The translations under genes were made by a program, and so were the position numbers. The notes beneath the pieces were generated by a model. It was not told the DNA's origin, searched no databases, and saw nothing but the letters and a program-made list of their open reading frames with translations. Positions 1 through 64,000 of a DNA stretch of 64,000 nucleotides are shown piece by piece. Numbering within the stretch: position 1 is the stretch's first letter; each line of letters starts with the position of its first letter. Source of the DNA: Candidatus Eisenbergiella merdipullorum (GTDB taxonomy: Bacteria; Bacillota; Clostridia; Lachnospirales; Lachnospiraceae); assembly GCA_019118445.1 (NCBI GenBank), contig DWYY01000045.1, positions 46,151 through 110,150 on the forward strand. Direction: 5' to 3'.

Positions 1-4
1 CCAT

Positions 5-1267
5 ATGGCAAAAAGATTACATGCCGCACAGAACATCGACAGCCCCTATGCGGGAGGGCTGAAGATCAGCCTCACCTCCAGCCTGGGCCAGATTCCCATA
101 GCAGGCGCGAACGTTACGATATCCATCACGGGGGAGCCGGGTTCGGTCGTGGAAACGCTGACCACGGACGACTCCGGCCAGACCCCTCTGGTGGAGCTCC
201 CTGCGCCGTCGCTGGAATACAGCATGGAGCCGTCCGAGGTAAGACCCTATTCCGAATACGACATCTCGGTGGAAGCTCCGGGGTATGAACCCGTGATCGT
301 TGAGGCTTCCGAAATCCTGCCGGACGTCACCTCCCTTCAGCCCATCTCCATGATCCCGGAGCTCGAGCCCGGACGGGAGGAAGACATTTTCATTCCGGAC
401 CATACGCTCTACGGAGACTATCCGCCCAAGATCCCGGAAGCCGAGATCAAGCCCATGGATGAGACCGGAGAGATCGTATTAAGCCGCGTGGTCATCCCGG
501 AGTACGTGGTCGTCCATGATGGCGTTCCTTCCGATCCCACGGCGCAGGACTACTACGTCCGTTATACGGACTACATCAAAAATGTGGTCTCATCCGAAAT
601 CTACGCCACCTGGCCGGAAAACACGATCTATGCCAACATTCTCGCCATCATGTCCTTCACCCTGAACCGGGTGTATACGGAATGGTACCGCAGCCAGGGA
701 TACAATTTCACCATCACTTCTTCCACGGCATACGACCAGAAATGGATCTACGGGCGGAATATCTATGAAAATATCAATCTGCTGGTGGACACTATCTTCG
801 CCAACTTCCTGTCCCGCCCCGGCGTGCGCCAGCCCATCCTCACCAGCTACTGCGACGGAAAACGGGTGAGCTGTTCGGGACTCAGTCAGTGGGGCTCCAA
901 ATTCCTGGGAGATGAAGGCTATAGCGCCATCGATATCATTCACTATTACTATGGAAGCGATATGTACATCAATACGGCAGAAGCCATCAGCGGCATTCCT
1001 TCTTCCTGGCCCGGTTATGACCTCACCATCGGTTCCACCGGACAGAAAGTCTATCAGCTCCAGGAACAGCTTAACCGCATCCGCCAGAACTATCCCGCGC
1101 TGCCCTACGTCAATCCGGACGGCATCTACGGCCAACGGACCGCCAATGCGGTACGCGCTTTTCAGCAGGTTTTCGACCTGCCCGCAACCGGGGTGACGGA
1201 TTATCCCACCTGGTATCAGATTTCCAGGATATACGTGGGAGTTTCCCGGATCGCGGAGCCGGACTGA
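5..1267 (+). CDS. SpoIID-like / peptidoglycan-binding domain protein
   Basis: Predicted cell-wall-associated protein of about 420 residues. Residues about 15-110 resemble an Ig-like or carboxypeptidase-regulatory fold ('VTISITGEPGSVVETLTTD'). Residues about 180-325 resemble the SpoIID/LytB amidase-enhancer fold ('SQWGSKFLGDEGYSAIDI'). Residues about 345-410 are a PG_binding_1 repeat ('GSTGQKVYQLQEQLN', 'NPDGIYGQRTANAVRAFQQ'). No signal peptide or membrane segment is visible. Only four bases precede the ATG, so the ribosome binding site cannot be checked and the true start could lie outside the window. Similar proteins are common in Lachnospiraceae; a role in spore cortex or wall remodelling is inference. 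Confidence 0.75.
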   Translation: MAKRLHAAQNIDSPYAGGLKISLTSSLGQIPIAGANVTISITGEPGSVVETLTTDDSGQTPLVELPAPSLEYSMEPSEVRPYSEYDISVEAPGYEPVIVEASEILPDVTSLQPISMIPELEPGREEDIFIPDHTLYGDYPPKIPEAEIKPMDETGEIVLSRVVIPEYVVVHDGVPSDPTAQDYYVRYTDYIKNVVSSEIYATWPENTIYANILAIMSFTLNRVYTEWYRSQGYNFTITSSTAYDQKWIYGRNIYENINLLVDTIFANFLSRPGVRQPILTSYCDGKRVSCSGLSQWGSKFLGDEGYSAIDIIHYYYGSDMYINTAEAISGIPSSWPGYDLTIGSTGQKVYQLQEQLNRIRQNYPALPYVNPDGIYGQRTANAVRAFQQVFDLPATGVTDYPTWYQISRIYVGVSRIAEPD

Positions 1268-1294
1268 AACCGGCAGCCGGACAGAGCCGCTGGA

Positions 1295-1358
1295 CTCCGT
1301 GCGCCTGCGGCTCCGTGCGCCTGCGGCTCTGTGCGCCTGCGGCTCTGTGCGCCTGCGG
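1295..1358. repeat. Four tandem copies of a 16-bp GC-rich repeat
   Basis: Four head-to-tail copies of CTCYGTGCGCCTGCGG at 1295-1310, 1311-1326, 1327-1342 and 1343-1358. The first pair and the second pair differ at one position only (C or T). The array sits just after the stop codon of the first gene and before the shared terminator. It is not in a credible gene; the ORFs crossing it are repeat artefacts. Confidence 0.9.
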
Positions 1359-1370
1359 CGCACTGCAAAG

Positions 1371-1413
1371 CAGCCCGGAAAGCGGACTTTTGTTCCACTT
1401 TCCGGGCTGTTTC
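1371..1413. terminator. Bidirectional Rho-independent terminator
   Basis: A perfect 12-bp inverted repeat (CAGCCCGGAAAG / CTTTCCGGGCTG) with a 15-nt loop, flanked by A's on the left and T's on the right. It lies between two convergent genes, so it probably serves the peptidoglycan-binding gene on + and the HD hydrolase on -. Confidence 0.85.
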
Positions 1414-1437
1414 ATGCACTCCGGCTCTCCACTTATT

Positions 1438-1998
1438 TTATTTTTCGCAGCTTCTCATCGCCAGGATGGTTTCCGAGATCAGGTCGTCCAGGCTCCAGCC
1501 CAGCATTTCCGCGCCCTTCTCGATCACATCCCGGGAGCAGCCGGCCGCGAACCGTTTATCCTTGAACTTCTTCTTCACGGACTTCAGCTCCAGGTCCTGC
1601 ACGCTCTTGGAAGGACGGATCAGAGCTGCCGCCCAGATCAGGCCGCTCAGCTCATCCACGGCAAAGAGCACCTTTTCCATTTCCTTTTCCGGCTTCACAT
1701 CCGCCTTCGTCATTCCATAACCGTGGCTTGCCACCGCATGGATCAGGGATTCGTCCAGTCCTTCCTGCCGCATGATTTCCTGGGCCTTCACACAGTGCTC
1801 CTCCGGATACTTTTCAAAATCCAGATCGTGCAGAAGCCCTGCGACGCCCCAGAAATCCTCTTCATCCGCATAGCCCAGCTTCCTGGCGAAGTATCTCATG
1901 ATCCCTTCCACCGTCTCAGCATGCTGCAGATGGAACGCATCCTGATTGTATCTGGTCAGAAGCTCCCAGGCTTCCTCTCTGGTCGGTATTTTTCCCAT
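1438..1998 (-). CDS. HD-domain hydrolase (HDIG family)
   Basis: A 186-residue soluble protein with the metal-binding HD fold: H26 ('HLQHAETVEG') and the H57-D58 doublet in 'GLLHDLDFEKYPEEH', followed by another conserved His region ('VASHGYGM'). Such small HD proteins are metal-dependent phosphohydrolases, often acting on nucleotides; the substrate cannot be told from sequence. The start lies 11 nt after the htpG stop, with an AGGGAGAGA ribosome binding site abutting that stop, so it is probably translated from the htpG transcript and would share its heat-shock control. Confidence 0.85.
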   Translation of the reverse strand: MGKIPTREEAWELLTRYNQDAFHLQHAETVEGIMRYFARKLGYADEEDFWGVAGLLHDLDFEKYPEEHCVKAQEIMRQEGLDESLIHAVASHGYGMTKADVKPEKEMEKVLFAVDELSGLIWAAALIRPSKSVQDLELKSVKKKFKDKRFAAGCSRDVIEKGAEMLGWSLDDLISETILAMRSCEK

Positions 1999-2009
1999 AA
2001 ATCTCTCCC

Positions 2010-4166
2010 TTACTTCGTCAGCACTTCCATGATCTCATTGGATCTGGTCACGAACCGGGTCATTGCCTCCGCGTCCAGCGGGCCGTTCTGCAGCTTTGCA
2101 AGATCGTAAAGCTGTTCGCAGATCAGCTTCTCGTTCGCGTTGTCCTTATCCTCCTTATGCTCAAGCACATATTTCACAAGAGGATGGTTCGCGTTCAGCA
2201 CCAGGGTCTCGCCCTCTCCGCCGAACATTCCCATATCCATGCCGTTCGCGGCGTACATCCGCATCATATCCTGCATCCTTCTGCTTTCCTCGGCGATGGT
2301 CAGGACAGAGGATACCTTATCATTTTTCAGCTTCTCCACCTTTACGGTGAGCTTGTCGTTTCCAAGTGCCTTGCGCACCAGCTTCTGCAGGGCTTCAGAC
2401 TGGGCGTCAAGCTCCTTCTGATCCTCTTCGGAGGTTTCCGTCTTGAAGGAATCGGTGATGTCCGCATCGATCCTGCGGAAGCGGATCCCCTCATTCTTCA
2501 TTTCGAGCTGGTTGATGAAAGGCTGATCGATCTGGTCAGGCAGCACCACCGCATCCATGCCTTCCTGTTTGAACATGTTCACGTACTGGCTCTGCTGTTT
2601 CAGATCCGTCACATAGTAAATGACCTTTTCCTTCTTCTCTTCCTTGTCCTTGGCCTCGGCCTTCTCGTCCGTCTTTGCGGCGTCTGCGGCATCCTCCGTC
2701 TTCGAAGCGTCCGAGGTTTCTTCCGACTTTTCGCCGTCTTTCCCGGAAGCGTCCTCTTTCTTTTCATCCGGATCGGACTTGCTCACCTCCAGGCAGTCAG
2801 GCAGGGTCTTATACTTGCCGTCCAGGTCCTTGAACAGGATGTAATCCGTCATCTTCTGGCAGAACTTGTCATCCTTCAGGCAGCCGTATTTCACGAACGG
2901 GCTGATATCATCCCAGTATTTCTCATATTCTTCCCTGTCGGTCTTGCACATGCCGGAAAGCTTGTCCGCCACCTTCTTGGTGATATAATCGGAGATCTTC
3001 TTCACAAAGCCGTCATTCTGCAGCGCGCTTCTGGAAACGTTCAGCGGCAGGTCCGGGCAGTCGATCACGCCCTTCAGGAGCATGAGGAACTCCGGAATGA
3101 CTTCCTTGATGTTGTCCGCGATGAAGACCTGATTGTTGTACAGCTTGATGGTCCCTTCGATGGACTCATACTCCATGTTGATCTTAGGGAAATACAGGAT
3201 GCCCTTCAGGTTAAACGGATAATCCATGTTCAGATGGATCCAGAACAGCGGCTCCTTGTAATCATGGAAAACCTTCCTGTAAAATTCAATATAGTCATCC
3301 CGCGTGCATTCGCTGGGATTCTTCGTCCACAGCGGATGGATATCGTTCATCAGCACAGGGCGCTTTTTGATCTTCAGCCTGACAGGTTCGGGCTTCTCCT
3401 CCGCCTTTTCGCCCTCTCCTGCTTCCTCGTCCTTCTTCTCTTTCTTGTCTTCCTTCTTCTCCGGCTGGATGGTCTCCAGGACCACATCCGTGTCCAGCTT
3501 CTCATCCTCGCTGATGATCTGCGTCTCAGGTGTGTTTTCCCTGGAAAGCCAGATCTCTACAGGCATAAAGGAGCAATATTTCTTAATTACCTCTTCCGCC
3601 TTGTATTCGTTGCAGAACTGCAGGCAGTCGTCATTCAGGAACAGAGTGATCTGCGTCCCCACCTGATCCCAAGTGCCGTCCGTCATGGAAAATTCCGTTC
3701 CTCCGTCGCACTCCCAGTGGACAGGCACCGCTCCTTCCTTATAGGAAAGAGTGTCGATGTACACCTCATCCGCCACCATGAATGCGGAATAGAATCCTAG
3801 TCCGAAATGACCGATGATCTGGTTGTCATCTGACTTATCCTTATACTTTTCAATGAAATCAGCCGCGCCGGAAAAAGCGATCTGGTTGATATACTCCTCC
3901 ACCTCATCCGCCGTCATGCCAAGGCCGTTATCAATAAACTTTAAGGTCTTCTCCTCCGGGTTCACGATCACCTGGATCTTTCCTTTATATCCTTCCGGAA
4001 GCGTATACTCTCCCATCACATCCAGCTTCTTCAGCTTGGTGATGGCATCGCAGCCATTGGAGATCAGCTCCCTGAAAAAAATATCGTGGTCCGAATACAG
4101 CCACTTCTTAATGATCGGAAAAATATTTTCGCTGTTAATGGACAGGCTTCCATGTCTCTCTGCCAT
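2010..4166 (-). CDS. htpG: Molecular chaperone HtpG (bacterial Hsp90)
   Basis: ATP-dependent cytosolic Hsp90 chaperone. The N-terminal GHKL ATPase signatures are clear: 'FFRELISNGCDA', 'DNGLGMTADEV' and 'GHFGLGFYSAFMVAD'. I choose the ATG at 4166 because AAGGA lies 11 nt upstream; the track's GTG at 4175 is only 2 nt from that site. The protein is about 718 residues, longer than the usual 620-640. The extra length comes from two Lys/Glu/Asp/Ala-rich stretches, one near residues 232-260 between the ATPase and middle domains and a second near 465-515. The promoter and a CIRCE element lie directly upstream. Followed by the HD hydrolase gene. Confidence 0.96.
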   Translation of the reverse strand: MAERHGSLSINSENIFPIIKKWLYSDHDIFFRELISNGCDAITKLKKLDVMGEYTLPEGYKGKIQVIVNPEEKTLKFIDNGLGMTADEVEEYINQIAFSGAADFIEKYKDKSDDNQIIGHFGLGFYSAFMVADEVYIDTLSYKEGAVPVHWECDGGTEFSMTDGTWDQVGTQITLFLNDDCLQFCNEYKAEEVIKKYCSFMPVEIWLSRENTPETQIISEDEKLDTDVVLETIQPEKKEDKKEKKDEEAGEGEKAEEKPEPVRLKIKKRPVLMNDIHPLWTKNPSECTRDDYIEFYRKVFHDYKEPLFWIHLNMDYPFNLKGILYFPKINMEYESIEGTIKLYNNQVFIADNIKEVIPEFLMLLKGVIDCPDLPLNVSRSALQNDGFVKKISDYITKKVADKLSGMCKTDREEYEKYWDDISPFVKYGCLKDDKFCQKMTDYILFKDLDGKYKTLPDCLEVSKSDPDEKKEDASGKDGEKSEETSDASKTEDAADAAKTDEKAEAKDKEEKKEKVIYYVTDLKQQSQYVNMFKQEGMDAVVLPDQIDQPFINQLEMKNEGIRFRRIDADITDSFKTETSEEDQKELDAQSEALQKLVRKALGNDKLTVKVEKLKNDKVSSVLTIAEESRRMQDMMRMYAANGMDMGMFGGEGETLVLNANHPLVKYVLEHKEDKDNANEKLICEQLYDLAKLQNGPLDAEAMTRFVTRSNEIMEVLTK

Positions 4167-4227
4167 ATCAATCACATTCCTTTCTCTCTTTATAAAAACA
4201 GCGTATACCCATTACGCTCTGATATTA

Positions 4228-4256
4228 AGTTTACTTCTGACGACAGGAAATGTCAA
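4228..4256 (-). promoter_or_regulatory. Sigma-A promoter of htpG
   Basis: On the minus strand, TTGACA (4251-4256), a 17-bp spacer, then TAAACT (4228-4233), about 60 bp upstream of the chosen htpG start. The CIRCE operator ends 7 bp upstream of the -35 box. Confidence 0.75.
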
Positions 4257-4263
4257 TAGAAAA

Positions 4264-4290
4264 TTAGCACTCATTTTAAATGAGTGCTAA
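4264..4290. promoter_or_regulatory. CIRCE operator (HrcA binding site)
   Basis: TTAGCACTC-N9-GAGTGCTAA is an exact match to the CIRCE consensus bound by the heat-shock repressor HrcA. It lies between the glgB stop and the htpG promoter, so htpG is the expected target. hrcA itself is not in this window. Confidence 0.95.
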
Positions 4291-4294
4291 TAAC

Positions 4295-6100
4295 TCATCT
4301 GTCTCTTTTCATCAGATACAATCCGCCAAACGCGGGAAGGTCCAGAAAGAGCGCTCCATCCCTGCTTGAGAGCAGCTTTCCCTTCTCCCCGGCAGCGGGC
4401 TGCGTCCCGCCGTAGATGTCCCAGTCGCTGGACAGACACAATTCAAAACAGCCCTCCTGTCCGTCCAGGATCAGCCGGAAATCCTTCTCCTCTTTTCCCG
4501 AAAAATGGAATACCGCCAGAAGCTCTTGTTTTCCGTCCGTGCGCAGGAAGGCGTAGGTACATGTTTTTTCCTCATGGCAGTCAACCCAGCGAAATCCCTT
4601 CCTGTCGTAATCCAGCAGCCAGAGGGCAGGCGTATCCAGATAGAGCCGGTTCAGCTCTTTGATAAACGCATGGAATCCGGCGTGCAGCGGAAATTCGAGC
4701 AGCTCCCAGTCCAGCTCCCTCTTTTCATCCCACTCCCGGAAATGTGCCAGCTCATTTCCCATGAAATTCAGCTTTTTCCCCGGATGAGCGTACATATACA
4801 TGTACAGCGCCCTTGCCTGCGGGAACTTCTTTTCATATTCCCCGTTCATCTTCTGGATGATAGTCGCTTTTCCATGCACCACTTCGTCGTGAGAAAGGGG
4901 AAGAAGATAATTCTCCTCATAAAAATACATCATGGAAAAGGTCAGCTTATGATACTCTCCCGTCCGGTATTCGGGGTCTGTGCGGAAATAATCCAGCGTG
5001 TCATTCATCCAGCCCATATCCCATTTGTAATCAAATCCCAGTCCGCCCGCATCAGCCCCCTTCGTCACGCCCGGAAAGCTGGTGGAGTCCTCCGCCGCCA
5101 GCAGGATGCCGGGATGGCGCTCCTTCAGGCCGCGGTTCATATATTGCAAAAATTCCACCGCATTCCGGTTCACGCCCCGCTCCGGCTGACCCTGCCAATA
5201 GATCATGTTGCTGATCGCATCCATGCGCAGCCCGTCAAAATGATATTCCTTCAGCCAGTAATCCGCGCAGGATTGCAGAAAACTTCTCACCTCCCCTCGG
5301 GAATGCATGAAATTCCTGCTCCCCCACTCGCTGTTTCCCACATCCGGGCTGGGGTATTCATACAGCGCCGTGCCGTCATAATCAGCCAGTGCGTAATCAT
5401 CCACCGCAAAATGTACAGGGACGAAATCCAGGATCAGCCCGATCCCGTTCTGATGGAACAGGTCCACCATCCGCTTCAGCTCATCCGCCGTCCCATAGCG
5501 CGAAGTGGGGCTGAAAAATCCGGTCTGCTGATATCCCCAGGATGCATCGCTGGGATGCTCCCCCAGAGGCATCAGTTCCACATAATTATAACCGCATTCC
5601 TTCAGATAGGGGATCAGAAGGTCCGCCAGCTCATCATAGCGGTACCAGTCCGTTTCCTCCTTTCCCTTCTTTTTCCAGGAGCCCGCATGTATCTCGTAAA
5701 TGTTTAAGGGTTCTTTCCTACAGTCACTGCGCCTTTTCATCCATCCCGCGTCGCGGAACCGATAAGCCGTCATATCCCGGATAAAGCTCGCGGTCTGCGG
5801 GCGCAGCTCCATACCTAAGCCGTATGGATCGCAGTGGTCCCGAAAGGTCCCGTCTTTTCTCCAGATCCGATATTTGTACATATCCCCCGTTCTCGCTTCC
5901 GGGATCACGCACTCCCAGAAATTCCCGTCATAGATCTTATTCATCGGTGTTTCCATCCAGCCGTTAAACGACCCGATGACGGAGATCCTGTCCGCCGCCG
6001 GAGCGAACGTGCGGAACACCGCTCCCGCCCTGCCCGGTCTGCATCCCAAATATTCATATGCGTCAAAAATTTTCCCGGTATAAAATCCGTACATATCCAT
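4295..6100 (-). CDS. glgB: 1,4-alpha-glucan branching enzyme
   Basis: GH13 branching enzyme that transfers alpha-1,4 glucan segments to make alpha-1,6 branches in glycogen. There is an N-terminal CBM48-like module ('FRTFAPAADRISVIGSFNGW'). The catalytic regions are complete: nucleophile Asp near residue 293 in 'GLRMDAISN', acid/base Glu near 335 in 'AAEDSTS', and Asp near 404 in 'LSHDEVVHGK'. The start at 6100 (MDMYGFYTG, 601 residues) has GGGAGG eight nt upstream; the longer track ORF has no such support. No other glg genes are adjacent, so this copy stands alone. It is divergent from the TetR gene. Confidence 0.93.
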   Translation of the reverse strand: MDMYGFYTGKIFDAYEYLGCRPGRAGAVFRTFAPAADRISVIGSFNGWMETPMNKIYDGNFWECVIPEARTGDMYKYRIWRKDGTFRDHCDPYGLGMELRPQTASFIRDMTAYRFRDAGWMKRRSDCRKEPLNIYEIHAGSWKKKGKEETDWYRYDELADLLIPYLKECGYNYVELMPLGEHPSDASWGYQQTGFFSPTSRYGTADELKRMVDLFHQNGIGLILDFVPVHFAVDDYALADYDGTALYEYPSPDVGNSEWGSRNFMHSRGEVRSFLQSCADYWLKEYHFDGLRMDAISNMIYWQGQPERGVNRNAVEFLQYMNRGLKERHPGILLAAEDSTSFPGVTKGADAGGLGFDYKWDMGWMNDTLDYFRTDPEYRTGEYHKLTFSMMYFYEENYLLPLSHDEVVHGKATIIQKMNGEYEKKFPQARALYMYMYAHPGKKLNFMGNELAHFREWDEKRELDWELLEFPLHAGFHAFIKELNRLYLDTPALWLLDYDRKGFRWVDCHEEKTCTYAFLRTDGKQELLAVFHFSGKEEKDFRLILDGQEGCFELCLSSDWDIYGGTQPAAGEKGKLLSSRDGALFLDLPAFGGLYLMKRDR

Positions 6101-6288
6101 TGCCGTTTCCTCCCTGGCATATGCCGTTTTCTTTCTTGCATCGTTTATTTGACTGCCGTCGTTTAGCCTGTTAAAATGATTGTAGCCGTTCCATACCGGA
6201 CCTTCCACCGTCACTTTCCGGAAAAAGTTGTTTATTCAACGGCTTCCCAAAAATGTCGAAAAACGCCTGCGCGCGGGAAAGGAAAACC

Positions 6289-6843
6289 ATGGACCTTCGT
6301 GTACAGAGAACCAGAATGAATATCAGAAATGCCTTCATTGAGCTCCGCGCCCGCAAGCCCATTGAAAAGATCACAGTAAAAGAGCTGGCGGAAGCCGCCT
6401 TCATCAACAAGGCAACCTTCTACCAGCACTATGAAGATATTTATGATCTGTCGGAATCCATGGAAGACGAGCTGATCGACAACATCATCGGCTCCATCCC
6501 CCATCCCGATACGCTCCTCGACGATCCGGAGCAGGCTACGCTCGAGATATTCGCCGCATTTTCCAGCCAGACCAGACTGCTGGAAATCCTTTTTTCCGGC
6601 AGCCGCAGAAGCGTTCTGATCGAAAAGCTGGAAAACCGCATCCGGGAGCTGATCCTGCAACGATACCCCGATCATGAAGGAAATCCGGAAAAAGAGGTGC
6701 TGATCACCTTTCTCATCCAGGGTTCCTTTCATGCCTATCTGAAGCACGCCCGTACAGACAGCACCGGAAAAAGTCCGGCAGGCGGGCAGACGACGATCCG
6801 GCTCATCGCGGCCATGGTCAAACGCTTCCGGCCTTTTCCCTGA
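6289..6843 (+). CDS. TetR/AcrR-family transcriptional regulator
   Basis: A 184-residue regulator with an N-terminal TetR HTH ('KITVKELAEAAFINKATFYQHY', here residues about 25-50) and a helical C-terminal ligand domain. The ATG at 6289 is preceded by GGAAAGGA five nt upstream; the track's earlier ATG at 6253 lacks a site. It is divergent from glgB and convergent with the PrsA-like gene, so either neighbour or a distant gene could be its target; no operator was confirmed. Confidence 0.85.
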   Translation: MDLRVQRTRMNIRNAFIELRARKPIEKITVKELAEAAFINKATFYQHYEDIYDLSESMEDELIDNIIGSIPHPDTLLDDPEQATLEIFAAFSSQTRLLEILFSGSRRSVLIEKLENRIRELILQRYPDHEGNPEKEVLITFLIQGSFHAYLKHARTDSTGKSPAGGQTTIRLIAAMVKRFRPFP

Positions 6844-6852
6844 CGTGCCGTG

Positions 6853-7941
6853 TCAGTCTGCAGACCGTTCTTCCGGATGAAAAAACTCCTGATAGACCAG
6901 GAAGAAATTATCCGTGTCCACATCTTCCTCCCGGTTCAGAGAAACGGTTTCCCACAGCGGCTCGTTCAGGTTCCGCGGCAGGGAGTCCACAAACGCATCA
7001 TACTCCTGGCCAAACACTTCATCTCTACGCTGTTCCGCGATCTTTTCCTTATTTCGGTCCGTCTCCTCCCGGTTAAAGGCGCTGATGCACTTGATGATCT
7101 CATAACCCTCAGAGGTCTCCACCACATCGCTGATCTCATCCGTCCCCAGATTAAACGCAGCCTCTTCAAAAGCCGGCTCCATTTCCCCTTTTCCGAAGGA
7201 AAGCGTGCTCTCCGTAGAGTCGCTGTATTTCTCGATCAGCGACTCAAAAGCTTCTCCCGAAACAGCTTCTTCGCGCACCCTGAGCGCCTTCTCATACAGG
7301 CGTTCCCTCTCCGCGTCGGAAAAAGGAGTCGTGGTCCCGTCCGCGTTATTCGTCACGGTACGGATCAGGATATGCTGTACCGTGATGGTGCGGGCCTCAT
7401 CGTCGCTGATCTCCGGATTGATATCTCCGATGATCTCCCGGTATACTTTGTCTGCAAGCGCATAATCCCGGTACATTCCCACGATCAGGTCGCAGGATGC
7501 ATCCATACTTTCTTTTTCCGCATCGTTTAAGGATCCATAATAGGCGTCCGCCGCTTCCTGCACGAGCGCTTCTTCTTTTTCCTCCAGCGTCACGCCTCTC
7601 CTGTCCGCGAGCAGCGTCATCGCCTTGATCTGGGACAGCTTCACCAGCACGTTTTCCTTCAACTGTCTTTCGAGCGCTTCCCCATCCCCCGCGGCATTCC
7701 AGATATCTGCCCCGTATACGGATTCATACAGGTTCTGCTCCGTGGTCAGATATACCTTCACCTCCGCCAGGCTGCAGGAGCTGTCCCCCAACCGGAACAC
7801 TTCATTCCGGTGAAAGCCCGTGGTCAGGACGACGTCCATTGTCCCGTCCGCCGCGCAGCCCGTCAGGGACGAAAACAGCAGGGCCGCCAGCAAAAGAGCC
7901 GCCGCCCTCAGGCTTTTCGTTTTTCCCTTTCGTCTCTCCAT
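6853..7941 (-). CDS. PrsA-like peptidyl-prolyl isomerase lipoprotein
   Basis: A 362-residue exported foldase. It starts with a lipoprotein signal peptide: Lys/Arg-rich n-region, hydrophobic core and lipobox 'SSLTGC'. A SurA/PrsA-type helical N domain follows, then a PpiC parvulin domain at about 185-285 ('ITVQHILIRTV', 'EALRVREEAVSGEAFESLIEKYS', 'GEMEPAFEEAAFNLGTDEI'). PrsA proteins fold secreted proteins outside the membrane. The stop lies 9 nt from the end of the convergent TetR gene. The exact substrate set cannot be inferred. Confidence 0.85.
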   Translation of the reverse strand: MERRKGKTKSLRAAALLLAALLFSSLTGCAADGTMDVVLTTGFHRNEVFRLGDSSCSLAEVKVYLTTEQNLYESVYGADIWNAAGDGEALERQLKENVLVKLSQIKAMTLLADRRGVTLEEKEEALVQEAADAYYGSLNDAEKESMDASCDLIVGMYRDYALADKVYREIIGDINPEISDDEARTITVQHILIRTVTNNADGTTTPFSDAERERLYEKALRVREEAVSGEAFESLIEKYSDSTESTLSFGKGEMEPAFEEAAFNLGTDEISDVVETSEGYEIIKCISAFNREETDRNKEKIAEQRRDEVFGQEYDAFVDSLPRNLNEPLWETVSLNREEDVDTDNFFLVYQEFFHPEERSAD

Positions 7942-8006
7942 GTTTTTTGTTCTTCCTTAACCTCGCGTTTTTCTTATCGTATTTTCTTTCGTCCCGCTCT
8001 CGTCCG

Positions 8007-9428
8007 TCACGCCGTTTCGGTTCCGCCCGGGCAGAGCCTTGCCAGAATGCTCTCCGCGACACTCAGCCCGTTTGCCGACGCCTGCTGCAGCCCTCTGGTC
8101 ACACCTGCGCCGTCCCCGATGGCACGAAGCCCTCTGACGCTGGTCTCAAAATCCCTATCCACGACCACGCGGTTGGAATAGAACTTCACCTCCACGCCGT
8201 ACAGGAGCGTCTCATCGCTGGCGATGCCGGGCGTCACCTTGTCAAGCGCCCGGATCATTTCCTCGATATCCACCATGATGCGGTGCGGAAATACCAGCGA
8301 AAGATCGCCCGGCACCGCGTCCTTTAATGTGGGGATCAGGTTGTTGCGGCACAGACGTTCTTCCGTCGTTCTTCTTCCGCGCTTGAAATCACCATAGGTC
8401 TGCACCAGGATCTTTCCGCCGCAGAGCATGTTGGACAGCTCCGCGATCTTTCTCCCGTATTCGATGGGCGTGCTGAAGGGCCTGGTAAAATTCTTGGAGA
8501 CCAGCAGGGCGAAATTGGTGTTGTCGGTCTTATATTCCTGCGCCTTATAGGCGTGACCGTTCACCACGGCAAGCCCGCCGTCGTAGTATTCCGACGCCAC
8601 CTCTCCGGAAGGATTGGTGCAAAATGTGCGCACCTTGTCGTCAAACGTGGGAGTATAGAAGATCAGCTTTGCTTCATAAAGATTTTCATTCAGGAACTGC
8701 ATCACTTCATCCCGCACTTCCACACGGACGCCGATATCCACCGTCCCCGGTACGGTTTCGATCCCGATCTCATGGCACTTATCCTTGAACCAATCCGCGC
8801 CTTCACGTCCCACCGCGCAGACCACTTCGTCCGCGAGGAAGGTCTCTCCCGCGTCCGTCACCACGCCTTCGGCGCGGCCGTCCTTTACCAGGATCTGAGT
8901 CACCATGGTATTGAAGAGCATGGAAGCGCCTTCCCTTTCCAGATGTTTTTGAAGGCGGGCATATATCTTATAGCCTTCCTCCGTTCCCAGATGCCGGATC
9001 GGGCATTCCACCAGCTTCAGGTTCGCATTGATGGCCTTACGCCGTATTTTCCTGATCTCCTTTTCCTTATCGACGCCGTATACCTTCGTGTCCGCGCCGA
9101 ATTTCAGATAAATGGCGTCAGACTCCCCGATCAGCTCCTTCGTCCGCTCATAGCCCAGGATCTGCGGCAGATTACCGCCCACGTCCGGAGAAAGCGAAAG
9201 CTTCCCGTCAGAAAAAGCGCCCGCTCCCGCAAATCCTGTGGTAATGGCGCAGGGCTTGCAGCCCACGCACACGCCCGTCTTCCTCTTGGGGCAGACCCGC
9301 TTCTCGATGGGTTTCCCCTTTTCTATGATCAGGACCTTCAGGTCCTTCTTCTTCTCCAGCAGCCTGCAGGCGCAGAAAATGCCTCCCGGCCCTGCCCCGA
9401 TAATGATCACATCATACTTCTCAGCCAT
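8007..9428 (-). CDS. FAD-dependent oxidoreductase, COG2509 family
   Basis: A 473-residue flavoprotein with an N-terminal Rossmann FAD motif ('VIIIGAGPGGIFCA'). A Cys cluster follows at about residues 46-59 (C-x7-C-x2-C-x2-C in 'VCPKRKTGVCVGCKPC'), then 'GFAGAGAFSDGKLSLSPDVGG'. At the C-terminus 'GLRAIGDGAGVTRGLQQASANG' is the second FAD-contacting region. COG2509 proteins are annotated as uncharacterised FAD-dependent dehydrogenases and the reaction is unknown to me. The start has GAGGAAAT upstream. An extended -10 promoter and three 24-bp repeats precede it. Confidence 0.85.
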   Translation of the reverse strand: MAEKYDVIIIGAGPGGIFCACRLLEKKKDLKVLIIEKGKPIEKRVCPKRKTGVCVGCKPCAITTGFAGAGAFSDGKLSLSPDVGGNLPQILGYERTKELIGESDAIYLKFGADTKVYGVDKEKEIRKIRRKAINANLKLVECPIRHLGTEEGYKIYARLQKHLEREGASMLFNTMVTQILVKDGRAEGVVTDAGETFLADEVVCAVGREGADWFKDKCHEIGIETVPGTVDIGVRVEVRDEVMQFLNENLYEAKLIFYTPTFDDKVRTFCTNPSGEVASEYYDGGLAVVNGHAYKAQEYKTDNTNFALLVSKNFTRPFSTPIEYGRKIAELSNMLCGGKILVQTYGDFKRGRRTTEERLCRNNLIPTLKDAVPGDLSLVFPHRIMVDIEEMIRALDKVTPGIASDETLLYGVEVKFYSNRVVVDRDFETSVRGLRAIGDGAGVTRGLQQASANGLSVAESILARLCPGGTETA

Positions 9429-9510
9429 ATTTCCTCATTTTCCGCCGCTTTCGCGGCATTGAAACACAATGACAGCCTGCCGGTGCGTTCCGGCATCCAC
9501 AACCTCCGCC

Positions 9511-9519
9511 ATTATATCA
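9511..9519 (-). promoter_or_regulatory. Extended -10 promoter of the COG2509 gene
   Basis: The minus strand reads TGATATAAT, an extended -10 (TGN-TATAAT), about 85 nt upstream of the start codon. No good -35 is present at the right distance (TGGCGG), which suits an extended -10 or activator-assisted promoter. Confidence 0.55.
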
Positions 9520-9544
9520 TACTTCCCGCGTCCCCGCCAGTGCA

Positions 9545-9616
9545 GCGTCTGTCGACGGACTTTTCTCGGTGTCTGACGATGGACTTTTCTCGGCGTCTGA
9601 CGATGGACTTTTCTCA
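9545..9616. repeat. Three tandem 24-bp repeats
   Basis: Three consecutive 24-bp units at 9545-9568, 9569-9592 and 9593-9616 (GYGTCTGACGATGGACTTTT plus CTCG/A); the outer unit differs at a few positions. They fill the gap between the ilvE terminator and the COG2509 promoter. In one minus frame they encode an EKSPSSDA repeat, but no start or ribosome binding site supports a gene. The rest of this 338-bp gap holds only the promoter and terminator listed separately. Confidence 0.9.
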
Positions 9617-9640
9617 ATGGAAAGAAAACGGAAAGAAAAG

Positions 9641-9688
9641 AAAAACAGACAGAAGAACGCCCTTCTTTTTGGGCTTCCCCCTGTCTGT
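9641..9688 (-). terminator. Rho-independent terminator of ilvE
   Basis: On the minus strand ACAGACAG pairs with CTGTCTGT around an inner GCCC/GGGC helix, and the hairpin is followed by TTTTTCTTTTC. It lies 80-125 nt after the ilvE stop. Confidence 0.7.
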
Positions 9689-9766
9689 TCCATATCGATT
9701 TCTCTTTTTCTTCGCTTTTCGTGATCCACCGGTTTTCCTGCCCTTACGGAATGGGCTGAAAATCTT

Positions 9767-10792
9767 TTAGAGGATCTTTCTCACCCATCCTTCCGGCCCT
9801 TCGATCCTGCCCATCTGAATGCCGGTCAGCGTATCATACAGCTTCTTGACCACAGGTCCCATTTCCTCCATTCCGCTGGGGAGACAGATTTCCTTTCCGT
9901 GATCCACGATCTTGCCTACCGGGCAGATCACCGCAGCAGTTCCGCACAGTCCGCATTCCGCGAAATCCTTCACCTCTTCCAGCTTCACGGGACGTTCTTC
10001 CACTTCCATTCCAAGGATGTCTCTTGCGACCACCACCAGGGAACGTCTTGTGATGGAAGGAAGGATGCTTGCAGACTTAGGGATCACGATCTTTCCGTCT
10101 TTATCCACAAACAGGAAATTCGCCCCTCCGGTCTCCTCCACGTAGGTCCTCGTCGCGGGATCCAGGAACATGTTCTCATCGAATCCGTTCGCATGCGCGG
10201 TCACGCCTGCATGCAGGCTCATCGCGTAATTCAGTCCGGCCTTGATATGGCCCGTCCCGTGCGGGGCAGCCCTGTCAAAGTCGCTGACGCAGATGGTGAT
10301 GGGCTTTGCGCCGCCCTTGAAATAAGGTCCCACAGGAGTGACAAACACGCGGAACTGATATTCCTCCGCCGGCTTCACGCCGATCACCGGAGAGCTTGCA
10401 AACATATAGGGACGGATGTAAAGCGTCGCCCCGCTTCCATAAGGAGGAACCCATGCAGCATTCGCCTTCACCACCTGGTCAATCGCATCCAGGAATCTCT
10501 CTTTAGGGAAAGGCGGCATCTCCAGCCTCTTTGCGCTGTCGATCATACGCTCCGCGTTCAGGTCAGGGCGGAAGGTAACGATGTGGCCTTCCTCCGTCGT
10601 ATACGCCTTCAGGCCCTCGAATACCTCCTGGCAGTACTGCAGGATTCCCGCGCATTCATTCAGCACCACATTTGCATCATCCGTCAGTTCGCCATCATCC
10701 CAGGCTCCGTTTTTATAATTGGAAACATAACGCTTATCCGTTACCATATAGGCGAATCCAAGATTGGCCCACTCGATGTTCTTCTTCTCCAT
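9767..10792 (-). CDS. ilvE: Branched-chain amino acid aminotransferase
   Basis: PLP-dependent class IV aminotransferase for the last step of Val/Leu/Ile synthesis and their catabolic reversal. The Schiff-base Lys is in 'GTGHIKAGLNYAMSLHA'. Other family marks are 'EVFEGLKAYTTEEG', 'ATLYIRPYMFA' and 'EECGLCGTAAVICPVGKI'-like C-terminal sequence ('ECGLCGTAAVICPVG'). The ATG at 10792 (341 residues) has GAGGAG eight to nine nt upstream; the GTG in the track is three codons earlier. It has its own strong promoter and terminator, so it is probably monocistronic. Confidence 0.94.
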   Translation of the reverse strand: MEKKNIEWANLGFAYMVTDKRYVSNYKNGAWDDGELTDDANVVLNECAGILQYCQEVFEGLKAYTTEEGHIVTFRPDLNAERMIDSAKRLEMPPFPKERFLDAIDQVVKANAAWVPPYGSGATLYIRPYMFASSPVIGVKPAEEYQFRVFVTPVGPYFKGGAKPITICVSDFDRAAPHGTGHIKAGLNYAMSLHAGVTAHANGFDENMFLDPATRTYVEETGGANFLFVDKDGKIVIPKSASILPSITRRSLVVVARDILGMEVEERPVKLEEVKDFAECGLCGTAAVICPVGKIVDHGKEICLPSGMEEMGPVVKKLYDTLTGIQMGRIEGPEGWVRKIL

Positions 10793-10858
10793 CGTTCTCA
10801 CTCCTCACTTTCCGTACTTTATTCTGATACTCTGTTAAACTTATTGATATCGAGTGTT

Positions 10859-10886
10859 ATTATAGCACCATTTCTATCAGCGTCAA
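10859..10886 (-). promoter_or_regulatory. Sigma-A promoter of ilvE
   Basis: The minus strand reads TTGACG (10881-10886), 16-bp spacer, TATAAT (10859-10864), about 70 nt before the ilvE start. The leader is too short for a T-box. Confidence 0.8.
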
Positions 10887-10924
10887 AGTTTTTTTTGAAA
10901 AGAATAACATGATATAAATCCTGG

Positions 10925-11866
10925 TCACAGCATTTTTCTCTTCCGCAGGATGCGGATCGCAATGACGCATATCAGAAGGATCACGATACAGATGATAGCA
11001 AATCCGAAGGGAGTATTGGCAAAAGGCATCCACCGTTCATCCACATTCATTCCGTAGATCCCGGAAATGATCGTCGGGATTGCCATAACGATCGTGATGG
11101 CAGCCAGGTATTTCATGGCCGTATTCAGGCGGTTGTCGCTGACGGAGCTGAGCAGCTCCCTGGTTCCCTTGATGATATCCCGGTAGATCTGCGTCATCTC
11201 GATCGCCTGCTGGTTTTCCACCACTACGTCCTCCAGAAGGTCCTGATCCTCCGGATACTTCTTGATCCGGTTGTAGCGCACAAGCCGTTCGAATACCACC
11301 TTGTTCGCCCGCAGGGAGGTGTCGAAATACACCAGGTTGGATTCCAGTTCGTGCAGGTCGATCAGATCCACATCCTCCGTGTCGTTTCCGATATGCTCTT
11401 CGATCGCCTTCCTCCTGCGGTCCACGATGCGCAGATAGGACTGATACAGAAGACAGGTACGCCAGAATATCTGGTAAATAAAACGCACCTGCTTTTTGGT
11501 GCTGAATTCCTTCACCAGATTTTCCGTAAAAGCCTTCAAAACCGGCGTTTCCTCCGCGCAGACCGTGATCAGTGTCTCATTTACCAGGATCAGGCCCAGC
11601 GGGATGGTGGTATAAGCCTCTCTTTTATGTCTGTATTCAATGGTGGGAATATCGAATAAGATCAGCGAATACTCGTTGCTCACATCCACACGCGAACTTT
11701 CCTCATCATCCAGCGCGGCCCTTACGTCCGCCGGATCGACCTCATATGTCTCCGCTACCAGACTGCACTCCTCCGCCGTAGGATCAGTGAGCGCCACCCA
11801 GATTCCCGGCTGAAATTCATCCACCTCATGGATGATGTTATGATCTGTCATATACCTCTTAATCAT
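10925..11866 (-). CDS. corA: CorA-family divalent cation transporter
   Basis: A 313-residue inner-membrane Mg2+/Co2+ channel. A large cytosolic N-terminal domain (to about 245) with long helices is followed by two C-terminal membrane segments. The signature GMN motif is present in 'ISGIYGMNVDERWMPF', next to 'TIVMAIPTIISGI'. The C-terminus is basic ('RILRKRKML'), as is usual. The gene follows folA by 64 nt on the same strand and could be read through from that operon; a start at M6 with GAGGT just upstream is also possible. Confidence 0.9.
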   Translation of the reverse strand: MIKRYMTDHNIIHEVDEFQPGIWVALTDPTAEECSLVAETYEVDPADVRAALDDEESSRVDVSNEYSLILFDIPTIEYRHKREAYTTIPLGLILVNETLITVCAEETPVLKAFTENLVKEFSTKKQVRFIYQIFWRTCLLYQSYLRIVDRRRKAIEEHIGNDTEDVDLIDLHELESNLVYFDTSLRANKVVFERLVRYNRIKKYPEDQDLLEDVVVENQQAIEMTQIYRDIIKGTRELLSSVSDNRLNTAMKYLAAITIVMAIPTIISGIYGMNVDERWMPFANTPFGFAIICIVILLICVIAIRILRKRKML

Positions 11867-11930
11867 TGCGTTGTCCCCGCTTCATGCCTGCCTGCTGTGC
11901 TGTTTATAACTTTTCCGGACTTCCTGCCCT

Positions 11931-12422
11931 TTATGCTTTTCTCACGTATTTCAGAAAATGATAAGTGGTGTCAAAATAACTCATCTCGTCGCTGTCCGCG
12001 GCGATCTCCCAATCGCCGTCCGCATCCAGATCAGGGAAATAAGCGTCCGCGTCATAAGCCCTGTCGATCTTCGTCACATGGACAGTATCGCAGTACGGAA
12101 GGAGCTGCCGGTACACGCTCTCCCCGCCGATGACGTAAATATCCTCATCCGCGTATTTTTTCAGCTCGTCAAGAAGCTCTTCCACCGAATGGACCACAAC
12201 CGCTCCCTTCACCTGATAATCCGTATTTCTGGTCAGGACAATGTTTGTCCGACCCGACAGCGGCATGCCGCCCGGAAAGGTATCCATGGTCTTTCGTCCC
12301 AGCACCACGACCTTTCCGAGCGTTTCCCTGCGGAACATCTTGTGGTCCGCGGGAATGCGCACAAGAAGGTCTCCCTTACTGCCGATCGCCCAGTTTTCAT
12401 CCACAGCTACTATCATGTTCAT
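11931..12422 (-). CDS. folA: Dihydrofolate reductase
   Basis: Reduces dihydrofolate to tetrahydrofolate with NADPH. The length (163 residues) is typical. Motifs are 'MIVAVDENWAIGSKGDLL', the NADPH-binding 'VVVLGRKTMDTFPGG' and 'IYVIGGESVYRQLLPY'. It follows thyA by 21 nt. The pairing is functional: ThyA makes dihydrofolate, which this enzyme recycles. Confidence 0.95.
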   Translation of the reverse strand: MNMIVAVDENWAIGSKGDLLVRIPADHKMFRRETLGKVVVLGRKTMDTFPGGMPLSGRTNIVLTRNTDYQVKGAVVVHSVEELLDELKKYADEDIYVIGGESVYRQLLPYCDTVHVTKIDRAYDADAYFPDLDADGDWEIAADSDEMSYFDTTYHFLKYVRKA

Positions 12423-12443
12423 TTTCTTATCTTTCCTTCCTCG

Positions 12444-13292
12444 TCAGATCGCGATCGGGATATCCCTGATCTGCTCTCCCGTCACATAATCGTCCACCCG
12501 CACGTCGTTCCTGGTGAACCGGTAAAAATCCTTCACCTCCGGATTCAGCCAGAATTTCGGAGCCGGATAAGGCGTTCTTTTGATCAGTTCCTTTATGATC
12601 GGGATATGCCTGTCGTAGATATGCGCGTCAGCGATCACATGCACCAGCTCTCCCACATTCATATCGCACACCTGCGCGAGCATATGCACCAGCACCGCAT
12701 ACTGCACCACATTCCAGTTGTTCGCCGCGAGCACGTCCTGAGAACGCTGGTTTAAGATCGCGTTCAGCGTAAGCCTCCCTTCCCCTTTCTTCTGCGTCAC
12801 GTTAAAGGTCATGCTGTAGGCACAGGGATAGAGGTTCATCTCATGCAGGTCCTGATGCACATAAATATTGGTCAGGATGCGGCGGCTGAAAGGATTGTGC
12901 TTCAGATCATAGATCACCCGGTCCACCTGGTCCATCATCCCTTCTTTATACTGATGCTTCACACCAAGCTGATAGCCGTAGGCTTTTCCGATGGAACCGT
13001 CCGCATCCGCCCATTCGTCCCAGATATGGCTGTGCAGATCATGGATATTATTGGATTTTTTCTGCCAGATCCACAGCATCTCGTCGGTCGCGCTCTTTAA
13101 TGCCGTCCGCCTCAGCGTCAGGATGGGGAACTCTTTTGAAAGGTCATAGCGGTTCACCACTCCGAATTTCTTGATCGTATAAGCGGGCGTCCCGTCCGGC
13201 CACCTGGGCCTCACCTTCTCACCCTCCGTGCTCGTTCCGTTTTCCAGGATATCCTTACACATATTGATAAATATGATATCTGCCTGACTCAT
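12444..13292 (-). CDS. thyA: Thymidylate synthase (ThyA family)
   Basis: Methylates dUMP to dTMP using methylene-tetrahydrofolate. Typical marks are 'TLRRTALKSATDEMLWIWQ', 'FSRRILTNIYV' and 'VHVIADAHIYDRHIPIIKELI'. The catalytic Cys is near residue 157 in 'LYPCAYSMTFNV', where most ThyA have PPCH. The dUMP-binding loop reads 'NQRSQDVLAANNWNV'. This form resembles the phage phi3T/Bacillus ThyA branch rather than E. coli ThyA. The ATG at 13292 (282 residues) has GGAGG five nt upstream. It sits 28 nt after the beta-CASP gene and before folA. Confidence 0.92.
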   Translation of the reverse strand: MSQADIIFINMCKDILENGTSTEGEKVRPRWPDGTPAYTIKKFGVVNRYDLSKEFPILTLRRTALKSATDEMLWIWQKKSNNIHDLHSHIWDEWADADGSIGKAYGYQLGVKHQYKEGMMDQVDRVIYDLKHNPFSRRILTNIYVHQDLHEMNLYPCAYSMTFNVTQKKGEGRLTLNAILNQRSQDVLAANNWNVVQYAVLVHMLAQVCDMNVGELVHVIADAHIYDRHIPIIKELIKRTPYPAPKFWLNPEVKDFYRFTRNDVRVDDYVTGEQIRDIPIAI

Positions 13293-13320
13293 CATTACCT
13301 CCAGTTCATCGTGTACGGCA

Positions 13321-14928
13321 TCACACCTTCCATTTATCGCAGAGCGCATTGATCTGATCCGCGAATCTTGCCAGATCTTTGTTCGCCATTCCCTTCGCGC
13401 CGCGGATGACCGCGATGAGGCGCGCTCCCGCCGCCTCCAGCCTCGCGTAAACGCTGTTTTTCACTGCGGGCGCCTTCGCCGCCTTCTCCTTCAGCACAGG
13501 CCCCGCTTCATATTCATAGGCATCACTGATCAGATCGAACCTGGAACCGCTGTAGGGCGCGCAGGTCCGGTATCCATGCTCTCTGCTCAGCTCTTCCGCG
13601 AACGCGGTGCAGACGGAATCTTCCCCGTGCACGATAAAGACCCGGCGCGGCTTCTGCACAAAGCCGGACAGCCAGTCGATGAGGCCGTTCTTGTCGGCGT
13701 GTCCGCTCATTCCCTTAAATGCCACTATGGCTGCTTTCACATCCACCGTCTCCCCGAAAAGCTTCACTTCCTGTGCGCCCTCCAGGATCTTGCGCCCCAG
13801 GGTTCCCACGGACTGATAGCCCACAAAAAGGATGGTGCATTCCGGCCGCCAGATGTTGTGTTTCAGATGATGCCTGATCCTTCCCGCTTCACACATGCCG
13901 GAAGCGGAAATGATCACCTTGGGCGTATCGTCAAAATTGATGGCCTTCGACTCGTCGCTGGTAATGGAAAGCTTCAGTCCGGGAAAGGAAAGCGGATTGA
14001 TCCCCTGATTCACCAGTTCCATCGCTTCCTCGTCAAAACATTCGTACACATTGCGTTCAAAAACCTCTGTGGCGTCCACCGCCAGCGGGCTGTCCACATA
14101 AACCGGGAAATTCCCATGCCCCGTCACCAGATTTTCTTCTTTGATCTTCCGGATGATATACAGGACCTCCTGCGTCCTCCCCACCGCGAAAGAAGGGATC
14201 ACCACGTTTCCGCCCCGGTCAAAGGTTTCCTGGATCAGCCCGGCCAGGTCCTTCACATAGTCCGGCCGGCCGGTTTCGTGCAGCCGGTCTCCATAAGTGG
14301 ACTCCATGATGACATAGTCCGCCTGCGCCGTTTTCTGGGGATTACGGATCAGGGGCTGGTCGTGATTTCCTACATCCCCGGAAAAACACAGCTTTCTCTC
14401 GATCCCGTTTTCCTTCAGCCATACCTCGATGCTGGAAGAGCCGAGCAGATGTCCGATATCCGTGAAACGGATCCGGACCCCGTCACACACCTCGATCTCT
14501 TTTTGGTAATCACAGGGGACCAGCAGGGAAATGGTCCCTTCCGCATCCTCCATCGTATAGGGCGGCTCATAGACCTCCGAGCCCGCGTGCCGCTTCGCCT
14601 TCCTGCTTTTCCATTCCGCTTCCTGCTGCTGGATATGCGCGCAGTCGCGCAGCATGATATCACAGAGCTGGGCCGTCGCCCGCGTGGCGAAGATCTTTCC
14701 CCGAAAGCCCCTTGCATACAACTGCGGCAGCATGCCCGAATGGTCCACATGAGCATGCGTCAGGAACACATAGTCTATCTGCGCCTCCGGCACAGGAAGC
14801 GGGGCGTTTTCAAATGGATTGGCCCCCTGTTCCATGCCTTTATCCACCAGCATATGCACGCCTGCCGCTTCCAGATAATGACAGCTCCCCGTCACCTCAT
14901 GATCTGCTCCGATAAAAACAAGCTTCAT
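13321..14928 (-). CDS. MBL-fold beta-CASP ribonuclease-like protein
   Basis: A 535-residue metallo-beta-lactamase protein with the beta-CASP cap and the RMMBL C-terminal motif, a family of RNA exo/endonucleases (YSH1/CPSF-like). The metal ligands are visible: 'THAHVDHSGMLP', 'FTDIGHLLGS', 'FSGDVGNHDQP', beta-CASP 'VVIPSFAVGRTQEVLY', and late His in 'MSGHADKNGL' and 'FIVHGEDS'. The start at 14928 has GGAGGGG four nt upstream. It heads a probable operon with thyA and folA. It is not RNase J, which differs in length and C-terminus. Confidence 0.87.
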   Translation of the reverse strand: MKLVFIGADHEVTGSCHYLEAAGVHMLVDKGMEQGANPFENAPLPVPEAQIDYVFLTHAHVDHSGMLPQLYARGFRGKIFATRATAQLCDIMLRDCAHIQQQEAEWKSRKAKRHAGSEVYEPPYTMEDAEGTISLLVPCDYQKEIEVCDGVRIRFTDIGHLLGSSSIEVWLKENGIERKLCFSGDVGNHDQPLIRNPQKTAQADYVIMESTYGDRLHETGRPDYVKDLAGLIQETFDRGGNVVIPSFAVGRTQEVLYIIRKIKEENLVTGHGNFPVYVDSPLAVDATEVFERNVYECFDEEAMELVNQGINPLSFPGLKLSITSDESKAINFDDTPKVIISASGMCEAGRIRHHLKHNIWRPECTILFVGYQSVGTLGRKILEGAQEVKLFGETVDVKAAIVAFKGMSGHADKNGLIDWLSGFVQKPRRVFIVHGEDSVCTAFAEELSREHGYRTCAPYSGSRFDLISDAYEYEAGPVLKEKAAKAPAVKNSVYARLEAAGARLIAVIRGAKGMANKDLARFADQINALCDKWKV

Positions 14929-15030
14929 AATTCCCCTCCATTCCGGCTTACCTCCGCCCAACAAACCGCCGCTGCTCCACACCCAGTATAACATGGTATG
15001 ACCGCAGCGGCAAATTTATTTCTCTCCTCT

Positions 15031-16230
15031 TTATTCTTCCCCGTAGATCTCCTTTCTGATATAGGCGCGGTTCTGATCAAAATCCACCTGCAGCACGGCC
15101 ATTCCCCTTATGTTCGCGTTGGAATACGTGCCGTCTAACGGCAGGCTGTCCTGCACGAACTCATAGCTCAGCAGCTTTCCAGCCGACAGGGCGAGCCTCA
15201 TGCATTCCCCCTGCGTCAGATTGGTGGTCAGGTTCGGGAACAGGCCTTCTATCACCTCTCCCGGATTGGTCAGCACCGCGGCCGGAAGCTTGCGGAACAC
15301 GGCGGAAAGAACGTTCCTCTGTCTCTGGGTCCGTTCAAAGTCCGTGCCGATATACCGGTTCCTGCAGTACGCCAGCGCCTGCGCGCCGTTCAGATGAATG
15401 TTTCCCGAAAGCGACGTGTCCAGATAATCCGTATCGATCGGCATTCCCCTCAGCTCATTATATTCATTCAGATAAGCGTTCACCCACTGCACTTCTTCAT
15501 TGGACAGCTCCAGTTCCACGCCGCCCACCGCATCCACCAGATTGGCGAAAGCCTCAAAGTTCACCACTGCATAATGGGAAACCTCCGTACCGAAATTCTG
15601 GTTCACCGTCTCCATCAGAAGCTCCGGGCCGCCATAAGCAAAAGCCGCATTCAGCCGGTTCCCATCATGGCCCGGGATATCCACATACATATCCCTTAGA
15701 AGCGAAGTCATATGCACCGTTTTCGTTCGGTCGCTGATGGTGAGCAGGATCATCGCATCCGAACGACCTTCCGTCCCGGACGTCCTGGAATCGCTGCCGA
15801 TCAGCAGCAGAGATGTAACGCCGTCCTCCTTCAGCGGCCCGTCCGTCCCTTCAGCCGTCTCCTCCACGTTCATCTCGTTGTACACCACCCCGACGAGCAG
15901 ATACAGCCCGCCGAAAAAAATGACCAGAAGGATGAGAACGGCCGCTGCAAACTTCTTCAGCCCGGAACGTTTTTTCTTTCTTCCATTCCTGCCCGAAGGC
16001 TCTTTTTTCTTCCGGGATTCTCCTTCCGCCTCTTTCCAGGCTCTGCCTTCCGCTTTGTTCTCCGCATCCTCACAGGAGTCTTCTGTGTCCTCCCAGGCTG
16101 CGCCTTCCAGGGAGTCCTCGTCCTCCAAAGCCTCTTCGCCGCCTTTTCCGATCCCGTCTACCTCACGTTCCAGAAACTGCTCCAGTCCTTTCTGGATCTG
16201 TTCCATCTCATTTTCTGTCTTTTTTTCCAT
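15031..16230 (-). CDS. LytR-CpsA-Psr (LCP) family cell-wall ligase
   Basis: LCP enzymes attach wall teichoic acids or other glycopolymers to peptidoglycan from polyprenyl-phosphate carriers. Here a highly acidic cytosolic N-terminus (about 80 residues, Glu/Asp-rich) precedes a Lys/Arg patch and one membrane segment ('FAAAVLILLVIFFGGLYLLVG'). The extracellular LCP domain follows ('SLLLIGSDSRTSGTEGRSDA', 'HMTSLLRDMYVDIPGHDG', 'ALAYCRNRYIGTDFERTQRQ'). The start at 16230 (399 residues) has AAAGGAG nine nt upstream. A TGGTATACT extended -10 lies about 150 nt upstream. The acidic tail is unusually long for the family. Confidence 0.9.
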   Translation of the reverse strand: MEKKTENEMEQIQKGLEQFLEREVDGIGKGGEEALEDEDSLEGAAWEDTEDSCEDAENKAEGRAWKEAEGESRKKKEPSGRNGRKKKRSGLKKFAAAVLILLVIFFGGLYLLVGVVYNEMNVEETAEGTDGPLKEDGVTSLLLIGSDSRTSGTEGRSDAMILLTISDRTKTVHMTSLLRDMYVDIPGHDGNRLNAAFAYGGPELLMETVNQNFGTEVSHYAVVNFEAFANLVDAVGGVELELSNEEVQWVNAYLNEYNELRGMPIDTDYLDTSLSGNIHLNGAQALAYCRNRYIGTDFERTQRQRNVLSAVFRKLPAAVLTNPGEVIEGLFPNLTTNLTQGECMRLALSAGKLLSYEFVQDSLPLDGTYSNANIRGMAVLQVDFDQNRAYIRKEIYGEE

Positions 16231-16382
16231 ATCCTCATGCTCCTTTCCGGGAGCCGCTGTCCTCTTCCGGCTTCTGCCCCATTTTCTCCTGTCAAATGCC
16301 GTCCGGCCGTCCGCCTCAGGCCTTTGCGCTGCGCACATTGACTCAGGTTCCACCGCATCCGGTGCAGATTTCAATATGCCTC

Positions 16383-16391
16383 AGTATACCA
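16383..16391 (-). promoter_or_regulatory. Extended -10 promoter of the LCP gene
   Basis: The minus strand reads TGGTATACT, with no convincing -35. It would give a leader of about 145 nt. Between the LCP start and the tRNA terminator (16231-16598) I see no gene or other conserved feature. Confidence 0.5.
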
Positions 16392-16598
16392 CAAATGGAT
16401 CAAAAAAAGGAATGCTTCAGAAATATTTAAGAAAGGATGTGACGGAAAACTGGGTAGAGCCGGATATCAGTGCGATATGTGACAAAAACAAAATCTCAGA
16501 GCGTGGGTGTACCGGCGCTTTCGACTGGATGATCGAGGATCCGGCAGAGCCCCGTTGATTTCTGTCTGACTTTTTTTGCATAACTTTTTTCGGACAAG

Positions 16599-16635
16599 AA
16601 ACAGCGGCTTTCAAGAATCACGAAAGCCGCTGTTT
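16599..16635 (-). terminator. Terminator after tRNA-Gly
   Basis: A perfect 14-bp inverted repeat (AAACAGCGGCTTTC / GAAAGCCGCTGTTT) with a 9-nt loop, 17 nt after the tRNA 3' end. The T-tract is modest on both strands. Confidence 0.75.
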
Positions 16636-16651
16636 TACTGGATTCTATAAG

Positions 16652-16724
16652 AGCGATAGACGGGGCTCGAACCCGCGGTCTCGACCTTGGCAAGGTCGCG
16701 CGTTACCAACTACGCCACTATCGC
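16652..16724 (-). tRNA. tRNA-Gly (anticodon GCC)
   Basis: The minus strand folds as a full cloverleaf of 73 nt: acceptor GCGATAG/CTATCGC, D arm with AGTTGGTA loop, anticodon stem CGACC/GGTCG with loop TTGCCAA (anticodon GCC), 5-nt variable loop and T loop TTCGAAC. The discriminator base is T, and CCA is not encoded. It has its own promoter and terminator. Confidence 0.96.
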
Positions 16725-16763
16725 ATTCATGTCTGCCCGCCGTCTTCCCGACGGGCAAGTATT

Positions 16764-16792
16764 ACTATACATGAACTTTACATGATTGTCAA
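16764..16792 (-). promoter_or_regulatory. Sigma-A promoter of tRNA-Gly
   Basis: TTGACA (16787-16792), 17-bp spacer, TATAGT (16764-16769) on the minus strand. A GC-rich hairpin (GCCCGTC...GACGGCGGGC) lies between the promoter and the tRNA 5' end, probably in the precursor leader. Confidence 0.85.
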
Positions 16793-16822
16793 CAGTTTTT
16801 TTCTCACGGCATGTTTTTCTGC

Positions 16823-18163
16823 TTACATGGACTGTCCGCACTTCACCCGATAGATCCGTGTCAGAGAATCGTTGATCCTGTCTTCATCGATCGTTCCGTT
16901 CTGGACGGCAGCGATCACTCCTTCATAAGCGGTAACAAAATCCTCCGGCATCAGGATCATGTCCGCACCGGCCTTCAGCGCCCTAATTGCCGCTTCATCC
17001 GCCGTATAATACTGAGAAATGGCCGACATGTTCATGGCATCTGTGATCACGATCCCGTTATATCCAAGCTGCCCTCTCAGGATTTCCGTGATGATCTTTT
17101 CATTCATGGAAGCCGGGACCTTGTCGCCATCCGTCAGGCCCGGGGCAGAAATATGCCCCACCATCACCATATCTGCCCCTGCTTCTATTCCCGCTGAAAA
17201 AGGGAGGAATTCCACCGTCTGCATCTGTTCCAGGGTCCTGTCCGTTTCCACCTGTCCATCATGAGAATCCCCTGCCGTATCCCCATGTCCCGGAAAATGC
17301 TTGAGACACGCGCTCACGCCGTTTTCCTCAAGGCCCTGCACCTCGGAAGCGACCATCTGCGAAACGACAGCGGGATCGTTTCCAAATGATCTGTCTCCGA
17401 TCACGGTATTATCGGGATTGGTCAGCACATCCGCCACCGGGGCAAAATCCAGATTGAACCCATATTCCTTCAGATACGCCCCGATTGCCGCGCCGGCCGC
17501 ATATGCCTCAGAAGCGTCCTGCGATGCGCCGATATCCGCCATGGGACCCACGTTTTCAAGTCCCAGGCCGTCTGCCACACGCGCGACACGCCCGCCTTCC
17601 TCATCCACGCCGAGGAACAGCGGATATTTGCTGTAAGAGACCGTATTTGCAAGCATTTCCTTCAATTGGGAAGCGGACTGGATATTTTGGGCAAAATAGA
17701 CCAGTCCTCCCACCGGATAACGCTCCAGCGCCTCTTTGGTGCTCTCCCCTGCCTGCACCGCCGTGCCGACTCCGGTAAGCTGTTCCGGTGTGATGATGAA
17801 CAATCCTGCTACCTTTTCTTCCAGGGTCATGGATCCCACGTAACTGCTGACCCTCTCCTCCAGTGTTTCCGCACTGGACGTTTCCTCCTGCCCGGCGGAT
17901 GGCTCCTGCTGCTGTCCGGCTTCCGTCTCAGGCGAAGCAGAGTCCTCGGTCTCTCCGCCCTGCTCCATCTGGCCCTGCCTATCTGTTCCTCCAGTTTCCT
18001 CCTGCACAGCGCCGGGATCACCACCTTCCCGCCCTTCGCCTGAAACAGAACGGACAGCGAAAATGCATCCAAAAACAATTCCTGCCAGGATCAGCGCGGC
18101 CAAGATATAGTCAATGATCTGATTCCTGCGCCTTCTTCGTCTTCTCATTTCCCTGCGGTTCAT
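16823..18163 (-). CDS. nagZ: Membrane-anchored beta-N-acetylhexosaminidase (GH3, NagZ-like)
   Basis: GH3 enzyme that removes N-acetylglucosamine from muropeptides. An Arg-rich N-terminus ('MRRRRRRR') precedes one membrane segment ('YILAALILAGIVFGCIFAV') and a Glu/Gln/Ser-rich linker of about 80 residues, so the catalytic domain faces outside. The NagZ-type signature 'KHFPGHGDTAGDSHDGQ' carries the His/Asp general-acid dyad; the nucleophile Asp is in 'VITDAMNMSAI'. The start at 18163 (446 residues) has AGGGAGG 11 nt upstream. The longer track start lacks support. A cell-wall recycling role is family knowledge; attachment outside is inferred from the anchor. Confidence 0.9.
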   Translation of the reverse strand: MNRREMRRRRRRRNQIIDYILAALILAGIVFGCIFAVRSVSGEGREGGDPGAVQEETGGTDRQGQMEQGGETEDSASPETEAGQQQEPSAGQEETSSAETLEERVSSYVGSMTLEEKVAGLFIITPEQLTGVGTAVQAGESTKEALERYPVGGLVYFAQNIQSASQLKEMLANTVSYSKYPLFLGVDEEGGRVARVADGLGLENVGPMADIGASQDASEAYAAGAAIGAYLKEYGFNLDFAPVADVLTNPDNTVIGDRSFGNDPAVVSQMVASEVQGLEENGVSACLKHFPGHGDTAGDSHDGQVETDRTLEQMQTVEFLPFSAGIEAGADMVMVGHISAPGLTDGDKVPASMNEKIITEILRGQLGYNGIVITDAMNMSAISQYYTADEAAIRALKAGADMILMPEDFVTAYEGVIAAVQNGTIDEDRINDSLTRIYRVKCGQSM

Positions 18164-18271
18164 ATCCTGTCCAACCTCCCTGCATCTGATTTCTGTCCGG
18201 TTCCCCACCGCAGCCAAGGCAGGCTTCCGGACGGACATCTGGTACATTCGTTACTGTCAGACTACCACAAA

Positions 18272-18311
18272 AGGAAGCGGGTATCAATCATTTTCATGTC
18301 TGATACCCGCT
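18272..18311 (-). terminator. Terminator of the candidate large RNA
   Basis: An 11-bp inverted repeat AGCGGGTATCA / TGATACCCGCT with a 14-nt loop. On the minus strand the hairpin is followed by TCCTTTT; on the plus strand there is no T-tract, so it works for minus transcripts. It separates the non-coding block from nagZ. Confidence 0.75.
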
Positions 18312-18962
18312 CCTAAACTATGCTATCCAATGGCCTATACCTCCATTTTCTCCTCTGCTCTTCTTTCCACTCCTTCTTTTCTTTTGTACTCATGTACCGC
18401 AACGGTTTTCATCTTCTGATGATCCATCGCATCTTCCGATGATCCTTCGCCACTCAGATAAGTGTACTCGTTTCGCATTCGGTATTAGATTAGCATTGTT
18501 CCTTAAAGATTTTATTTTCACGTATCTGAAAGATTCTTTTCCTCTTTTCCGGATTCCTTTAAACTGAAAGCCCTATCTTCCGAAGTCCATCTATCATAAA
18601 TTTAGGTCTTTTGCTTTCAGGAATTCCTCCCCTCAGCCTGTCGATCTTGTTTTTTCCATGAAAAATGTCAACTTCTGTTTCTACTTCTAATGATAAAGAT
18701 CATTCTCGCTGCTTTCAGGGAATGTCCATTTTTAAAAGAATCTCAATTTACAGTTCCAAATTCCTTCAGATTTCTTCTTTCAATCTAAAGTCGTTCCTTC
18801 TGAAGATTCTCTTCCTCTTTCTGATCCGTCTTTAAGGCTTTTTCTATGAAATTGTTTTGTCCTGTTTCTTAAAAACATTCTGTTTTTAAGAAATAAAATT
18901 TACGTTTTCGGCGGTCCGTACCTCCTTCTTTCTTTTTTGTTTTTGCTCTTTTCTTTGTTTGT
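18276..18962 (-). ncRNA. Candidate large structured non-coding RNA (about 0.69 kb)
   Basis: This stretch has no credible ORF on either strand and is clearly more AT-rich than its neighbours, yet it is framed by a consensus promoter (18969-18997) and a terminator (18272-18311), both on the minus strand. The predicted RNA is strongly purine-rich. It contains a perfect 12-bp hairpin near its 5' end (18865-18893, TTTCTTAAAAAC/GTTTTTAAGAAA). Near the 3' end there is a run of short hairpins: 18451-18464, two direct repeats CATCTTCYGATGATCC at 18430 and 18410 that each fold, 18396-18406 and 18386-18397. It lacks obvious RNase P, tmRNA, 6S or SRP signatures. OLE, ROOL and GOLLD RNAs are of similar size, but I could not recognise their motifs. 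A decayed gene is the main alternative. Confidence 0.55.
18865..18893 (-). other. Perfect 12-bp hairpin inside the candidate RNA
   Basis: TTTCTTAAAAAC-AGAAT-GTTTTTAAGAAA on the minus strand, about 70 nt from the predicted 5' end. It is an A/T stem without a following T-tract, so it reads as an RNA structural element, not a terminator. Confidence 0.6.
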
Positions 18963-18968
18963 GACTTC

Positions 18969-18997
18969 ATTATATCCCCGCCTTTTTCGGTTGTCAA
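18969..18997 (-). promoter_or_regulatory. Full-consensus sigma-A promoter with A/T-rich upstream region
   Basis: On the minus strand TTGACA (18992-18997), a 17-bp spacer and TATAAT (18969-18974) are an exact consensus match. The DNA just upstream (19000-19090) is a run of A/T tracts like an UP element. It points into the 0.7-kb gene-free block. An ATG overlaps the -10 box and opens a 33-codon ORF, but it lies upstream of the expected transcription start. Confidence 0.85.
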
Positions 18998-19154
18998 CAA
19001 GTTTTACGACATTTTTTCAATTTTTATATTGTTTTCTATATTTATATCTGTATGAATGTAATTTATATGTATTTTGTTATAAATACTTTGAATTTTCTGA
19101 CAATTATTCCGCTTCTCATCCCATTTTGGATGAAAAAGACTGCGTTTTCACGGA

Positions 19155-19183
19155 TTGACATACTCCGGTACAGATAATAAACT
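19155..19183 (+). promoter_or_regulatory. Sigma-A promoter of the LUD-domain gene
   Basis: TTGACA (19155-19160), 17-bp spacer, TAAACT (19178-19183), about 50 nt before the start codon at 19232. Confidence 0.7.
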
Positions 19184-19231
19184 GAAATCAAAAGCAACCG
19201 CAGTGTCAGCATGAAGAAAGGGGAACCGGCT

Positions 19232-19867
19232 ATGACGAACAGACAGCTCGCATTTGAAAAAGCCGCCGAAGGCATCATTGAAAATCTGAAGAAAAGGAAT
19301 ATGGAAGGGTATTATTTCCGGGACAGCGCTTCCTGCGTGAAGGCTGTGCTCGACATGATCCCCGAAGGCAGCAGCATCTCCTGGGGAGGGAGCGCTTCCG
19401 TCACGGAAAGCGGCGTCATGGACGCCTTGAAAAGAGGAAATTATAAGCTGATCGACCGCACGATGGCGAAGACGCCGGAAGAAGGGCGCCAGCTCTATGG
19501 CCAGGCGGTGATGGCGGATTATTACCTCATGAGCACGAATGCCATGACCTACGATGGGGAACTCGTAAACATCGACGGGAACGGGAACCGGGTCGCCTGT
19601 CTGATCCACGGTCCCCGGTATGTCTTTCTGATCGTCGGCATGAACAAGCTGGCCTCTACTCTGGAAGGGGCGTTTGAACGGGCAAGGACCATGGCATGTC
19701 CGCCCAACGCGGTACGGCTGGATAAACAGACGCCCTGCGCGAAAACAGGAAGATGCCATGACTGCCTCGCCCCGGACAGTTTCTGCAACCAGATCGTCGT
19801 GACGAGAAGGAGCGGCCATGCCGGAAGGATCAAGGTCTTTCTCGTGGCGGAGGATCTAGGCTTCTGA
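19232..19867 (+). CDS. LUD-domain protein (LutC/DUF162-like)
   Basis: A 211-residue protein with the LUD fold seen in LutB/LutC lactate-utilisation proteins: 'SISWGGSASVTESGVMDAL', 'LMSTNAMTYDGELVNIDGNG', 'VFLIVGMNKL'. A C-terminal Cys group ('CAKTGRCHDCLAPDSFC') suggests metal binding. No lutA/lutB partner is adjacent, so it is one of the stand-alone LUD proteins common in Clostridia, whose reaction is not settled. The ATG at 19232 has GGGG about nine nt upstream; the track's ATG at 19211 has none. The 3' end meets lysC convergently with four bases between. Confidence 0.85.
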   Translation: MTNRQLAFEKAAEGIIENLKKRNMEGYYFRDSASCVKAVLDMIPEGSSISWGGSASVTESGVMDALKRGNYKLIDRTMAKTPEEGRQLYGQAVMADYYLMSTNAMTYDGELVNIDGNGNRVACLIHGPRYVFLIVGMNKLASTLEGAFERARTMACPPNAVRLDKQTPCAKTGRCHDCLAPDSFCNQIVVTRRSGHAGRIKVFLVAEDLGF

Positions 19868-19871
19868 ATTT

Positions 19872-21191
19872 TTAAAGCTGGATCAGGACGAAAATATTGT
19901 AGATCGCACGGATTGCCGTTTCAAAGTCCTCGTTGCGCACGCCGATGATGATGTTCAGCTCGGAGGAACCCTGGTCGATCATCTTGACGTTGACGTTGGC
20001 ATGGGCGAGGGCCGAGAAAATGCGTCCGGCCGTTCCGCGTGTGGACTTCATGCCGCGTCCCACGACTGCGATCAGTGCCAGGTCGGATTCAATGTCGATG
20101 GTGTCCGGCTTGGCGAGGCGGTGGATGGCGGAAACCACTTTCTGTTCCTTATCCATGAATTCATCCTGATGGACAAATACGGTCATGGTGTCGATCCCGG
20201 AAGGCACGTGCTCAAAGGAGATGCCGCTGTCCTCAAACGCCTGAAGGACCTTGCGGCCGAATCCGACTTCGGAATTCATCATGTCTTTTTCAATATTGAC
20301 GGAGCAGAAGCCTTTTTTCCCGGCGATGCCGGTGATCACAAAACGGGATTTCTGGCAGGTGCTTTCCACGATCCAGGTTCCGTTGTCATCCGGCGAATTG
20401 GTGTTGCGGATATTGATCGGGATCCCTTCCTTCCTCACCGGGAAAATGGCATCCTCATGCAGGACAGTCGCGCCCATATAAGAAAGCTCCCGCAGCTCTT
20501 TATAAGTGATGGTATCGATCGCGACAGGATTGGGAATGATGCGGGGATCGGCTATCAGGAAGCCTGATACGTCGGTCCAGTTCTCATACACCTCCGCATG
20601 CACCGCTTTTGCGACGATGGAACCGGTGATATCGGAACCGCCCCGGGAAAAGGTTTTGATGCTGCCGTCCGGCATGGAGCCGTAGAAGCCCGGGATAACG
20701 GCTGCGTCCATGCTTTCCAGGCGCGCAGACATCACCTTATCCGTTTTATCCGCATCGAAGTTTCCTTTTTCATCAAAAAAAATGATATCGGCCGCGTCGA
20801 TGAAGGGGAACTGCAGGTATTCCGCCATGATGATCCCGTTCAGATATTCTCCTCTGGAAGCGGCATAATCCTTTCCCGCTCCCTTTTTCAGATTTTCCTC
20901 GATCGTCTGAAATTCCTCATCCAGGGACAGATCCAGGGACAGCCCCCGGATGATCTCGTCGTATCTGCTGCGGATGGCAGAAAGCTTGGCGCCAAAATCC
21001 TCTCCTTCCCCGGCGAGCGCCTGGCAGGCGTACAGCATGTCGGTCACCTTTTCGTCGTTCCGGTTTCTTTTGCCCGGCGCGGACGGTACCACAAAGCGCC
21101 TTTCCGGGTCCGCTTTGATGATGCTGCCCACCTTTCTGAACTGTTCCGCGCTCGCCAGGGAGCTTCCGCCGAATTTCACCACTTTTTTCAT
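19872..21191 (-). CDS. lysC: Aspartate kinase
   Basis: Phosphorylates aspartate, the first step to Lys, Met and Thr. The N-terminal kinase motif is 'VVKFGGSSLASAEQF', and 'FSRGGSDITGSIVAKAV' is the aspartate-binding region. Two C-terminal ACT modules (about 310-435) imply feedback control by an end-product amino acid. Length 439. Starts with AGGAGGA upstream. It is the last gene of the ACT protein-hom-apgM-lysC operon, which suggests a threonine-oriented isozyme. Confidence 0.95.
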   Translation of the reverse strand: MKKVVKFGGSSLASAEQFRKVGSIIKADPERRFVVPSAPGKRNRNDEKVTDMLYACQALAGEGEDFGAKLSAIRSRYDEIIRGLSLDLSLDEEFQTIEENLKKGAGKDYAASRGEYLNGIIMAEYLQFPFIDAADIIFFDEKGNFDADKTDKVMSARLESMDAAVIPGFYGSMPDGSIKTFSRGGSDITGSIVAKAVHAEVYENWTDVSGFLIADPRIIPNPVAIDTITYKELRELSYMGATVLHEDAIFPVRKEGIPINIRNTNSPDDNGTWIVESTCQKSRFVITGIAGKKGFCSVNIEKDMMNSEVGFGRKVLQAFEDSGISFEHVPSGIDTMTVFVHQDEFMDKEQKVVSAIHRLAKPDTIDIESDLALIAVVGRGMKSTRGTAGRIFSALAHANVNVKMIDQGSSELNIIIGVRNEDFETAIRAIYNIFVLIQL

Positions 21192-21247
21192 AATGACAAT
21201 CTCCTCCTGCCGCTTCCTGTGCGCGGCTTTCTTTGGTTTTTCACATA

Positions 21248-22474
21248 TCAGAGCATGCGGCCAGGCTTTTTGAGGCCAAGGAAATGATCCATCAGCCGGT
21301 ACCCTTGCGGAATGAAATTCCCGCTCAGAATGGCTTCCGCTTCATTATAGCTCCAGTCGTTTTTCTGCGGGGTGGTGCTGTCGTAGATCAGATAGGGCAC
21401 GCTCTCCGCCGTGTGGGTGCGAAGCCTGATCGGCGTAGGGTGATCGGGAAGCACCATCAGCCTGTATTCCAGACCGCTGGCGTCAAGCCCTTTTGTAAGG
21501 GGACCGACCACTCTTTTGTCCAGATATTCGATGGCTTTCAGCTTCTTTTCCACGCTGCCCTGATGTCCCATCTCATCCGGTGCTTCGATATGGATATAGG
21601 CAAGATCATAACCGCCCCTGACGAGCGCGTCAAGCGCCGCCTGTGTTTTTCCTTCGTAATTGGTATCAAGGCCGCCGTTCGCGCCTTCCACCTCGGCCAC
21701 ATCCATCCCCGCTCCCACGGCGATCCCCTTTAACAGATCGACGGCGGAGATCATGATGCCCTTCTTTCCGGTCTTTTCATAAAAGGAAGGAAGGGACGGA
21801 CGGGTCCCTGCTCCCCAGAACCAGCAGCAGTTTGCCGCATTCAGGCCCTCTTTCCTGCGCTGCACGTTGATAGGATGGTCTTTCAGGATCTCATAGCTTC
21901 TGACCATCATCTCATAAAGATTTCTGTCGGAGGGGAGGTAAGGGCCGATCTCCCTTCCCAGCACGTCATGGGGCGCAGTCAGCTCTTCCACCTCACCGCC
22001 TTCCCAGATCAGGCAGTGGCGGTAGCTGGTCCCCACATAGAAATGATACGGCGGGCGCTCCAGCTCTTTCCTCACGGCGTTAAGGAGTACGGCGCAGTCC
22101 TGCGTCCCGATCTCTCCAGAGCTGTGATCCAGTATCCTCCTTTTGGCGAAGGGGATCCCTTCTTCCTCCGAAAGGGTGACGATATTGCACCGCAGGGCGA
22201 TATCCGTATCCTTCATGGGAACGCCGATACTCAGAGCTTCCAGCGGGGAACGGCCTGAATAATACTTTTTCGGATCATAGCCCATCACGGCCAGGTTTGC
22301 CGTATCAGACCCGGGCTTCATCCCTTCCGGGATGGTGCTGACCATGCCGATCTCCGATTTTGGGCTGAGCGCATCCAAGGCAGGCGTATCCGCATATGCC
22401 AGCGGCGTCCGACCGTTCAGCCTGGCGATCGGCTCATCCGCCATCCCGTCCCCAAGCACTACCACATATTTCAT
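21248..22474 (-). CDS. apgM: ApgM-type phosphoglycerate mutase; possible homoserine kinase analogue
   Basis: A 408-residue alkaline-phosphatase superfamily protein of the archaeal-type cofactor-independent phosphoglycerate mutase family. Metal ligands are visible in 'VVLGDGMADEP', 'GSDTANLAVMGYDP', 'HIEAPDEMGHQG' and 'LPDHPTPIRLRTHT'. The gene sits between hom and lysC, with no thrB or thrC in the window. Comparative-genomics annotations have called this subfamily a predicted functional analogue of homoserine kinase when it occurs next to hom. The fold is certain; the homoserine kinase role is inference from context. GAGGAGG ribosome binding site. Confidence 0.88.
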   Translation of the reverse strand: MKYVVVLGDGMADEPIARLNGRTPLAYADTPALDALSPKSEIGMVSTIPEGMKPGSDTANLAVMGYDPKKYYSGRSPLEALSIGVPMKDTDIALRCNIVTLSEEEGIPFAKRRILDHSSGEIGTQDCAVLLNAVRKELERPPYHFYVGTSYRHCLIWEGGEVEELTAPHDVLGREIGPYLPSDRNLYEMMVRSYEILKDHPINVQRRKEGLNAANCCWFWGAGTRPSLPSFYEKTGKKGIMISAVDLLKGIAVGAGMDVAEVEGANGGLDTNYEGKTQAALDALVRGGYDLAYIHIEAPDEMGHQGSVEKKLKAIEYLDKRVVGPLTKGLDASGLEYRLMVLPDHPTPIRLRTHTAESVPYLIYDSTTPQKNDWSYNEAEAILSGNFIPQGYRLMDHFLGLKKPGRML

Positions 22475-22522
22475 AATTCCTCCTCATCCACCCAGATGGC
22501 GCCGCCGCGGGGCGGCTCCGTC

Positions 22523-23731
22523 TCACATCTCCTCCATCCGTATCCGGCTGATGAAGCCATCCAGAGACGCGGACTTTTCGGCAAATTCTTTTTCCGTGAT
22601 CACAGGGGTCACGAAACCGAACTCTCCTTCCACTCCCGCATCGACCGCTTCCACTTCTCCGAACAGCTCCTTCGCGGCAGGCTCGCTGCCCTTACGGGCG
22701 CGGACAAAAAATCTCCTGGAAGCGCCGTCGATGCTGCACAGGGGAAGCTTTTCCTCATCCCACAAGCAGACGATGTGCTTCCTGCCGTGCTTCGCGCAGT
22801 CGATCACATCGGAAACGACGGCGCTGGCGGTGGGAAGCTTCCCCGCCCCGCGGCCATAGTACATAGAATTGCCCAAGGTATTGCCGCGGATGAAGATGGC
22901 ATTGAACACGTCGTTCACGCTGTGGAGAGGATTTTTCTCCCCGAGCATAAAAGGGGCCACCATGGCATAGTATTTTCCATCCACCTCTCTGACGCTGGCA
23001 AGGAGCTTGATGAACTGGTTCATTTTCTGCGCGTAAAGGAAGTCCTCATGAGTGATCTTCGTGATGCCTTCCGTATAGATTTCTTCATAGCGGACAGTCT
23101 TTCCCGTCATGAGGGACGCGAGGATGGCGATCTTGCGGCAGGCGTCGTAGCCCTCCACGTCCGCCTCAGGATTGCGTTCCGCATAGCCCTTTTCCTGGGC
23201 CTCCTTCAGGCTGGTCTCAAAATCGCTTCCCTCCTCCGCCATGCGGGTGAGGATGTAATTGGTGGTGCCGTTCAAGATCCCGTTTATCATCTCGATCCGT
23301 TCCGCAGTCAGCGCCGCGGTCAGGGGCCGGATGATGGGGATGCCGCCGCCCACGCTGGCTTCAAACAGATAGTTGCAGGAATTTTCCTTTGCCGTGCGGA
23401 TCAGCTCCGCCCCATGGTTCGCGACCAGCTCCTTATTGGAGGTGCAGACGCTCTTTCCCGCCTTCAGGGCCTGCATGGAATAGGTGAAAGCGGGTTCATT
23501 TCCTCCCATGGTCTCACAGATGACCGAAACCTCCGGATCCTGCAGGATGACGTTCACATCATGCACCACCCTGTCTTCGTAAGGATCACCCGGGAAATCC
23601 CTGAGATCCAGGATATATTTCACCCGTATCTTTTCCCCAGCGCGCTTATCTATCACATCTTTATTCTTTTCAATCACTTCTACGACACCGCTTCCTACCG
23701 TGCCGTATCCTAAAACTGCTATGCTGATCAT
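22523..23731 (-). CDS. hom: Homoserine dehydrogenase
   Basis: Reduces aspartate semialdehyde to homoserine with NAD(P)H. The N-terminal Rossmann motif is 'IAVLGYGTVGSGVVEVI'. The signature 'GILNGTTNYILTRMAEEGSDF' and 'AERNPEADVEGYDACRKIAIL' are present. A short C-terminal ACT-like region (about 335-400) may bind threonine. 402 residues. The gene follows the ACT protein by 9 nt, with AGGAGG upstream, and precedes apgM by 48 nt. Confidence 0.95.
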   Translation of the reverse strand: MISIAVLGYGTVGSGVVEVIEKNKDVIDKRAGEKIRVKYILDLRDFPGDPYEDRVVHDVNVILQDPEVSVICETMGGNEPAFTYSMQALKAGKSVCTSNKELVANHGAELIRTAKENSCNYLFEASVGGGIPIIRPLTAALTAERIEMINGILNGTTNYILTRMAEEGSDFETSLKEAQEKGYAERNPEADVEGYDACRKIAILASLMTGKTVRYEEIYTEGITKITHEDFLYAQKMNQFIKLLASVREVDGKYYAMVAPFMLGEKNPLHSVNDVFNAIFIRGNTLGNSMYYGRGAGKLPTASAVVSDVIDCAKHGRKHIVCLWDEEKLPLCSIDGASRRFFVRARKGSEPAAKELFGEVEAVDAGVEGEFGFVTPVITEKEFAEKSASLDGFISRIRMEEM

Positions 23732-23740
23732 GCTTTCCTC

Positions 23741-24190
23741 CTATTCTCTGGCAAGGATCTTTACGTTGCGGACGCCCTTCTTTTCCTCCATCGTATCCAG
23801 CATCCTCGATACATCCAGGGTATTGTCCAGCACTTGGACGCTGACGCTCAAAGATGCGACGCCGTTGATCGGGATACTCTGATGGATCGTAAGGATATTG
23901 GCCCCGAAATCCGCAATGACCTTCAACACGTCGGAAAGCAGGCCCGGCTCATCCTCGATGGACATGGAAAGGGTGATCGTCGTCCCCTTGGCGTTGTCAT
24001 GGAAGGGAAAAATATCGTCCTTGTACTTGTAAAAGGAGCTCCGGCTGATATCCACCTTTTCCACCGCGTCCTGTATGGTCGCCGCCTTTCCGGAATCCAG
24101 AAGCTTCTTCGCTTCTACCACCTTTAAAAGCACTTCCGGAACAGCTTTCTGTTTTACCACATAATACTCGCTTTTCTTCTGCATTTCCAT
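23741..24190 (-). CDS. pheB: ACT-domain protein, PheB/UPF0735 family
   Basis: A 149-residue protein. The N-terminal half looks like a small HTH ('AATIQDAVEKVDISRSSFYKYKDDI') and the C-terminal half is an ACT domain ('ITLSMSIEDEPGLLSDVLKVIADFGANI'). This layout suggests an amino-acid-responsive regulator or accessory protein; family members are named PheB in Bacilli without a proven enzyme activity. It is first in the operon with hom, apgM and lysC, so amino-acid sensing for the aspartate pathway is a reasonable inference. The start could also be the second Met at 24184. Confidence 0.82.
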   Translation of the reverse strand: MEMQKKSEYYVVKQKAVPEVLLKVVEAKKLLDSGKAATIQDAVEKVDISRSSFYKYKDDIFPFHDNAKGTTITLSMSIEDEPGLLSDVLKVIADFGANILTIHQSIPINGVASLSVSVQVLDNTLDVSRMLDTMEEKKGVRNVKILARE

Positions 24191-24243
24191 TCATCCCGCG
24201 TTCGTGTCTCTACTGTGCGCACATTTGTGTGCCAACGAGGGAT

Positions 24244-24272
24244 ATTGTAGCATAGGGTCCTGAGGAAAGCAA
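24244..24272 (-). promoter_or_regulatory. Sigma-A promoter of the aspartate-family operon
   Basis: TTGCTT (24267-24272), 17-bp spacer, TACAAT (24244-24249) on the minus strand, about 55 nt before the ACT-protein start. The leader is too short for a lysine riboswitch or T-box. Confidence 0.65.
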
Positions 24273-24299
24273 CCCAATAATTGGCGGATCATTGTATTT

Positions 24300-25145
24300 T
24301 TACAGATACAATGCATACAGAAGCTGACGCAGGAAGTACAGGATAAGCAGATGCAGCGGATAGAAGAGATAGAAAAAATAGCGGTGTCCCTTCCGCCTTC
24401 TTTTCCCGTTATAAAACAGGATCAGGAGAAAAGAAAGGAAAACGGTCATGTGGGACAGCACCGTCTCAAGGGAGGAAGAAACGCTGCGCCCGCCGGTCAG
24501 AAGCTCCAGAAATTCCGTGAGCAGAAACAGGCAGGGCGCATCGATCGCCAGAAGCAGCCGGTCACGCATCAGGAACCGGATCACGGCGATAAGCAGAACG
24601 CCCCTCCAGGAATAGTCCGTCTTCAGAAGCCAGGCGGCGGCCATTCCGGCCGCCGCGACGACAAGTATGCCCGCCGTTTCAGTTATGGCGCGAAGCGCCC
24701 CTCTCCGCCTTTCAAAAATCGCTCGGGCCCGGTCCGTCCCCCAGATCGTCAGAAGTCCGATGAGAAGGGTCCAGAACACATTCTGGCTGTCCGGGTTCAG
24801 GCTGCCGGAAAAGACCAGGTCAAAGGGGATTTCCGACAGAAGGGCAAAAAGCAAAAGACGGAGCGCATATTTTGCTCTGCTTCTCGTATGCAGATAACCT
24901 TCCACGAGAAGAAAGCAGAAAAGCGGAAAGGAGATCCGTCCGATGATGCGCAGGATGCTGTCCACATGATAGATTTTCCCATAGAGCGCCGCATCCGTCA
25001 CGCGCCCGTCGATCAGGATCCTTTCCAGGATCCCTGCACCGATATGGTCGATCAGCATGGTAACAAGGGCGACGGTTTTCAGGAAATCGGCGGAGATCCC
25101 GCCTTCCCGCGTCAGAGATAATGGATGATTCTGTTTCTGCTTCAT
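24300..25145 (-). CDS. TraX family membrane protein
   Basis: A 281-residue polytopic membrane protein with about eight hydrophobic segments. Family marks are 'ISADFLKTVALVTMLIDHIG', 'GRISFPLFCFLLVEGYLHT' and 'LLLFALLSEIPFDLVF'. TraX is named for F-pilin N-acetylation, but chromosomal TraX-like proteins in Clostridia are acyltransferase-like membrane proteins of unknown substrate; no conjugation genes are nearby. The start is 24 nt after the glyA stop, so the two genes probably share a transcript. Confidence 0.85.
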   Translation of the reverse strand: MKQKQNHPLSLTREGGISADFLKTVALVTMLIDHIGAGILERILIDGRVTDAALYGKIYHVDSILRIIGRISFPLFCFLLVEGYLHTRSRAKYALRLLLFALLSEIPFDLVFSGSLNPDSQNVFWTLLIGLLTIWGTDRARAIFERRRGALRAITETAGILVVAAAGMAAAWLLKTDYSWRGVLLIAVIRFLMRDRLLLAIDAPCLFLLTEFLELLTGGRSVSSSLETVLSHMTVFLSFLLILFYNGKRRRKGHRYFFYLFYPLHLLILYFLRQLLYALYL

Positions 25146-25169
25146 TGTGTTTTCCTGTCTTTGTAAAGA

Positions 25170-26414
25170 TCAGACGGCTTCCAGCGGATATTTATCCGTC
25201 AGCTCCTTCACGATGGCGCGGGCGTCGGGGACCTTTTCCTCGCCGTCTTTGATCACCATGGCGATGGCTTCCGCGATCCTGTCCATATCCTGCGTGTTCA
25301 TCCCTCTGGTGGTAACGGCCGGCGTCCCGAGGCGGATGCCGCTGGTCACAAACGGAGATTTGGGATCGTTGGGGATGGTGTTCTTGTTGCAGGTGATGTT
25401 GGCCGCGTCAAGGAGCTTCTCCACCGCCTTTCCGGTCTGTCCCACATTGGTCAGATCGACCAGCATAAGATGATTGTCGGTTCCTCCTGATACGATGCGG
25501 ATGCCCCGATCCATCAGGCCATGGCAGAGAGCCTGGGCATTGTCGATCACATGCTGCTGGTAAACGCGGAAATCATCACTCAGTGCTTCCTTGAAGCAGA
25601 CCGCTTTGGCCGCGATCACATGCATGAGCGGGCCCCCCTGGATGCCGGGGAAGATCGCCTTGTTGAAATTCCACTTTTCCGCTGCCTCTTTGTTGCAGAG
25701 GATCATTCCACCTCTCGGTCCGCGCAGGGTCTTGTGGGTGGTGGTGGTCACCACGTCCGCATAAGGGATCGGGCTGGGATGAAGCCCGGCAGCCACCAGG
25801 CCGGCGATGTGGGCCATATCCACCATCAGGCAGGCGCCCACTTCGTCCGCGATCTCCCGGAAGGGCTTAAAATCAATGGTCCTCGCATAGGCGGAAGCGC
25901 CCGCGATGATCATTTTCGGGCGGCACTGCCTTGCGATCTCCTTCATCTTATCATAGTCCAGAAATCCCTCGTCGTTCACGCCGTAGGGAATCACCTTGAA
26001 ATATTTTCCGGACATATTCACCGGGCTTCCGTGGGTCAAATGGCCGCCATGGTCCAGATTCATTCCCATAATGGTGTCTCCTGGATCGAGCACAGCAAAC
26101 TGTACCGCCATGTTAGCCTGCGCGCCGGAATGGGGCTGGACATTGACATAATCGCAGCCAAACAGCTTCTTCGCCCGCTCAATGGCAAGATTCTCCACCT
26201 CATCCACATGATCACAGCCGCCGTAGTACCGCTTTCCCGGATATCCTTCCGCATACTTGTTGGTGAGCACGCTTCCCATCGCCGCCATGACGGCCTTGCT
26301 CACCCAGTTTTCGGAAGCGATCAGCTCGATGTGGCTGTTCTGCCTCTCCTGTTCATCCACGATCGCCTGCGCGATCTCCGGGTCCACCTTCCTCACTTCA
26401 TCCAGAGAATACAT
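25170..26414 (-). CDS. glyA: Serine hydroxymethyltransferase
   Basis: PLP enzyme interconverting serine and glycine while loading tetrahydrofolate with a one-carbon unit. The PLP Lys is near residue 228 in '[18 protein letters not shown]'. '[15 protein letters not shown]' and '[21 protein letters not shown]' are diagnostic. 414 residues. Strong site TAGGAGGT. The leader carries a GCCGCC-TGC-GGCGGC hairpin just before the ribosome binding site, which might modulate translation. Confidence 0.97.
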
Positions 26415-26496
26415 CCTTACCTCCTAATCCGCCGCCGCAGGCGGCATTCATTTTTTCTAAAGTTCGACGCGTTACCGTGTGAAACTGCGCAGGATG

Positions 26497-26525
26497 ATTA
26501 TAGCACAGTTTCCCCGGATTGAAAA
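26497..26525 (-). promoter_or_regulatory. Sigma-A promoter of glyA
   Basis: TTTTCA (26520-26525), 17-bp spacer, TATAAT (26497-26502) on the minus strand. The -10 is perfect and the -35 weak. Confidence 0.6.
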
Positions 26526-26590
26526 CAGGAATAAATCCGAAAGGGTTTCTTATACGATTCTTATACTTTTCTTAAAACTTGTTTTTCCTC

Positions 26591-26619
26591 TTTACCACGC
26601 TTTTCTGTTTTGCTAAAAT
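26591..26619 (+). promoter_or_regulatory. Sigma-A promoter of the lipid kinase gene
   Basis: TTTACC (26591-26596), 17-bp spacer, TAAAAT (26614-26619), about 35 nt before the start at 26654. Confidence 0.6.
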
Positions 26620-26653
26620 ACTGGCTTGAAGAGGCTTAACAGGGGGAATTTCC

Positions 26654-27637
26654 ATGTACCATTTTTTGGTGAATCCTTCTTCCTGCTCCGGGCGGGGCGG
26701 AAGATACTGGGAACGTGTAAAAAAAGAACTGGACGAAAGAAGCGTCCCCTATCAGGCGCATTTTTCCGAAAAAGCGGGAGACATGGCTCGGATGGCGTCC
26801 GAACTGACCCAAACAGGCGCAGGTGACAGGGATGAGGTGCATCTGGTCGTCCTCGGCGGGGACGGGACCGTAAACGAGACGCTCCAGGGCATCCGTGATT
26901 TTGACCGGACGCGCTTCAGCTATATTCCCACCGGTTCCAGCAACGATCTGGCACGGGATGTGGGGATCAGCCGCGATCCTGTCAAGGCGCTCTGCCAGCT
27001 TCTGGACGATGAAAAAGAGCGCCCGATGGATGTGGGCGTCCTGCATTATCACACGGCTTACGCGCCGCAGGGAAAAGGGCTGGAAAAGGTCAGCCGGCCG
27101 GACCGGCTTTTTGTAGTGAGCTGCGGGATAGGCTTCGACGCGGGCGTATGTCAGCAGGCCATGTCCTCCCGTTTTAAGGATGTCCTCAACAGGCTCGGCC
27201 TGGGCAAGCTCACTTACCTGGGGATCGCACTGAAAATGCTCATCACCTCCGGACGGGCGCAGGCAGTCCTTACGGCGGAAAACGATGCCGGAGAGAGGAC
27301 AGGTCCCGTTTCCATCCGGAAACTGATGTTTGCCGCCTGTATGTCGCACTGCTATGAGGGCGGCGGATTCCGTTTCTGCCCTGGTGCGGACGCCGCTGAC
27401 GGTATCCTGGACGTCTGTGCGGTGGGAAATGTCCCCAAATGGAAGGTGATCCTCGTGCTTCCCACCGCCTTCTGGGGCGGGCATTACCGCTACCGCGGGG
27501 TAGAGCATTATGAAGGAAGCCGTATCCGCATCCGCGCCTCACGGCCCTTGTGGGTACATACGGACGGAGAAGTGACCGCGCTTTCGGATGATATCACTGT
27601 AAGCTGCCTCCGCAGGCGGCTGAGGTTTTATTACTAA
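26654..27637 (+). CDS. Diacylglycerol kinase-family lipid kinase (YegS/DgkB-like)
   Basis: A 327-residue cytosolic lipid kinase. The catalytic DAGK domain is at the N-terminus: 'VNPSSCSGRGG', the nucleotide motif 'VLGGDGTVNETLQGI' and 'YIPTGSSNDLARDVGI'. The C-terminal beta-sandwich is typical of YegS/DgkB ('GSRIRIRASRPLWVHTDGEV'). It would phosphorylate diacylglycerol or a related lipid. AGGGGGAA ribosome binding site. It is followed after 33 nt by a PAP2-type phosphatase, which catalyses the reverse type of reaction. Confidence 0.9.
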   Translation: MYHFLVNPSSCSGRGGRYWERVKKELDERSVPYQAHFSEKAGDMARMASELTQTGAGDRDEVHLVVLGGDGTVNETLQGIRDFDRTRFSYIPTGSSNDLARDVGISRDPVKALCQLLDDEKERPMDVGVLHYHTAYAPQGKGLEKVSRPDRLFVVSCGIGFDAGVCQQAMSSRFKDVLNRLGLGKLTYLGIALKMLITSGRAQAVLTAENDAGERTGPVSIRKLMFAACMSHCYEGGGFRFCPGADAADGILDVCAVGNVPKWKVILVLPTAFWGGHYRYRGVEHYEGSRIRIRASRPLWVHTDGEVTALSDDITVSCLRRRLRFYY

Positions 27638-27670
27638 GCTGTAATTTAATGGGAAAGAGGTATCTGCATC

Positions 27671-28399
27671 ATGAAGAAGGGGATCCTGCTTCAAAGAGGA
27701 AAATATGAACGGCGTACCAGCCGGCAGGGCGCTGTATATCGTCCGTCCGCCGGTTACCGGGAGCTCATTCCGTTTGCCCTGTATTTCATCCTCTATCTGC
27801 TCTGGTTTGGATGGCTGGAGGAAAGGCATGTGCGGAAATACCAGGTGATACATGTTTTCCTGGATGACTATATCCCTTTTTGTGAATGGTTCATCATCCC
27901 CTATCTGCTCTGGTTTTTGTATGTGCCTGCCGCCGTTCTGTACGCCGCATTCCGCAGCAGGGACGAGTATATCAGATCCGCGATGTTTCTCTGCACGGGG
28001 ATGACGGTGTTTCTTCTGGTATCCACCTTCTTTCCGAACATCCAGCATCTGCGGCCCGCGGTGATGCCGCGCGACAATGCGCTCACCCGCCTCGTGTCCC
28101 TTCTCGAGAGGATGGACACGCCCACAAACCTGTGGCCGAGCATCCATGTATACAATTCCATCGGTTCGCATATCGCCATCAGCCGCTGCCTGAGAGAAAA
28201 CAAGCGGACAGTCCGCGCCTGTTCCTTTGTCCTGTGCGTATCCATCATACTTTCGACCATGTTCTTAAAACAGCACTCCGTGTTTGACGTGGTCACCGCT
28301 TTTGTCCTCGCGGGGGCCATGTATGGCATACTCTATCGTCATGATCTGCCAGCCGTCATCAGACAGCGTGAAAAAAAGTCTTACGTGAGAAATTCATGA
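27671..28399 (+). CDS. PAP2-superfamily membrane phosphatase
   Basis: A 242-residue integral membrane protein with about six hydrophobic segments. PAP2-like motifs appear in order: 'NIQHLRPAVMPRDNALT', 'PTNLWPSIHVYNSIGSH' (motif 2, SxxH) and 'STMFLKQHSVFDVVTAFV' (motif 3, Sxx-H-x-x-x-D pattern). Motif 1 (KxxxxxxRP) is degenerate. The expected reaction is dephosphorylation of a lipid phosphate such as phosphatidate, which fits its operon partner, the lipid kinase. Inositolphosphotransferase-like members have similar motifs, so the substrate is open. Confidence 0.82.
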   Translation: MKKGILLQRGKYERRTSRQGAVYRPSAGYRELIPFALYFILYLLWFGWLEERHVRKYQVIHVFLDDYIPFCEWFIIPYLLWFLYVPAAVLYAAFRSRDEYIRSAMFLCTGMTVFLLVSTFFPNIQHLRPAVMPRDNALTRLVSLLERMDTPTNLWPSIHVYNSIGSHIAISRCLRENKRTVRACSFVLCVSIILSTMFLKQHSVFDVVTAFVLAGAMYGILYRHDLPAVIRQREKKSYVRNS

Positions 28400-28411
28400 C
28401 CTTTCAAAGAA

Positions 28412-28463
28412 AAACGCCGGAAACTGACGCTGATCGAAATTCATCCCGTCGGTTCCGGCGTTT
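28412..28463. terminator. Bidirectional terminator between PAP2 and glycosyltransferase genes
   Basis: A long hairpin: AAACGCCGGAAACTGACG pairs with CGTCGGTTCCGGCGTTT (one G-T wobble) around a 17-nt loop. A's and T's flank both sides. It separates two convergent genes. Confidence 0.85.
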
Positions 28464-28468
28464 ATCGT

Positions 28469-29494
28469 TCAATTAAATTTGAAGAACCTCTGGCAGAGCT
28501 TATACCCCTCCACCGTCACTTTTCTACCGCTCTTGCCGGGCAGATTGGCACAGCTTCCCAGAAGGCCGTAACGCAGCTTAAAGAAGATCATCGCGTCCTT
28601 CTGTTTGATATATTTCCACAGCTCGTTTTTCTTCTCCAGATTTTCTTCTGTGCCGGAGCAGATGAGCATGATGGAGGACACTGTGGTGATGATATCCAGA
28701 TAATTGATCATATAGCTGCGCAGCTTTTTCTGGGAAGAAAGGAACTGCTTCTTGGACACCAGATAATCCACCATGAGCCTGTTCACGGTAAGCTGCTGGT
28801 CGATCCTGCCGATCATCACCTTTTCATTCACCGACTGGTCCGATCTGCCGATATAATATCTGTAAAAATTCACATCCAGATAGTACATATTCTTCACGTA
28901 GGGAAGAGGCTCGTAAACGAACAGATTGTCCACATAGAAGGTGTGTTCCGGCAGCTTCAGCCCGCAGTCGCGCAGGAGCTTTGTCCGGAAGATCACGGAA
29001 TGCATGAGGATATACTGGCCCTTGTGGAACCTGTGCACATCCTTCCAGGTGAAAACCTCATTTTCCGGGAGCACATGCCGGTAACGGATCACCTTCTTGC
29101 GCTTTTCCCCTTCCTTTTCATAGACATAATTAGCGATCAGCATGTCCAGGACTTCATCCCCGCCTGCAAACATCCGCAGCGTATCCAGGACCGTCTGATA
29201 TGCCGTATCCAGCACCCAGTCGTCGCTGTCCACCACCTTGAAGAAGAGACCGGAAGCGTTTTCAATCCCGGCATTCACGCCGGAACCGTGTCCGCCGTTT
29301 TCCTTGTGGATCGCTTTTACGATATCGGGATACTTTTCCACATACTCGTCCGCGATGCGGGCGGTCCCGTCCGTGGAGCCGTCATCCACGATGATGATCT
29401 CCACATCTTCCCCGCCGGGAAGCAGGGAATCGATGCATTTTCTCATGTATTTCTCAGAATTGTAGCAGGGTACCGTAATTGACAAAAGTTTCAT
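28469..29494 (-). CDS. Family 2 glycosyltransferase
   Basis: A 341-residue GT-A fold glycosyltransferase. The nucleotide-sugar motifs are 'LSITVPCYNSEKYMRKCIDS', 'IIIVDDGSTDGTARI' and the DxD-type 'FFKVVDSDDWVLDTAYQ'. There are no membrane segments. The C-terminal basic region could sit at the membrane. Donor and acceptor cannot be inferred; a cell-envelope glycan is likely. It is last in the run holA-yqeY-DUF1653-sfsA/mutY. Confidence 0.88.
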   Translation of the reverse strand: MKLLSITVPCYNSEKYMRKCIDSLLPGGEDVEIIIVDDGSTDGTARIADEYVEKYPDIVKAIHKENGGHGSGVNAGIENASGLFFKVVDSDDWVLDTAYQTVLDTLRMFAGGDEVLDMLIANYVYEKEGEKRKKVIRYRHVLPENEVFTWKDVHRFHKGQYILMHSVIFRTKLLRDCGLKLPEHTFYVDNLFVYEPLPYVKNMYYLDVNFYRYYIGRSDQSVNEKVMIGRIDQQLTVNRLMVDYLVSKKQFLSSQKKLRSYMINYLDIITTVSSIMLICSGTEENLEKKNELWKYIKQKDAMIFFKLRYGLLGSCANLPGKSGRKVTVEGYKLCQRFFKFN

Positions 29495-29524
29495 TGGTAA
29501 GAATCTCCTGTTGCATTTTTTGAT

Positions 29525-31339
29525 CTACAGATTACTTTTCACATAGTCCAGATAAGCGGAGAAAGCAGAAGGGACCGGGATCGCGTCCAGGTCGGAACGG
29601 TCCGCGAAGATCAGCCCGTCCCAGCCTCCTTTGTATGGCTCCAGCTCATCCACCCACACGGCATAGCCGGTCATATGCCATTCCCTGTGGGTAAAGATAT
29701 GTTTTGCGGCGGGAAGCTTTTTGATGCGGATCGGGTTTAAGCCCTTCTCCTTCAGAAAAGCGATCACCTCCGCCTGTTTTCTTTTCCCTTCCAGGGCAGG
29801 GAGCTCATACATGCCGGCCAAAAGCCCGCCATCCGGCCTCTTGCGGAAGGCTGCCTTCTTTTCATCCAAGATGACGAGCACCGTTTTCTCATCAATGGCC
29901 CGCTTCTTTTTTGGCGTTTTCCTGGGAAAATCCAGCTCTCTTCCCAGTTCGTGCGCCATGCATGCTTCCGCCAGAGGACATTCCCCACAGCGCGGAGCGC
30001 CGTTCGGCAGGCAGACTAGAGCGCCGATCTCCATCATCGCCTGGTTAAAATCCCCGGGCCTGTCCGCCGGGATGACGGCCGCAAGAAGCGATTCCACGCT
30101 CTTTCTCACCGTCTGGTTTGTCATATCCCTGTCATCCATGCGGAACCGTGCCATCACGCGCAGCACGTTGCCGTCCACCGCCGGGACGGGCCGTCCGCAG
30201 GCGATGGAAGAAATGGCTCCGGCCGTGTAGGGGCCAATCCCCGGGAGGCTGAGAAGTTCCTGCACTTCCGCGGGCATCTTTCCCGCAAAGCGCTCCATGA
30301 TCTGGCAGGCAGCCTTTTTCAGGTTGCGCGCCCGGCTATAATAGCCCAGTCCCTCCCAGAGCTTGAGCAGACGTTCCTCCGGGACCGCGGCAAGAGAGGC
30401 AATATCCGGCAGTTCTTCCATAAAGCGTTCAAAATACGGCTTCACCGCTTCCACCCGCGTCTGCTGCAGCATGATCTCGGAAATCCAGACCCGGTAGGGC
30501 GTAGGGTTTCTGCGCCAAGGGAGCTGCCTTCTGTGTCCATCATACCACGGCAGCAGGCGGGGCGCAATAAGAGACGCGTTCCCCTTGTCCTTCCTGTCCG
30601 CGGGTCCATCTCCAGGCAGGAAAACCGGAATCTCGTAGGAAATGCGCATACCGTCCTTCTGCACCCTGCATCCCATAGCCATGATCCGCACGCCCACGTC
30701 CCGGGCGCGCAGGAGCACTTCGGCAAATTCAGGCTGGGTCTGCACATTGGGCATGAAACGGGAAATTCCTTCCATCTGCACCACAAAAAGAAGGACGGCT
30801 CCATATCCCTCCTTCTTCGCTTCCATCAGCCCTTCCACATGCTTCACCGCCCGCAGGGACGGCGCATCGGGGAAAAGGGCCACATTGTCCCGCTCCAGAT
30901 TCACGCCTTTTACCTCGACCCAGATTTCTTCCTCCCGTCCGCTCTCCCCAGGCGCATTTCCTTTCCGTGCGCCGCCGGGACGCGTGCGGACCCGGAAATC
31001 GAACCTCGATCTTCCTAAGGTGCACTCCGGACGCACTTCAGCAACATCCTGACAGAGGCCGCCGCTTTTCAGCCATTCCTCTGCAGCCTTATTTGGAGCC
31101 GCGCTGTCCATGTTGACAAGCCTGTCTCCCTTCTTCACCGTCACAAGGTCATAGGCTGTGCTCCGCGCGGGATTGCCGCTATGTTCCAGATAAACCAGCG
31201 CTCCTTCCTGCAGCAGCTCCCGGCATCTTCCCGTATTTTTCACATGAACCTTCTCACGCTTTCCGTCCATCCGGACGTATGCGATGAAGCGGTTCGGCCG
31301 CTCCAGGAATATCCCTTCGCGGATGTCGTTATACTTCAT
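29525..31339 (-). CDS. mutY: SfsA nuclease - MutY adenine glycosylase fusion
   Basis: One 604-residue ORF holds two usually separate proteins. Residues 1 to about 245 are a complete SfsA DNA/RNA nuclease-like protein ('FIAYVRMDGKREKVHVKNTG', 'VEVKGVNLERDNVALFPDAP'). Residues about 260-604 are MutY, which removes A opposite 8-oxoG. The catalytic Glu is near 288 in 'SEIMLQQTRVEAV', the HhH is 'LSLPGIGPYTAGAISSIA', and the Asp near 387 is in 'VPAVDGNVLRV'. The Fe-S Cys set reads C-x7-C-x2-C-x5-C, one residue longer than the E. coli spacing. The NUDIX-like 8-oxoG domain ends the protein ('HIFTHREWHMTGYAV'). The linker is short and in frame, so this is not a missed stop in the given sequence. Confidence 0.93.
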   Translation of the reverse strand: MKYNDIREGIFLERPNRFIAYVRMDGKREKVHVKNTGRCRELLQEGALVYLEHSGNPARSTAYDLVTVKKGDRLVNMDSAAPNKAAEEWLKSGGLCQDVAEVRPECTLGRSRFDFRVRTRPGGARKGNAPGESGREEEIWVEVKGVNLERDNVALFPDAPSLRAVKHVEGLMEAKKEGYGAVLLFVVQMEGISRFMPNVQTQPEFAEVLLRARDVGVRIMAMGCRVQKDGMRISYEIPVFLPGDGPADRKDKGNASLIAPRLLPWYDGHRRQLPWRRNPTPYRVWISEIMLQQTRVEAVKPYFERFMEELPDIASLAAVPEERLLKLWEGLGYYSRARNLKKAACQIMERFAGKMPAEVQELLSLPGIGPYTAGAISSIACGRPVPAVDGNVLRVMARFRMDDRDMTNQTVRKSVESLLAAVIPADRPGDFNQAMMEIGALVCLPNGAPRCGECPLAEACMAHELGRELDFPRKTPKKKRAIDEKTVLVILDEKKAAFRKRPDGGLLAGMYELPALEGKRKQAEVIAFLKEKGLNPIRIKKLPAAKHIFTHREWHMTGYAVWVDELEPYKGGWDGLIFADRSDLDAIPVPSAFSAYLDYVKSNL

Positions 31340-31400
31340 ATCTTCTGCTTCCTGTCTTTTATGACTTTTAGTCTGTCCCGTCCGCAGCGTCCGCGGCTTA

Positions 31401-32027
31401 TCACCTCAGACGGTTGCATTCATATTTTTCCAGCATGAGAATGCAGTTTTTCAGTTCCTCATAGCGGTCCATGAGCTCTCCCGGTGCAAGGTCGATATCC
31501 AAAGAAACCGCCATCGTAGTAAGCATATCATCTGTCACCCGGTCCCGCATAGCCACAAAAATTTCCAGCTTTTCCTCATAGCTGCCCGCATCCAGGAAGG
31601 AAAGCAGCATGGGATCCAGCGCGGATCCGTCATTTTCCGCCGCGTTGGCATTTTCCGCAGATTCGGTATTTCCCCTGGCTTCGGCAGTTTCCACGGCTTC
31701 CTTATTCCCGGCTTCCATCTGCTCTGCCGGAGGGACCGGCAGGACAGCCGCATCCTGCTGCGCAAAGAGTGCCTGCGGGGAAGCCTGTCCTACGATCTGC
31801 GGAAGGAGGGTGAAACGGCATTCTGCCTGCGCGTCCGGATATTTTTCCCGGTCCAGCTTTTCCATAAATTCCGCAAGGGGTCTGGCAAAAACTTCAAAAT
31901 TTCCGTACAGGGCCTGATAGACGACCAGGCTTTCCCCCGTATCCGCATGCTTCGCCAGGGTGACCACCCGGTAAAGATCCCCCTTAAAATGCTGATATAT
32001 CTCATTTGGTTTTGGGATTCTGTCCAT
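31401..32027 (-). CDS. DUF1653 domain protein
   Basis: A 208-residue cytosolic protein. The N-terminal 65 residues are the DUF1653 domain ('IYQHFKGDLYRVVTLAKHAD', 'LVVYQALYGNFEVFARPL'), a small beta fold of unknown role. An Ala/Glu/Asn-rich low-complexity linker follows at about 95-135, then a helical C-terminal domain ('EEKLEIFVAMRDRVTDDMLTTMAVSLDIDL'). Good GAGGAAAG ribosome binding site. No function can be assigned; it lies in the holA operon. Confidence 0.82.
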   Translation of the reverse strand: MDRIPKPNEIYQHFKGDLYRVVTLAKHADTGESLVVYQALYGNFEVFARPLAEFMEKLDREKYPDAQAECRFTLLPQIVGQASPQALFAQQDAAVLPVPPAEQMEAGNKEAVETAEARGNTESAENANAAENDGSALDPMLLSFLDAGSYEEKLEIFVAMRDRVTDDMLTTMAVSLDIDLAPGELMDRYEELKNCILMLEKYECNRLR

Positions 32028-32080
32028 TCTTTCCTCTCATTCTGAAGCGTCCCCGCATCTTTCCGGACTTCATTCCGGCA

Positions 32081-32527
32081 CTATTTCAGCAGTTCCCCTA
32101 CAATGCGGTTAACCACAGCACCATCCGCACGGCCCTTCACCCTCGGCATCAGCTCCTTCATGATCTTTCCCTTGTCCTTTGCCGTGGGCTGTTCGATCCC
32201 AAGGTCCTTCAGCACTCCGTCGATCTCGGCGCGGATCTGCTCCTCTGTCATCTCTTCGGGAGCAAATTCTTTCAGGACAGCAAGGCGTTTCCGGCATTCT
32301 TCCTTAATATCCTCCCTGTCCGCAGGCGCGAGGTCCATGGTCTCCTGCGTCTGCTTGATCTCCTTTTTGACCACTTCGTTTTCTTCCGCCTCAGTCAGAT
32401 CGGAGCGCTTGTCAATTGCCTTGTTCTTCAAGGCCGCAAGCAGCATGGAAAGCGTGTCCTTGCGTTCCTTGTCCTTGTTTTTCATCGCGGCGACCATCTG
32501 CGCCCTTACTTCATCAATTTTACTCAT
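32081..32527 (-). CDS. yqeY: GatB/YqeY-domain protein
   Basis: A 148-residue, charged, all-helical protein of the YqeY family, related to the C-terminal tRNA-contacting domain of GatB. Motifs are 'MVAAMKNKDKERKDTLSMLLAALKN' and 'GKIMKELMPRVKGRADGAVVNRIV'. The precise role is not established; an RNA-binding function linked to Gln-tRNA amidation is the usual suggestion. The start at 32527 has AAAGGA ten nt upstream; the track's Met three codons earlier is only one base from that site. Confidence 0.9.
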   Translation of the reverse strand: MSKIDEVRAQMVAAMKNKDKERKDTLSMLLAALKNKAIDKRSDLTEAEENEVVKKEIKQTQETMDLAPADREDIKEECRKRLAVLKEFAPEEMTEEQIRAEIDGVLKDLGIEQPTAKDKGKIMKELMPRVKGRADGAVVNRIVGELLK

Positions 32528-32563
32528 GGCTGTCATATCCTTTCTTCTGATTTTTAACTGCTT

Positions 32564-33553
32564 TTATCTTCCGGTAACTCCGCTGTATTTGACAATGAGA
32601 AGCTCCACGCCAAGCCGATCGTTCATGCGTCCGTTCTTCACCGCCTCGTCCGTCTTCACGCACTCGGCCAGCGCTTCTTTCAGCACGTCCATCCCGAAGC
32701 GGGAAGCCTGATTCACGTATTTTGCGGCTATAAAGCCGTGCAGCCCTGTTTTTTCCCCAATCCTCCGGTTGTCATAGCCCTTCGCGCGAAGCTCCTTCAC
32801 CTGGACGAGCAGGCTGAACTGGCGGCCGATCAAAAACAGGATCCGCATGGGCGGCTCCTTTAAGGCCAGTAGATCATAATAGAGCTGCAGCGCCTCTCTC
32901 TGTTTCCCGGCCGCGACCGCTTCGATCATATCAAAGATCTTTCCCGCCATCTGCTGGGTGCAGACCGCATCGATATCGGCCTCCGTGATCGCATCCTTTT
33001 TGAGGGTATAACAGAACAGCTTTTCCAGCTCTCTGTCAATATTTTCCATGTCTGAGCCCGTTTTCTGCAGAAAATGATCCAGTCCAGTACGGGATATTCC
33101 TTTGTTTTCCTTTTTTATTCTGCCCAGGATCCAGCGTTTCAATGTGGTTTCATCCTGAGCAGAAAACTCCACCGCGCTCCCGATCTCCTTCACTGCTTTA
33201 AAAAGGCGGCTCCTTTTGTCCGCTTCTGCCTCCGTGAAGATGAAAAAGGTGGTAGGCGAAGGAGATTTCAGATAATCCGCCAGGGCTTCTCCGCCCTTTT
33301 TGAACCAGCCGCTGTCTTGGATGAGGATCACCCTGCGGTCCGCGAAAAACGGCATCGTCTCCGCCAGGTCGATGATCTGTGCGGGATTGATATCCTTTCC
33401 CTGAAAGGAAGAGAAATTCATGGTATCCCCTTCCTGCACCATGGCCGCCTTCAGCCTGTCGCGGTACTGGTTCTTCAGATAGGCTTCCTGGCCGTAAAGG
33501 AGATAAGCCTGACGGAACTGTCCTGTTTTGATATCTTCCAAAAGCTGCTTCAT
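32564..33553 (-). CDS. holA: DNA polymerase III subunit delta
   Basis: Clamp-loader delta subunit, which opens the beta sliding clamp. 329 residues from the ATG at 33553, with GGGAG six nt upstream; the track's earlier start adds an unconvincing 48 residues. The family pattern is an AAA+ like N domain ('AYLLYGQEAYLKNQYRDRLK', 'VILIQDSGWFKKGGEALADY') and a helical C-terminal collar ('EPPMRILFLIGRQFSLLVQV', 'LLALKEPP'). It heads the five-gene run that ends with the glycosyltransferase. Confidence 0.93.
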   Translation of the reverse strand: MKQLLEDIKTGQFRQAYLLYGQEAYLKNQYRDRLKAAMVQEGDTMNFSSFQGKDINPAQIIDLAETMPFFADRRVILIQDSGWFKKGGEALADYLKSPSPTTFFIFTEAEADKRSRLFKAVKEIGSAVEFSAQDETTLKRWILGRIKKENKGISRTGLDHFLQKTGSDMENIDRELEKLFCYTLKKDAITEADIDAVCTQQMAGKIFDMIEAVAAGKQREALQLYYDLLALKEPPMRILFLIGRQFSLLVQVKELRAKGYDNRRIGEKTGLHGFIAAKYVNQASRFGMDVLKEALAECVKTDEAVKNGRMNDRLGVELLIVKYSGVTGR

Positions 33554-33656
33554 GAACCGCTCCCTTCCATTCCCTCTTTTTTCTGTCCCGGAAGGCTTTC
33601 TGAGCTTCCGCCGCAGGAGGCAGGCGGACACTGACGCGGACTGCCTGCCGTATTCT

Positions 33657-33665
33657 ATTGTACCA
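33657..33665 (-). promoter_or_regulatory. Extended -10 promoter of the holA operon
   Basis: The minus strand reads TGGTACAAT, a TGN-extended -10, about 100 nt before the holA start. No clear -35. The rest of 33554-33867 holds only the galA terminator. Confidence 0.5.
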
Positions 33666-33761
33666 TCAATTTGGGAAAATGGCGAGATGCATTTCACAGT
33701 TGAAAGAGAAGGAACTCCGGGACAGCAAGATCCATCTGACCCGCAAAGTCCCAGGAAACTG

Positions 33762-33821
33762 CAAAAAATGCTCCCTTCCAGACAGCAGGCTTTTATTCAC
33801 CTGCCGCCTGAAAGGGAGCAT
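33762..33821 (-). terminator. Rho-independent terminator of the galactoside operon
   Basis: On the minus strand ATGCTCCCTT pairs with AAGGGAGCAT, with further pairing of CAG-C-GCAGG to CCTGC-G-CTG inside, followed by TTTTTTGC. It lies 47 nt after the GH36 stop. Confidence 0.9.
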
Positions 33822-33867
33822 ATCAATCTAAAATTTCAATGTGGCAGCTTCCACTGTCACCACTGTA

Positions 33868-35985
33868 TCATCCGACCTTTCGGAAGACCAGGACATGGCT
33901 CGCATAGTCACCGGCCATGGAAATGGAAACTCCCCAGTTCATCAGTGTTTCCCCTTCAAATATATTCCCGTCTTCATCCTCATATCTGCCATGCGGTTCC
34001 AAACCGCGCAAACGGAAAAGAGGCAGATATTGCCTGAAATGCAGGCCGTGCCCAAAGGCAAAGACCACAGCGCCTTTCCCTTCCCGATCCACATACTCCA
34101 GCACTGTGCATGGCCCCTCATAAGCGGATGCGATCCGGTAGACATAGCTGTTATTCATAAGCGGCCGCAGTTCACAGAAACGCCGCACCGCTTCCTTCAA
34201 CCGGATGAGCTCCTCTGAATCCGCAGTGAGCAGGTCGATCCCTATGCTCATGGAGCCGGTCATTCCCCAGTCGATACGATACTGTAAAGGCAGTGTTCTG
34301 CCGTTAATGCCATTCGGAGAAGGAGAGATGTTTCCTGCTCCGCCCGCTGTCTTAGGCGGGAAAAGAGTCGTAAAGCCTTCATGGATCAACATAAGGTCTA
34401 CGGGATCCGCATTATCGCTCCGGTTGATCCGATCGCAATACGGGACCATGCCGAAATCAGCCCGGCCACCGCCGCCGGCGCAATTCTCAAATAATATATG
34501 CGGAGCGACTTTATTCAGATGATCCCAGATCCTGTAAAGATTCTGAATAAACCGGATACGCAGTTCTCCGATTTCTTTGGATGAAGCCCCCGGCCAGCCC
34601 GTTTCACCAAAATACCGGTTCATATCCCATTTCAGATAATCCAACTCATATTCCGCCAGAAGACGATCCAGCATATCAATGGCGAATTGACAGACATCCT
34701 CCCTGGCAAGGTTCAAAACAAGCTGATTCCTTGAGAGCCAAGGCTTCCTGCCCTCATCATGCAATACCCAGTCCGGATGTGCACGGTACAGATTGCTGTC
34801 GGGATTCACCATTTCAGGCTCTACCCACAGGCCAAATTTCATTCCATGAGCATGGCACGCCTCGATCAAAGGCCTGAAGCCATGCGGGAATCTTTCTTCG
34901 TCAAGATACCAGTCTCCCAAGCCGCGGCGGTCGCAGTCACGTCCCTTCATCCAGCCGTCGTCCACGACGAACAGCTCTGCTCCGATATCCGCAGCCTGCT
35001 CTATCACCTTGAGGAGCGTCTCTTCATGCAAATCGAATTCAAAAGGATACCAGGAATTGTAGATAACAGGGCGAGGGCTGTACGCTTTTGAGCGGGGAAG
35101 CAGGAAATCATACTGCCAGTCATATAAAATGCGGCTCATTTCTCCGAATCCATGGCCGGTGTACCCAAAAGTAAGCCCCGGCGCCGTAAATGTTTCCTGC
35201 GGTTCCAACTCTACAAACGTATCATAGGTTCCAATTCCCCCGGTCACTCCGACCAGGCCGTCAGGATTCTGATATGCGATCAGTTCGAAATCACCGCTCC
35301 AGTGCAGCGCTCCAAAATAAACCTCTCCGGCCGTTTCTGTCGTTCTTCCCATCGGGTCAAGCGCAAAGAACGGGACCGACTGATGAGAAGCGCTCACGCC
35401 GCGGTGGCTTTCCAGCACCACCTGCGACTGAGTCAGCATAATCCTCTGTCGTTGATATTCCGCTCCCCATTTTCCGGCAAAATGAGTCAATCTATAGTGC
35501 AGATGGCCCGGAAGATGCAATGTCGCAGAACGGACGGTCTCAAGCACGACAGGAGCTTCCCCTTCATTACGGATCGTAACGCTCCGCGTGATCAGATCCA
35601 GATCCCCCCATCCCTGATAAAGAAGTTCCACACTGATCTTCATGATGTCATCTGACAGAACGATCGTCAATGCCCCGTCTGAAATGGAATAAGAGCGATA
35701 TCTTAAAACCGTATTCCGTACCCCATCAGGATAACGGATCGACAATGCCGGCGGATCGAAATCCCTCGGATCCTGGGCACGATATTCAGGGCGATATAAT
35801 TCTCCCCCATGGTCGCTGTAAGGAAAGTCCCTCCGGCTCGCTATGCCTGCGGGCGTTATATCCTTAACCGGCGCTCCCCAGTATAAATGAACCAGCCGTC
35901 CTTCTTCATCCACCTTCATCAGGTAACTCATCTTTGGCGTAGAAAGGGCGAACACCCCCCGCTCTTTCTGTACATAAATTTCCAT
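33868..35985 (-). CDS. Alpha-galactosidase (GH36)
   Basis: Cleaves terminal alpha-galactosyl residues from raffinose-family or galactomannan oligosaccharides. 705 residues, typical for bacterial GH36 (AgaA/RafA type), with no signal peptide, so cytosolic. The beta-sandwich N domain is followed by the barrel: 'FVVDDGWMKGRDCDRRGLGDW', nucleophile Asp near 452 in 'YLKWDMNRYF', 'NCAGGGGRADFGMVPYCD' and acid/base Asp near 523 in 'RSDNADPVD'. Start with GGGGGAA four nt upstream. It is the last gene of the ABC importer operon, consistent with import first and hydrolysis inside. Confidence 0.94.
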   Translation of the reverse strand: MEIYVQKERGVFALSTPKMSYLMKVDEEGRLVHLYWGAPVKDITPAGIASRRDFPYSDHGGELYRPEYRAQDPRDFDPPALSIRYPDGVRNTVLRYRSYSISDGALTIVLSDDIMKISVELLYQGWGDLDLITRSVTIRNEGEAPVVLETVRSATLHLPGHLHYRLTHFAGKWGAEYQRQRIMLTQSQVVLESHRGVSASHQSVPFFALDPMGRTTETAGEVYFGALHWSGDFELIAYQNPDGLVGVTGGIGTYDTFVELEPQETFTAPGLTFGYTGHGFGEMSRILYDWQYDFLLPRSKAYSPRPVIYNSWYPFEFDLHEETLLKVIEQAADIGAELFVVDDGWMKGRDCDRRGLGDWYLDEERFPHGFRPLIEACHAHGMKFGLWVEPEMVNPDSNLYRAHPDWVLHDEGRKPWLSRNQLVLNLAREDVCQFAIDMLDRLLAEYELDYLKWDMNRYFGETGWPGASSKEIGELRIRFIQNLYRIWDHLNKVAPHILFENCAGGGGRADFGMVPYCDRINRSDNADPVDLMLIHEGFTTLFPPKTAGGAGNISPSPNGINGRTLPLQYRIDWGMTGSMSIGIDLLTADSEELIRLKEAVRRFCELRPLMNNSYVYRIASAYEGPCTVLEYVDREGKGAVVFAFGHGLHFRQYLPLFRLRGLEPHGRYEDEDGNIFEGETLMNWGVSISMAGDYASHVLVFRKVG

Positions 35986-36001
35986 ACTATTCCCCCGGAT
36001 C

Positions 36002-37609
36002 TTATTGATTAATGGTCTCCCATGCAGTTTTTGCCTCATCAATGATATCCTGCAGGCCCTGACCTTTCAGCGTTTCATATTGAGCTTTAAACTCTTCCAT
36101 CGACATACGTCCGGCGATCACATTGGCCTGATTTTCCATCACCATAGGCAGGACATCTGCCCCATAACGGGTATATGCATCGGTGACCAACGTCGGTGCG
36201 CTTTGCTTAAAATAAGGTTCATTCAAAAAGAGCCCGTCATAGAAATTCTTTGTCAATTCATCCAGCTCTTCATATTCTTTCCCTGTCAAAAGAATCTGCA
36301 TGTAGTTATCCTCCAGCCAGAGGAAAGGAATCGGCTGAAAGATCAGGCCTGCGCCGCGTGCCTCTACGAAGGAATCCACATAAGGCTCCAGAAGTTTCGG
36401 CTTGCCGTCTACGATTTCATGATGGACCCCTTCCACCCCGTAATTCATCAGCTTAGCCCCTTCTTCGGAATACAGCCAGTCAAATAAACGAACGATATCT
36501 GCTGCCTTGTCTTCCGCTGCAACTGTGATAGATGTAACACCAAAGCCACTGATCCTACCCCTGGCAGAGATATACTGATCTCCATTGGGCCCGGTCGGAG
36601 GGGAGACACATAACATGGTGGCTTCCGGAATTGTCTCCCTGAGTACCTGGGATGAAAGCTTGGACTGTTCCGCCGCAGCCATCATGCTGAATCCCAGATT
36701 TGCATCTACTGCCTTATATTTTGCGGACATATCCCTGGTTGCAAATTCCTGATCAAGGAGCTTTTCCTCATACAGCTGCTGCATGGAGGTAAGGTACAGT
36801 TCATAATTCGGATGATCGAATACTAATCCATAGCTGCCATCAGGCATAACGCAGAAATAATTGTTTGAATCCGGCAGAATCCCGAAACTCGGCATCAATT
36901 GGAACTGATCTCCTGCAATGGGAATCTCATTGGAGGCATCTCCGTCACCATTCACGTCATTATCCCGTACCGCCCGCCACAGTTCCAGCCAGCCATCCCA
37001 ATCCGTAGGCACTTCCATATTCAACGCTTCCAGCCAGTCACTGCGGAGCATCCACGAACTGACAGGCGGAAAATCGAAGAGCTCGATCAGAGTATAGATA
37101 TGACCATCATTGACATTACGGATACGTGCATAGTCGTCCTGATTCAAAGAAGCCACGATATTGGGAGCATATTCTTCTGTGTAATATTCATCCAATGGAA
37201 GGATTGCTCCCTGATCGACCAGGTTGACTGTGTTCGCTCCAATAATCACATCAGGTAAATCTCCAGCACTGATGAGCGCGTTTACCTTGGTATCAAAATC
37301 CTCCTGAACGGCCCATTCGATATTGATCTTCGTATTCGTAAGCCTTTCAATCTCCGGGATCAGATTGGTATCCGCGGAATAAGGCGACCAGATCGGAGCG
37401 AGAACACTGAATTCGAACGTATCCTCAAATAGCGTGTCTGCTGCCTGCTGCTCTTCCTGCTCCACAGTGCTTTCCGCAGTAGACAGGACCGTTTCGTCCG
37501 GCTGGGTAGTTTCCGTTCCGTTCGTACTGTTGCCGCACGAAGTCAGACATAACGCAAAAAGCGTTGATGCGAGGAACAGTGAGATCGATCTTTTTTTCCC
37601 TTTTTTCAT
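36002..37609 (-). CDS. Sugar ABC transporter substrate-binding lipoprotein (LplA-like)
   Basis: A 535-residue extracellular binding protein anchored by lipid. Signal peptide and lipobox are clear ('FALCLTSCGN'), followed by a Thr/Glu/Gln-rich tether of about 35 residues. The body has type-1 solute-binding features ('LISAGDLPDVIIGANTVNLVDQG', 'WLEALNMEVPTDWDGWLELWRAV'). An EF-hand-like loop 'DNDVNGDGDASNEIP' probably binds calcium, as in LplA/YtcQ relatives. The GH36 partner suggests an alpha-galactoside ligand; that is inference. Confidence 0.9.
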   Translation of the reverse strand: MKKGKKRSISLFLASTLFALCLTSCGNSTNGTETTQPDETVLSTAESTVEQEEQQAADTLFEDTFEFSVLAPIWSPYSADTNLIPEIERLTNTKINIEWAVQEDFDTKVNALISAGDLPDVIIGANTVNLVDQGAILPLDEYYTEEYAPNIVASLNQDDYARIRNVNDGHIYTLIELFDFPPVSSWMLRSDWLEALNMEVPTDWDGWLELWRAVRDNDVNGDGDASNEIPIAGDQFQLMPSFGILPDSNNYFCVMPDGSYGLVFDHPNYELYLTSMQQLYEEKLLDQEFATRDMSAKYKAVDANLGFSMMAAAEQSKLSSQVLRETIPEATMLCVSPPTGPNGDQYISARGRISGFGVTSITVAAEDKAADIVRLFDWLYSEEGAKLMNYGVEGVHHEIVDGKPKLLEPYVDSFVEARGAGLIFQPIPFLWLEDNYMQILLTGKEYEELDELTKNFYDGLFLNEPYFKQSAPTLVTDAYTRYGADVLPMVMENQANVIAGRMSMEEFKAQYETLKGQGLQDIIDEAKTAWETINQ

Positions 37610-37644
37610 TACATTCCACTCCTTTTCATTTTTATTTTGTAAAA

Positions 37645-38520
37645 CTATCCCTTTACTGAACCGAGCATGATTCCATTCACAAAATATTTTTGCGCGAATG
37701 GATAGATCGCCAGGACAGGGATCATTGCCACAACGATAACAGCATGCTTGAGCTGTTCAGGCAGTGCGGTACGATTACCCTCCATCAGTTCCATCAGGGA
37801 ACTGGATTCGCTTGTAAGCACCATCTCTCTCAGAACCAGTTGTAATGTATACTTATTCACATTTCTTAAATACAGCAATGGATTCATATAATCATTCCAG
37901 TGTCCAACGAAGACCCACAAAGCGATCGTCGCCAGTCCGGCTTTTGCAAGAGGGATAACAATCCGAAACAGGATACAAAAGTCATTCGCTCCATCCACAC
38001 GGGCACTTTCTATCAATTCCTTAGGTATACTGGAAAAAAAGGTCCTCAGGATCAGAACATTATATGCTGTGATCAAGCTTGCCAAGATCAGTGAGGCTAA
38101 CGTATCAACCAGTTGAAGCTTGCTCATCACCAGAAAACTGGGAATCATGCCGCCGCTAAACCACATGGTCAGCATCACAAGTACATTAAATCCCTTCTTC
38201 CCCCAAAACTCTCCGAAGGCCAGAGGATAGGCCGCAAATGAAGTGAGCAGCAGGCTGAAAACACATCCGACGCAGGCCACAATGATGGTATTTCTGTAAG
38301 CAATAAGGATAGAACTTGTCTCAAAGATTTTTATATAGGAAGCAAAGCTGAAACCCACGGGAAAGATCCCTACCCTGCCGCCCATAATCGCAAATTCATC
38401 ACTCATAGAAATAGATATCAGGTTCATAAACGGAAGGATGATGCAGAGAGAAAATACAGTCAAAACGAGCAGTATTACAGCATCAAAAATTCTCTCCCCT
38501 ATTGATTTCTTTTTCCTCAT
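37645..38520 (-). CDS. Sugar ABC transporter permease (MalG/LplC-like)
   Basis: A 291-residue inner-membrane permease with six predicted segments. The EAA loop that docks the ATPase is 'ESARVDGANDFCILFRIVIP'. The C-terminus ends in '...GIMLGSVKG', usual for the LplC/YtcP subgroup. It lies 19 nt after the partner permease and 35 nt before the binding-protein gene. No ATPase gene is present, so an orphan MsmK-type ATPase elsewhere is expected. Confidence 0.93.
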   Translation of the reverse strand: MRKKKSIGERIFDAVILLVLTVFSLCIILPFMNLISISMSDEFAIMGGRVGIFPVGFSFASYIKIFETSSILIAYRNTIIVACVGCVFSLLLTSFAAYPLAFGEFWGKKGFNVLVMLTMWFSGGMIPSFLVMSKLQLVDTLASLILASLITAYNVLILRTFFSSIPKELIESARVDGANDFCILFRIVIPLAKAGLATIALWVFVGHWNDYMNPLLYLRNVNKYTLQLVLREMVLTSESSSLMELMEGNRTALPEQLKHAVIVVAMIPVLAIYPFAQKYFVNGIMLGSVKG

Positions 38521-38539
38521 TTTCTACATTCTCCCCCTC

Positions 38540-39484
38540 TCAAAAGATCGCTGTATCACCATCTGAAAGCTTCCGTGAAATGAAATTTGCCATCATTACA
38601 AGCAAAAGACTGACAACGGAATTAAATAACCCGACCGCAGTAGAGAAACTGTATTTTCCCTGCTCCATACCCATTTTATAAATGAAAGTCGGCAGCAGCT
38701 CGGAAACGGAAAGGTTCAGGTCATTCTGAAGCAGTAATACCTTTTCAAAATTAGCCCCTAACAGATCTCCTATCTTTAGGATCAACAAAATAACGATCGT
38801 CTGCTTTAAGCCAGGAAGCGTGATATGCCAGATCCTGCGGAAACGTCCAGCCCCATCCACTCTGGCCGCCTCATAAAGGGTAGTATCAATCCCCGTGAGC
38901 GCTGAAAGATATACCACGGAATTCCATCCTGTCGTCTGCCATATCCCCGAAATGACATTGATAGGCCGGAACATATCCGGATCTCCGAGAAAATAATAGG
39001 GTTCTTTTCCAAAGAGTCTGTATATCTCCCCCATCAGCCCCATGGAAGGTGAAAGAAAAGATGTCAGCATACTGATCAGCACCACAGTCGAAATGAAATA
39101 TGGCATATAAGTAATTGTCTGAAAAGCTTTCTTCAGCTTGGGATATGCTACCTCATTGAGCAGCAGAGCCAACAGGATAGAGGAAGGGAATACAAATAAG
39201 AGTGAAAGAAGATTCAGTGCCACCGTATTCCACACAGTACGTCCAAAATTCAGGCTCAGAATAAAATCGGTAAAATTCCTCAATCCAATAAATTCACTGC
39301 CCCGCAAACCTTTTAACGGTTTATAATCAAAAAAGGCAATAACAAGATATCCCATGGCCCAATATCGAAAGACCAGGAAAAAAACAACGACGGGCAGGAT
39401 CATCAGATAGATATACCGGTTCCGCCAGGCCTTTCTCTTCCACGTCTTCCACCTGGCTTGTGATTCGACTGTTCTCTGTTTCAT
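38540..39484 (-). CDS. Sugar ABC transporter permease (MalF/LplB-like)
   Basis: A 314-residue permease with six membrane segments after a Lys/Arg/Trp-rich N-terminus. The EAA motif is 'EAARVDGAGRFRRIWHITLP', and 'FPSSILLALLLNEV' is typical of LplB/YteP. Its ATG overlaps the stop of the DUF5107 gene by four bases (ATGA), so the two are translationally coupled. Confidence 0.93.
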   Translation of the reverse strand: MKQRTVESQARWKTWKRKAWRNRYIYLMILPVVVFFLVFRYWAMGYLVIAFFDYKPLKGLRGSEFIGLRNFTDFILSLNFGRTVWNTVALNLLSLLFVFPSSILLALLLNEVAYPKLKKAFQTITYMPYFISTVVLISMLTSFLSPSMGLMGEIYRLFGKEPYYFLGDPDMFRPINVISGIWQTTGWNSVVYLSALTGIDTTLYEAARVDGAGRFRRIWHITLPGLKQTIVILLILKIGDLLGANFEKVLLLQNDLNLSVSELLPTFIYKMGMEQGKYSFSTAVGLFNSVVSLLLVMMANFISRKLSDGDTAIF

Positions 39485-42400
39485 AGCATTCCTCCTTGAC
39501 GATACAGCAGAGATGCATACAGATTTGTAGGATCATATTGCAGGCAGATGTCTGCATGCTTTTTCCATCTCTCATCTCCAGCAGCCCAATATGCCATGGA
39601 AAGCTGCCAGTGGCAGGCGGCTTTTTTCTGCTCTTCAGCAGGTTCTATATAGCTGATGAAGAATGGGGTCGCCTTAAAGAATCCGGGCACACGGGAATCG
39701 AGAGCTTTTTCATAAGCATGTATCTGTCCGCTCAGCAAACGGCGCGCTTCTGTATCTCTCCCCAACCGTTTACAGCACAAAGCCTGCCAGCAGGGCAGTT
39801 CCGCAAAATAGAAATTGGAAAAATACCCCCTTTCAATAGATGTCAGATCTTTCCATATCTCCCTGGCTGCTTCAAACTCTCCCAGCTTTTCTAAGCATAG
39901 CGCCTCAAAATAGCGATGTGGAGCCAAAAGGCCCTCATTCCACAGCGCAGCACCCAGATTCCCGGGAAATCTCTGCGCTCTGCGGAACCATCCCAAAGCC
40001 TCCGATACACGATCCTGTATCAGAATCTTTCTTCCGATATTATGACAGGCAAACATATACTGTTCTGCCACCGCATGTTCTCCGCCTTCACAGGGGATAA
40101 AGCGATGTTCTTCCATAAGGTCAAGGGCTTCTTCGGAACGGTCTGCCATATTCAGGGCTCTGACCCATTCGATCATGATATCATCACGTATCGATACCGG
40201 ATCCGTTTTCCTGAACCATTCCAGCACCGTTTCCGGAGCATATCCGTTCCGGAGGGCGACATATGCCGCTTCCCACAGGAGCTGCTCGCTGTGCGGATCT
40301 GCCAAACGGGCCTGTTCCAGAAGAACAGACGCTCTCTTTCGTCCGTCCTTATCAGTATGGCTGTAGGATACGACAGCCAGATCGCGCAGGAGTCCTGCGT
40401 CTTTCGGTCTTTTCTTTAAGGCTCTTTCCCAGAGGATCTCTGCTTCCTTATATTCTTTGTGGTGATATTTCATACAGGCCAGCAAGTCTTCCGGCTGCCC
40501 ATGTCCTATCTGATGGCCTATTACATATTGCAGAGCGTCCGCTTCGATCTTTCTTAATGGAAATGCGCTGCCGATTGGCAGGCCTTCCAGTTTCACTTCT
40601 TTTCTTCCCTGCAGATAAGCACATACGACAGCAGAAAGAATGGTCGGTTTCTCCAAATGCTCCAGCAGCCCGGCTGCCAGACTGCGATCTCCTTCCTCCA
40701 GCAAATCCTGTGCGATATCCAGAGCGGTGAGGCTGGGATCAGAACTTAAAGGGCGATAAAAATCCTTCCAGTCAATCTCCCCGAGTTCTGCCCACTGCAG
40801 GAGCAGACGCGCCAGATGATCCAGAGGATCCTGACGCAGAAGCGCTTTCACCGCTTTCGTATCTCCCTGCGCTCTGATCAGCAGACAGGCTGCGCGCGAA
40901 TTTCTTGGATCTGCCTGCAGGGCCTCTCTGGCCGCCCAGGCCATCTTTCCCATCCGTCCCATACGTCCATACAGACAGCCCAGCCTTGTCATTGCCCGGG
41001 ATCTGGCATCCTGATTCCATGCCGCTTTCTGATGCCAGTCCTCTGCTTTTTCCGGCTGTTCCAACGCTTCATATATCAGGCCCAGCAAATAAGGAAGTTC
41101 CCCGCTTTCCGGATTATTATTGCGCATAGTGACACTGTTCCATGCCCGTTCAGCGTAATCCTTTGCCTCCTGATAGCGCTGCTGCCCCAGACGAAGGCGT
41201 GCCAGCGCGATAAGGCTTGGAGCATGTCCCGGTTCCCGTCTCAGAGCCTCCTGCCAGTACATTTCCGGCCAGGCAACAGGATCCCGGTATTGTTCTACAT
41301 GTACGCCTGCCTGATAACATTCCCAGGCTGTCTTCAAGGAAGAAAGATCAGGATTATCCGGCAGGATCTCAGGAAGCGGCACAAAAGAGGCATCCGTTTT
41401 CCGATAATGCAGCAGTTCCTTTCCATTACAGTCTGACAAACGGATTTCTTTCGGTTCTTCTGCCATTGCTTCCGCCATGGATATGGTCCACGGCCTTCCG
41501 GGCAAGAGCGCCGGACAGTCCACACATTTTCCATCGATCTCCAGCTTTGCGCCCATCTGCTCTTTCGTAGTCTGCAGGCGGATGACCCGTCCTTCCACGG
41601 ACAGCGCAGCTTCCAGAGTAGCGCATACAGGCACCCCCAGCTCGCCGATCGGGTACCAGCTCTGGGAGAAGGTTTTCGTCTCATAAGCCTCCAGCCAGGC
41701 AAAATCGGGCTGATTGTTGGAATAACTGCCTGCCATTAGTTCTGCATATGGGCCGTCCGCATCTGTCAATGCCCGTTCCCAGTTTTCAGAAAGCTGGTTA
41801 TAGGCCCATGTAAATAACTTTTTTCCTGTAGAGGTGAATGGATCTGCCACATGCACCACGCCGCGCCCTTTTCCTTCATCATAACCGCCGAAAAAGGGTT
41901 CTTTTGTAGGCGCTGAAAAGAATGAGGTCGGCTGACGTGTTTCGGCATGATGATCGATATGTACTCCCTCTCCCAGCCGGATGCCATTATACGTCCCTGA
42001 CGCGATCGGATACGTGGTATTGTCCTTTCTGTAATGAAAATTCACGTAAGTAACATCCGGCGGAAAGAAAATACGGTATTTTTCGTTCACGGGAACAGCG
42101 GCATTTTCCCACCAAAGGAAAGAGTGACGCAGAGGAGTCCGATTATAAACCCTTATACGTGTCTCAAGCCGCGCGGCGTCCGGCTTCAGATGGATCCCCA
42201 CCATTCCTTTCATTCGATCCAGAGGATCATGTTCACTGAGCCATACAGTCCCGCCCCCATCCTCATCGCGTTCTATCTGCCAGTCAACCGGCAGGAATGT
42301 GGAAGGACGATGATGACATGGCCAGTTGAACTCACAGCCCCCTGAGATCCAGGAACCCAGCATACCGATCAAGGCAGGTTTAATGACATGCTGCCTGTAA

Positions 42401-42684
42401 AAGAAATCATAATCATTCACTTTATCATACGCCGAAAATATTCTTCCTCCCAACTGCGGGAGGATCTCCAGCCGGATATATTTATTTTCCAGACAGATGC
42501 ATGTATATTCCCTCTCCTCCGGTTCCCCCTTATTGATCGCGATGACAACACGATTCGGATATGGATCCCCGCTGGAGCGTTGGTGCACCCGGCTCTCCGC
42601 GAACATCGGGAGCTCTTCTGCCGCCGGTTCAACATAAGTAGGTAACTTTTTTGATGTGACAGTGATCTCTACAGCATTTCCCAT
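39481..42684 (-). CDS. DUF5107 / tetratricopeptide-repeat protein, large
   Basis: A 1067-residue protein without signal peptide or membrane segments, first gene of the galactoside operon. Residues 1 to about 400 form the DUF5107 region; 'IRLEILPQLGGRIFSAYDKVN' resembles the entry strand of galactose-mutarotase-like sugar-binding folds. Conserved His/Trp/Glu residues follow ('SGGCEFNWPCHHRPS', 'LWWENAAVPV'). Residues about 455-1060 are TPR-like helical repeats ('PSLIALARLRLGQQRYQEAKDY', 'AGLLRDLAVVSYSHTDKDGR'). The start at 42684 has AAAGGAG six nt upstream. The fold and operon suggest carbohydrate binding or catalysis inside the cell; no activity can be assigned from sequence. Confidence 0.85.
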   Translation of the reverse strand: MGNAVEITVTSKKLPTYVEPAAEELPMFAESRVHQRSSGDPYPNRVVIAINKGEPEEREYTCICLENKYIRLEILPQLGGRIFSAYDKVNDYDFFYRQHVIKPALIGMLGSWISGGCEFNWPCHHRPSTFLPVDWQIERDEDGGGTVWLSEHDPLDRMKGMVGIHLKPDAARLETRIRVYNRTPLRHSFLWWENAAVPVNEKYRIFFPPDVTYVNFHYRKDNTTYPIASGTYNGIRLGEGVHIDHHAETRQPTSFFSAPTKEPFFGGYDEGKGRGVVHVADPFTSTGKKLFTWAYNQLSENWERALTDADGPYAELMAGSYSNNQPDFAWLEAYETKTFSQSWYPIGELGVPVCATLEAALSVEGRVIRLQTTKEQMGAKLEIDGKCVDCPALLPGRPWTISMAEAMAEEPKEIRLSDCNGKELLHYRKTDASFVPLPEILPDNPDLSSLKTAWECYQAGVHVEQYRDPVAWPEMYWQEALRREPGHAPSLIALARLRLGQQRYQEAKDYAERAWNSVTMRNNNPESGELPYLLGLIYEALEQPEKAEDWHQKAAWNQDARSRAMTRLGCLYGRMGRMGKMAWAAREALQADPRNSRAACLLIRAQGDTKAVKALLRQDPLDHLARLLLQWAELGEIDWKDFYRPLSSDPSLTALDIAQDLLEEGDRSLAAGLLEHLEKPTILSAVVCAYLQGRKEVKLEGLPIGSAFPLRKIEADALQYVIGHQIGHGQPEDLLACMKYHHKEYKEAEILWERALKKRPKDAGLLRDLAVVSYSHTDKDGRKRASVLLEQARLADPHSEQLLWEAAYVALRNGYAPETVLEWFRKTDPVSIRDDIMIEWVRALNMADRSEEALDLMEEHRFIPCEGGEHAVAEQYMFACHNIGRKILIQDRVSEALGWFRRAQRFPGNLGAALWNEGLLAPHRYFEALCLEKLGEFEAAREIWKDLTSIERGYFSNFYFAELPCWQALCCKRLGRDTEARRLLSGQIHAYEKALDSRVPGFFKATPFFISYIEPAEEQKKAACHWQLSMAYWAAGDERWKKHADICLQYDPTNLYASLLYRQGGML

Positions 42685-42748
42685 TTCTGTCTCCTTTATC
42701 CAATGACCTGAAAAAACGGAACGTAGCGGATATCTCACTATTTTTTTC

Positions 42749-42760
42749 AGACATCTGTCT
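42749..42760. promoter_or_regulatory. Inverted repeat upstream of the galactoside operon
   Basis: AGACA-TC-TGTCT, a perfect 5-2-5 palindrome, 65 nt before the DUF5107 start. Possible operator or leader element; unproven. Confidence 0.3.
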
Positions 42761-42813
42761 TTTATGTATTTTAGGATATCATCTCTGTTTTTCGGACGCC
42801 AGTTAAAATCCCG

Positions 42814-42826
42814 CGGAATAATTCCG
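42814..42826. promoter_or_regulatory. Palindrome in the galactoside operon promoter region
   Basis: CGGAAT-A-ATTCCG is a perfect 13-bp palindrome between the regulator's terminator and the DUF5107 gene. It is not the same sequence as the palindrome in the regulator's own promoter (44093-44106), so it may bind another factor such as a CcpA-like protein. No convincing -35/-10 pair was found here. Confidence 0.35.
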
Positions 42827-42833
42827 TCTATTT

Positions 42834-42865
42834 TTAAAAAAGACTGGCCCGTTCTGGGTCAGTCT
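42834..42865 (-). terminator. Rho-independent terminator of the regulator gene
   Basis: The minus strand reads AGACTGACCC-AGAAC-GGGCCAGTCT followed by TTTTTTT. It lies 57 nt after the regulator stop and separates it from the downstream operon on the same strand. Confidence 0.88.
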
Positions 42866-42921
42866 CGATGTCGGACTCCTGTGCCGAAAAACGTATTCGT
42901 TTACTGTGGGATCTCTGCCTG

Positions 42922-44058
42922 TCAGGGCTTCATATCGATCGCATCCTGCAAAGCGTCAGGACGAAGATAATTTTCAAGCAGCCGAAAGAGCTGTGTGCGG
43001 TCCGGAAGGCTGTTGTGTGTCAGAAGACGATGCAGACGGTATCGGATCGTTGCATCACTGGCATCCAGTTGATCCGCAAGGCTCTCTATGGTCTTTCCGT
43101 TCCGAATCCCGAGGAGAATGCAAAGATCCAGGCGGTCTGCATCTGCAAGCAGTGTATCTAAGGAAAGGATGGACGTTGCTTCATTATCCGCATAAAAGTT
43201 CACATCCAAAGATATAGGATGATCAGGAACCTCCTTTACGGACTGTACCGGTCCGAAATATGCGGTAGAACCACGGATTGCTATCTGACAACGGACATGA
43301 ACCGTAACTGAAACAGCTCCGGTCTGACGCGCCAGATACGCAAAAATGTTCACGGCCTGTCGTCCAAGCTCATAATGATCCAGAGAAGCAGTAGTCAGGG
43401 AAGGAGCTGTCAGCTGAGAGATCATAGAGCTCCCGAAGCCCGCCAGATAAAGGTCTTCCGGCACGCGGATCCCCTCTGCGTGCAGACGGCGCAGAAGAGA
43501 GACTGCCACGATATCAGTAGAACAGATGACTGCATTATAAAAAGAGACATGCTTCCGGAAATGTTGAAAGCAGTTCTCCAGTGAAGCCAGATTGGGGTAG
43601 ATATCCTGTTTTCCGGCCTGTATGATCTCAGATTCCAAAAAACATTGCTGTTTGATAAGATCCGCAGAAGAATTCGGATTGATGCCGTACAGAGCTATCC
43701 GGGAACGTTCAGCCGCGCACAGATAAGATATCAGATCCTGCATGGCGGTATAATGATTCATAAGCACCATGCTCTGACCCGCAAAAGTTTCCTTCAGGCG
43801 GTAACTGACAACTACGGATTTTTTACCATTTAAAGCCAATGCGCGCACTGCCTTGGGAACCCAGGTGGCAGAGGTGCCGATCACGATACAGAATTCGTCT
43901 GAAAAATCACTCATGCCCTCTTTTTCATCAAGGAAATTGTCCAGGAAATACATTTTATATTTTTTGCGGGAACATTCCTGCCGTATTCCGGAGAGTGTTT
44001 CCAGGCACCAGGGACTGTTTATGTAATTTGGTTCTATAAGGATAGGAATCTTCAACAT
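42922..44058 (-). CDS. LacI-type sensor regulator with C-terminal HTH
   Basis: A 378-residue protein. Residues 1 to about 260 look like the periplasmic-binding fold of LacI/GalR regulators: 'IPILIEPNYINSPWCLETLSGI', 'RIALYGINPNSSADLIKQQCF', 'AVICSTDIVAVSLLRRLHAEGIRVPEDLYLAGF' (a classic LacI stretch, here quoted in part). The LacI N-terminal HTH is missing, and the protein begins directly with the sensor. Instead a helix-turn-helix lies at about 315-352 ('GKTIESLADQLDASDATIRY'). The start has AAAGGAG seven nt upstream, and no HTH is encoded just upstream in any frame that I can see. Its gene precedes the galactoside operon, which it probably controls. Confidence 0.8.
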   Translation of the reverse strand: MLKIPILIEPNYINSPWCLETLSGIRQECSRKKYKMYFLDNFLDEKEGMSDFSDEFCIVIGTSATWVPKAVRALALNGKKSVVVSYRLKETFAGQSMVLMNHYTAMQDLISYLCAAERSRIALYGINPNSSADLIKQQCFLESEIIQAGKQDIYPNLASLENCFQHFRKHVSFYNAVICSTDIVAVSLLRRLHAEGIRVPEDLYLAGFGSSMISQLTAPSLTTASLDHYELGRQAVNIFAYLARQTGAVSVTVHVRCQIAIRGSTAYFGPVQSVKEVPDHPISLDVNFYADNEATSILSLDTLLADADRLDLCILLGIRNGKTIESLADQLDASDATIRYRLHRLLTHNSLPDRTQLFRLLENYLRPDALQDAIDMKP

Positions 44059-44080
44059 GATCTTTCTCCTTTCCCACTAC

Positions 44081-44109
44081 ATTTTAGTATAACATTGCGA
44101 GCAATGCAA
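44081..44109 (-). promoter_or_regulatory. Promoter of the regulator gene
   Basis: TTGCAT (44104-44109), 17-bp spacer, TAAAAT (44081-44086) on the minus strand, 23 nt before the start codon. A perfect palindrome lies in the spacer. Confidence 0.75.
44093..44106. promoter_or_regulatory. Palindromic operator candidate in the regulator promoter
   Basis: CATTGC-GA-GCAATG, a perfect 6-2-6 inverted repeat placed between -35 and -10. This position suits repression, most simply autoregulation by the C-terminal-HTH regulator. Confidence 0.5.
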
Positions 44110-44141
44110 TTATGGATTTTAAATCATTCAGGTAAAAGAGC

Positions 44142-44188
44142 AAAAAAAGCTGCAGCATTTATGCCTTTTTAGTCATAGATGCTGCAGC
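44142..44188 (-). terminator. Terminator of the sigma/anti-sigma operon
   Basis: GCTGCAGCAT / ATGCTGCAGC perfect 10-bp stem with a 20-nt loop. On the minus strand it is followed by TTTTTTTG, 28-75 nt after the anti-sigma stop. Confidence 0.85.
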
Positions 44189-44215
44189 CGATTTTTTGTT
44201 TTTTCTAACCTTCGC

Positions 44216-45010
44216 TTATTCTCCCATTGTCACCAGCTCTGCGGCCATCTCCGCCAGCTGTTCCGGCTCCATGGTCAGATCAAAGCCCAGAAGCTCGTAG
44301 CTCAATCCGTCCTTTTCAAATCTGCAGTTATAGCTGACCGTTTCCTCCACTTCATTGCTTCCGTAAGCGAATACCAGTCTGCCCTCCTGCTCTGCCTGAA
44401 TGTCTTCTTCCGTCATCTCATAATCGGCAGGAACGAACTTGTGTACCGTTCTGGTGACAGTCAGGCTGATGCCGCCTTTCTCGCCTTCCCAGACAGGCGT
44501 AACGCCGGGCACTCCAGCCGTTTCTCCCTCGTAGGCACGGCTTGGATAAATATAAGCCGTAACGTCCTGCGTACCGTCCGTATAGGTCAGATCGACTCCC
44601 TTATAGCTGGAAAGCACGTTTCCATCCTCATCGTAATCACTGCTGTCCACCGGAAGTGCGGAAACAAACCGGAAGCCGTTGGAGAATTCTTCCACGGAAG
44701 GAAATTCAAAGCCAACCGCCGCTTCCACTTCGGCAAGAGCGGAATAATCCTTTACCTGCTCATTCAGATAGGAATGGCTGGCCGAGGACGCAAGCCTTCC
44801 TGCCGCCGCCGCTGTCACGGAACCGATCAGGGCTATTGCTGCCGCCGCGAGGACCACCTTTTTTGCGCTGAATTTTTTCATGTGTCTGCTCCTTTCCGCA
44901 TCTTTGATGCGCCTGTCAAGCTCCGTTTTCATGTCTGCGGGAACGGGAATCCTTTCCGCTTCCTCACGGAACCATTCTGCTATTTTTCCATCTGCTTTTC
45001 TTTTTCTCAT
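44216..45010 (-). CDS. Putative anti-sigma factor (single-pass membrane protein)
   Basis: A 264-residue protein. The N-terminal 50 residues are charged and cytosolic ('ADGKIAEWFREEAERIPVPADM'), followed by one membrane segment ('KVVLAAAAIALIGSVTAAAAG') and an extracellular domain with a DUF4367-like appearance. The ATG overlaps the stop of the upstream sigma factor by four bases. This layout is typical of ECF sigma/anti-sigma pairs; direct homology of the N-terminal part to known anti-sigma domains is not obvious, so the role rests mainly on context. Confidence 0.72.
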   Translation of the reverse strand: MRKRKADGKIAEWFREEAERIPVPADMKTELDRRIKDAERSRHMKKFSAKKVVLAAAAIALIGSVTAAAAGRLASSASHSYLNEQVKDYSALAEVEAAVGFEFPSVEEFSNGFRFVSALPVDSSDYDEDGNVLSSYKGVDLTYTDGTQDVTAYIYPSRAYEGETAGVPGVTPVWEGEKGGISLTVTRTVHKFVPADYEMTEEDIQAEQEGRLVFAYGSNEVEETVSYNCRFEKDGLSYELLGFDLTMEPEQLAEMAAELVTMGE

Positions 45011-45615
45011 ATACCGCTCCTGTCCGGAATGTCATTCTTCCTCACTCTGGCTGTGATACTGCCGCCGTGTTTCTTTCCTGTGTCTTCGTCCGCAAGGCTC
45101 TTTTCCAGCTTTTTTCTCGCTGTATGCAGCCTCGATTTGACGGTTCCTTCCAGGCATCCGGTGATCCTTGCGATCTGCGCCGTGCTGAACTCGTTATAAT
45201 AATATAAAACCACGATGCTCCGGTGCTTCTCATCCAGATCTTTTACGGCTCTGCGTATCCTTTCCTGTTCCTCTTTTCCAAGCAGGCGCGATAGGCAGTC
45301 GCCCTCGTCCGCCCTGTCCGCGCGGACCGCGATGTCCTCGTCCGGGATCTCGCGCTTTCCTTTCCGTCCGCATTTCCAGGCAAGTCGGGTCAGGATCCGG
45401 TAAAACCAACTTTTAAAGCCTGCCGGCTGTTTCAGCTCCTTCGCATGCAGATATACCTGTACAAACGCATCCTGCACGATATCCTCCGCATCCATCCTGC
45501 TTCCCGTCAGAAAGACCGCCGTGCGGTAGGCCTGCACATGATAGAGCTCATAAATCCGGTCAAAAGCCTCGCGGCTCCCCATCTGCAGTTGTCTTATCAA
45601 TTCCTGTTCGTCCAA
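45007..45615 (-). CDS. ECF-type RNA polymerase sigma factor
   Basis: A sigma-70 family factor of about 202 residues. Region 2 is 'YRTAVFLTGSRMDAEDIVQDAF' and region 4 is 'FSTAQIARITGCLEGTVKSRLH'. The preferred start is a TTG at 45615 (LDEQELIRQLQMG), with AAGGAG six nt upstream; the track's ATG at 45645 has only a weak AAGGT site. A basic, poorly conserved tail follows region 4. It is translationally coupled to the anti-sigma gene and divergent from comEA. The stimulus is unknown. Confidence 0.9.
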   Translation of the reverse strand: MDEQELIRQLQMGSREAFDRIYELYHVQAYRTAVFLTGSRMDAEDIVQDAFVQVYLHAKELKQPAGFKSWFYRILTRLAWKCGRKGKREIPDEDIAVRADRADEGDCLSRLLGKEEQERIRRAVKDLDEKHRSIVVLYYYNEFSTAQIARITGCLEGTVKSRLHTARKKLEKSLADEDTGKKHGGSITARVRKNDIPDRSGI

Positions 45616-45732
45616 GGGCTTCTCCTTTTTGCTGCATGGCAGCATTTACCTTTTTCGGTGCACCTGTCTATAAGAGGCTGCCAGAAGGCGGATGGTTCAT
45701 TTTTATTTGTCTTTATCACAGGAAGAAAAATC

Positions 45733-45761
45733 TTGTCAAACCTTTTTTTTTCTATTACAAT
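45733..45761 (+). promoter_or_regulatory. Sigma-A promoter of comEA
   Basis: TTGTCA (45733-45738), 17-bp spacer containing a T-tract, TACAAT (45756-45761), about 55 nt before the comEA start. Confidence 0.75.
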
Positions 45762-45816
45762 GAAAATGCAGCGGCATACGGGGGCCTTTTCGCACGGCGT
45801 GCGGAAAGGAGTAAAA

Positions 45817-46467
45817 ATGTCATATAGTTGCAGACGGATTCCGGTACTGGCTATGGTACTGGTATTTCTTTTATTATCCTGCGGCTGCGGCCGCGATGAG
45901 ATCATGGAACTGGAGCCTGCAGCGGCTTTTGGAGAAACACAGGCACAAAAGGACAGCGCGCAGATGGCAGAAGCATCGGAAGCCGCTTGGGAAACGGAAA
46001 CGCCTGCGGTGTGGGTGATACATATCTGCGGGGCAGTAAACCGTCCCGGCGTGTACACCTTTCCGGAAGGAAGCCGGGTATGCGACGCAGTGGATGCGGC
46101 AGGCGGACTGAGCGAAGAGGCTGCGGCAAACAGCCTGAATCAGGCGGCGCTGCTGTCTGATGGGCTGCAGATCGTTGTGCCAACGCAGGAGGAAGCCGAA
46201 GGGCTTTTGTCCGGTATTTTTTCTTCCGGTATCTACACGGCGGACGGTGCCGCAGGAACAGCACAGTCCTCCGATGGACTTGTAAACATCAACACGGCTT
46301 CTCTGGAAGAGCTGATGACCCTGCCCGGGATCGGGCAGACCAGGGCGGAGGCCATTCTCGCCTACCGTCAGGCACAGGGAGGCTTTCAGACGATCGAAGA
46401 TATCATGAAGGTGGACGGCATCAAGGAAGGCAGCTTTGCAAAGCTGAAGGAAAAGATCACCGTCTGA
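45817..46467 (+). CDS. comEA: ComEA family DNA-binding competence protein
   Basis: A 216-residue exported DNA receptor for natural transformation. It has a lipoprotein-like signal ('VLVFLLLSCGCG'), unlike the usual membrane-anchored ComEA. A SLBB domain at about 65-130 ('IHICGAVNRPGVYTFPEGSRV') is followed by a flexible linker and a C-terminal helix-hairpin-helix pair ('VNINTASLEELMTLPGIGQT', 'GFQTIEDIMKVDGIKEGSF'). The start at 45817 has GGAG five nt upstream; the track ORF's long extension overlaps the sigma gene and is not coding. comEC is 3.3 kb downstream on the same strand. Confidence 0.9.
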   Translation: MSYSCRRIPVLAMVLVFLLLSCGCGRDEIMELEPAAAFGETQAQKDSAQMAEASEAAWETETPAVWVIHICGAVNRPGVYTFPEGSRVCDAVDAAGGLSEEAAANSLNQAALLSDGLQIVVPTQEEAEGLLSGIFSSGIYTADGAAGTAQSSDGLVNINTASLEELMTLPGIGQTRAEAILAYRQAQGGFQTIEDIMKVDGIKEGSFAKLKEKITV

Positions 46468-46552
46468 CGCGGGATTTCTATTCTTGCGCGGAAGCGTGCT
46501 CAGAGCCTGCGCGCATGCCTCAGCGTAAAACGCTCCGGCAAGGGAGGTAAAT

Positions 46553-47242
46553 ATGGCAAAGAAAGTTCTGGTAGTAGATGATGAGAAACTGATCGTAAAA
46601 GGTATCCGGTTCAGTCTGGAACAGGAGGGCATGGAAGTTACCTGTGCCTATGACGGGGAGGAAGCCCTGGAGGCGGCCAGGAATACGGATTTTGACATCA
46701 TCCTGCTGGACATCATGCTGCCTAAGCTTACCGGGCTGGAGGTCTGCCAGCAGATCCGGGAATTTTCCAATGTGCCGATCATCATGCTGACGGCAAAGGA
46801 TAACGATATGGATAAGATCATGGGGCTGGAATACGGTGCCGACGATTATATCACGAAGCCTTTTAACATTCTGGAGGTTAAGGCGAGGATCAAGGCGATC
46901 ATGCGCAGGACCTCCGTCCGGGACAAGGAGCCTGCCAGCCCCAAGACCGTGGTGAGCGGCGACCTGAAGCTGGACTGCGACAGCAGACGGGTCTACATCG
47001 GGGGAAAAGAAGTGAACCTGACCGCCAGGGAATTTGACCTGCTGGAGCTCCTTGCTCTGAACCCCAATAAGGTCTACAGCCGGGAAAATCTGCTGAAACT
47101 GGTATGGGGAAACGATTATCCTGGCGATGTGCGCACGGTTGATGTGCATATCCGCAGGCTCAGGGAAAAGATCGAAGCCAACCCCAGCGAGCCGAAATAC
47201 GTGCATACCAAATGGGGAGTCGGCTACTTTTTCAGGAACTGA
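46553..47242 (+). CDS. OmpR-family response regulator
   Basis: A 229-residue regulator. The receiver domain has the phospho-acceptor Asp near residue 52 in 'DIILLDIMLPKLTGLEVC' and Lys in 'YITKPFNILEV'. The winged-helix output domain is 'TAREFDLLELLALNPNKVYSRE' through 'RTVDVHIRRLREKIE'. It resembles the WalR/PhoP group. GGGAGG ribosome binding site. The partner kinase follows after 18 nt. Its position between comEA and comEC is notable. Confidence 0.94.
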   Translation: MAKKVLVVDDEKLIVKGIRFSLEQEGMEVTCAYDGEEALEAARNTDFDIILLDIMLPKLTGLEVCQQIREFSNVPIIMLTAKDNDMDKIMGLEYGADDYITKPFNILEVKARIKAIMRRTSVRDKEPASPKTVVSGDLKLDCDSRRVYIGGKEVNLTAREFDLLELLALNPNKVYSRENLLKLVWGNDYPGDVRTVDVHIRRLREKIEANPSEPKYVHTKWGVGYFFRN

Positions 47243-47260
47243 CGGGCGGGAAGGATCAGG

Positions 47261-48757
47261 ATGGGAAAAAATATGCATGACAGGCTGAATGCGCTGCTTA
47301 CGAAAATACCCGCTCTCAGGAGCGTAAAGGTCTATATCTTTCTGCTGCTTCTCGCGATGGGGATCCTCCCCAGCTTCGTGATGCGCTACGGCATTCTCCA
47401 GAGCTATGAAAATCGGGCGGTATCCCTGCGCATTTCTGATACGCAGGCACAGTTCACGATCATAGCCAATCACCTTCTGGCAAACAACTATCTGCAGGAT
47501 ACCTCCAACGCGGCGATCAACGCGGAGCTGGAGCAGATATCCACTCTCTATGATGGGCGTGTGCTCATCATCAACAACAGCTTCCATGTGGTAAAGGATA
47601 CCTATGGCATCAGTGAAGGGAAAACCATCATTTCCGCGGAAGTGATCCGCTGTTTCAAAGGAGAAAATACAACGAATTATGAGCGTAAGGGCGGATATAT
47701 CGAAATGACGATCCCGATCATGGATTCCGTATCGAGCGCGAATACTTCCACGGATACGGCGCAGGCTTCCCCCGCGGCCGTACAGGGAGTGCTTCTTGCG
47801 AGCGTTTCCACAGAAAGCATCCGGACGACGATAGAGATCATGAAGCGGAGTGCGCTGATCATTGAGATCGTGATGATCATCTGTATCTTCGGCATCTCGG
47901 TGGGACTTTCCTCTATCCTGATCCGTCCCTTCAACCGGGTGACGCAGGCCATCAACGAAGTGAAGGACGGATTTACGGACGAGCCGATCAGCGTAAAAGA
48001 TTACCGGGAGACCGAACAGATCGTGGACGCATTCAATCAGCTTTTGAACCAGATGAAGGTCATCGACGATTCCAGGCAGGAATTTGTCGCCAACGTATCC
48101 CATGAGCTGAAAACCCCCCTTACCTCCATGAAAGTGCTGGCGGATTCCCTGATGCAGATGGGAAATGCGCCGATCGAGCTGTACCAGGAATTCATGCAGG
48201 ACATTGCAGCAGAGATCGAGCGGGAGAACAAGATCATCAACGATCTCCTCTCCCTGGTAAAAATGGATAAGACCGCGGCGCAGCTTTCCATTGAAACGGT
48301 GGACATCAATGAGCTGATCGAACTGGTGCTCAAACGCCTGCGCCCCATTGCCAGAACGAGGGATGTGGAAGTGGTATTCGAGAGCATCCGCCCGGTAACC
48401 GCAGAGGTGGACGAGGTAAAGATCACACAGGCTTTCACCAATCTGGTGGAGAACGCCATCAAATACAATAAGGAACACGGGTGGGTGAAGGTGCTTCTGG
48501 ATGCGGACCATCAGTTCTTCACTGTGGAGATCTCAGATTCTGGGATCGGCATTCCGGAGGCGGATTACGATCACATTTTTGAACGCTTCTACCGGGTGGA
48601 CAAATCCCATTCCCGGGAGATCGGCGGAACAGGGCTCGGTCTTGCGATCACGAGGAACGCCATCCTGCTGCACCGCGGCTCCATCAAGGTAAACAGCGTG
48701 GAGGGCGAAGGCACCTGCTTCACGGTGAAAATACCGCTCACCTATGTCAAACAGTAA
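47261..48757 (+). CDS. Sensor histidine kinase (WalK/PhoR-like)
   Basis: A 498-residue membrane kinase. There are two membrane segments, at about 25-45 and 205-225, which enclose an extracellular sensor of about 160 residues. HAMP linker ('RPFNRVTQAINEVKDGF'), HisKA with His near 280 ('FVANVSHELKTPLTSMKV') and a complete HATPase domain ('NLVENAIKYNKEHGW', 'DSGIGIPEADYDHIFERFY', 'GGTGLGLAIT') follow. The signal is unknown. It overlaps the next ORF's longer start, but the preferred GerMN start lies 13 nt beyond its stop. Confidence 0.93.
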   Translation: MGKNMHDRLNALLTKIPALRSVKVYIFLLLLAMGILPSFVMRYGILQSYENRAVSLRISDTQAQFTIIANHLLANNYLQDTSNAAINAELEQISTLYDGRVLIINNSFHVVKDTYGISEGKTIISAEVIRCFKGENTTNYERKGGYIEMTIPIMDSVSSANTSTDTAQASPAAVQGVLLASVSTESIRTTIEIMKRSALIIEIVMIICIFGISVGLSSILIRPFNRVTQAINEVKDGFTDEPISVKDYRETEQIVDAFNQLLNQMKVIDDSRQEFVANVSHELKTPLTSMKVLADSLMQMGNAPIELYQEFMQDIAAEIERENKIINDLLSLVKMDKTAAQLSIETVDINELIELVLKRLRPIARTRDVEVVFESIRPVTAEVDEVKITQAFTNLVENAIKYNKEHGWVKVLLDADHQFFTVEISDSGIGIPEADYDHIFERFYRVDKSHSREIGGTGLGLAITRNAILLHRGSIKVNSVEGEGTCFTVKIPLTYVKQ

Positions 48758-48770
48758 AACAGGAGAATTT

Positions 48771-49757
48771 ATGTTCAAAGTATGCAGGAAATGGAAAAAT
48801 ATGGCTTTCCCGGCATTTTTCCCCGCATTCCTTTTATTCCTGTGCGCATCTTTTTGCGGCTGTGGGAAGGAACCGGATGCAGAAGACGGAAGAGCATTTG
48901 AAATCTACTATCTGAACAAAGAAGAAACCGCGATTTCTTCCGAGACCATATATCTGGAGGAAGAAATGACGCAGGAGGAACAGATCGGTGCGCTCCTGTC
49001 CGCCCTGCAGGCAGCGCCGGAGGACGTATCGCTGAAGGCGACCGTCGGGAGCGCTTTTCAGATCAACCGCTACCGGGTGGATGAAAGCCAGCTCGACGTG
49101 GATGTGGATGAATCCTACCGGAAGCTGTCCGCCACAACGGAAGTGCTGGTCCGTGCCGCACTTGTGCGGACGCTCGTTCAGGCAGACGGGATCAATCATG
49201 TCCTGATGACGGTCGGCGGACAGAGCCTGACGGACAACTCCGGCGCTGCAGTGGGGCCGATGACGGCAGATACTTTCATAGATAATGCGGGCGACGCGAT
49301 CAACCCTTATGAATTGGTGACGTTGAAGCTTTATTTTTCCAACAAAACTGGAGACAGGCTGGTGGAAACCACCAGGACGCTGGAATACAACAGCAACATT
49401 TCTGTGGAACGTCTGGTCGTGGACTGTCTGGTAAATGGCCCCGACACGGATCAGGCGTTTCCTACCATCAATCCGGACACGCGGGTGCTCGGCGTAACGA
49501 CTCGGGACGGGATCTGCTATGTCAATTTTGACGAGACCTTCCTGACCCAGATTTATAACGTTACCCCTGATGTGGTCATTTATTCCATCGCCAATTCCCT
49601 TGCGGAGCTCACCAACGTGAACAAGGTGCAGATTTCCATAGACGGGCGGACGGACCTGATCTTCCGCGAAACCTTTAATCTGGCAAACCTGTATGAAAGA
49701 AATCTAGAGCTCGTCGGTGATGCGCCGGAGGAAACGACAGAGGAGGTGACGCAGTGA
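48771..49757 (+). CDS. GerMN-domain lipoprotein
   Basis: A 328-residue exported lipoprotein with a long hydrophobic signal ending in a Cys-rich lipobox region ('LFLCASFCGCG'). Two GerMN/SpoGerM-type domains follow, about 60-165 and 185-315 ('EEQIGALLSALQAAPEDVSL', 'ISVERLVVDCLVNGPDTDQ', 'GICYVNFDETFLTQ'). GerM domains occur in spore germination proteins and in LpqB, which partners a histidine kinase in Actinobacteria; the neighbour here is also a histidine kinase. The start at 48771 has AGGAG five nt upstream. Its stop overlaps the comEC GTG. Confidence 0.87.
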   Translation: MFKVCRKWKNMAFPAFFPAFLLFLCASFCGCGKEPDAEDGRAFEIYYLNKEETAISSETIYLEEEMTQEEQIGALLSALQAAPEDVSLKATVGSAFQINRYRVDESQLDVDVDESYRKLSATTEVLVRAALVRTLVQADGINHVLMTVGGQSLTDNSGAAVGPMTADTFIDNAGDAINPYELVTLKLYFSNKTGDRLVETTRTLEYNSNISVERLVVDCLVNGPDTDQAFPTINPDTRVLGVTTRDGICYVNFDETFLTQIYNVTPDVVIYSIANSLAELTNVNKVQISIDGRTDLIFRETFNLANLYERNLELVGDAPEETTEEVTQ

Positions 49758-52042
49758 GAAGACCGCTTGTCGCAGCGTCCCTCGCCTTTGTGGCGGCGGT
49801 CCGGCTGGCCACTCTCCTGCGGCCGCTGCCCGTTCCGGAACCCGACCGGGCGGACGGGCAGCGGGCCGTATACACAGGAACGGTGTCGGACATCATCTGC
49901 TATACGGACACCGGAACCGGAGAACCGGTCAGGCTCGTTTATCTTGAGGACGCAATATCAGATCCTTCCCGTTCGGGACATTCTTCTTTTCAGATCATCT
50001 GCCGGCTTACAGAAGCTTCTTATCTTCCCAGGATCGGAAGCCTGATCCGATGCGAAGGTGAGGTAAGCCATTTCCGCGAAGCATCCAATCCCGGAGAATT
50101 CAATGCAAAAGAATACTACAACAGACAGGGCTATGCCTTTACATTGAGGGATGCCGACGTCACAGGCTCCGGCAGGGACTATTCCCCCTACCGCCAGGCG
50201 CTCTGGCAGCTCAAAGACCATATGGGGCGCGCCCTTGGGGCTCTTCTTTCCCCCAAAGACGCTTCCGTGATGAAGGCCATGCTCCTGGGCGAAAAAAAAG
50301 GAATGGACCAGGAGGTCAAATCGCTGTATCAGGCAGCGGGGATCTCCCACGTTGTAGCGATCAGCGGCCTTCATATTTCTCTCCTCGGCACGGGCGTGTA
50401 TAACCTTCTCTCCCGCTTTTTGGGGAAACGGTTTTCCTGTGCCGTATCTGCCTTTTTTCTGATGTCCTTTCTCTTCATGACAGGCTTTTGTGCATCTTCC
50501 CTGCGGGCCGGGATCATGTTCGCCCTTTCTCTTACCGCCCGGCTTCTGGGGCGGACCTATGATACAGCGACGGCCCTTGCGGCTGCCGCAGCCCTTCTGC
50601 TCATGGAAAATCCCGCATGGATCGATGATACCGGCTTTCTGCTTTCTTTCACGGCAGCGCTTTCCGCCTCCATCGTCGTTCCCGCGTTTTCGGAAATGGA
50701 CGGTCTGAAGGACTGGAGCCTGAAGCGCGTAAGCGGCGGAAACGGAAAGAGATACCAATACCGGCAGGGATGGCTCCGCAGGGTCTTCCTGAACCTGCGC
50801 TCCGGTTTCCGCGGAAGCTTCTGCGTCAGCATGGTCACTCTTCCGCTGGTGCTCTCCTCCTTCTATGAATGGAACGTGCTTTCCATCGCCGTCAATCTTG
50901 TGGTCATCCCTCTCATGGGCGTTCTTCTCGGCGGCTGCATTCTTCTGGCCGTTTCCGGAAGCCTGCTTCTCCTTTTCGGAGAAAAATGGATGTTCCTGCT
51001 CGCCCCTGCAGCATTTCCTGTCAAAGCCATTCTTTTTCTGTATGAATCCCTGTGCCGGATCGGCTCGGCAGGCGGGATCGGCCTGTTCCGTCCCGGCGCG
51101 CCAGCACTCTGGCAGATCCTTCTTTTCTATGCCGGTCTTCTGCTTCTCCTTCTCCTGTCAAAACGCCTTCCCAGGATCGCAGGCTACGCGGTGTGTGTGT
51201 TTTTGTGCATGATCTTTGTCATCGGAAAGCCTGGCGGGACACAGGTCACCATGCTGGACGTCGGTCAGGGGGACTGTATCTATATCCGTTCCCAAAGCGG
51301 CAGACATTATCTTTTCGATGGAGGAAGCAGTTCAAAGCCGCAGACAGGGACCTGGCAGGTGATCCCGTATTTAAAGCATCAGGGAGTGGACCGGCTGGAG
51401 CTGATCTTTATCAGCCATTGCGATTCTGACCATATCAGCGCTGTAAAGGAAATCCTGGAATGGGCCGGAAAAGGAAATCTCCATATCGGCGGCCTGGTGA
51501 TCTCCGCTTCCGGGCCGGAGGATGAGATGCGCGCTTCTCTGCTTGAGAGCGCAGAAAAAAATGGCGTCCCCATCTACCGGATGGAAGCCGGTAATGAGAT
51601 ACGCCGAGGCAATACCCTTTTTCAGGCAATATATCCTCTTTCGGGTAAAACCCTTTCCGATAGGAATACCGCGTCCCTGGTCCTGCGTTTTTCCGAGTAT
51701 ACGCATGGCCGAGAATCCTTCTCCATGCTTCTGACCGGGGATGTGGAAGCGTCCGGGGAAAAACAGATCCTGGATGCTTATCCAGACCTCTCAGGTGGCT
51801 GCACCATTCTGAAAACCGCGCATCACGGCTCCGATACTTCCACCACACAGGAATTTCTGGACGCCGCTTCTCCGAAGGCCGCCCTGATCTCCTGCGGACG
51901 GGACAATTCCTACGGCCACCCCCACGAAGAGGTGCTTTCCCGCTTCCGGGACGCAGGCATCCCTGTTTTCATAACCGCGGAATGCGGGGCCATCACCGTC
52001 CGTGAAAAGGACGGGACCGTGACCGTTCAAACCTTCCTCTGA
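49754..52042 (+). CDS. comEC: ComEC/Rec2 DNA uptake channel
   Basis: A 762-residue membrane channel for single-stranded DNA during transformation. The N-terminal OB-like DUF4131 part (to about 170) is followed by the Competence domain with many membrane segments (about 190-470, 'GISHVVAISGLHISLLGTGV'). The C-terminal metallo-beta-lactamase domain from about 498 has 'MLDVGQGDCIYIRSQSG', 'FISHCDSDHISAVKEIL', 'MLLTGDVEASGE' and 'TAHHGSDTSTT', all ligand motifs intact. The GTG start overlaps the GerMN stop (GTGA), with GAGGAGG seven nt upstream. Confidence 0.95.
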   Translation: MRRPLVAASLAFVAAVRLATLLRPLPVPEPDRADGQRAVYTGTVSDIICYTDTGTGEPVRLVYLEDAISDPSRSGHSSFQIICRLTEASYLPRIGSLIRCEGEVSHFREASNPGEFNAKEYYNRQGYAFTLRDADVTGSGRDYSPYRQALWQLKDHMGRALGALLSPKDASVMKAMLLGEKKGMDQEVKSLYQAAGISHVVAISGLHISLLGTGVYNLLSRFLGKRFSCAVSAFFLMSFLFMTGFCASSLRAGIMFALSLTARLLGRTYDTATALAAAAALLLMENPAWIDDTGFLLSFTAALSASIVVPAFSEMDGLKDWSLKRVSGGNGKRYQYRQGWLRRVFLNLRSGFRGSFCVSMVTLPLVLSSFYEWNVLSIAVNLVVIPLMGVLLGGCILLAVSGSLLLLFGEKWMFLLAPAAFPVKAILFLYESLCRIGSAGGIGLFRPGAPALWQILLFYAGLLLLLLLSKRLPRIAGYAVCVFLCMIFVIGKPGGTQVTMLDVGQGDCIYIRSQSGRHYLFDGGSSSKPQTGTWQVIPYLKHQGVDRLELIFISHCDSDHISAVKEILEWAGKGNLHIGGLVISASGPEDEMRASLLESAEKNGVPIYRMEAGNEIRRGNTLFQAIYPLSGKTLSDRNTASLVLRFSEYTHGRESFSMLLTGDVEASGEKQILDAYPDLSGGCTILKTAHHGSDTSTTQEFLDAASPKAALISCGRDNSYGHPHEEVLSRFRDAGIPVFITAECGAITVREKDGTVTVQTFL

Positions 52043-52888
52043 TCAGACCGCAATGATGATCCCGCCGTCATTCGCGTACATGCTGCTGATGCCCGCTGTG
52101 TCCAGGATCAGAGAGCTGGCGAAAGCCGCTTTTTCCAGGATCATGTCCCTGACCCACTCCGCCTTCTCCCGGTTATTGCAGTGGGAGATCATCAGGCACT
52201 TGTCCTGTGGGTCTTTGATCTCATCCACAACAAGCCCCGCCATCCGGATCAGGGCCTTCTTCAGTCCCACGGCCTGTCCGCGCTGGAAGATAGTCCCCTC
52301 AGGCGTGCCACCCATGACCGGCTTGATGTTCAGTGTAGAGGCGACCAGAGCCTTCACTCCCGTAAGCCTTCCGTTCTTTCTCAAGGTATCCAGATTGTTC
52401 AGGACAAAATAGGTGTTCATTTCATCCCGGAATGCCTCCAGCTTTTGTGCGATCTCTTCAAAGGGCAGCCCTTTTTCCTCAAGCTGCATGGCCTTCAGTG
52501 CGATCTGCGTCTCGCCGCAGGAAGCGGACCTGGAGTCGATCACATGGATCTTCTTCGCATCCTTCCCATACTTTTCTTCAAACAGATTCTTCCCGAGGAC
52601 CGCGCTGTTATAGCTGCCGCTCAGATTGGAGGAAAGGGTTATTACATAAATGTGCTCCGCCGCTTCCTCATAACTCGCCAGATACCGCTGCGGAGAAGGG
52701 CAGGAGGATCTGGGACAAATAGGACATTCCGCAACCTTCCTCAGAAATTCCTTCTGGTCAAAATTTTCGTCATCCATGATCCTCCAGTCCCCCACCTCAA
52801 GGCCCAAGGGCACTCTTTCAAAACGGCTGTCTGCCTTCAACTCCTCCGGCAGCTCACAGCAGCTATCCACAACAATTTTATAGCTCAT
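52043..52888 (-). CDS. DegV family fatty-acid-binding protein
   Basis: A 281-residue DegV protein. In characterised members it binds a fatty acid and presents it to a fatty acid kinase (FakB role). Motifs are 'YKIVVDSCCELPEELK', 'VITLSSNLSGSYNSA', 'IHVIDSRSASCGETQIAL' and 'LRKNGRLTGVKALVASTLNIKPV'. An unusual Cys pair/quartet lies in 'CPICPRSSCPSP'. GGAGG ribosome binding site. The stop abuts comEC convergently with no spacer. Confidence 0.93.
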   Translation of the reverse strand: MSYKIVVDSCCELPEELKADSRFERVPLGLEVGDWRIMDDENFDQKEFLRKVAECPICPRSSCPSPQRYLASYEEAAEHIYVITLSSNLSGSYNSAVLGKNLFEEKYGKDAKKIHVIDSRSASCGETQIALKAMQLEEKGLPFEEIAQKLEAFRDEMNTYFVLNNLDTLRKNGRLTGVKALVASTLNIKPVMGGTPEGTIFQRGQAVGLKKALIRMAGLVVDEIKDPQDKCLMISHCNNREKAEWVRDMILEKAAFASSLILDTAGISSMYANDGGIIIAV

Positions 52889-52937
52889 GATATCCTCCGA
52901 TTTTCGCCACTTGAATATGTGGTTTTCATTACCACAT

Positions 52938-52967
52938 ATAATAACACCGATGTTTATACCTTGTAAA
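52938..52967 (-). promoter_or_regulatory. Sigma-A promoter of degV
   Basis: TTTACA (52962-52967), 18-bp spacer, TATTAT (52938-52943) on the minus strand, about 50 nt before the start. Confidence 0.5.
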
Positions 52968-53099
52968 GATTATTTCTAAAAGAAATCATTGCGCTTTCTA
53001 TAGCCATTCACTTGCATATCGTGTAAAATAAAAGAGCCGGGCTGCCGCAGGAAACGCGGCAGAAAACGGCACAAGGATTTCAAAAAGAGGGAGAACGCC

Positions 53100-53603
53100 A
53101 TGATCGCACTTAAAATAAAAGACGTAAAGCATTTTATGGGACGGCTTCTCGGAACAGATTTTCTGGATTCCTTTCTCCTGGAAGAAGCCGTGGTCGCCAC
53201 CTACAACACGTTTACCATAGACGGCCGGATGAACCGGGAATTTTTTTCACGGGAAGAATGGGAGGAGCCTTCCATACGTCCTTATGACTTTTCTTCCTGG
53301 GAATCCATGCGTCCCATCCTGTTTGAGCTGATACGCGGGAAAAAGACGCCCGTCAGCTTCCGGTTCATCCTGCATCTCATGCCGCAGTATATCGCCGGCA
53401 TCTTAAAGCCCCAGGAAACCGCCGTCACACCGGACCAGGTCAGGGCCCTCGTCCTCACCTGCAGATATGAAAATGGTGCGCTGACCCTGCTGACCGGCAC
53501 CTCCCTTCAAACGTTCCTTCCGGATAAAAGCGCGGATGTGCTCTGGGACCGAGCGGTCCGGGCCTTCCTTGACAAAAAAGAGGTGGATTATGAAGAACTG
53601 TGA
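53100..53603 (+). CDS. Conserved small protein, DUF5721-like
   Basis: A 167-residue soluble protein with GAGGGAG upstream. It starts 'MIALKIKDVKHFMGRLLGTD' and has an aromatic-rich middle. I believe it belongs to DUF5721, a family known mainly from Lachnospiraceae, but this is from memory and moderately sure. No catalytic motif or membrane segment is visible. The AraC gene starts inside its last 14 bases, so they are probably coupled. Confidence 0.72.
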   Translation: MIALKIKDVKHFMGRLLGTDFLDSFLLEEAVVATYNTFTIDGRMNREFFSREEWEEPSIRPYDFSSWESMRPILFELIRGKKTPVSFRFILHLMPQYIAGILKPQETAVTPDQVRALVLTCRYENGALTLLTGTSLQTFLPDKSADVLWDRAVRAFLDKKEVDYEEL

Positions 53604-54522
53604 GAAGAGAAACGGCGTTTCCTCAGACGGGATGGAAAACAGCCAGATTCCCTGTCTTACTCTGACGGAGGAGGAAGACGGTTCGGGCTTCCAGCACCAT
53701 TTTTCCGTCCGGGAGACCTATCCCCTTCACACACATACTTTTTATGAATTCTTTCTCATCAGCAAGGGCAGGGGGATCCATCGGATCAACGGAAGTTCCA
53801 CGCTGCTTTCGGAAGGCTCCTTCGTCCTCATCCGCCCTTCCGACCGGCACGGTTATGATTTCCTGAATCAGTATGACCTGGAGCTGATCAATGTTTCCTT
53901 CCTGCCTTCCATCTTTGAAAGCCTTTGCCGTCTGTTCGACTGTCCGCCCTCCCTTTTTACCGGGCCAAATCTCTGTCCGCAGATCCAGCTTCAGGAACCT
54001 CTTCTGAGCGATATACGCGGAAAAATGCTGCAGTTCGAACGCTTTTCTGCAAAAAAAGAGTGCCAAGGAAGCGAAAAAAGGCAGTACCTTCTCTCGGTAC
54101 TGCCCTGGTTTCTTTATCCGTTCCTGCGTGTTCTGTCCCAGGAAAAGGGGGAACCCTCTGATAAAGTCCCCCATCCCCTTCCGGGCTGGCTGTCCGGACT
54201 GCTCCGGCAGATGGAACGGCCGGAAAATTATACCGCTGGTCTGCCGCGCCTGATCGAGCTTGCAAACCTGTCTCAGGAATACCTCACCCGTTCCTTCCGC
54301 CGATATCTGCATATGACGCCAACAGAATTCATCAATCTGCGCCGGATGGAGCTGGCAGCCTCCCTGCTTCTGGAAGGGAAAATGGAGATCATTGAAATCT
54401 CGCAGGAGTGCGGCTTTCACAATCTGGGATATTTTTACCGCGTCTTCCAAAAACAGTATGGCTGTGCGCCGGGAGAATTCAAACGGCAGGCTTCCTTTTC
54501 CCCTTCCCGGTCAGCCCTCTGA
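53590..54522 (+). CDS. AraC-family transcriptional regulator
   Basis: A 310-residue regulator with an N-terminal cupin sensor ('YPLHTHTFYEFFLISKGRG', 'GSFVLIRPSDRHGYDF') and a C-terminal double HTH ('LIELANLSQEYLTRSFRRYL', 'IEISQECGFHNLGYFYRVFQ'). The start at 53590 has GAGGTGG three nt upstream and overlaps the upstream gene; the track's longer start is inside that gene. It is convergent with the GH2 beta-mannosidase, 15 nt apart, which makes sugar-responsive control plausible but not shown. Confidence 0.9.
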   Translation: MKNCEKRNGVSSDGMENSQIPCLTLTEEEDGSGFQHHFSVRETYPLHTHTFYEFFLISKGRGIHRINGSSTLLSEGSFVLIRPSDRHGYDFLNQYDLELINVSFLPSIFESLCRLFDCPPSLFTGPNLCPQIQLQEPLLSDIRGKMLQFERFSAKKECQGSEKRQYLLSVLPWFLYPFLRVLSQEKGEPSDKVPHPLPGWLSGLLRQMERPENYTAGLPRLIELANLSQEYLTRSFRRYLHMTPTEFINLRRMELAASLLLEGKMEIIEISQECGFHNLGYFYRVFQKQYGCAPGEFKRQASFSPSRSAL

Positions 54523-54537
54523 AAAAAGGACATCTTC

Positions 54538-57060
54538 TCAGCGGATGTTGTAAACGCTCCTGATCTGCAGGCCTTCCGGGCTTCCCTTCAGGATTTTCAC
54601 CCTTCTCGTCCCCGCATCCATATCAAAGTAGTTGTCGGATAAGAGCATATCATCCGCTGCGTTCCGGATTTCTACGCCTCTCGCATAGGCGGAGGCGTCC
54701 ACCACCAGCTCGTCTCCCTCCGCACGGACGGTCAGCTCAGGATCTGCAAAATGATACTGCTTGGGCGCGCAGAAGATCACGCAGCCTCCGGAAACAGGCT
54801 CTGCTCCGTCCGCTTCATAACAGGCATAGCTCACATGATCCTCGTACAGTCCGGCATCCATGCAGTCCTGCCTGTCCAGCCAGAGAGAAGAAAGGGCGGG
54901 CACGGTGACGGTTTCCTCCCCTCCCCGCAGGATTTCGGATCGGCTGTTTCTGAGGGACCAGACCACCTTCAGCTTCTTTTCCTCCATGGTCTCGTTGGCC
55001 ACGCAAAGCTGCACCGACTTTTTCACCTCATAGGGCTGGGCATTGGGGTTGGTATCCTGAGTTAATATCCCTTCCTCCGCGCAGGAAAGCATCACCGGTG
55101 CGAAGAACCGCTTCGCATAATAATGCAGCGCCTTCCATCTTCCGCAGTAGTCAATAGAGGACCAGCTTGCCACAGGCCAGCAATCGTTCAGCTGCCAGAT
55201 CACCGCTCCCATGCACCTCCCCCGGTTCCTGCGGAAATGCTCCACACCGTAACGGATCGCTTCGGCCTGCAGGAGCTGAGAAGCATAGAGCGTGACGTCA
55301 AAATCCGTGGGATACAGAAAGGTCTGCTCCATATAGTTCATGATCTTCCCGTTAGCGGAAGAATTTCTCTGATGCTTCTCCATCACATAGGAGAAAATAT
55401 TCCGATCCTCCGGCTCCGTAAAGGTCTCTACCGTTTTCAGCGCCGGGAAGGACTGGAAGCCGAATTCCGACACATAGCGGAAATAGAATTTCCGGTATTC
55501 GGTGATAGGCTTGTTGCCATGCCACACATCCCAGTAATGGACGTCTCCCCGGTTCTCCGCATTCGGCTCGTCAAACGCGCCGCCGGAGGAAGGGCTGGCA
55601 GGCCAGTAAAAGGTGTTGGGATCATATTTTTTAAGCACCTTGGGAAGGATGTATTCATACATCTTCACATAGTCGCTTTTTTCTTTGGGCCTTCTGATCC
55701 ATCCATCCCCCTGCGCCACAAACTGTTCCATTTCATTGTTGCCGCACCAGAGGCCAAGGGAAGCGTGATGACGGATGCGTTTGATATTATCGATGAATTC
55801 CGCAGTGATGCTCTGTTCAAATTCCTCCGTCAGATCGTAAACCGCGCAGGCAAACATAAAATCCTCCCACACAATGAGCCCCAGTTCATCGCAGGCATCC
55901 CAGAAGGCATCATAGGGATAGTTTCCACCGCCCCAGACGCGGATGCAGTTATAATTTGCATTTTTTGCCTGAAGCAGCAGGTCGAAGGTTCTCTCCGGTG
56001 TCACCCGCGAGAGGATGTTGTCCTCCGGAATATAATCCGCGCCCATGGCAAAAATCCGCACGCCGTTCACCTCATGGGCAAAGGACTCTCCGTATTCGTC
56101 CTTCTCTATGCGCATGGTCATGGTACGCAGACCGATCCGCTTCTCCCACACATCCAGCACCTCATCCCCGCACAGAAGCTCCACCCGCACCTGATAAAGT
56201 GGTTGTGCTCCGAAGCCGTTCGGCCACCACAGAAGCGGCGCGTCAATGGTCAGGGAATCTTCCGGCGCTTCTTTTCCGCCCGCGGGATGGACATATTCCC
56301 AACTGCGTCCCTCTTTCCCGTTTCCCGGCTCCGTCACACGCACGCGCCAGGAAGGCCCGGCCAGCTTCTTCTCATCCGCTCCAAATGAAACGACTCGTTC
56401 CTCCTTCGTTTTATCCACGTCTACCCGGAAAGAAAGCGTCACTTTCCCCGGCTCATGGTGCTGAGTGATATATACGCCGTCCAACCTCGCCGGTCCGATG
56501 CCGAGAAGGGACACCTCCCGCCAAATTCCCGCATCGGGCAGGCGGGGCCCCCAGTCCCAGCCAAACATGCAGTGCGCTTTTCGCAGATAAGGGAAACCAC
56601 GCATCGCATCCGTGCTGCCCTCAATGGGCCTCTTCTCATAGGCTTCCTCAATAAACCGTGTGGGGGAATGCAGCATCACCTTCAGTTCGTTGTTCTCCGG
56701 CTTCAGAAGCTCTCTTACGGGAAATTCCCATATGCGGTGCATATTGTCCGCTGATCCCACCTTAACTCCATTTAAGAAAATATCCGCCAGCGTATCGATC
56801 CCGTCAAAATGTAGAAGCGTCCGTTCACACTCCAGAAGCCCTTCCGACACCGCAAAATGCGTCTCATAAGTGAAATCATTCTCCATGACCTTCAGCGCTT
56901 TCAGCTCGTTATCCCGATAATAGGGATCCTCCAGCTTCCCGTTTGTCAGAAGATCCTGGTACACGCTTCCCGGCACCACCGCGGGAAGACGTGCTCCTTC
57001 CCCTTCCTGATACATGCTCCACTGCAGCCCCTCGCTGCTGTTCAGCTTTTGGATCAGCAT
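54538..57060 (-). CDS. Beta-mannosidase (GH2)
   Basis: An 840-residue GH2 enzyme that removes terminal beta-mannosyl residues from manno-oligosaccharides. Order: sugar-binding N domain ('GSVYQDLLTNGKLEDPYYRD', typical of beta-mannosidases), Ig-like domain, then the barrel ('RVWGGGNYPYDAFWDACDEL', 'VWEDFMFACAVYD'). Acid/base Glu is near 441 in 'LGLWCGNNEMEQ' and nucleophile Glu near 530 in 'YVSEFGFQSFP'. No signal peptide, so cytosolic. The start at 57060 has GGAAGGG upstream; the track's 54-residue extension reads into the spoVAE promoter. Confidence 0.93.
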   Translation of the reverse strand: MLIQKLNSSEGLQWSMYQEGEGARLPAVVPGSVYQDLLTNGKLEDPYYRDNELKALKVMENDFTYETHFAVSEGLLECERTLLHFDGIDTLADIFLNGVKVGSADNMHRIWEFPVRELLKPENNELKVMLHSPTRFIEEAYEKRPIEGSTDAMRGFPYLRKAHCMFGWDWGPRLPDAGIWREVSLLGIGPARLDGVYITQHHEPGKVTLSFRVDVDKTKEERVVSFGADEKKLAGPSWRVRVTEPGNGKEGRSWEYVHPAGGKEAPEDSLTIDAPLLWWPNGFGAQPLYQVRVELLCGDEVLDVWEKRIGLRTMTMRIEKDEYGESFAHEVNGVRIFAMGADYIPEDNILSRVTPERTFDLLLQAKNANYNCIRVWGGGNYPYDAFWDACDELGLIVWEDFMFACAVYDLTEEFEQSITAEFIDNIKRIRHHASLGLWCGNNEMEQFVAQGDGWIRRPKEKSDYVKMYEYILPKVLKKYDPNTFYWPASPSSGGAFDEPNAENRGDVHYWDVWHGNKPITEYRKFYFRYVSEFGFQSFPALKTVETFTEPEDRNIFSYVMEKHQRNSSANGKIMNYMEQTFLYPTDFDVTLYASQLLQAEAIRYGVEHFRRNRGRCMGAVIWQLNDCWPVASWSSIDYCGRWKALHYYAKRFFAPVMLSCAEEGILTQDTNPNAQPYEVKKSVQLCVANETMEEKKLKVVWSLRNSRSEILRGGEETVTVPALSSLWLDRQDCMDAGLYEDHVSYACYEADGAEPVSGGCVIFCAPKQYHFADPELTVRAEGDELVVDASAYARGVEIRNAADDMLLSDNYFDMDAGTRRVKILKGSPEGLQIRSVYNIR

Positions 57061-57218
57061 ATTGATATCCCTTCCTTTCTTCCTCCGGGCAGCGTTTCCA
57101 TCGCCTCGAAAAAGACGCGCGCCCTCCTTTGTCCTGCTTTTAAAATAGCACTTCCGGATTGAAGTTTCTTCCGTTTCCTTGACGGATTTTTCTACTATAT
57201 TGACTTGTAAAAATCCGT

Positions 57219-57248
57219 GCATAATTTTCCCGTTATCCTGCCATACTG
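57219..57248 (+). promoter_or_regulatory. Sigma-G-like promoter of spoVAE
   Basis: GCATA (57219-57223), 18-bp spacer, CATACTG (57242-57248) fits the forespore sigma-G consensus GHATR-N17/18-CATAHTA at all but the last base. It is about 75 nt before the spoVAE start. Confidence 0.65.
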
Positions 57249-57322
57249 ATCCTGTATATGAAATTTTCCGTGTTTTGCCGCACCTGCGGCGAAATGAGGA
57301 AGGGAAGCAATTGGAGGAAAAT

Positions 57323-57679
57323 ATGGATTATGTGAACGCGTTCTGGATCGGCGGGCTGATCTGCGCCCTGGTCCAGATCCTGATGGAAAAGACAAAACTG
57401 ATGCCCGGCCGGATCATGGTGCTTCTGGTCTGCACCGGCGCCGTGCTGGGAGCGCTTGGCATCTATGAACCGTTTTTGGAGTATGCGGGGGCGGGCGCCA
57501 GTGTACCGCTCCTCGGTTTCGGGAACACCCTCTTCCAGGGCGTGAAGAAAGCGGTGGACGAAACGGGCATCCTCGGCCTGTTCTCAGGCGGATTCAAAGC
57601 AGGGGCCATAGGATGCTCGGCTGCCCTCATCTTCGGCTATCTCGCTTCTCTGATCTTTAATCCTAAGATGAAGAAATAG
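57323..57679 (+). CDS. spoVAE: Stage V sporulation protein AE
   Basis: A 118-residue membrane protein of the SpoVAE family, part of the forespore inner-membrane channel that moves dipicolinic acid. Hydrophobic segments and the family text 'NAFWIGGLICALVQILMEKT' and 'VPLLGFGNTLFQGVKKAVDE' are clear. The ATG at 57323 has GGAGG five nt upstream. The usual partners spoVAC and spoVAD are not adjacent; spoVAD is 3.4 kb away on the other strand and spoVAC is not in the window. The 3' end overlaps the convergent DUF3810 gene by 17 bases. Confidence 0.92.
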   Translation: MDYVNAFWIGGLICALVQILMEKTKLMPGRIMVLLVCTGAVLGALGIYEPFLEYAGAGASVPLLGFGNTLFQGVKKAVDETGILGLFSGGFKAGAIGCSAALIFGYLASLIFNPKMKK

Positions 57680-58925
57680 CGGACGCCTCAGCAAGAACGG
57701 CCCCGCCGTTATAGCCAGGACCACAGTCATACAGGATCCCGTCGTAATATTCCAGAAGGAGCTGCACCACCCGGCCGTAGCTTTTCATACCGTCGGAAAC
57801 GCCGTTGACAACAAGGGTCGTTTCCGTAAACTGGTTGGAGGCCGCTTTTACCACAGCGGTCTCCACGACCGCATTTTCTTCCACTTTTTCCCAGGCTTCT
57901 TTGGTGAGGAAGATATCGTCGCCATAAACGCTTTCTGCAATCGAAAGACAGTCAAATGCCTGTTTGCCAGACGCGCTCTTATACTCCTTTTCCACATAGC
58001 TGAGCACGCTCAGATACCCGCTGTAGCGGTAGAACGGATCATCCGAATTGATGCAGGCCAGAAAACCGATGAAATTCGCATCATCCTCATAGATAAATCC
58101 CTTCAGGTGGGCAAGTTCATGACAGAGTGTGGCGGGCACGTTGACAATATACATGCTGGTGTTGTAATTCGCCTCCATGGAGAAGGGGAAATAATAGCCC
58201 ATCATGTACTGCTGGCTCAGGAAATCCGAGGCTGTGATCCCCTTGGCCTGCGGATAATAACCGGAAAGCAGCTCATATTCTCCGCCAAGCCTCTGCATCG
58301 CCGCGATGGCTTCGCCCTTCATGTCTCCTTCGTAGACCAGAAAACCGTCCCCGTCCCTCTCCAGCTGCCGCGTCAGCTCGTTAAGCTGGCTCACAATGTG
58401 ATTCCTCACCAGGATCAGTTCTCTGTCCGTATAGGTTCTCTGCGCTTTCTGCGCCATATAGGTTTCATCAAATTCAGAGGCGTGATATAGAATGAAGCAG
58501 TTATAGGTCATGATCATGAAGACCGCAAGGAAGCCCCAGGCATACGCCCTTAAAAACGCGGAAATGAGCAGCTTTCCTCTTCCTTTCCGCACAAAGATGC
58601 GCGCCAGGCCCAGCAGAATGGCTGCGGCCGTGAATACAACGGCCAAAACGATCAAAACCTCCCCGACCGAGAAGGGAAAGACCGACATCAGCCTTCCGTA
58701 AGCGTTGACGGAAAGCGGGAACAGATGCTTCACATGCCAGTCACAGAATGCCTGGCTGTTCCACGCGGTCACGTTCACCGCTGCCGTCAGAAGAAGTAAA
58801 GCTGCCCATATTTTTTTCTCATGCGATCCCCCGATTCTTAAATCTTTAAAACCCCTGTTACGATTCTCCTGTTTCTTTCTATTTATAACTATACCCTTAG
58901 GGGGACGAGAAAACAACCGAATCAC
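57663..58925 (-). CDS. DUF3810 membrane protein with HExxH-type site
   Basis: A membrane protein of about 385-420 residues. It has an N-terminal hydrophobic segment, two more near 70-130, and a long outer domain with 'LCHELAHLKGFIYEDDANF', a zinc-metalloprotease-like HExxH followed by Glu. DUF3810 has no established function. The start is doubtful: the listed GTG lacks a ribosome binding site, while an ATG at 58822 has an ideal GGGGG site but is one base out of frame. That ATG is followed by a run of seven A's; eight would restore the frame and give MRKKIWAALLLL. See findings. Confidence 0.78.
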   Translation of the reverse strand: MIRLFSRPPKGIVINRKKQENRNRGFKDLRIGGSHEKKIWAALLLLTAAVNVTAWNSQAFCDWHVKHLFPLSVNAYGRLMSVFPFSVGEVLIVLAVVFTAAAILLGLARIFVRKGRGKLLISAFLRAYAWGFLAVFMIMTYNCFILYHASEFDETYMAQKAQRTYTDRELILVRNHIVSQLNELTRQLERDGDGFLVYEGDMKGEAIAAMQRLGGEYELLSGYYPQAKGITASDFLSQQYMMGYYFPFSMEANYNTSMYIVNVPATLCHELAHLKGFIYEDDANFIGFLACINSDDPFYRYSGYLSVLSYVEKEYKSASGKQAFDCLSIAESVYGDDIFLTKEAWEKVEENAVVETAVVKAASNQFTETTLVVNGVSDGMKSYGRVVQLLLEYYDGILYDCGPGYNGGAVLAEASAISSS

Positions 58926-58954
58926 AGAAAAGCTAGAAACTGTTCACACCACAT

Positions 58955-59476
58955 TTACATTTTCGACATAGTTTGAGACAGTTCTGCCGCGAGCTCCGCC
59001 ACGATCGTGCGGATGCTCTTTCCGTCACATTCCTGGATCAGATCCGCATACTTTTCATAAAGGGGGACCCTTTCCTCATATAAATCCCGGAGAGTCTGCC
59101 CCTCCTTTAAGGCGACGCCACGCTGCTTCAGGTCGCCCAGCCTGTTTTCAATCTCTGGATAAGAAAGCCTGAGATAGACCACCACACCCGTCCGCTTCAG
59201 GTGGTCCATGGCCTGACGGCCATAGATCACGCTTCCTCCTGTAGCGATGACGCTGCCGGTTGCGTCAAGGCTTTTGTTAATCTCATTTTCCACATCAAGG
59301 AAACCCTGAAGCCCTCTTTCCGTAATGAGCTCATGAAGAAGTTTTCCCGTTTTTTCCTGAATGACCAGATCGGAATCCAGGAAACGGCGGCCCATATGCT
59401 TGGCCAGCACGACTCCAACCGTGCTTTTCCCCGCTCCCGGCATTCCGATCAGGACGATATTCTCATTCCTGCGCAT
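58955..59476 (-). CDS. aroK: Shikimate kinase
   Basis: Phosphorylates shikimate in aromatic amino acid synthesis. 173 residues from the ATG at 59476. Walker A is 'LIGMPGAGKSTVGVVLAKHM', the Mg/shikimate Asp is in 'RFLDSDLVIQEKTGK', the glycine-rich motif is 'VIATGGSVIYG', and 'LYEERVPLYEKYAD' is the lid-side region. The Shine-Dalgarno is weak (GGGAA), and the start lies 20 nt after the RidA stop, so coupling to that gene is likely. No other aro gene is nearby. Confidence 0.92.
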   Translation of the reverse strand: MRRNENIVLIGMPGAGKSTVGVVLAKHMGRRFLDSDLVIQEKTGKLLHELITERGLQGFLDVENEINKSLDATGSVIATGGSVIYGRQAMDHLKRTGVVVYLRLSYPEIENRLGDLKQRGVALKEGQTLRDLYEERVPLYEKYADLIQECDGKSIRTIVAELAAELSQTMSKM

Positions 59477-59496
59477 ACCCAGATTCCCGCGGATGC

Positions 59497-59877
59497 CTAA
59501 TCTTCCAGCAGGGCGATCACTTCCACCTCGCACAGGACGTTCTTAGGAAGCGCTTTTACCGCCACACAGCTTCTTGCGGGCTTTTCGGTGAAATATTTTT
59601 CATAAACGCCATTGAATGCCGCGAAATCCGCCATATCCGCAAGGAAGCAGGTGGTCTTTACCACTTTGTCATAGCTGGTTCCGGCCGCTTCCAGGATGGC
59701 GCCCACGTTTTTCATCGCCTGCTCGGCCTGCGCCTCGATCCCTTCCGCCTCAACTTCTCCGCTCGCCGGGTTGATCGGAACCTGTCCGGAAGCAAAAAGG
59801 AAATTTCCGGCCGCGATCGCCTGGGAATAGGGTCCGATCGCCGCAGGGGCTTTATCTGTCGCAATCTTCTTTAACAT
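59497..59877 (-). CDS. ridA: RidA/YjgF family enamine-imine deaminase
   Basis: A 126-residue protein that hydrolyses reactive enamine/imine intermediates made by PLP enzymes. Family marks are 'AIGPYSQAIAAGNFLFASGQ', the catalytic Arg in 'KPARSCVAVKALPKN' and 'CEVEVIAL' at the end. Start with AGGAGGA upstream. It precedes shikimate kinase on the same transcript. Confidence 0.95.
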   Translation of the reverse strand: MLKKIATDKAPAAIGPYSQAIAAGNFLFASGQVPINPASGEVEAEGIEAQAEQAMKNVGAILEAAGTSYDKVVKTTCFLADMADFAAFNGVYEKYFTEKPARSCVAVKALPKNVLCEVEVIALLED

Positions 59878-59987
59878 CTTTCGTTCCTCCTGTCTTTAGA
59901 AAAAATCATCATCGGTCCCTTAGGGGCCTGTCTTATCTTATCATCGTTTCCGACTTCAAACAAGAGCCGTTTCCACAAAGAAGTATT

Positions 59988-60692
59988 TCAAAAGAGAAGC
60001 GCATTCCCCTCGTTATCCATGAAAATAAATTCACTGTTCCTGTCAAACCGTTCGAACAGCCCCGCCAGCCGGCCGGCCGTTTCATATGGATCCAGGTCTG
60101 CGTTTTCTCCTCCCATGTCCGTCCGCATCCAGCCGGGATGGACCGCGATCACACGGATCCCGCGGGGTCTCAGATAGTTGTCCAGAAGCTTCGTACCCAT
60201 GTTCATGGCGGCTTTCGACATGCAATAGTCAAATTCCTTCACCCTCTGCGCCGTCCCGATGCTTCCGCTTTCCGAAGAAATATTGGCGATCAGCCCATCT
60301 CCGTTTTCAGGGATCAGCTCCAGGAAAGCCTTCACTACCCTGAGAGGACCCACGGCGTTCACCTCATAAACCTCCGCGCAGTCGTCCAGATCCGTCTTTT
60401 CCAGAGGTTCAAAAGAGGATGCGGAATGGATTCCCGCATTGTTGATGATCAGTTCCACCCGGTCTGCATACTGTCCTGCCTTCTTTGCCGCTTCTTCCAC
60501 GGAAGCCGTATCCGTCACATCCAAAGGCAGGCAGAAAAGCCTGTCCGGATAGTCCTTTTTCAGTTCCTCCAGGTTCTTCCCGCTTCTTGCACCTGCAAGC
60601 ACCCGCCATCCGCCTTCCAGATATTTTCTGGCAAAGCAAAGGCCCAGGCCGCGCGACGCTCCGGTGATCAGAACTGTTTTTCTTTCGTCCAT
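59988..60692 (-). CDS. Short-chain dehydrogenase/reductase
   Basis: A 234-residue Rossmann-fold SDR. The NAD(P)-binding motif is 'VLITGASRGLGLCFARKYL', the structural 'LIINNAGIHSASSFEPL' follows, and the catalytic residues are Ser in 'ANISSESGSIG' and YxxxK in 'FDYCMSKAAMNMG'. The substrate is unknown. The start at 60692 has AGGAGGGG four nt upstream and lies 10 nt after the stop of the small upstream gene, so the two are co-transcribed. Confidence 0.9.
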   Translation of the reverse strand: MDERKTVLITGASRGLGLCFARKYLEGGWRVLAGARSGKNLEELKKDYPDRLFCLPLDVTDTASVEEAAKKAGQYADRVELIINNAGIHSASSFEPLEKTDLDDCAEVYEVNAVGPLRVVKAFLELIPENGDGLIANISSESGSIGTAQRVKEFDYCMSKAAMNMGTKLLDNYLRPRGIRVIAVHPGWMRTDMGGENADLDPYETAGRLAGLFERFDRNSEFIFMDNEGNALLF

Positions 60693-60702
60693 GCAACCCC
60701 TC

Positions 60703-60933
60703 CTACTCTTCAAAAGCCACCGTCACATAGAACCCCCTCTCATTTTCCACGATAGCGGTCACGTCCCCCTCCCTGGCAAGCAGGCGCTCCCGGAATGGGA
60801 AATTGGCCGACATGGCAAGCGATGGGTCTATGGTATAATAATAATTACTGGGAAGCAGCCCTTCTGTCACTGTCACGTGATCTCCTTCTTTCAGAAGTCC
60901 GGGCCGTTCCATTTTAAATTCCATAGTTCTCAT
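60703..60933 (-). CDS. Small protein of unknown function
   Basis: A 76-residue acidic protein with AAAGGAAG three nt before its ATG. Its pattern of short strands ('LLKEGDHVTVTEGLLPSNYY', 'REGDVTAIVENERGFYVTVA') suggests a small SH3/KOW-like beta-barrel, but I do not recognise the family. It is tightly linked to the SDR gene and follows spoVAD. Confidence 0.65.
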   Translation of the reverse strand: MRTMEFKMERPGLLKEGDHVTVTEGLLPSNYYYTIDPSLAMSANFPFRERLLAREGDVTAIVENERGFYVTVAFEE

Positions 60934-61036
60934 GGTCTTCCTTTCTGCCGCAGGAGGCGGTGATCATTTCTGGCACGAAACGTCCATTCGTGCCGATCCC
61001 TTCTGGAGAAAACAGGGAAAACACCTCCCCGCAGAT

Positions 61037-62122
61037 TTATTGTAATGAATCCGTTCCAGAACCGCAAGTCTTTTTCTGCTGCAGGCTCTCCAGCACCAGG
61101 CAGTGACAGATTCCCGGAACGGCCTTCCCTTCATTGAAGCTGGTTTTGGAAAGAAGCGCTCCCGTGGGAGCGAACAGGACGCGCTTCCAGACGCCTTCCT
61201 CCAGCATCCTCAGGATATAGGCGGACAGGACTACCGCAGAGCAGCCGCATCCGGACCCGCCTGCATGGGTATCCTGTTCCTCGGCGTCATAAATCTCAAT
61301 GCCGCAGTCCATGTGTCTTCCGGAAATGTCGATCCCGTCTTTTTCCAGAAGGTCTAAAAGCACGGTCTGGCCTACTTTTCCCAGGTCACCCGTGATGATC
61401 TTATCATAATCCACCGGCCGCCTTCCGAAATCCTTCAGGTGCTGCCCGATGGTGGATGCCGCCGCAGGCGCCATACAGGCTCCCATGTTCATGCTGTCCT
61501 TCAGGCCGAAATCCACGATCTTCCCCGGCGTCATTCCGGTGATCGCCGCGCGGGCAGGACGTTTCCCGCAGTCCGCCTCCCGGGCCAGAAGAAAGGCTCC
61601 GCTTCCCGTCACCGTCCAGGTAGCGGACAGCGGCCTTTGGTTTCCATATCCCAGTGGAAAGCGAAATTCTTTTTCCGCACTGGCAAAATGGCTGGAGGTC
61701 ACGCAGGCAGCCTTTTCGGCAAAGCCCCCGGCAATGATGAGAGAAGCCAGCATGAGGGAAAGCCCGCAGGTGGAACAGGCCCCGTACAGGCCGAACAGCG
61801 GCCTGTCAAACTGTTCCAGCCCAAAGCTTGTGGCGATCTCCTGCCCCAGCAGATCTCCGGCGAACAAAAACCTCGCATCTTCCTTCTTCCATCCCGCTTT
61901 CTGTATCGCGCATGTGAGCGCCTCCCGCTGCAGACAGCTCTCCGCTTCCTCCCAGCTCTTACAGCCGAACATATCATCCTCCCCCACCAGATCAAACAGG
62001 TTCCCCAACGGGCCTTCCCCTTCCTTTTTCCCCACCACAGACGCGCTCTCTACCAGATAGACCGGGTCGTTTGGCGCGATGCTCTGTTTTCCCAAGATCG
62101 GATTTCTTTCTTCTTTCTGCAT
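61037..62122 (-). CDS. spoVAD: Stage V sporulation protein AD
   Basis: A 361-residue protein of the SpoVAD family, a thiolase-like fold that binds dipicolinic acid during its uptake into the forespore. Recognisable parts are 'LGKQSIAPNDPVYLVESASV', 'GLYGACSTCGLSLMLASLII', 'TVTGSGAFLLARE', 'KIITGDLGKVGQTVLLDLL' and 'THAGGSGCGCSAVVLSAYIL'. The ATG at 62122 has GGAGG five nt upstream; the track start is longer without support. It has its own sigma-G-like promoter and is not next to spoVAC or spoVAE, unlike the usual spoVAC-D-E order. Confidence 0.93.
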   Translation of the reverse strand: MQKEERNPILGKQSIAPNDPVYLVESASVVGKKEGEGPLGNLFDLVGEDDMFGCKSWEEAESCLQREALTCAIQKAGWKKEDARFLFAGDLLGQEIATSFGLEQFDRPLFGLYGACSTCGLSLMLASLIIAGGFAEKAACVTSSHFASAEKEFRFPLGYGNQRPLSATWTVTGSGAFLLAREADCGKRPARAAITGMTPGKIVDFGLKDSMNMGACMAPAAASTIGQHLKDFGRRPVDYDKIITGDLGKVGQTVLLDLLEKDGIDISGRHMDCGIEIYDAEEQDTHAGGSGCGCSAVVLSAYILRMLEEGVWKRVLFAPTGALLSKTSFNEGKAVPGICHCLVLESLQQKKTCGSGTDSLQ

Positions 62123-62172
62123 CTTTACCTCCATGCCTAAGCGTTTTACGCCGAGGCCGCTCATTTTTTTCT

Positions 62173-62202
62173 TAGTATCCGGATTTTTGCCGGAAACTAT
62201 TC
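62173..62202 (-). promoter_or_regulatory. Sigma-G-like promoter of spoVAD
   Basis: On the minus strand GAATA (62198-62202), 18-bp spacer, GATACTA (62173-62179). This matches the sigma-G consensus GHATR-N17/18-CATAHTA except for the first -10 base. It is about 50 nt before the spoVAD start. Confidence 0.65.
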
Positions 62203-62322
62203 AAAAAAAGCCGGCACGGATTTCAGGTGCCAATTTCCGGCATCTGTGATAGAATGGAGAAAACACCAGAAGATCCGGCAGGAGCCGGTCACATTCCTGT
62301 CAGGTCGGAAAGAAGGCACGTG

Positions 62323-63774
62323 ATGGATGATAACAAAACCATGATCCAATATTTTGAATGGTACCTCCCCGAAGACGCCGGGCACTGGAAGCGTGCCACC
62401 GCAGATGCAGCACATCTGAAGGAAGCCGGTTTTTCCCATGTATGGCTGCCTCCGGCCTGCAAGGGCGCGCAGGGAAAAGCGGATGTGGGATACGGGACAT
62501 ACGACCTCTATGACCTGGGGGAATTCGACCAGAAGGGCAGCGTTCCCACCAAATACGGTACGAAGGACGAGTATCTGGAAGCGATCCATGCGCTGCAGGA
62601 AGCCGGGCTCTGCGTGCTTGCGGATATCGTCCTGGACCATAAGATGGGGGCGGACGGCTGTGAGACCGTGCTCGCGGAAGAATGCGAGGAAAACAATCGG
62701 AACCAGGAGGAGGGACCGGCTCAGGAAATATCCGCCTGGACAAGCTTCCGTTTTCCCGGAAGGGGCGGAAAATATTCCGATTTCCAGTGGAACCACACCC
62801 ACTTCGACGGCGTGGACTGGGATGACCGCAGGAAAAAGCATGAAATCTTTCAGTTTGCGGGGAAAAAATGGGATTCCGAGGTGGATCAGGAAAACGGGAA
62901 TTATGATTATCTGATGGGAGCTGATCTGGACATGAACAATCCGGAGGTCATCGCAGAGCTGGACCGGTGGGGAGAATGGTACGTGAACATGACAGGCGTG
63001 GACGGTTTCCGGCTGGATGCGGTCAAACACATCCGCTTCACTTTTTTCACCCACTGGCTCATGCAGCTCCGCAGAAAAACGGGAAAAAGTCTTCCCGCTG
63101 TGGGAGAATACTGGAGCCCGAACGTGAATTCCCTCGTCCACTATCTGGACGAGTCCGGGCTGGTCATGCAGCTTTTTGACGTGCCGCTGCATTTCCATTT
63201 TGTCCAGGCTTCTTCCAGCAACGGCTGCTTCGATATGCGCAAGATCTTCGAGGGTACCCTGACCGCCGAACGTCCTGACCGGGCGGTGACCTTCGTAGAC
63301 AACCACGATACCCAGCCGGGCCAGGCGCTTTCCTCGTGGGTCATGGGATGGTTCAAGCCGCTTGCCTATGCGCTGATCCTCCTGCGCCGGGAAGGGATTC
63401 CCTGCGTCTTCTACGGAGATTATTACGGCATTCCCCACGATCATATCGACCGCATCGGTGCCCAGCTCGATACCCTTCTGCAGCTGCGGAAAGAGGCCGC
63501 ATGCGGAGAACAGATCGACTATTTTGACGACTATAATATCATCGGCTGGACACGGCTCGGAGAAGAGGACCGTCCCGGTTCCGGCTGCGCCGTCATCCTG
63601 ACGGACGGTCCCGGCGGGAGCAAGACCATGTGCATGGGCGCCCTCTTTGCCGGCCGCACCTTCCGGGACGCTCTGGGGAACCAGAAACAGACGGTCGTGC
63701 TGGATGAAAGCGGGAGCGCCGCCTTCCCGGTGGGCGGCGGCTCCGTTTCCGTGTGGGTCCCGGAGGACCGGTAA
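62323..63774 (+). CDS. Cytoplasmic alpha-amylase (GH13)
   Basis: A 483-residue GH13 alpha-amylase of the Bacillus-liquefying type, cleaving internal alpha-1,4 bonds. Motifs: 'VLADIVLDHKMGADG', nucleophile Asp near 232 in 'DGFRLDAVKHI', acid/base Glu near 261 in 'AVGEYWSP', and third Asp near 328 in 'FVDNHDTQPGQ'. The C-terminal domain C is beta-rich. No signal peptide is present, so it acts inside the cell, perhaps on glycogen made with GlgB. The start at 62323 has AAGAAGG upstream; the track's earlier start is not supported. Confidence 0.93.
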   Translation: MDDNKTMIQYFEWYLPEDAGHWKRATADAAHLKEAGFSHVWLPPACKGAQGKADVGYGTYDLYDLGEFDQKGSVPTKYGTKDEYLEAIHALQEAGLCVLADIVLDHKMGADGCETVLAEECEENNRNQEEGPAQEISAWTSFRFPGRGGKYSDFQWNHTHFDGVDWDDRRKKHEIFQFAGKKWDSEVDQENGNYDYLMGADLDMNNPEVIAELDRWGEWYVNMTGVDGFRLDAVKHIRFTFFTHWLMQLRRKTGKSLPAVGEYWSPNVNSLVHYLDESGLVMQLFDVPLHFHFVQASSSNGCFDMRKIFEGTLTAERPDRAVTFVDNHDTQPGQALSSWVMGWFKPLAYALILLRREGIPCVFYGDYYGIPHDHIDRIGAQLDTLLQLRKEAACGEQIDYFDDYNIIGWTRLGEEDRPGSGCAVILTDGPGGSKTMCMGALFAGRTFRDALGNQKQTVVLDESGSAAFPVGGGSVSVWVPEDR

Positions 63775-63824
63775 GCGCAGCTTTTCAGCCTGACGCCGGT
63801 CATGCAAAAACATGGGGAAGATTT

Positions 63825-64000
63825 GAGGGTGTCCCAAAAGTCACGAAGTGACTGAAAGGACATCCGACTATAAATAAATATCCACCCGCATAGCGGGTGG
63901 TTTTTCTTTTTCGGGCATAGCCCTAATACCTCTAGCTACGCACAAGTGCGTCTTTTATTGGCCTGCCAGCCACGCGTGGGATTACTTGCTACCCGTAAAC
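63825..64000. mobile_element. Probable end of an IS200/IS605-like insertion sequence, truncated by the window
   Basis: This 175-bp tail is dense in hairpins: TGTCC-AAGTCAC-GAA-GTGACT-GGACA, CCACCCGC-ATA-GCGGGTGG, GGGC-ATA-GCCC and GACGCAC-TTGTGCGTC-like repeats. No gene is present. Subterminal hairpins of this kind and composition are what I associate with IS200/IS605-type element ends in Lachnospiraceae; the transposase or TnpB would lie beyond 64000. This is recognition by pattern, not by a search. Confidence 0.4.
63882..63910 (+). terminator. Rho-independent terminator
   Basis: CCACCCGC-ATA-GCGGGTGG with an 8-bp perfect stem followed by TTTTTCTTTT on the plus strand. It could end amylase transcripts 110 nt after the stop, or belong to the adjacent insertion-sequence end. 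Confidence 0.8.

Follow-up and report, generated by a model that had tools for sequence, protein, structure and literature searches.

Organization of the DUF5107-TPR locus

The window, a 64,000-nucleotide stretch of the Candidatus Eisenbergiella merdipullorum genome (contig DWYY01000045.1), contains a run of minus-strand genes in the order regulator, DUF5107-TPR gene, permease, permease, solute-binding protein, GH36 and, as judged by eye, a holA-like gene. The DUF5107-TPR gene (39481..42684, minus strand; defined by ORF, Pfam and AlphaFold2) specifies a YphG-type protein of 1067 aa (P0001), and its reading frame is intact from ATG 42684 to TGA 39481, with no internal stop. The motif AAAGGAG lies just upstream of this ATG; GTG 42738 was also considered as a start and rejected as a merely longer mechanical one.

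Beyond the DUF5107-TPR gene, and likewise on the minus strand, we found two BPD_transp_1 permeases identified by ORF and Pfam (ABC permease 1, 38540..39484; ABC permease 2, 37645..38520), followed by a lipoprotein-type solute-binding protein (36002..37609) that is LipO/AlgQ-like and whose nearest solved relatives, AlgQ2 and AlgQ1, are polysaccharide-type binders. Next is an AgaB-like GH36 alpha-galactosidase (33868..36042; Pfam), in which the N, barrel and C domains are all present and which matched AgaB (4FNQ) with 378 bits (E=8e-112). An earlier note on this DNA had described the DUF5107 gene as the first of its operon, coupled by ATGA to a permease and preceding GH36, and these statements held: the ORF coordinates place ATG 39484-39482 of permease 1 across TGA 39483-39481, the gene order is as described, and GH36 follows with the two permeases and the solute-binding protein in between.

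On the other side of the DUF5107 gene lies a likely regulator (42922..44058, minus strand), with Pfam matches to a periplasmic-binding-like domain and, weakly, to a C-terminal helix-turn-helix. The latter match spans residues 304-346, which is the reverse of the LacI order, and relatives of this regulator also adjoin DUF5107 genes at four other loci (L035, L074, L077 and L119). A repeat search revealed a terminator-like hairpin with a T-run after the regulator (inverted repeat I3, 42841..42865, minus strand); because this hairpin (42865-42841) separates the two genes, DUF5107-TPR probably opens a separate transcript. The same search identified the palindrome CGGAATTATTCCG upstream of the DUF5107 gene (42814..42826, no strand), a possible operator, which was not enriched within the window and was absent upstream of relatives. 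Elsewhere in the window (45445-52042), inspection of translations by eye revealed ComEA-like and ComEC-like genes on either side of a GerMN-like lipoprotein gene and a gene pair for a response regulator and a histidine kinase.

Domain architecture and predicted structure

Pfam assigned residues 54-330 of the protein to DUF5107 (PF17128; E=1.1e-49, 169.5 bits against a gathering score of 24.4), with TPR units beginning at approximately residue 475. Taking Pfam together with the structural models, we delimited a mutarotase-like beta-sandwich region at residues 5-438 (41371..42672, minus strand; Pfam, domain model and Foldseek) and a TPR superhelix whose helices extend from residue 453 to the C-terminus (39481..41328, minus strand; Pfam and model secondary structure). 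DUF5107 and TPR models were the only ones to match the window protein, there being no match to glycosidase or lyase models of any CAZy family, nor to the aldose 1-epimerase family PF01263 in Pfam. No signal peptide was apparent by eye on the N-termini of the family.

The AlphaFold2 model of the whole protein, built from an alignment of 78 sequences, had a pLDDT of 92.3 and a pTM of 0.91, such that the placement of the sandwich relative to the TPR arm is predicted with confidence; the isolated domain model gave values of 88.2 and 0.90, respectively. When the isolated domain was searched with Foldseek, the best match was 5CD6 (E 6.8e-22, TM by query 0.68), followed almost solely by galactose and hexose-6-phosphate mutarotases (3MWX, 3K25, 4BZE, Escherichia coli YphB 3NRE, YeaD 2HTB and Lactococcus lactis GalM 1L7K). 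Weaker matches were to the sandwich domains of GH36 enzymes (6PHU, 3MI6 and 2XN0), phosphorylases and polysaccharide lyases. A search with the whole model again returned 5CD6 first and then TPR proteins, with the mutarotases 3MWX, 3K25 and 4BZE within the top 30. The predicted fold of the N-terminal domain is thus that of a galactose-mutarotase-like beta-sandwich, and the mutarotase-like fold and TPR superhelix proposed in the earlier note were both borne out, the former by this structure comparison and the latter by the Pfam units and modelled helices.

The resemblance to known enzymes is nevertheless partial. GalM (aldose 1-epimerase, PF01263) shares the predicted beta-sandwich fold, and its catalytic Glu and first His may have counterparts in the window protein; the latter, however, has no significant sequence match to GalM, aligns Asn194 with the second active-site His and carries a fused TPR arm. 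Similarly, GH36 alpha-galactosidases such as AgaB, of which the window operon encodes one, have a weakly similar N-terminal sandwich, whereas their TIM barrel is missing from the DUF5107-TPR protein.

Membership and distribution of the YphG family

In the DUF5107 family search our E. coli control genome was itself matched, and the K-12 annotation identifies the gene concerned as yphG. The window protein and E. coli YphG (b2549) are of the same length and two-part architecture, and share ∼30 % identity in a full-length alignment that includes the TPR arm (phmmer E=1e-135). Moreover, yphG too heads a sugar-transport operon beside a regulator, yphGFEDCB being divergent from yphH; after yphG, the K-12 annotation lists a binding protein, ATPase, permease, dehydrogenase and mutarotase. 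The two operons differ in their importers, which are of the ribose ABC type in E. coli and AlgQ-like in the window, and in their enzymes: a dehydrogenase and a mutarotase but no glycosidase in the former, GH36 in the latter. The best match in the PDB by both structure and sequence was BDI_1685 of Parabacteroides distasonis (5CD6), which likewise combines a DUF5107 sandwich with TPRs; it is, however, a short form of 575 residues with far fewer repeats, and its structure is unannotated. A literature search found DUF5107 named in one paper and PF17128 in none, with no function reported for yphG in the papers seen. The earlier note had thought an undescribed glycan-active enzyme possible, but the protein is not of a new kind: the family and one structure are already public, and what is new here is one more, divergent protein within YphG/DUF5107.

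Scanning bacterial genomes, we recovered at least 587 further relatives, the best 80 of which came from Bacillota, Bacteroidota, Verrucomicrobiota, Acidobacteriota, Planctomycetota, Chloroflexota, Actinomycetota and others; no viral members were found. Both long (∼1100 aa) and short (∼650 aa) forms exist, full-length forms having ∼1070–1100 aa. Of 150 genomes from the taxonomic family to which the window belongs, 26 had a DUF5107-TPR gene, and the distribution of the family is patchy, like that of accessory catabolic genes. The window's genome has four copies; of the other three (G000:C88, C101 and C177; loci L034-L036), one is near AraC and GH2 genes and two are near ABC importers. Some loci (L074, L138 and L077) have two DUF5107-TPR genes each, either long and long or long and short.

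The window protein formed one clade with four clostridial sequences (L066, L067, L072 and L077; support 1.0), and two-permease ABC importers were found near all five members. The partner enzymes within this clade were GH36 (window), DUF6259 (L066) and a GHL6-like protein with a short DUF5107 protein (L077), and in the next branch the neighbours included GH42, GH31, GH32 and GH39-like proteins.

Conserved residues

The earlier note had also remarked on conserved aromatic and acidic residues in the N-terminal region, an impression that the alignment strengthened, as 53 of the 434 domain positions were invariant among 78 long-form relatives from many phyla, far beyond chance. These include E118, N120, H124, H125, R126, W191, W192, N194, D210, H217 and S254, as well as K288, K289, W293, W302, Y313, E315, N324 and Q325; common also to the ∼650 aa branch are E118, N120, H125, W191, W192, N194, K289, W293, W302, Y313, E315 and Q325. 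Identity to the window protein was 39–66 % in the domain compared with 30–50 % over the full length. The TPR part of the long forms has nine strictly invariant positions, among them R767, E805 and R833, and its invariant patch comprises R767, E805, R833-D835 and F862-P864-EGGE869 (an F-x-P-x-EGGE segment, 862-869). The window protein keeps the family-invariant residues (row 1 of the invariant-column alignments), but deviates at the near-invariant D242, N248, H283, P286 and D323, and therefore its specificity may differ.

Two His and one Glu are conserved among mutarotases (His92, His162 and Glu254 in HsSQM numbering; PMC5902678). Direct hhalign comparison of the family profile with a GalM set was not significant (E=0.55), and thus equivalences were sought via relatives from cluster 13, a group of mutarotase-like proteins of ∼295–344 aa found near YphG-type genes (L094:6118-7098, L138, L112, L136, L087 and L102). 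These keep the active-site His and, when profiles are compared, link DUF5107 with YphB. By this route (E=4e-14), the His conserved in these proteins, itself aligned with the YphB His, falls on the invariant Asn194. The C-terminal half of the global alignment was not trusted. From motif and strand order, we infer that E315 may correspond to the catalytic Glu and H125 to the first His.

Gene neighbourhoods across the family

For the long forms, we took 103 loci and compared the genes lying up to three places from the DUF5107 gene with those at least six places away at the same loci (556 versus 399), using reference clusters drawn from genes within six places, which may slightly favour near families. 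GH2, GH35, GH36 and GH59 together accounted for 52 of the 556 near and three of the 399 far genes (odds ratio 13.6, p=5e-10), AraC regulators for 58 and three (p=2e-11), and MFS sugar porters for 26 and one (p=7e-6), the odds ratios for galactosidases, sugar porters and AraC regulators being 14–20. ABC transporter components were not commoner near than far at the same loci (p=0.54). In total, 91 of the 103 loci had one or more of the following within three genes: an AraC regulator, a sugar transporter, a listed glycosidase or a mutarotase. The neighbouring GH2 enzymes were nearest to a BT4151-type exo-beta-1,4-galactosidase model, scoring below its cut-off, and other neighbours included GH53, GH42, PL11, GH31, GH3 and GH30, along with GFO_IDH_MocA and AP_endonuc_2 proteins. 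This survey, which the earlier note had offered as a check on a sugar-related role, could have counted against that role and instead found sugar genes strongly enriched, galactosidases above all.

The note's alpha-galactoside operon stands in part. The pairing with GH36 is real, and occurs at eight of the 103 loci (Bacillota, Actinomycetota, Acidobacteriota and Bacteroidota), but it is one of many, and partners vary even within the window's own subclade; galactosides, not alpha-galactosides alone, are the common thread. Among components of Leloir or other sugar-kinase operons, solely GalM and YphC homologues recurred near the gene: GalM homologues at seven loci, and YphC-like dehydrogenases (47–58 % identical to E. 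coli YphC) within three genes at seven loci of Bacillota and Verrucomicrobiota. galK was not seen, and galT and galE appeared once each, at least five genes away. Separately, four clostridial clusters beside a YphG-type gene (L038, L054, L055 and L132) resemble the E. coli yph operon, containing AraC, a YphC-like dehydrogenase, a protein that clusters with E. coli YphH, an SDR and parts of a ribose-type ABC importer.

Proposed function

That the window protein belongs to the YphG family and to a carbohydrate pathway is near certain. The mutarotase-like domain, the TPR arm and the galactoside-degradation clusters together indicate that it is probably a sugar-processing enzyme of the cytoplasm, and the reading that we prefer, to which we assign a little less than an even chance, is that of a putative enzyme that works in the cytoplasm on galactose-configured glycosides after their import and whose TPR arm belongs to the functional fold. 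In such a scheme, the co-encoded ABC importer would bring in galactose-containing oligosaccharides, a galactose-configured unit would be bound in the beta-sandwich pocket, and this unit would undergo hydrolysis, elimination or isomerisation at its anomeric carbon or close to it, the candidate reacting residues being Glu315 together with at least one of Glu118, His124, His125, Lys288 and Lys289; GH36 may remove terminal alpha-galactosyl groups either earlier or later than this reaction. The TPR arm, having an invariant patch of its own and a single, confidently predicted orientation, probably shapes or closes the site. The absence of a glycosidase from the E. coli yph operon makes YphG its best candidate for one. 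Nevertheless, partner glycosidases vary inside the window's subclade, which would suit a general accessory role too, and the lack of enrichment of ABC transporters near the gene likewise counts against this reading.

In our estimation, the protein is unlikely to be a mutarotase (aldose 1-epimerase) that acts on galactose or on a galactosyl oligosaccharide, its TPR arm serving in oligomerisation or docking. The predicted model does match GalM and the hexose-6-phosphate mutarotases, E315 (after which come a similar loop and the last strand) and H125 would fit the catalytic Glu and first His, and there are beta-galactosidases among the neighbours; retaining beta-galactosidases release beta-galactose, and galactokinase needs the alpha anomer. 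GH36 enzymes, however, release alpha-galactose, which speaks against such a role, as does the invariant Asn194 at the second-His position, and plain mutarotation would be redundant given the GalM homologues near the gene and YphB in the E. coli operon.

We consider it similarly doubtful that the protein is a cytoplasmic scaffold or sensor, in which the sandwich would bind imported sugar and the TPR arm recruit glycosidases, transporter or regulator. TPR arms usually bind proteins, the gene has a start-stop overlap with that of the permease, and partner enzymes vary whilst transport and regulation recur. Yet conservation is much higher in the sandwich than in the arm, and the invariant residues of the former resemble an active site, the invariant charged patch of the arm is its own rather than a partner-specific surface, and dedicated regulators with a ligand domain of their own are often adjacent, such that a second sensor is not needed. 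As read from the alignments, residue conservation thus favours an enzyme over a scaffold, although sugar-binding modules can be strongly conserved too. A redox-assisted glycoside pathway, where a partner dehydrogenase such as YphC would make a keto-glycoside for the YphG-type protein to cleave or isomerise, appears improbable as a general explanation: YphC-like dehydrogenases are close by at seven loci and in E. coli, with GFO_IDH_MocA and AP_endonuc_2 proteins among the neighbours too, but these loci are a small minority and the window operon has no YphC-like dehydrogenase. For some loci, such a pathway with YphC is possible.

Returning to the preferred reading of a galactoside-directed enzyme, we tentatively extend it, with more doubt than for the window protein itself, to YphG-type proteins at large, which may constitute a large, undescribed putative family of cytoplasmic enzymes that cleave or isomerise glycans with galactose-configured sugars, combining a mutarotase sandwich and a substituted active-site His with a TPR superhelix that would complete the site. 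YphG is the product of an E. coli K-12 gene, and its family is found across many phyla of bacteria that degrade carbohydrates in gut and soil; with conserved galactosidase neighbourhoods, a predicted mutarotase-like pocket and a compact set of invariant residues to draw on, its function is directly testable with a small number of substrates and mutants.
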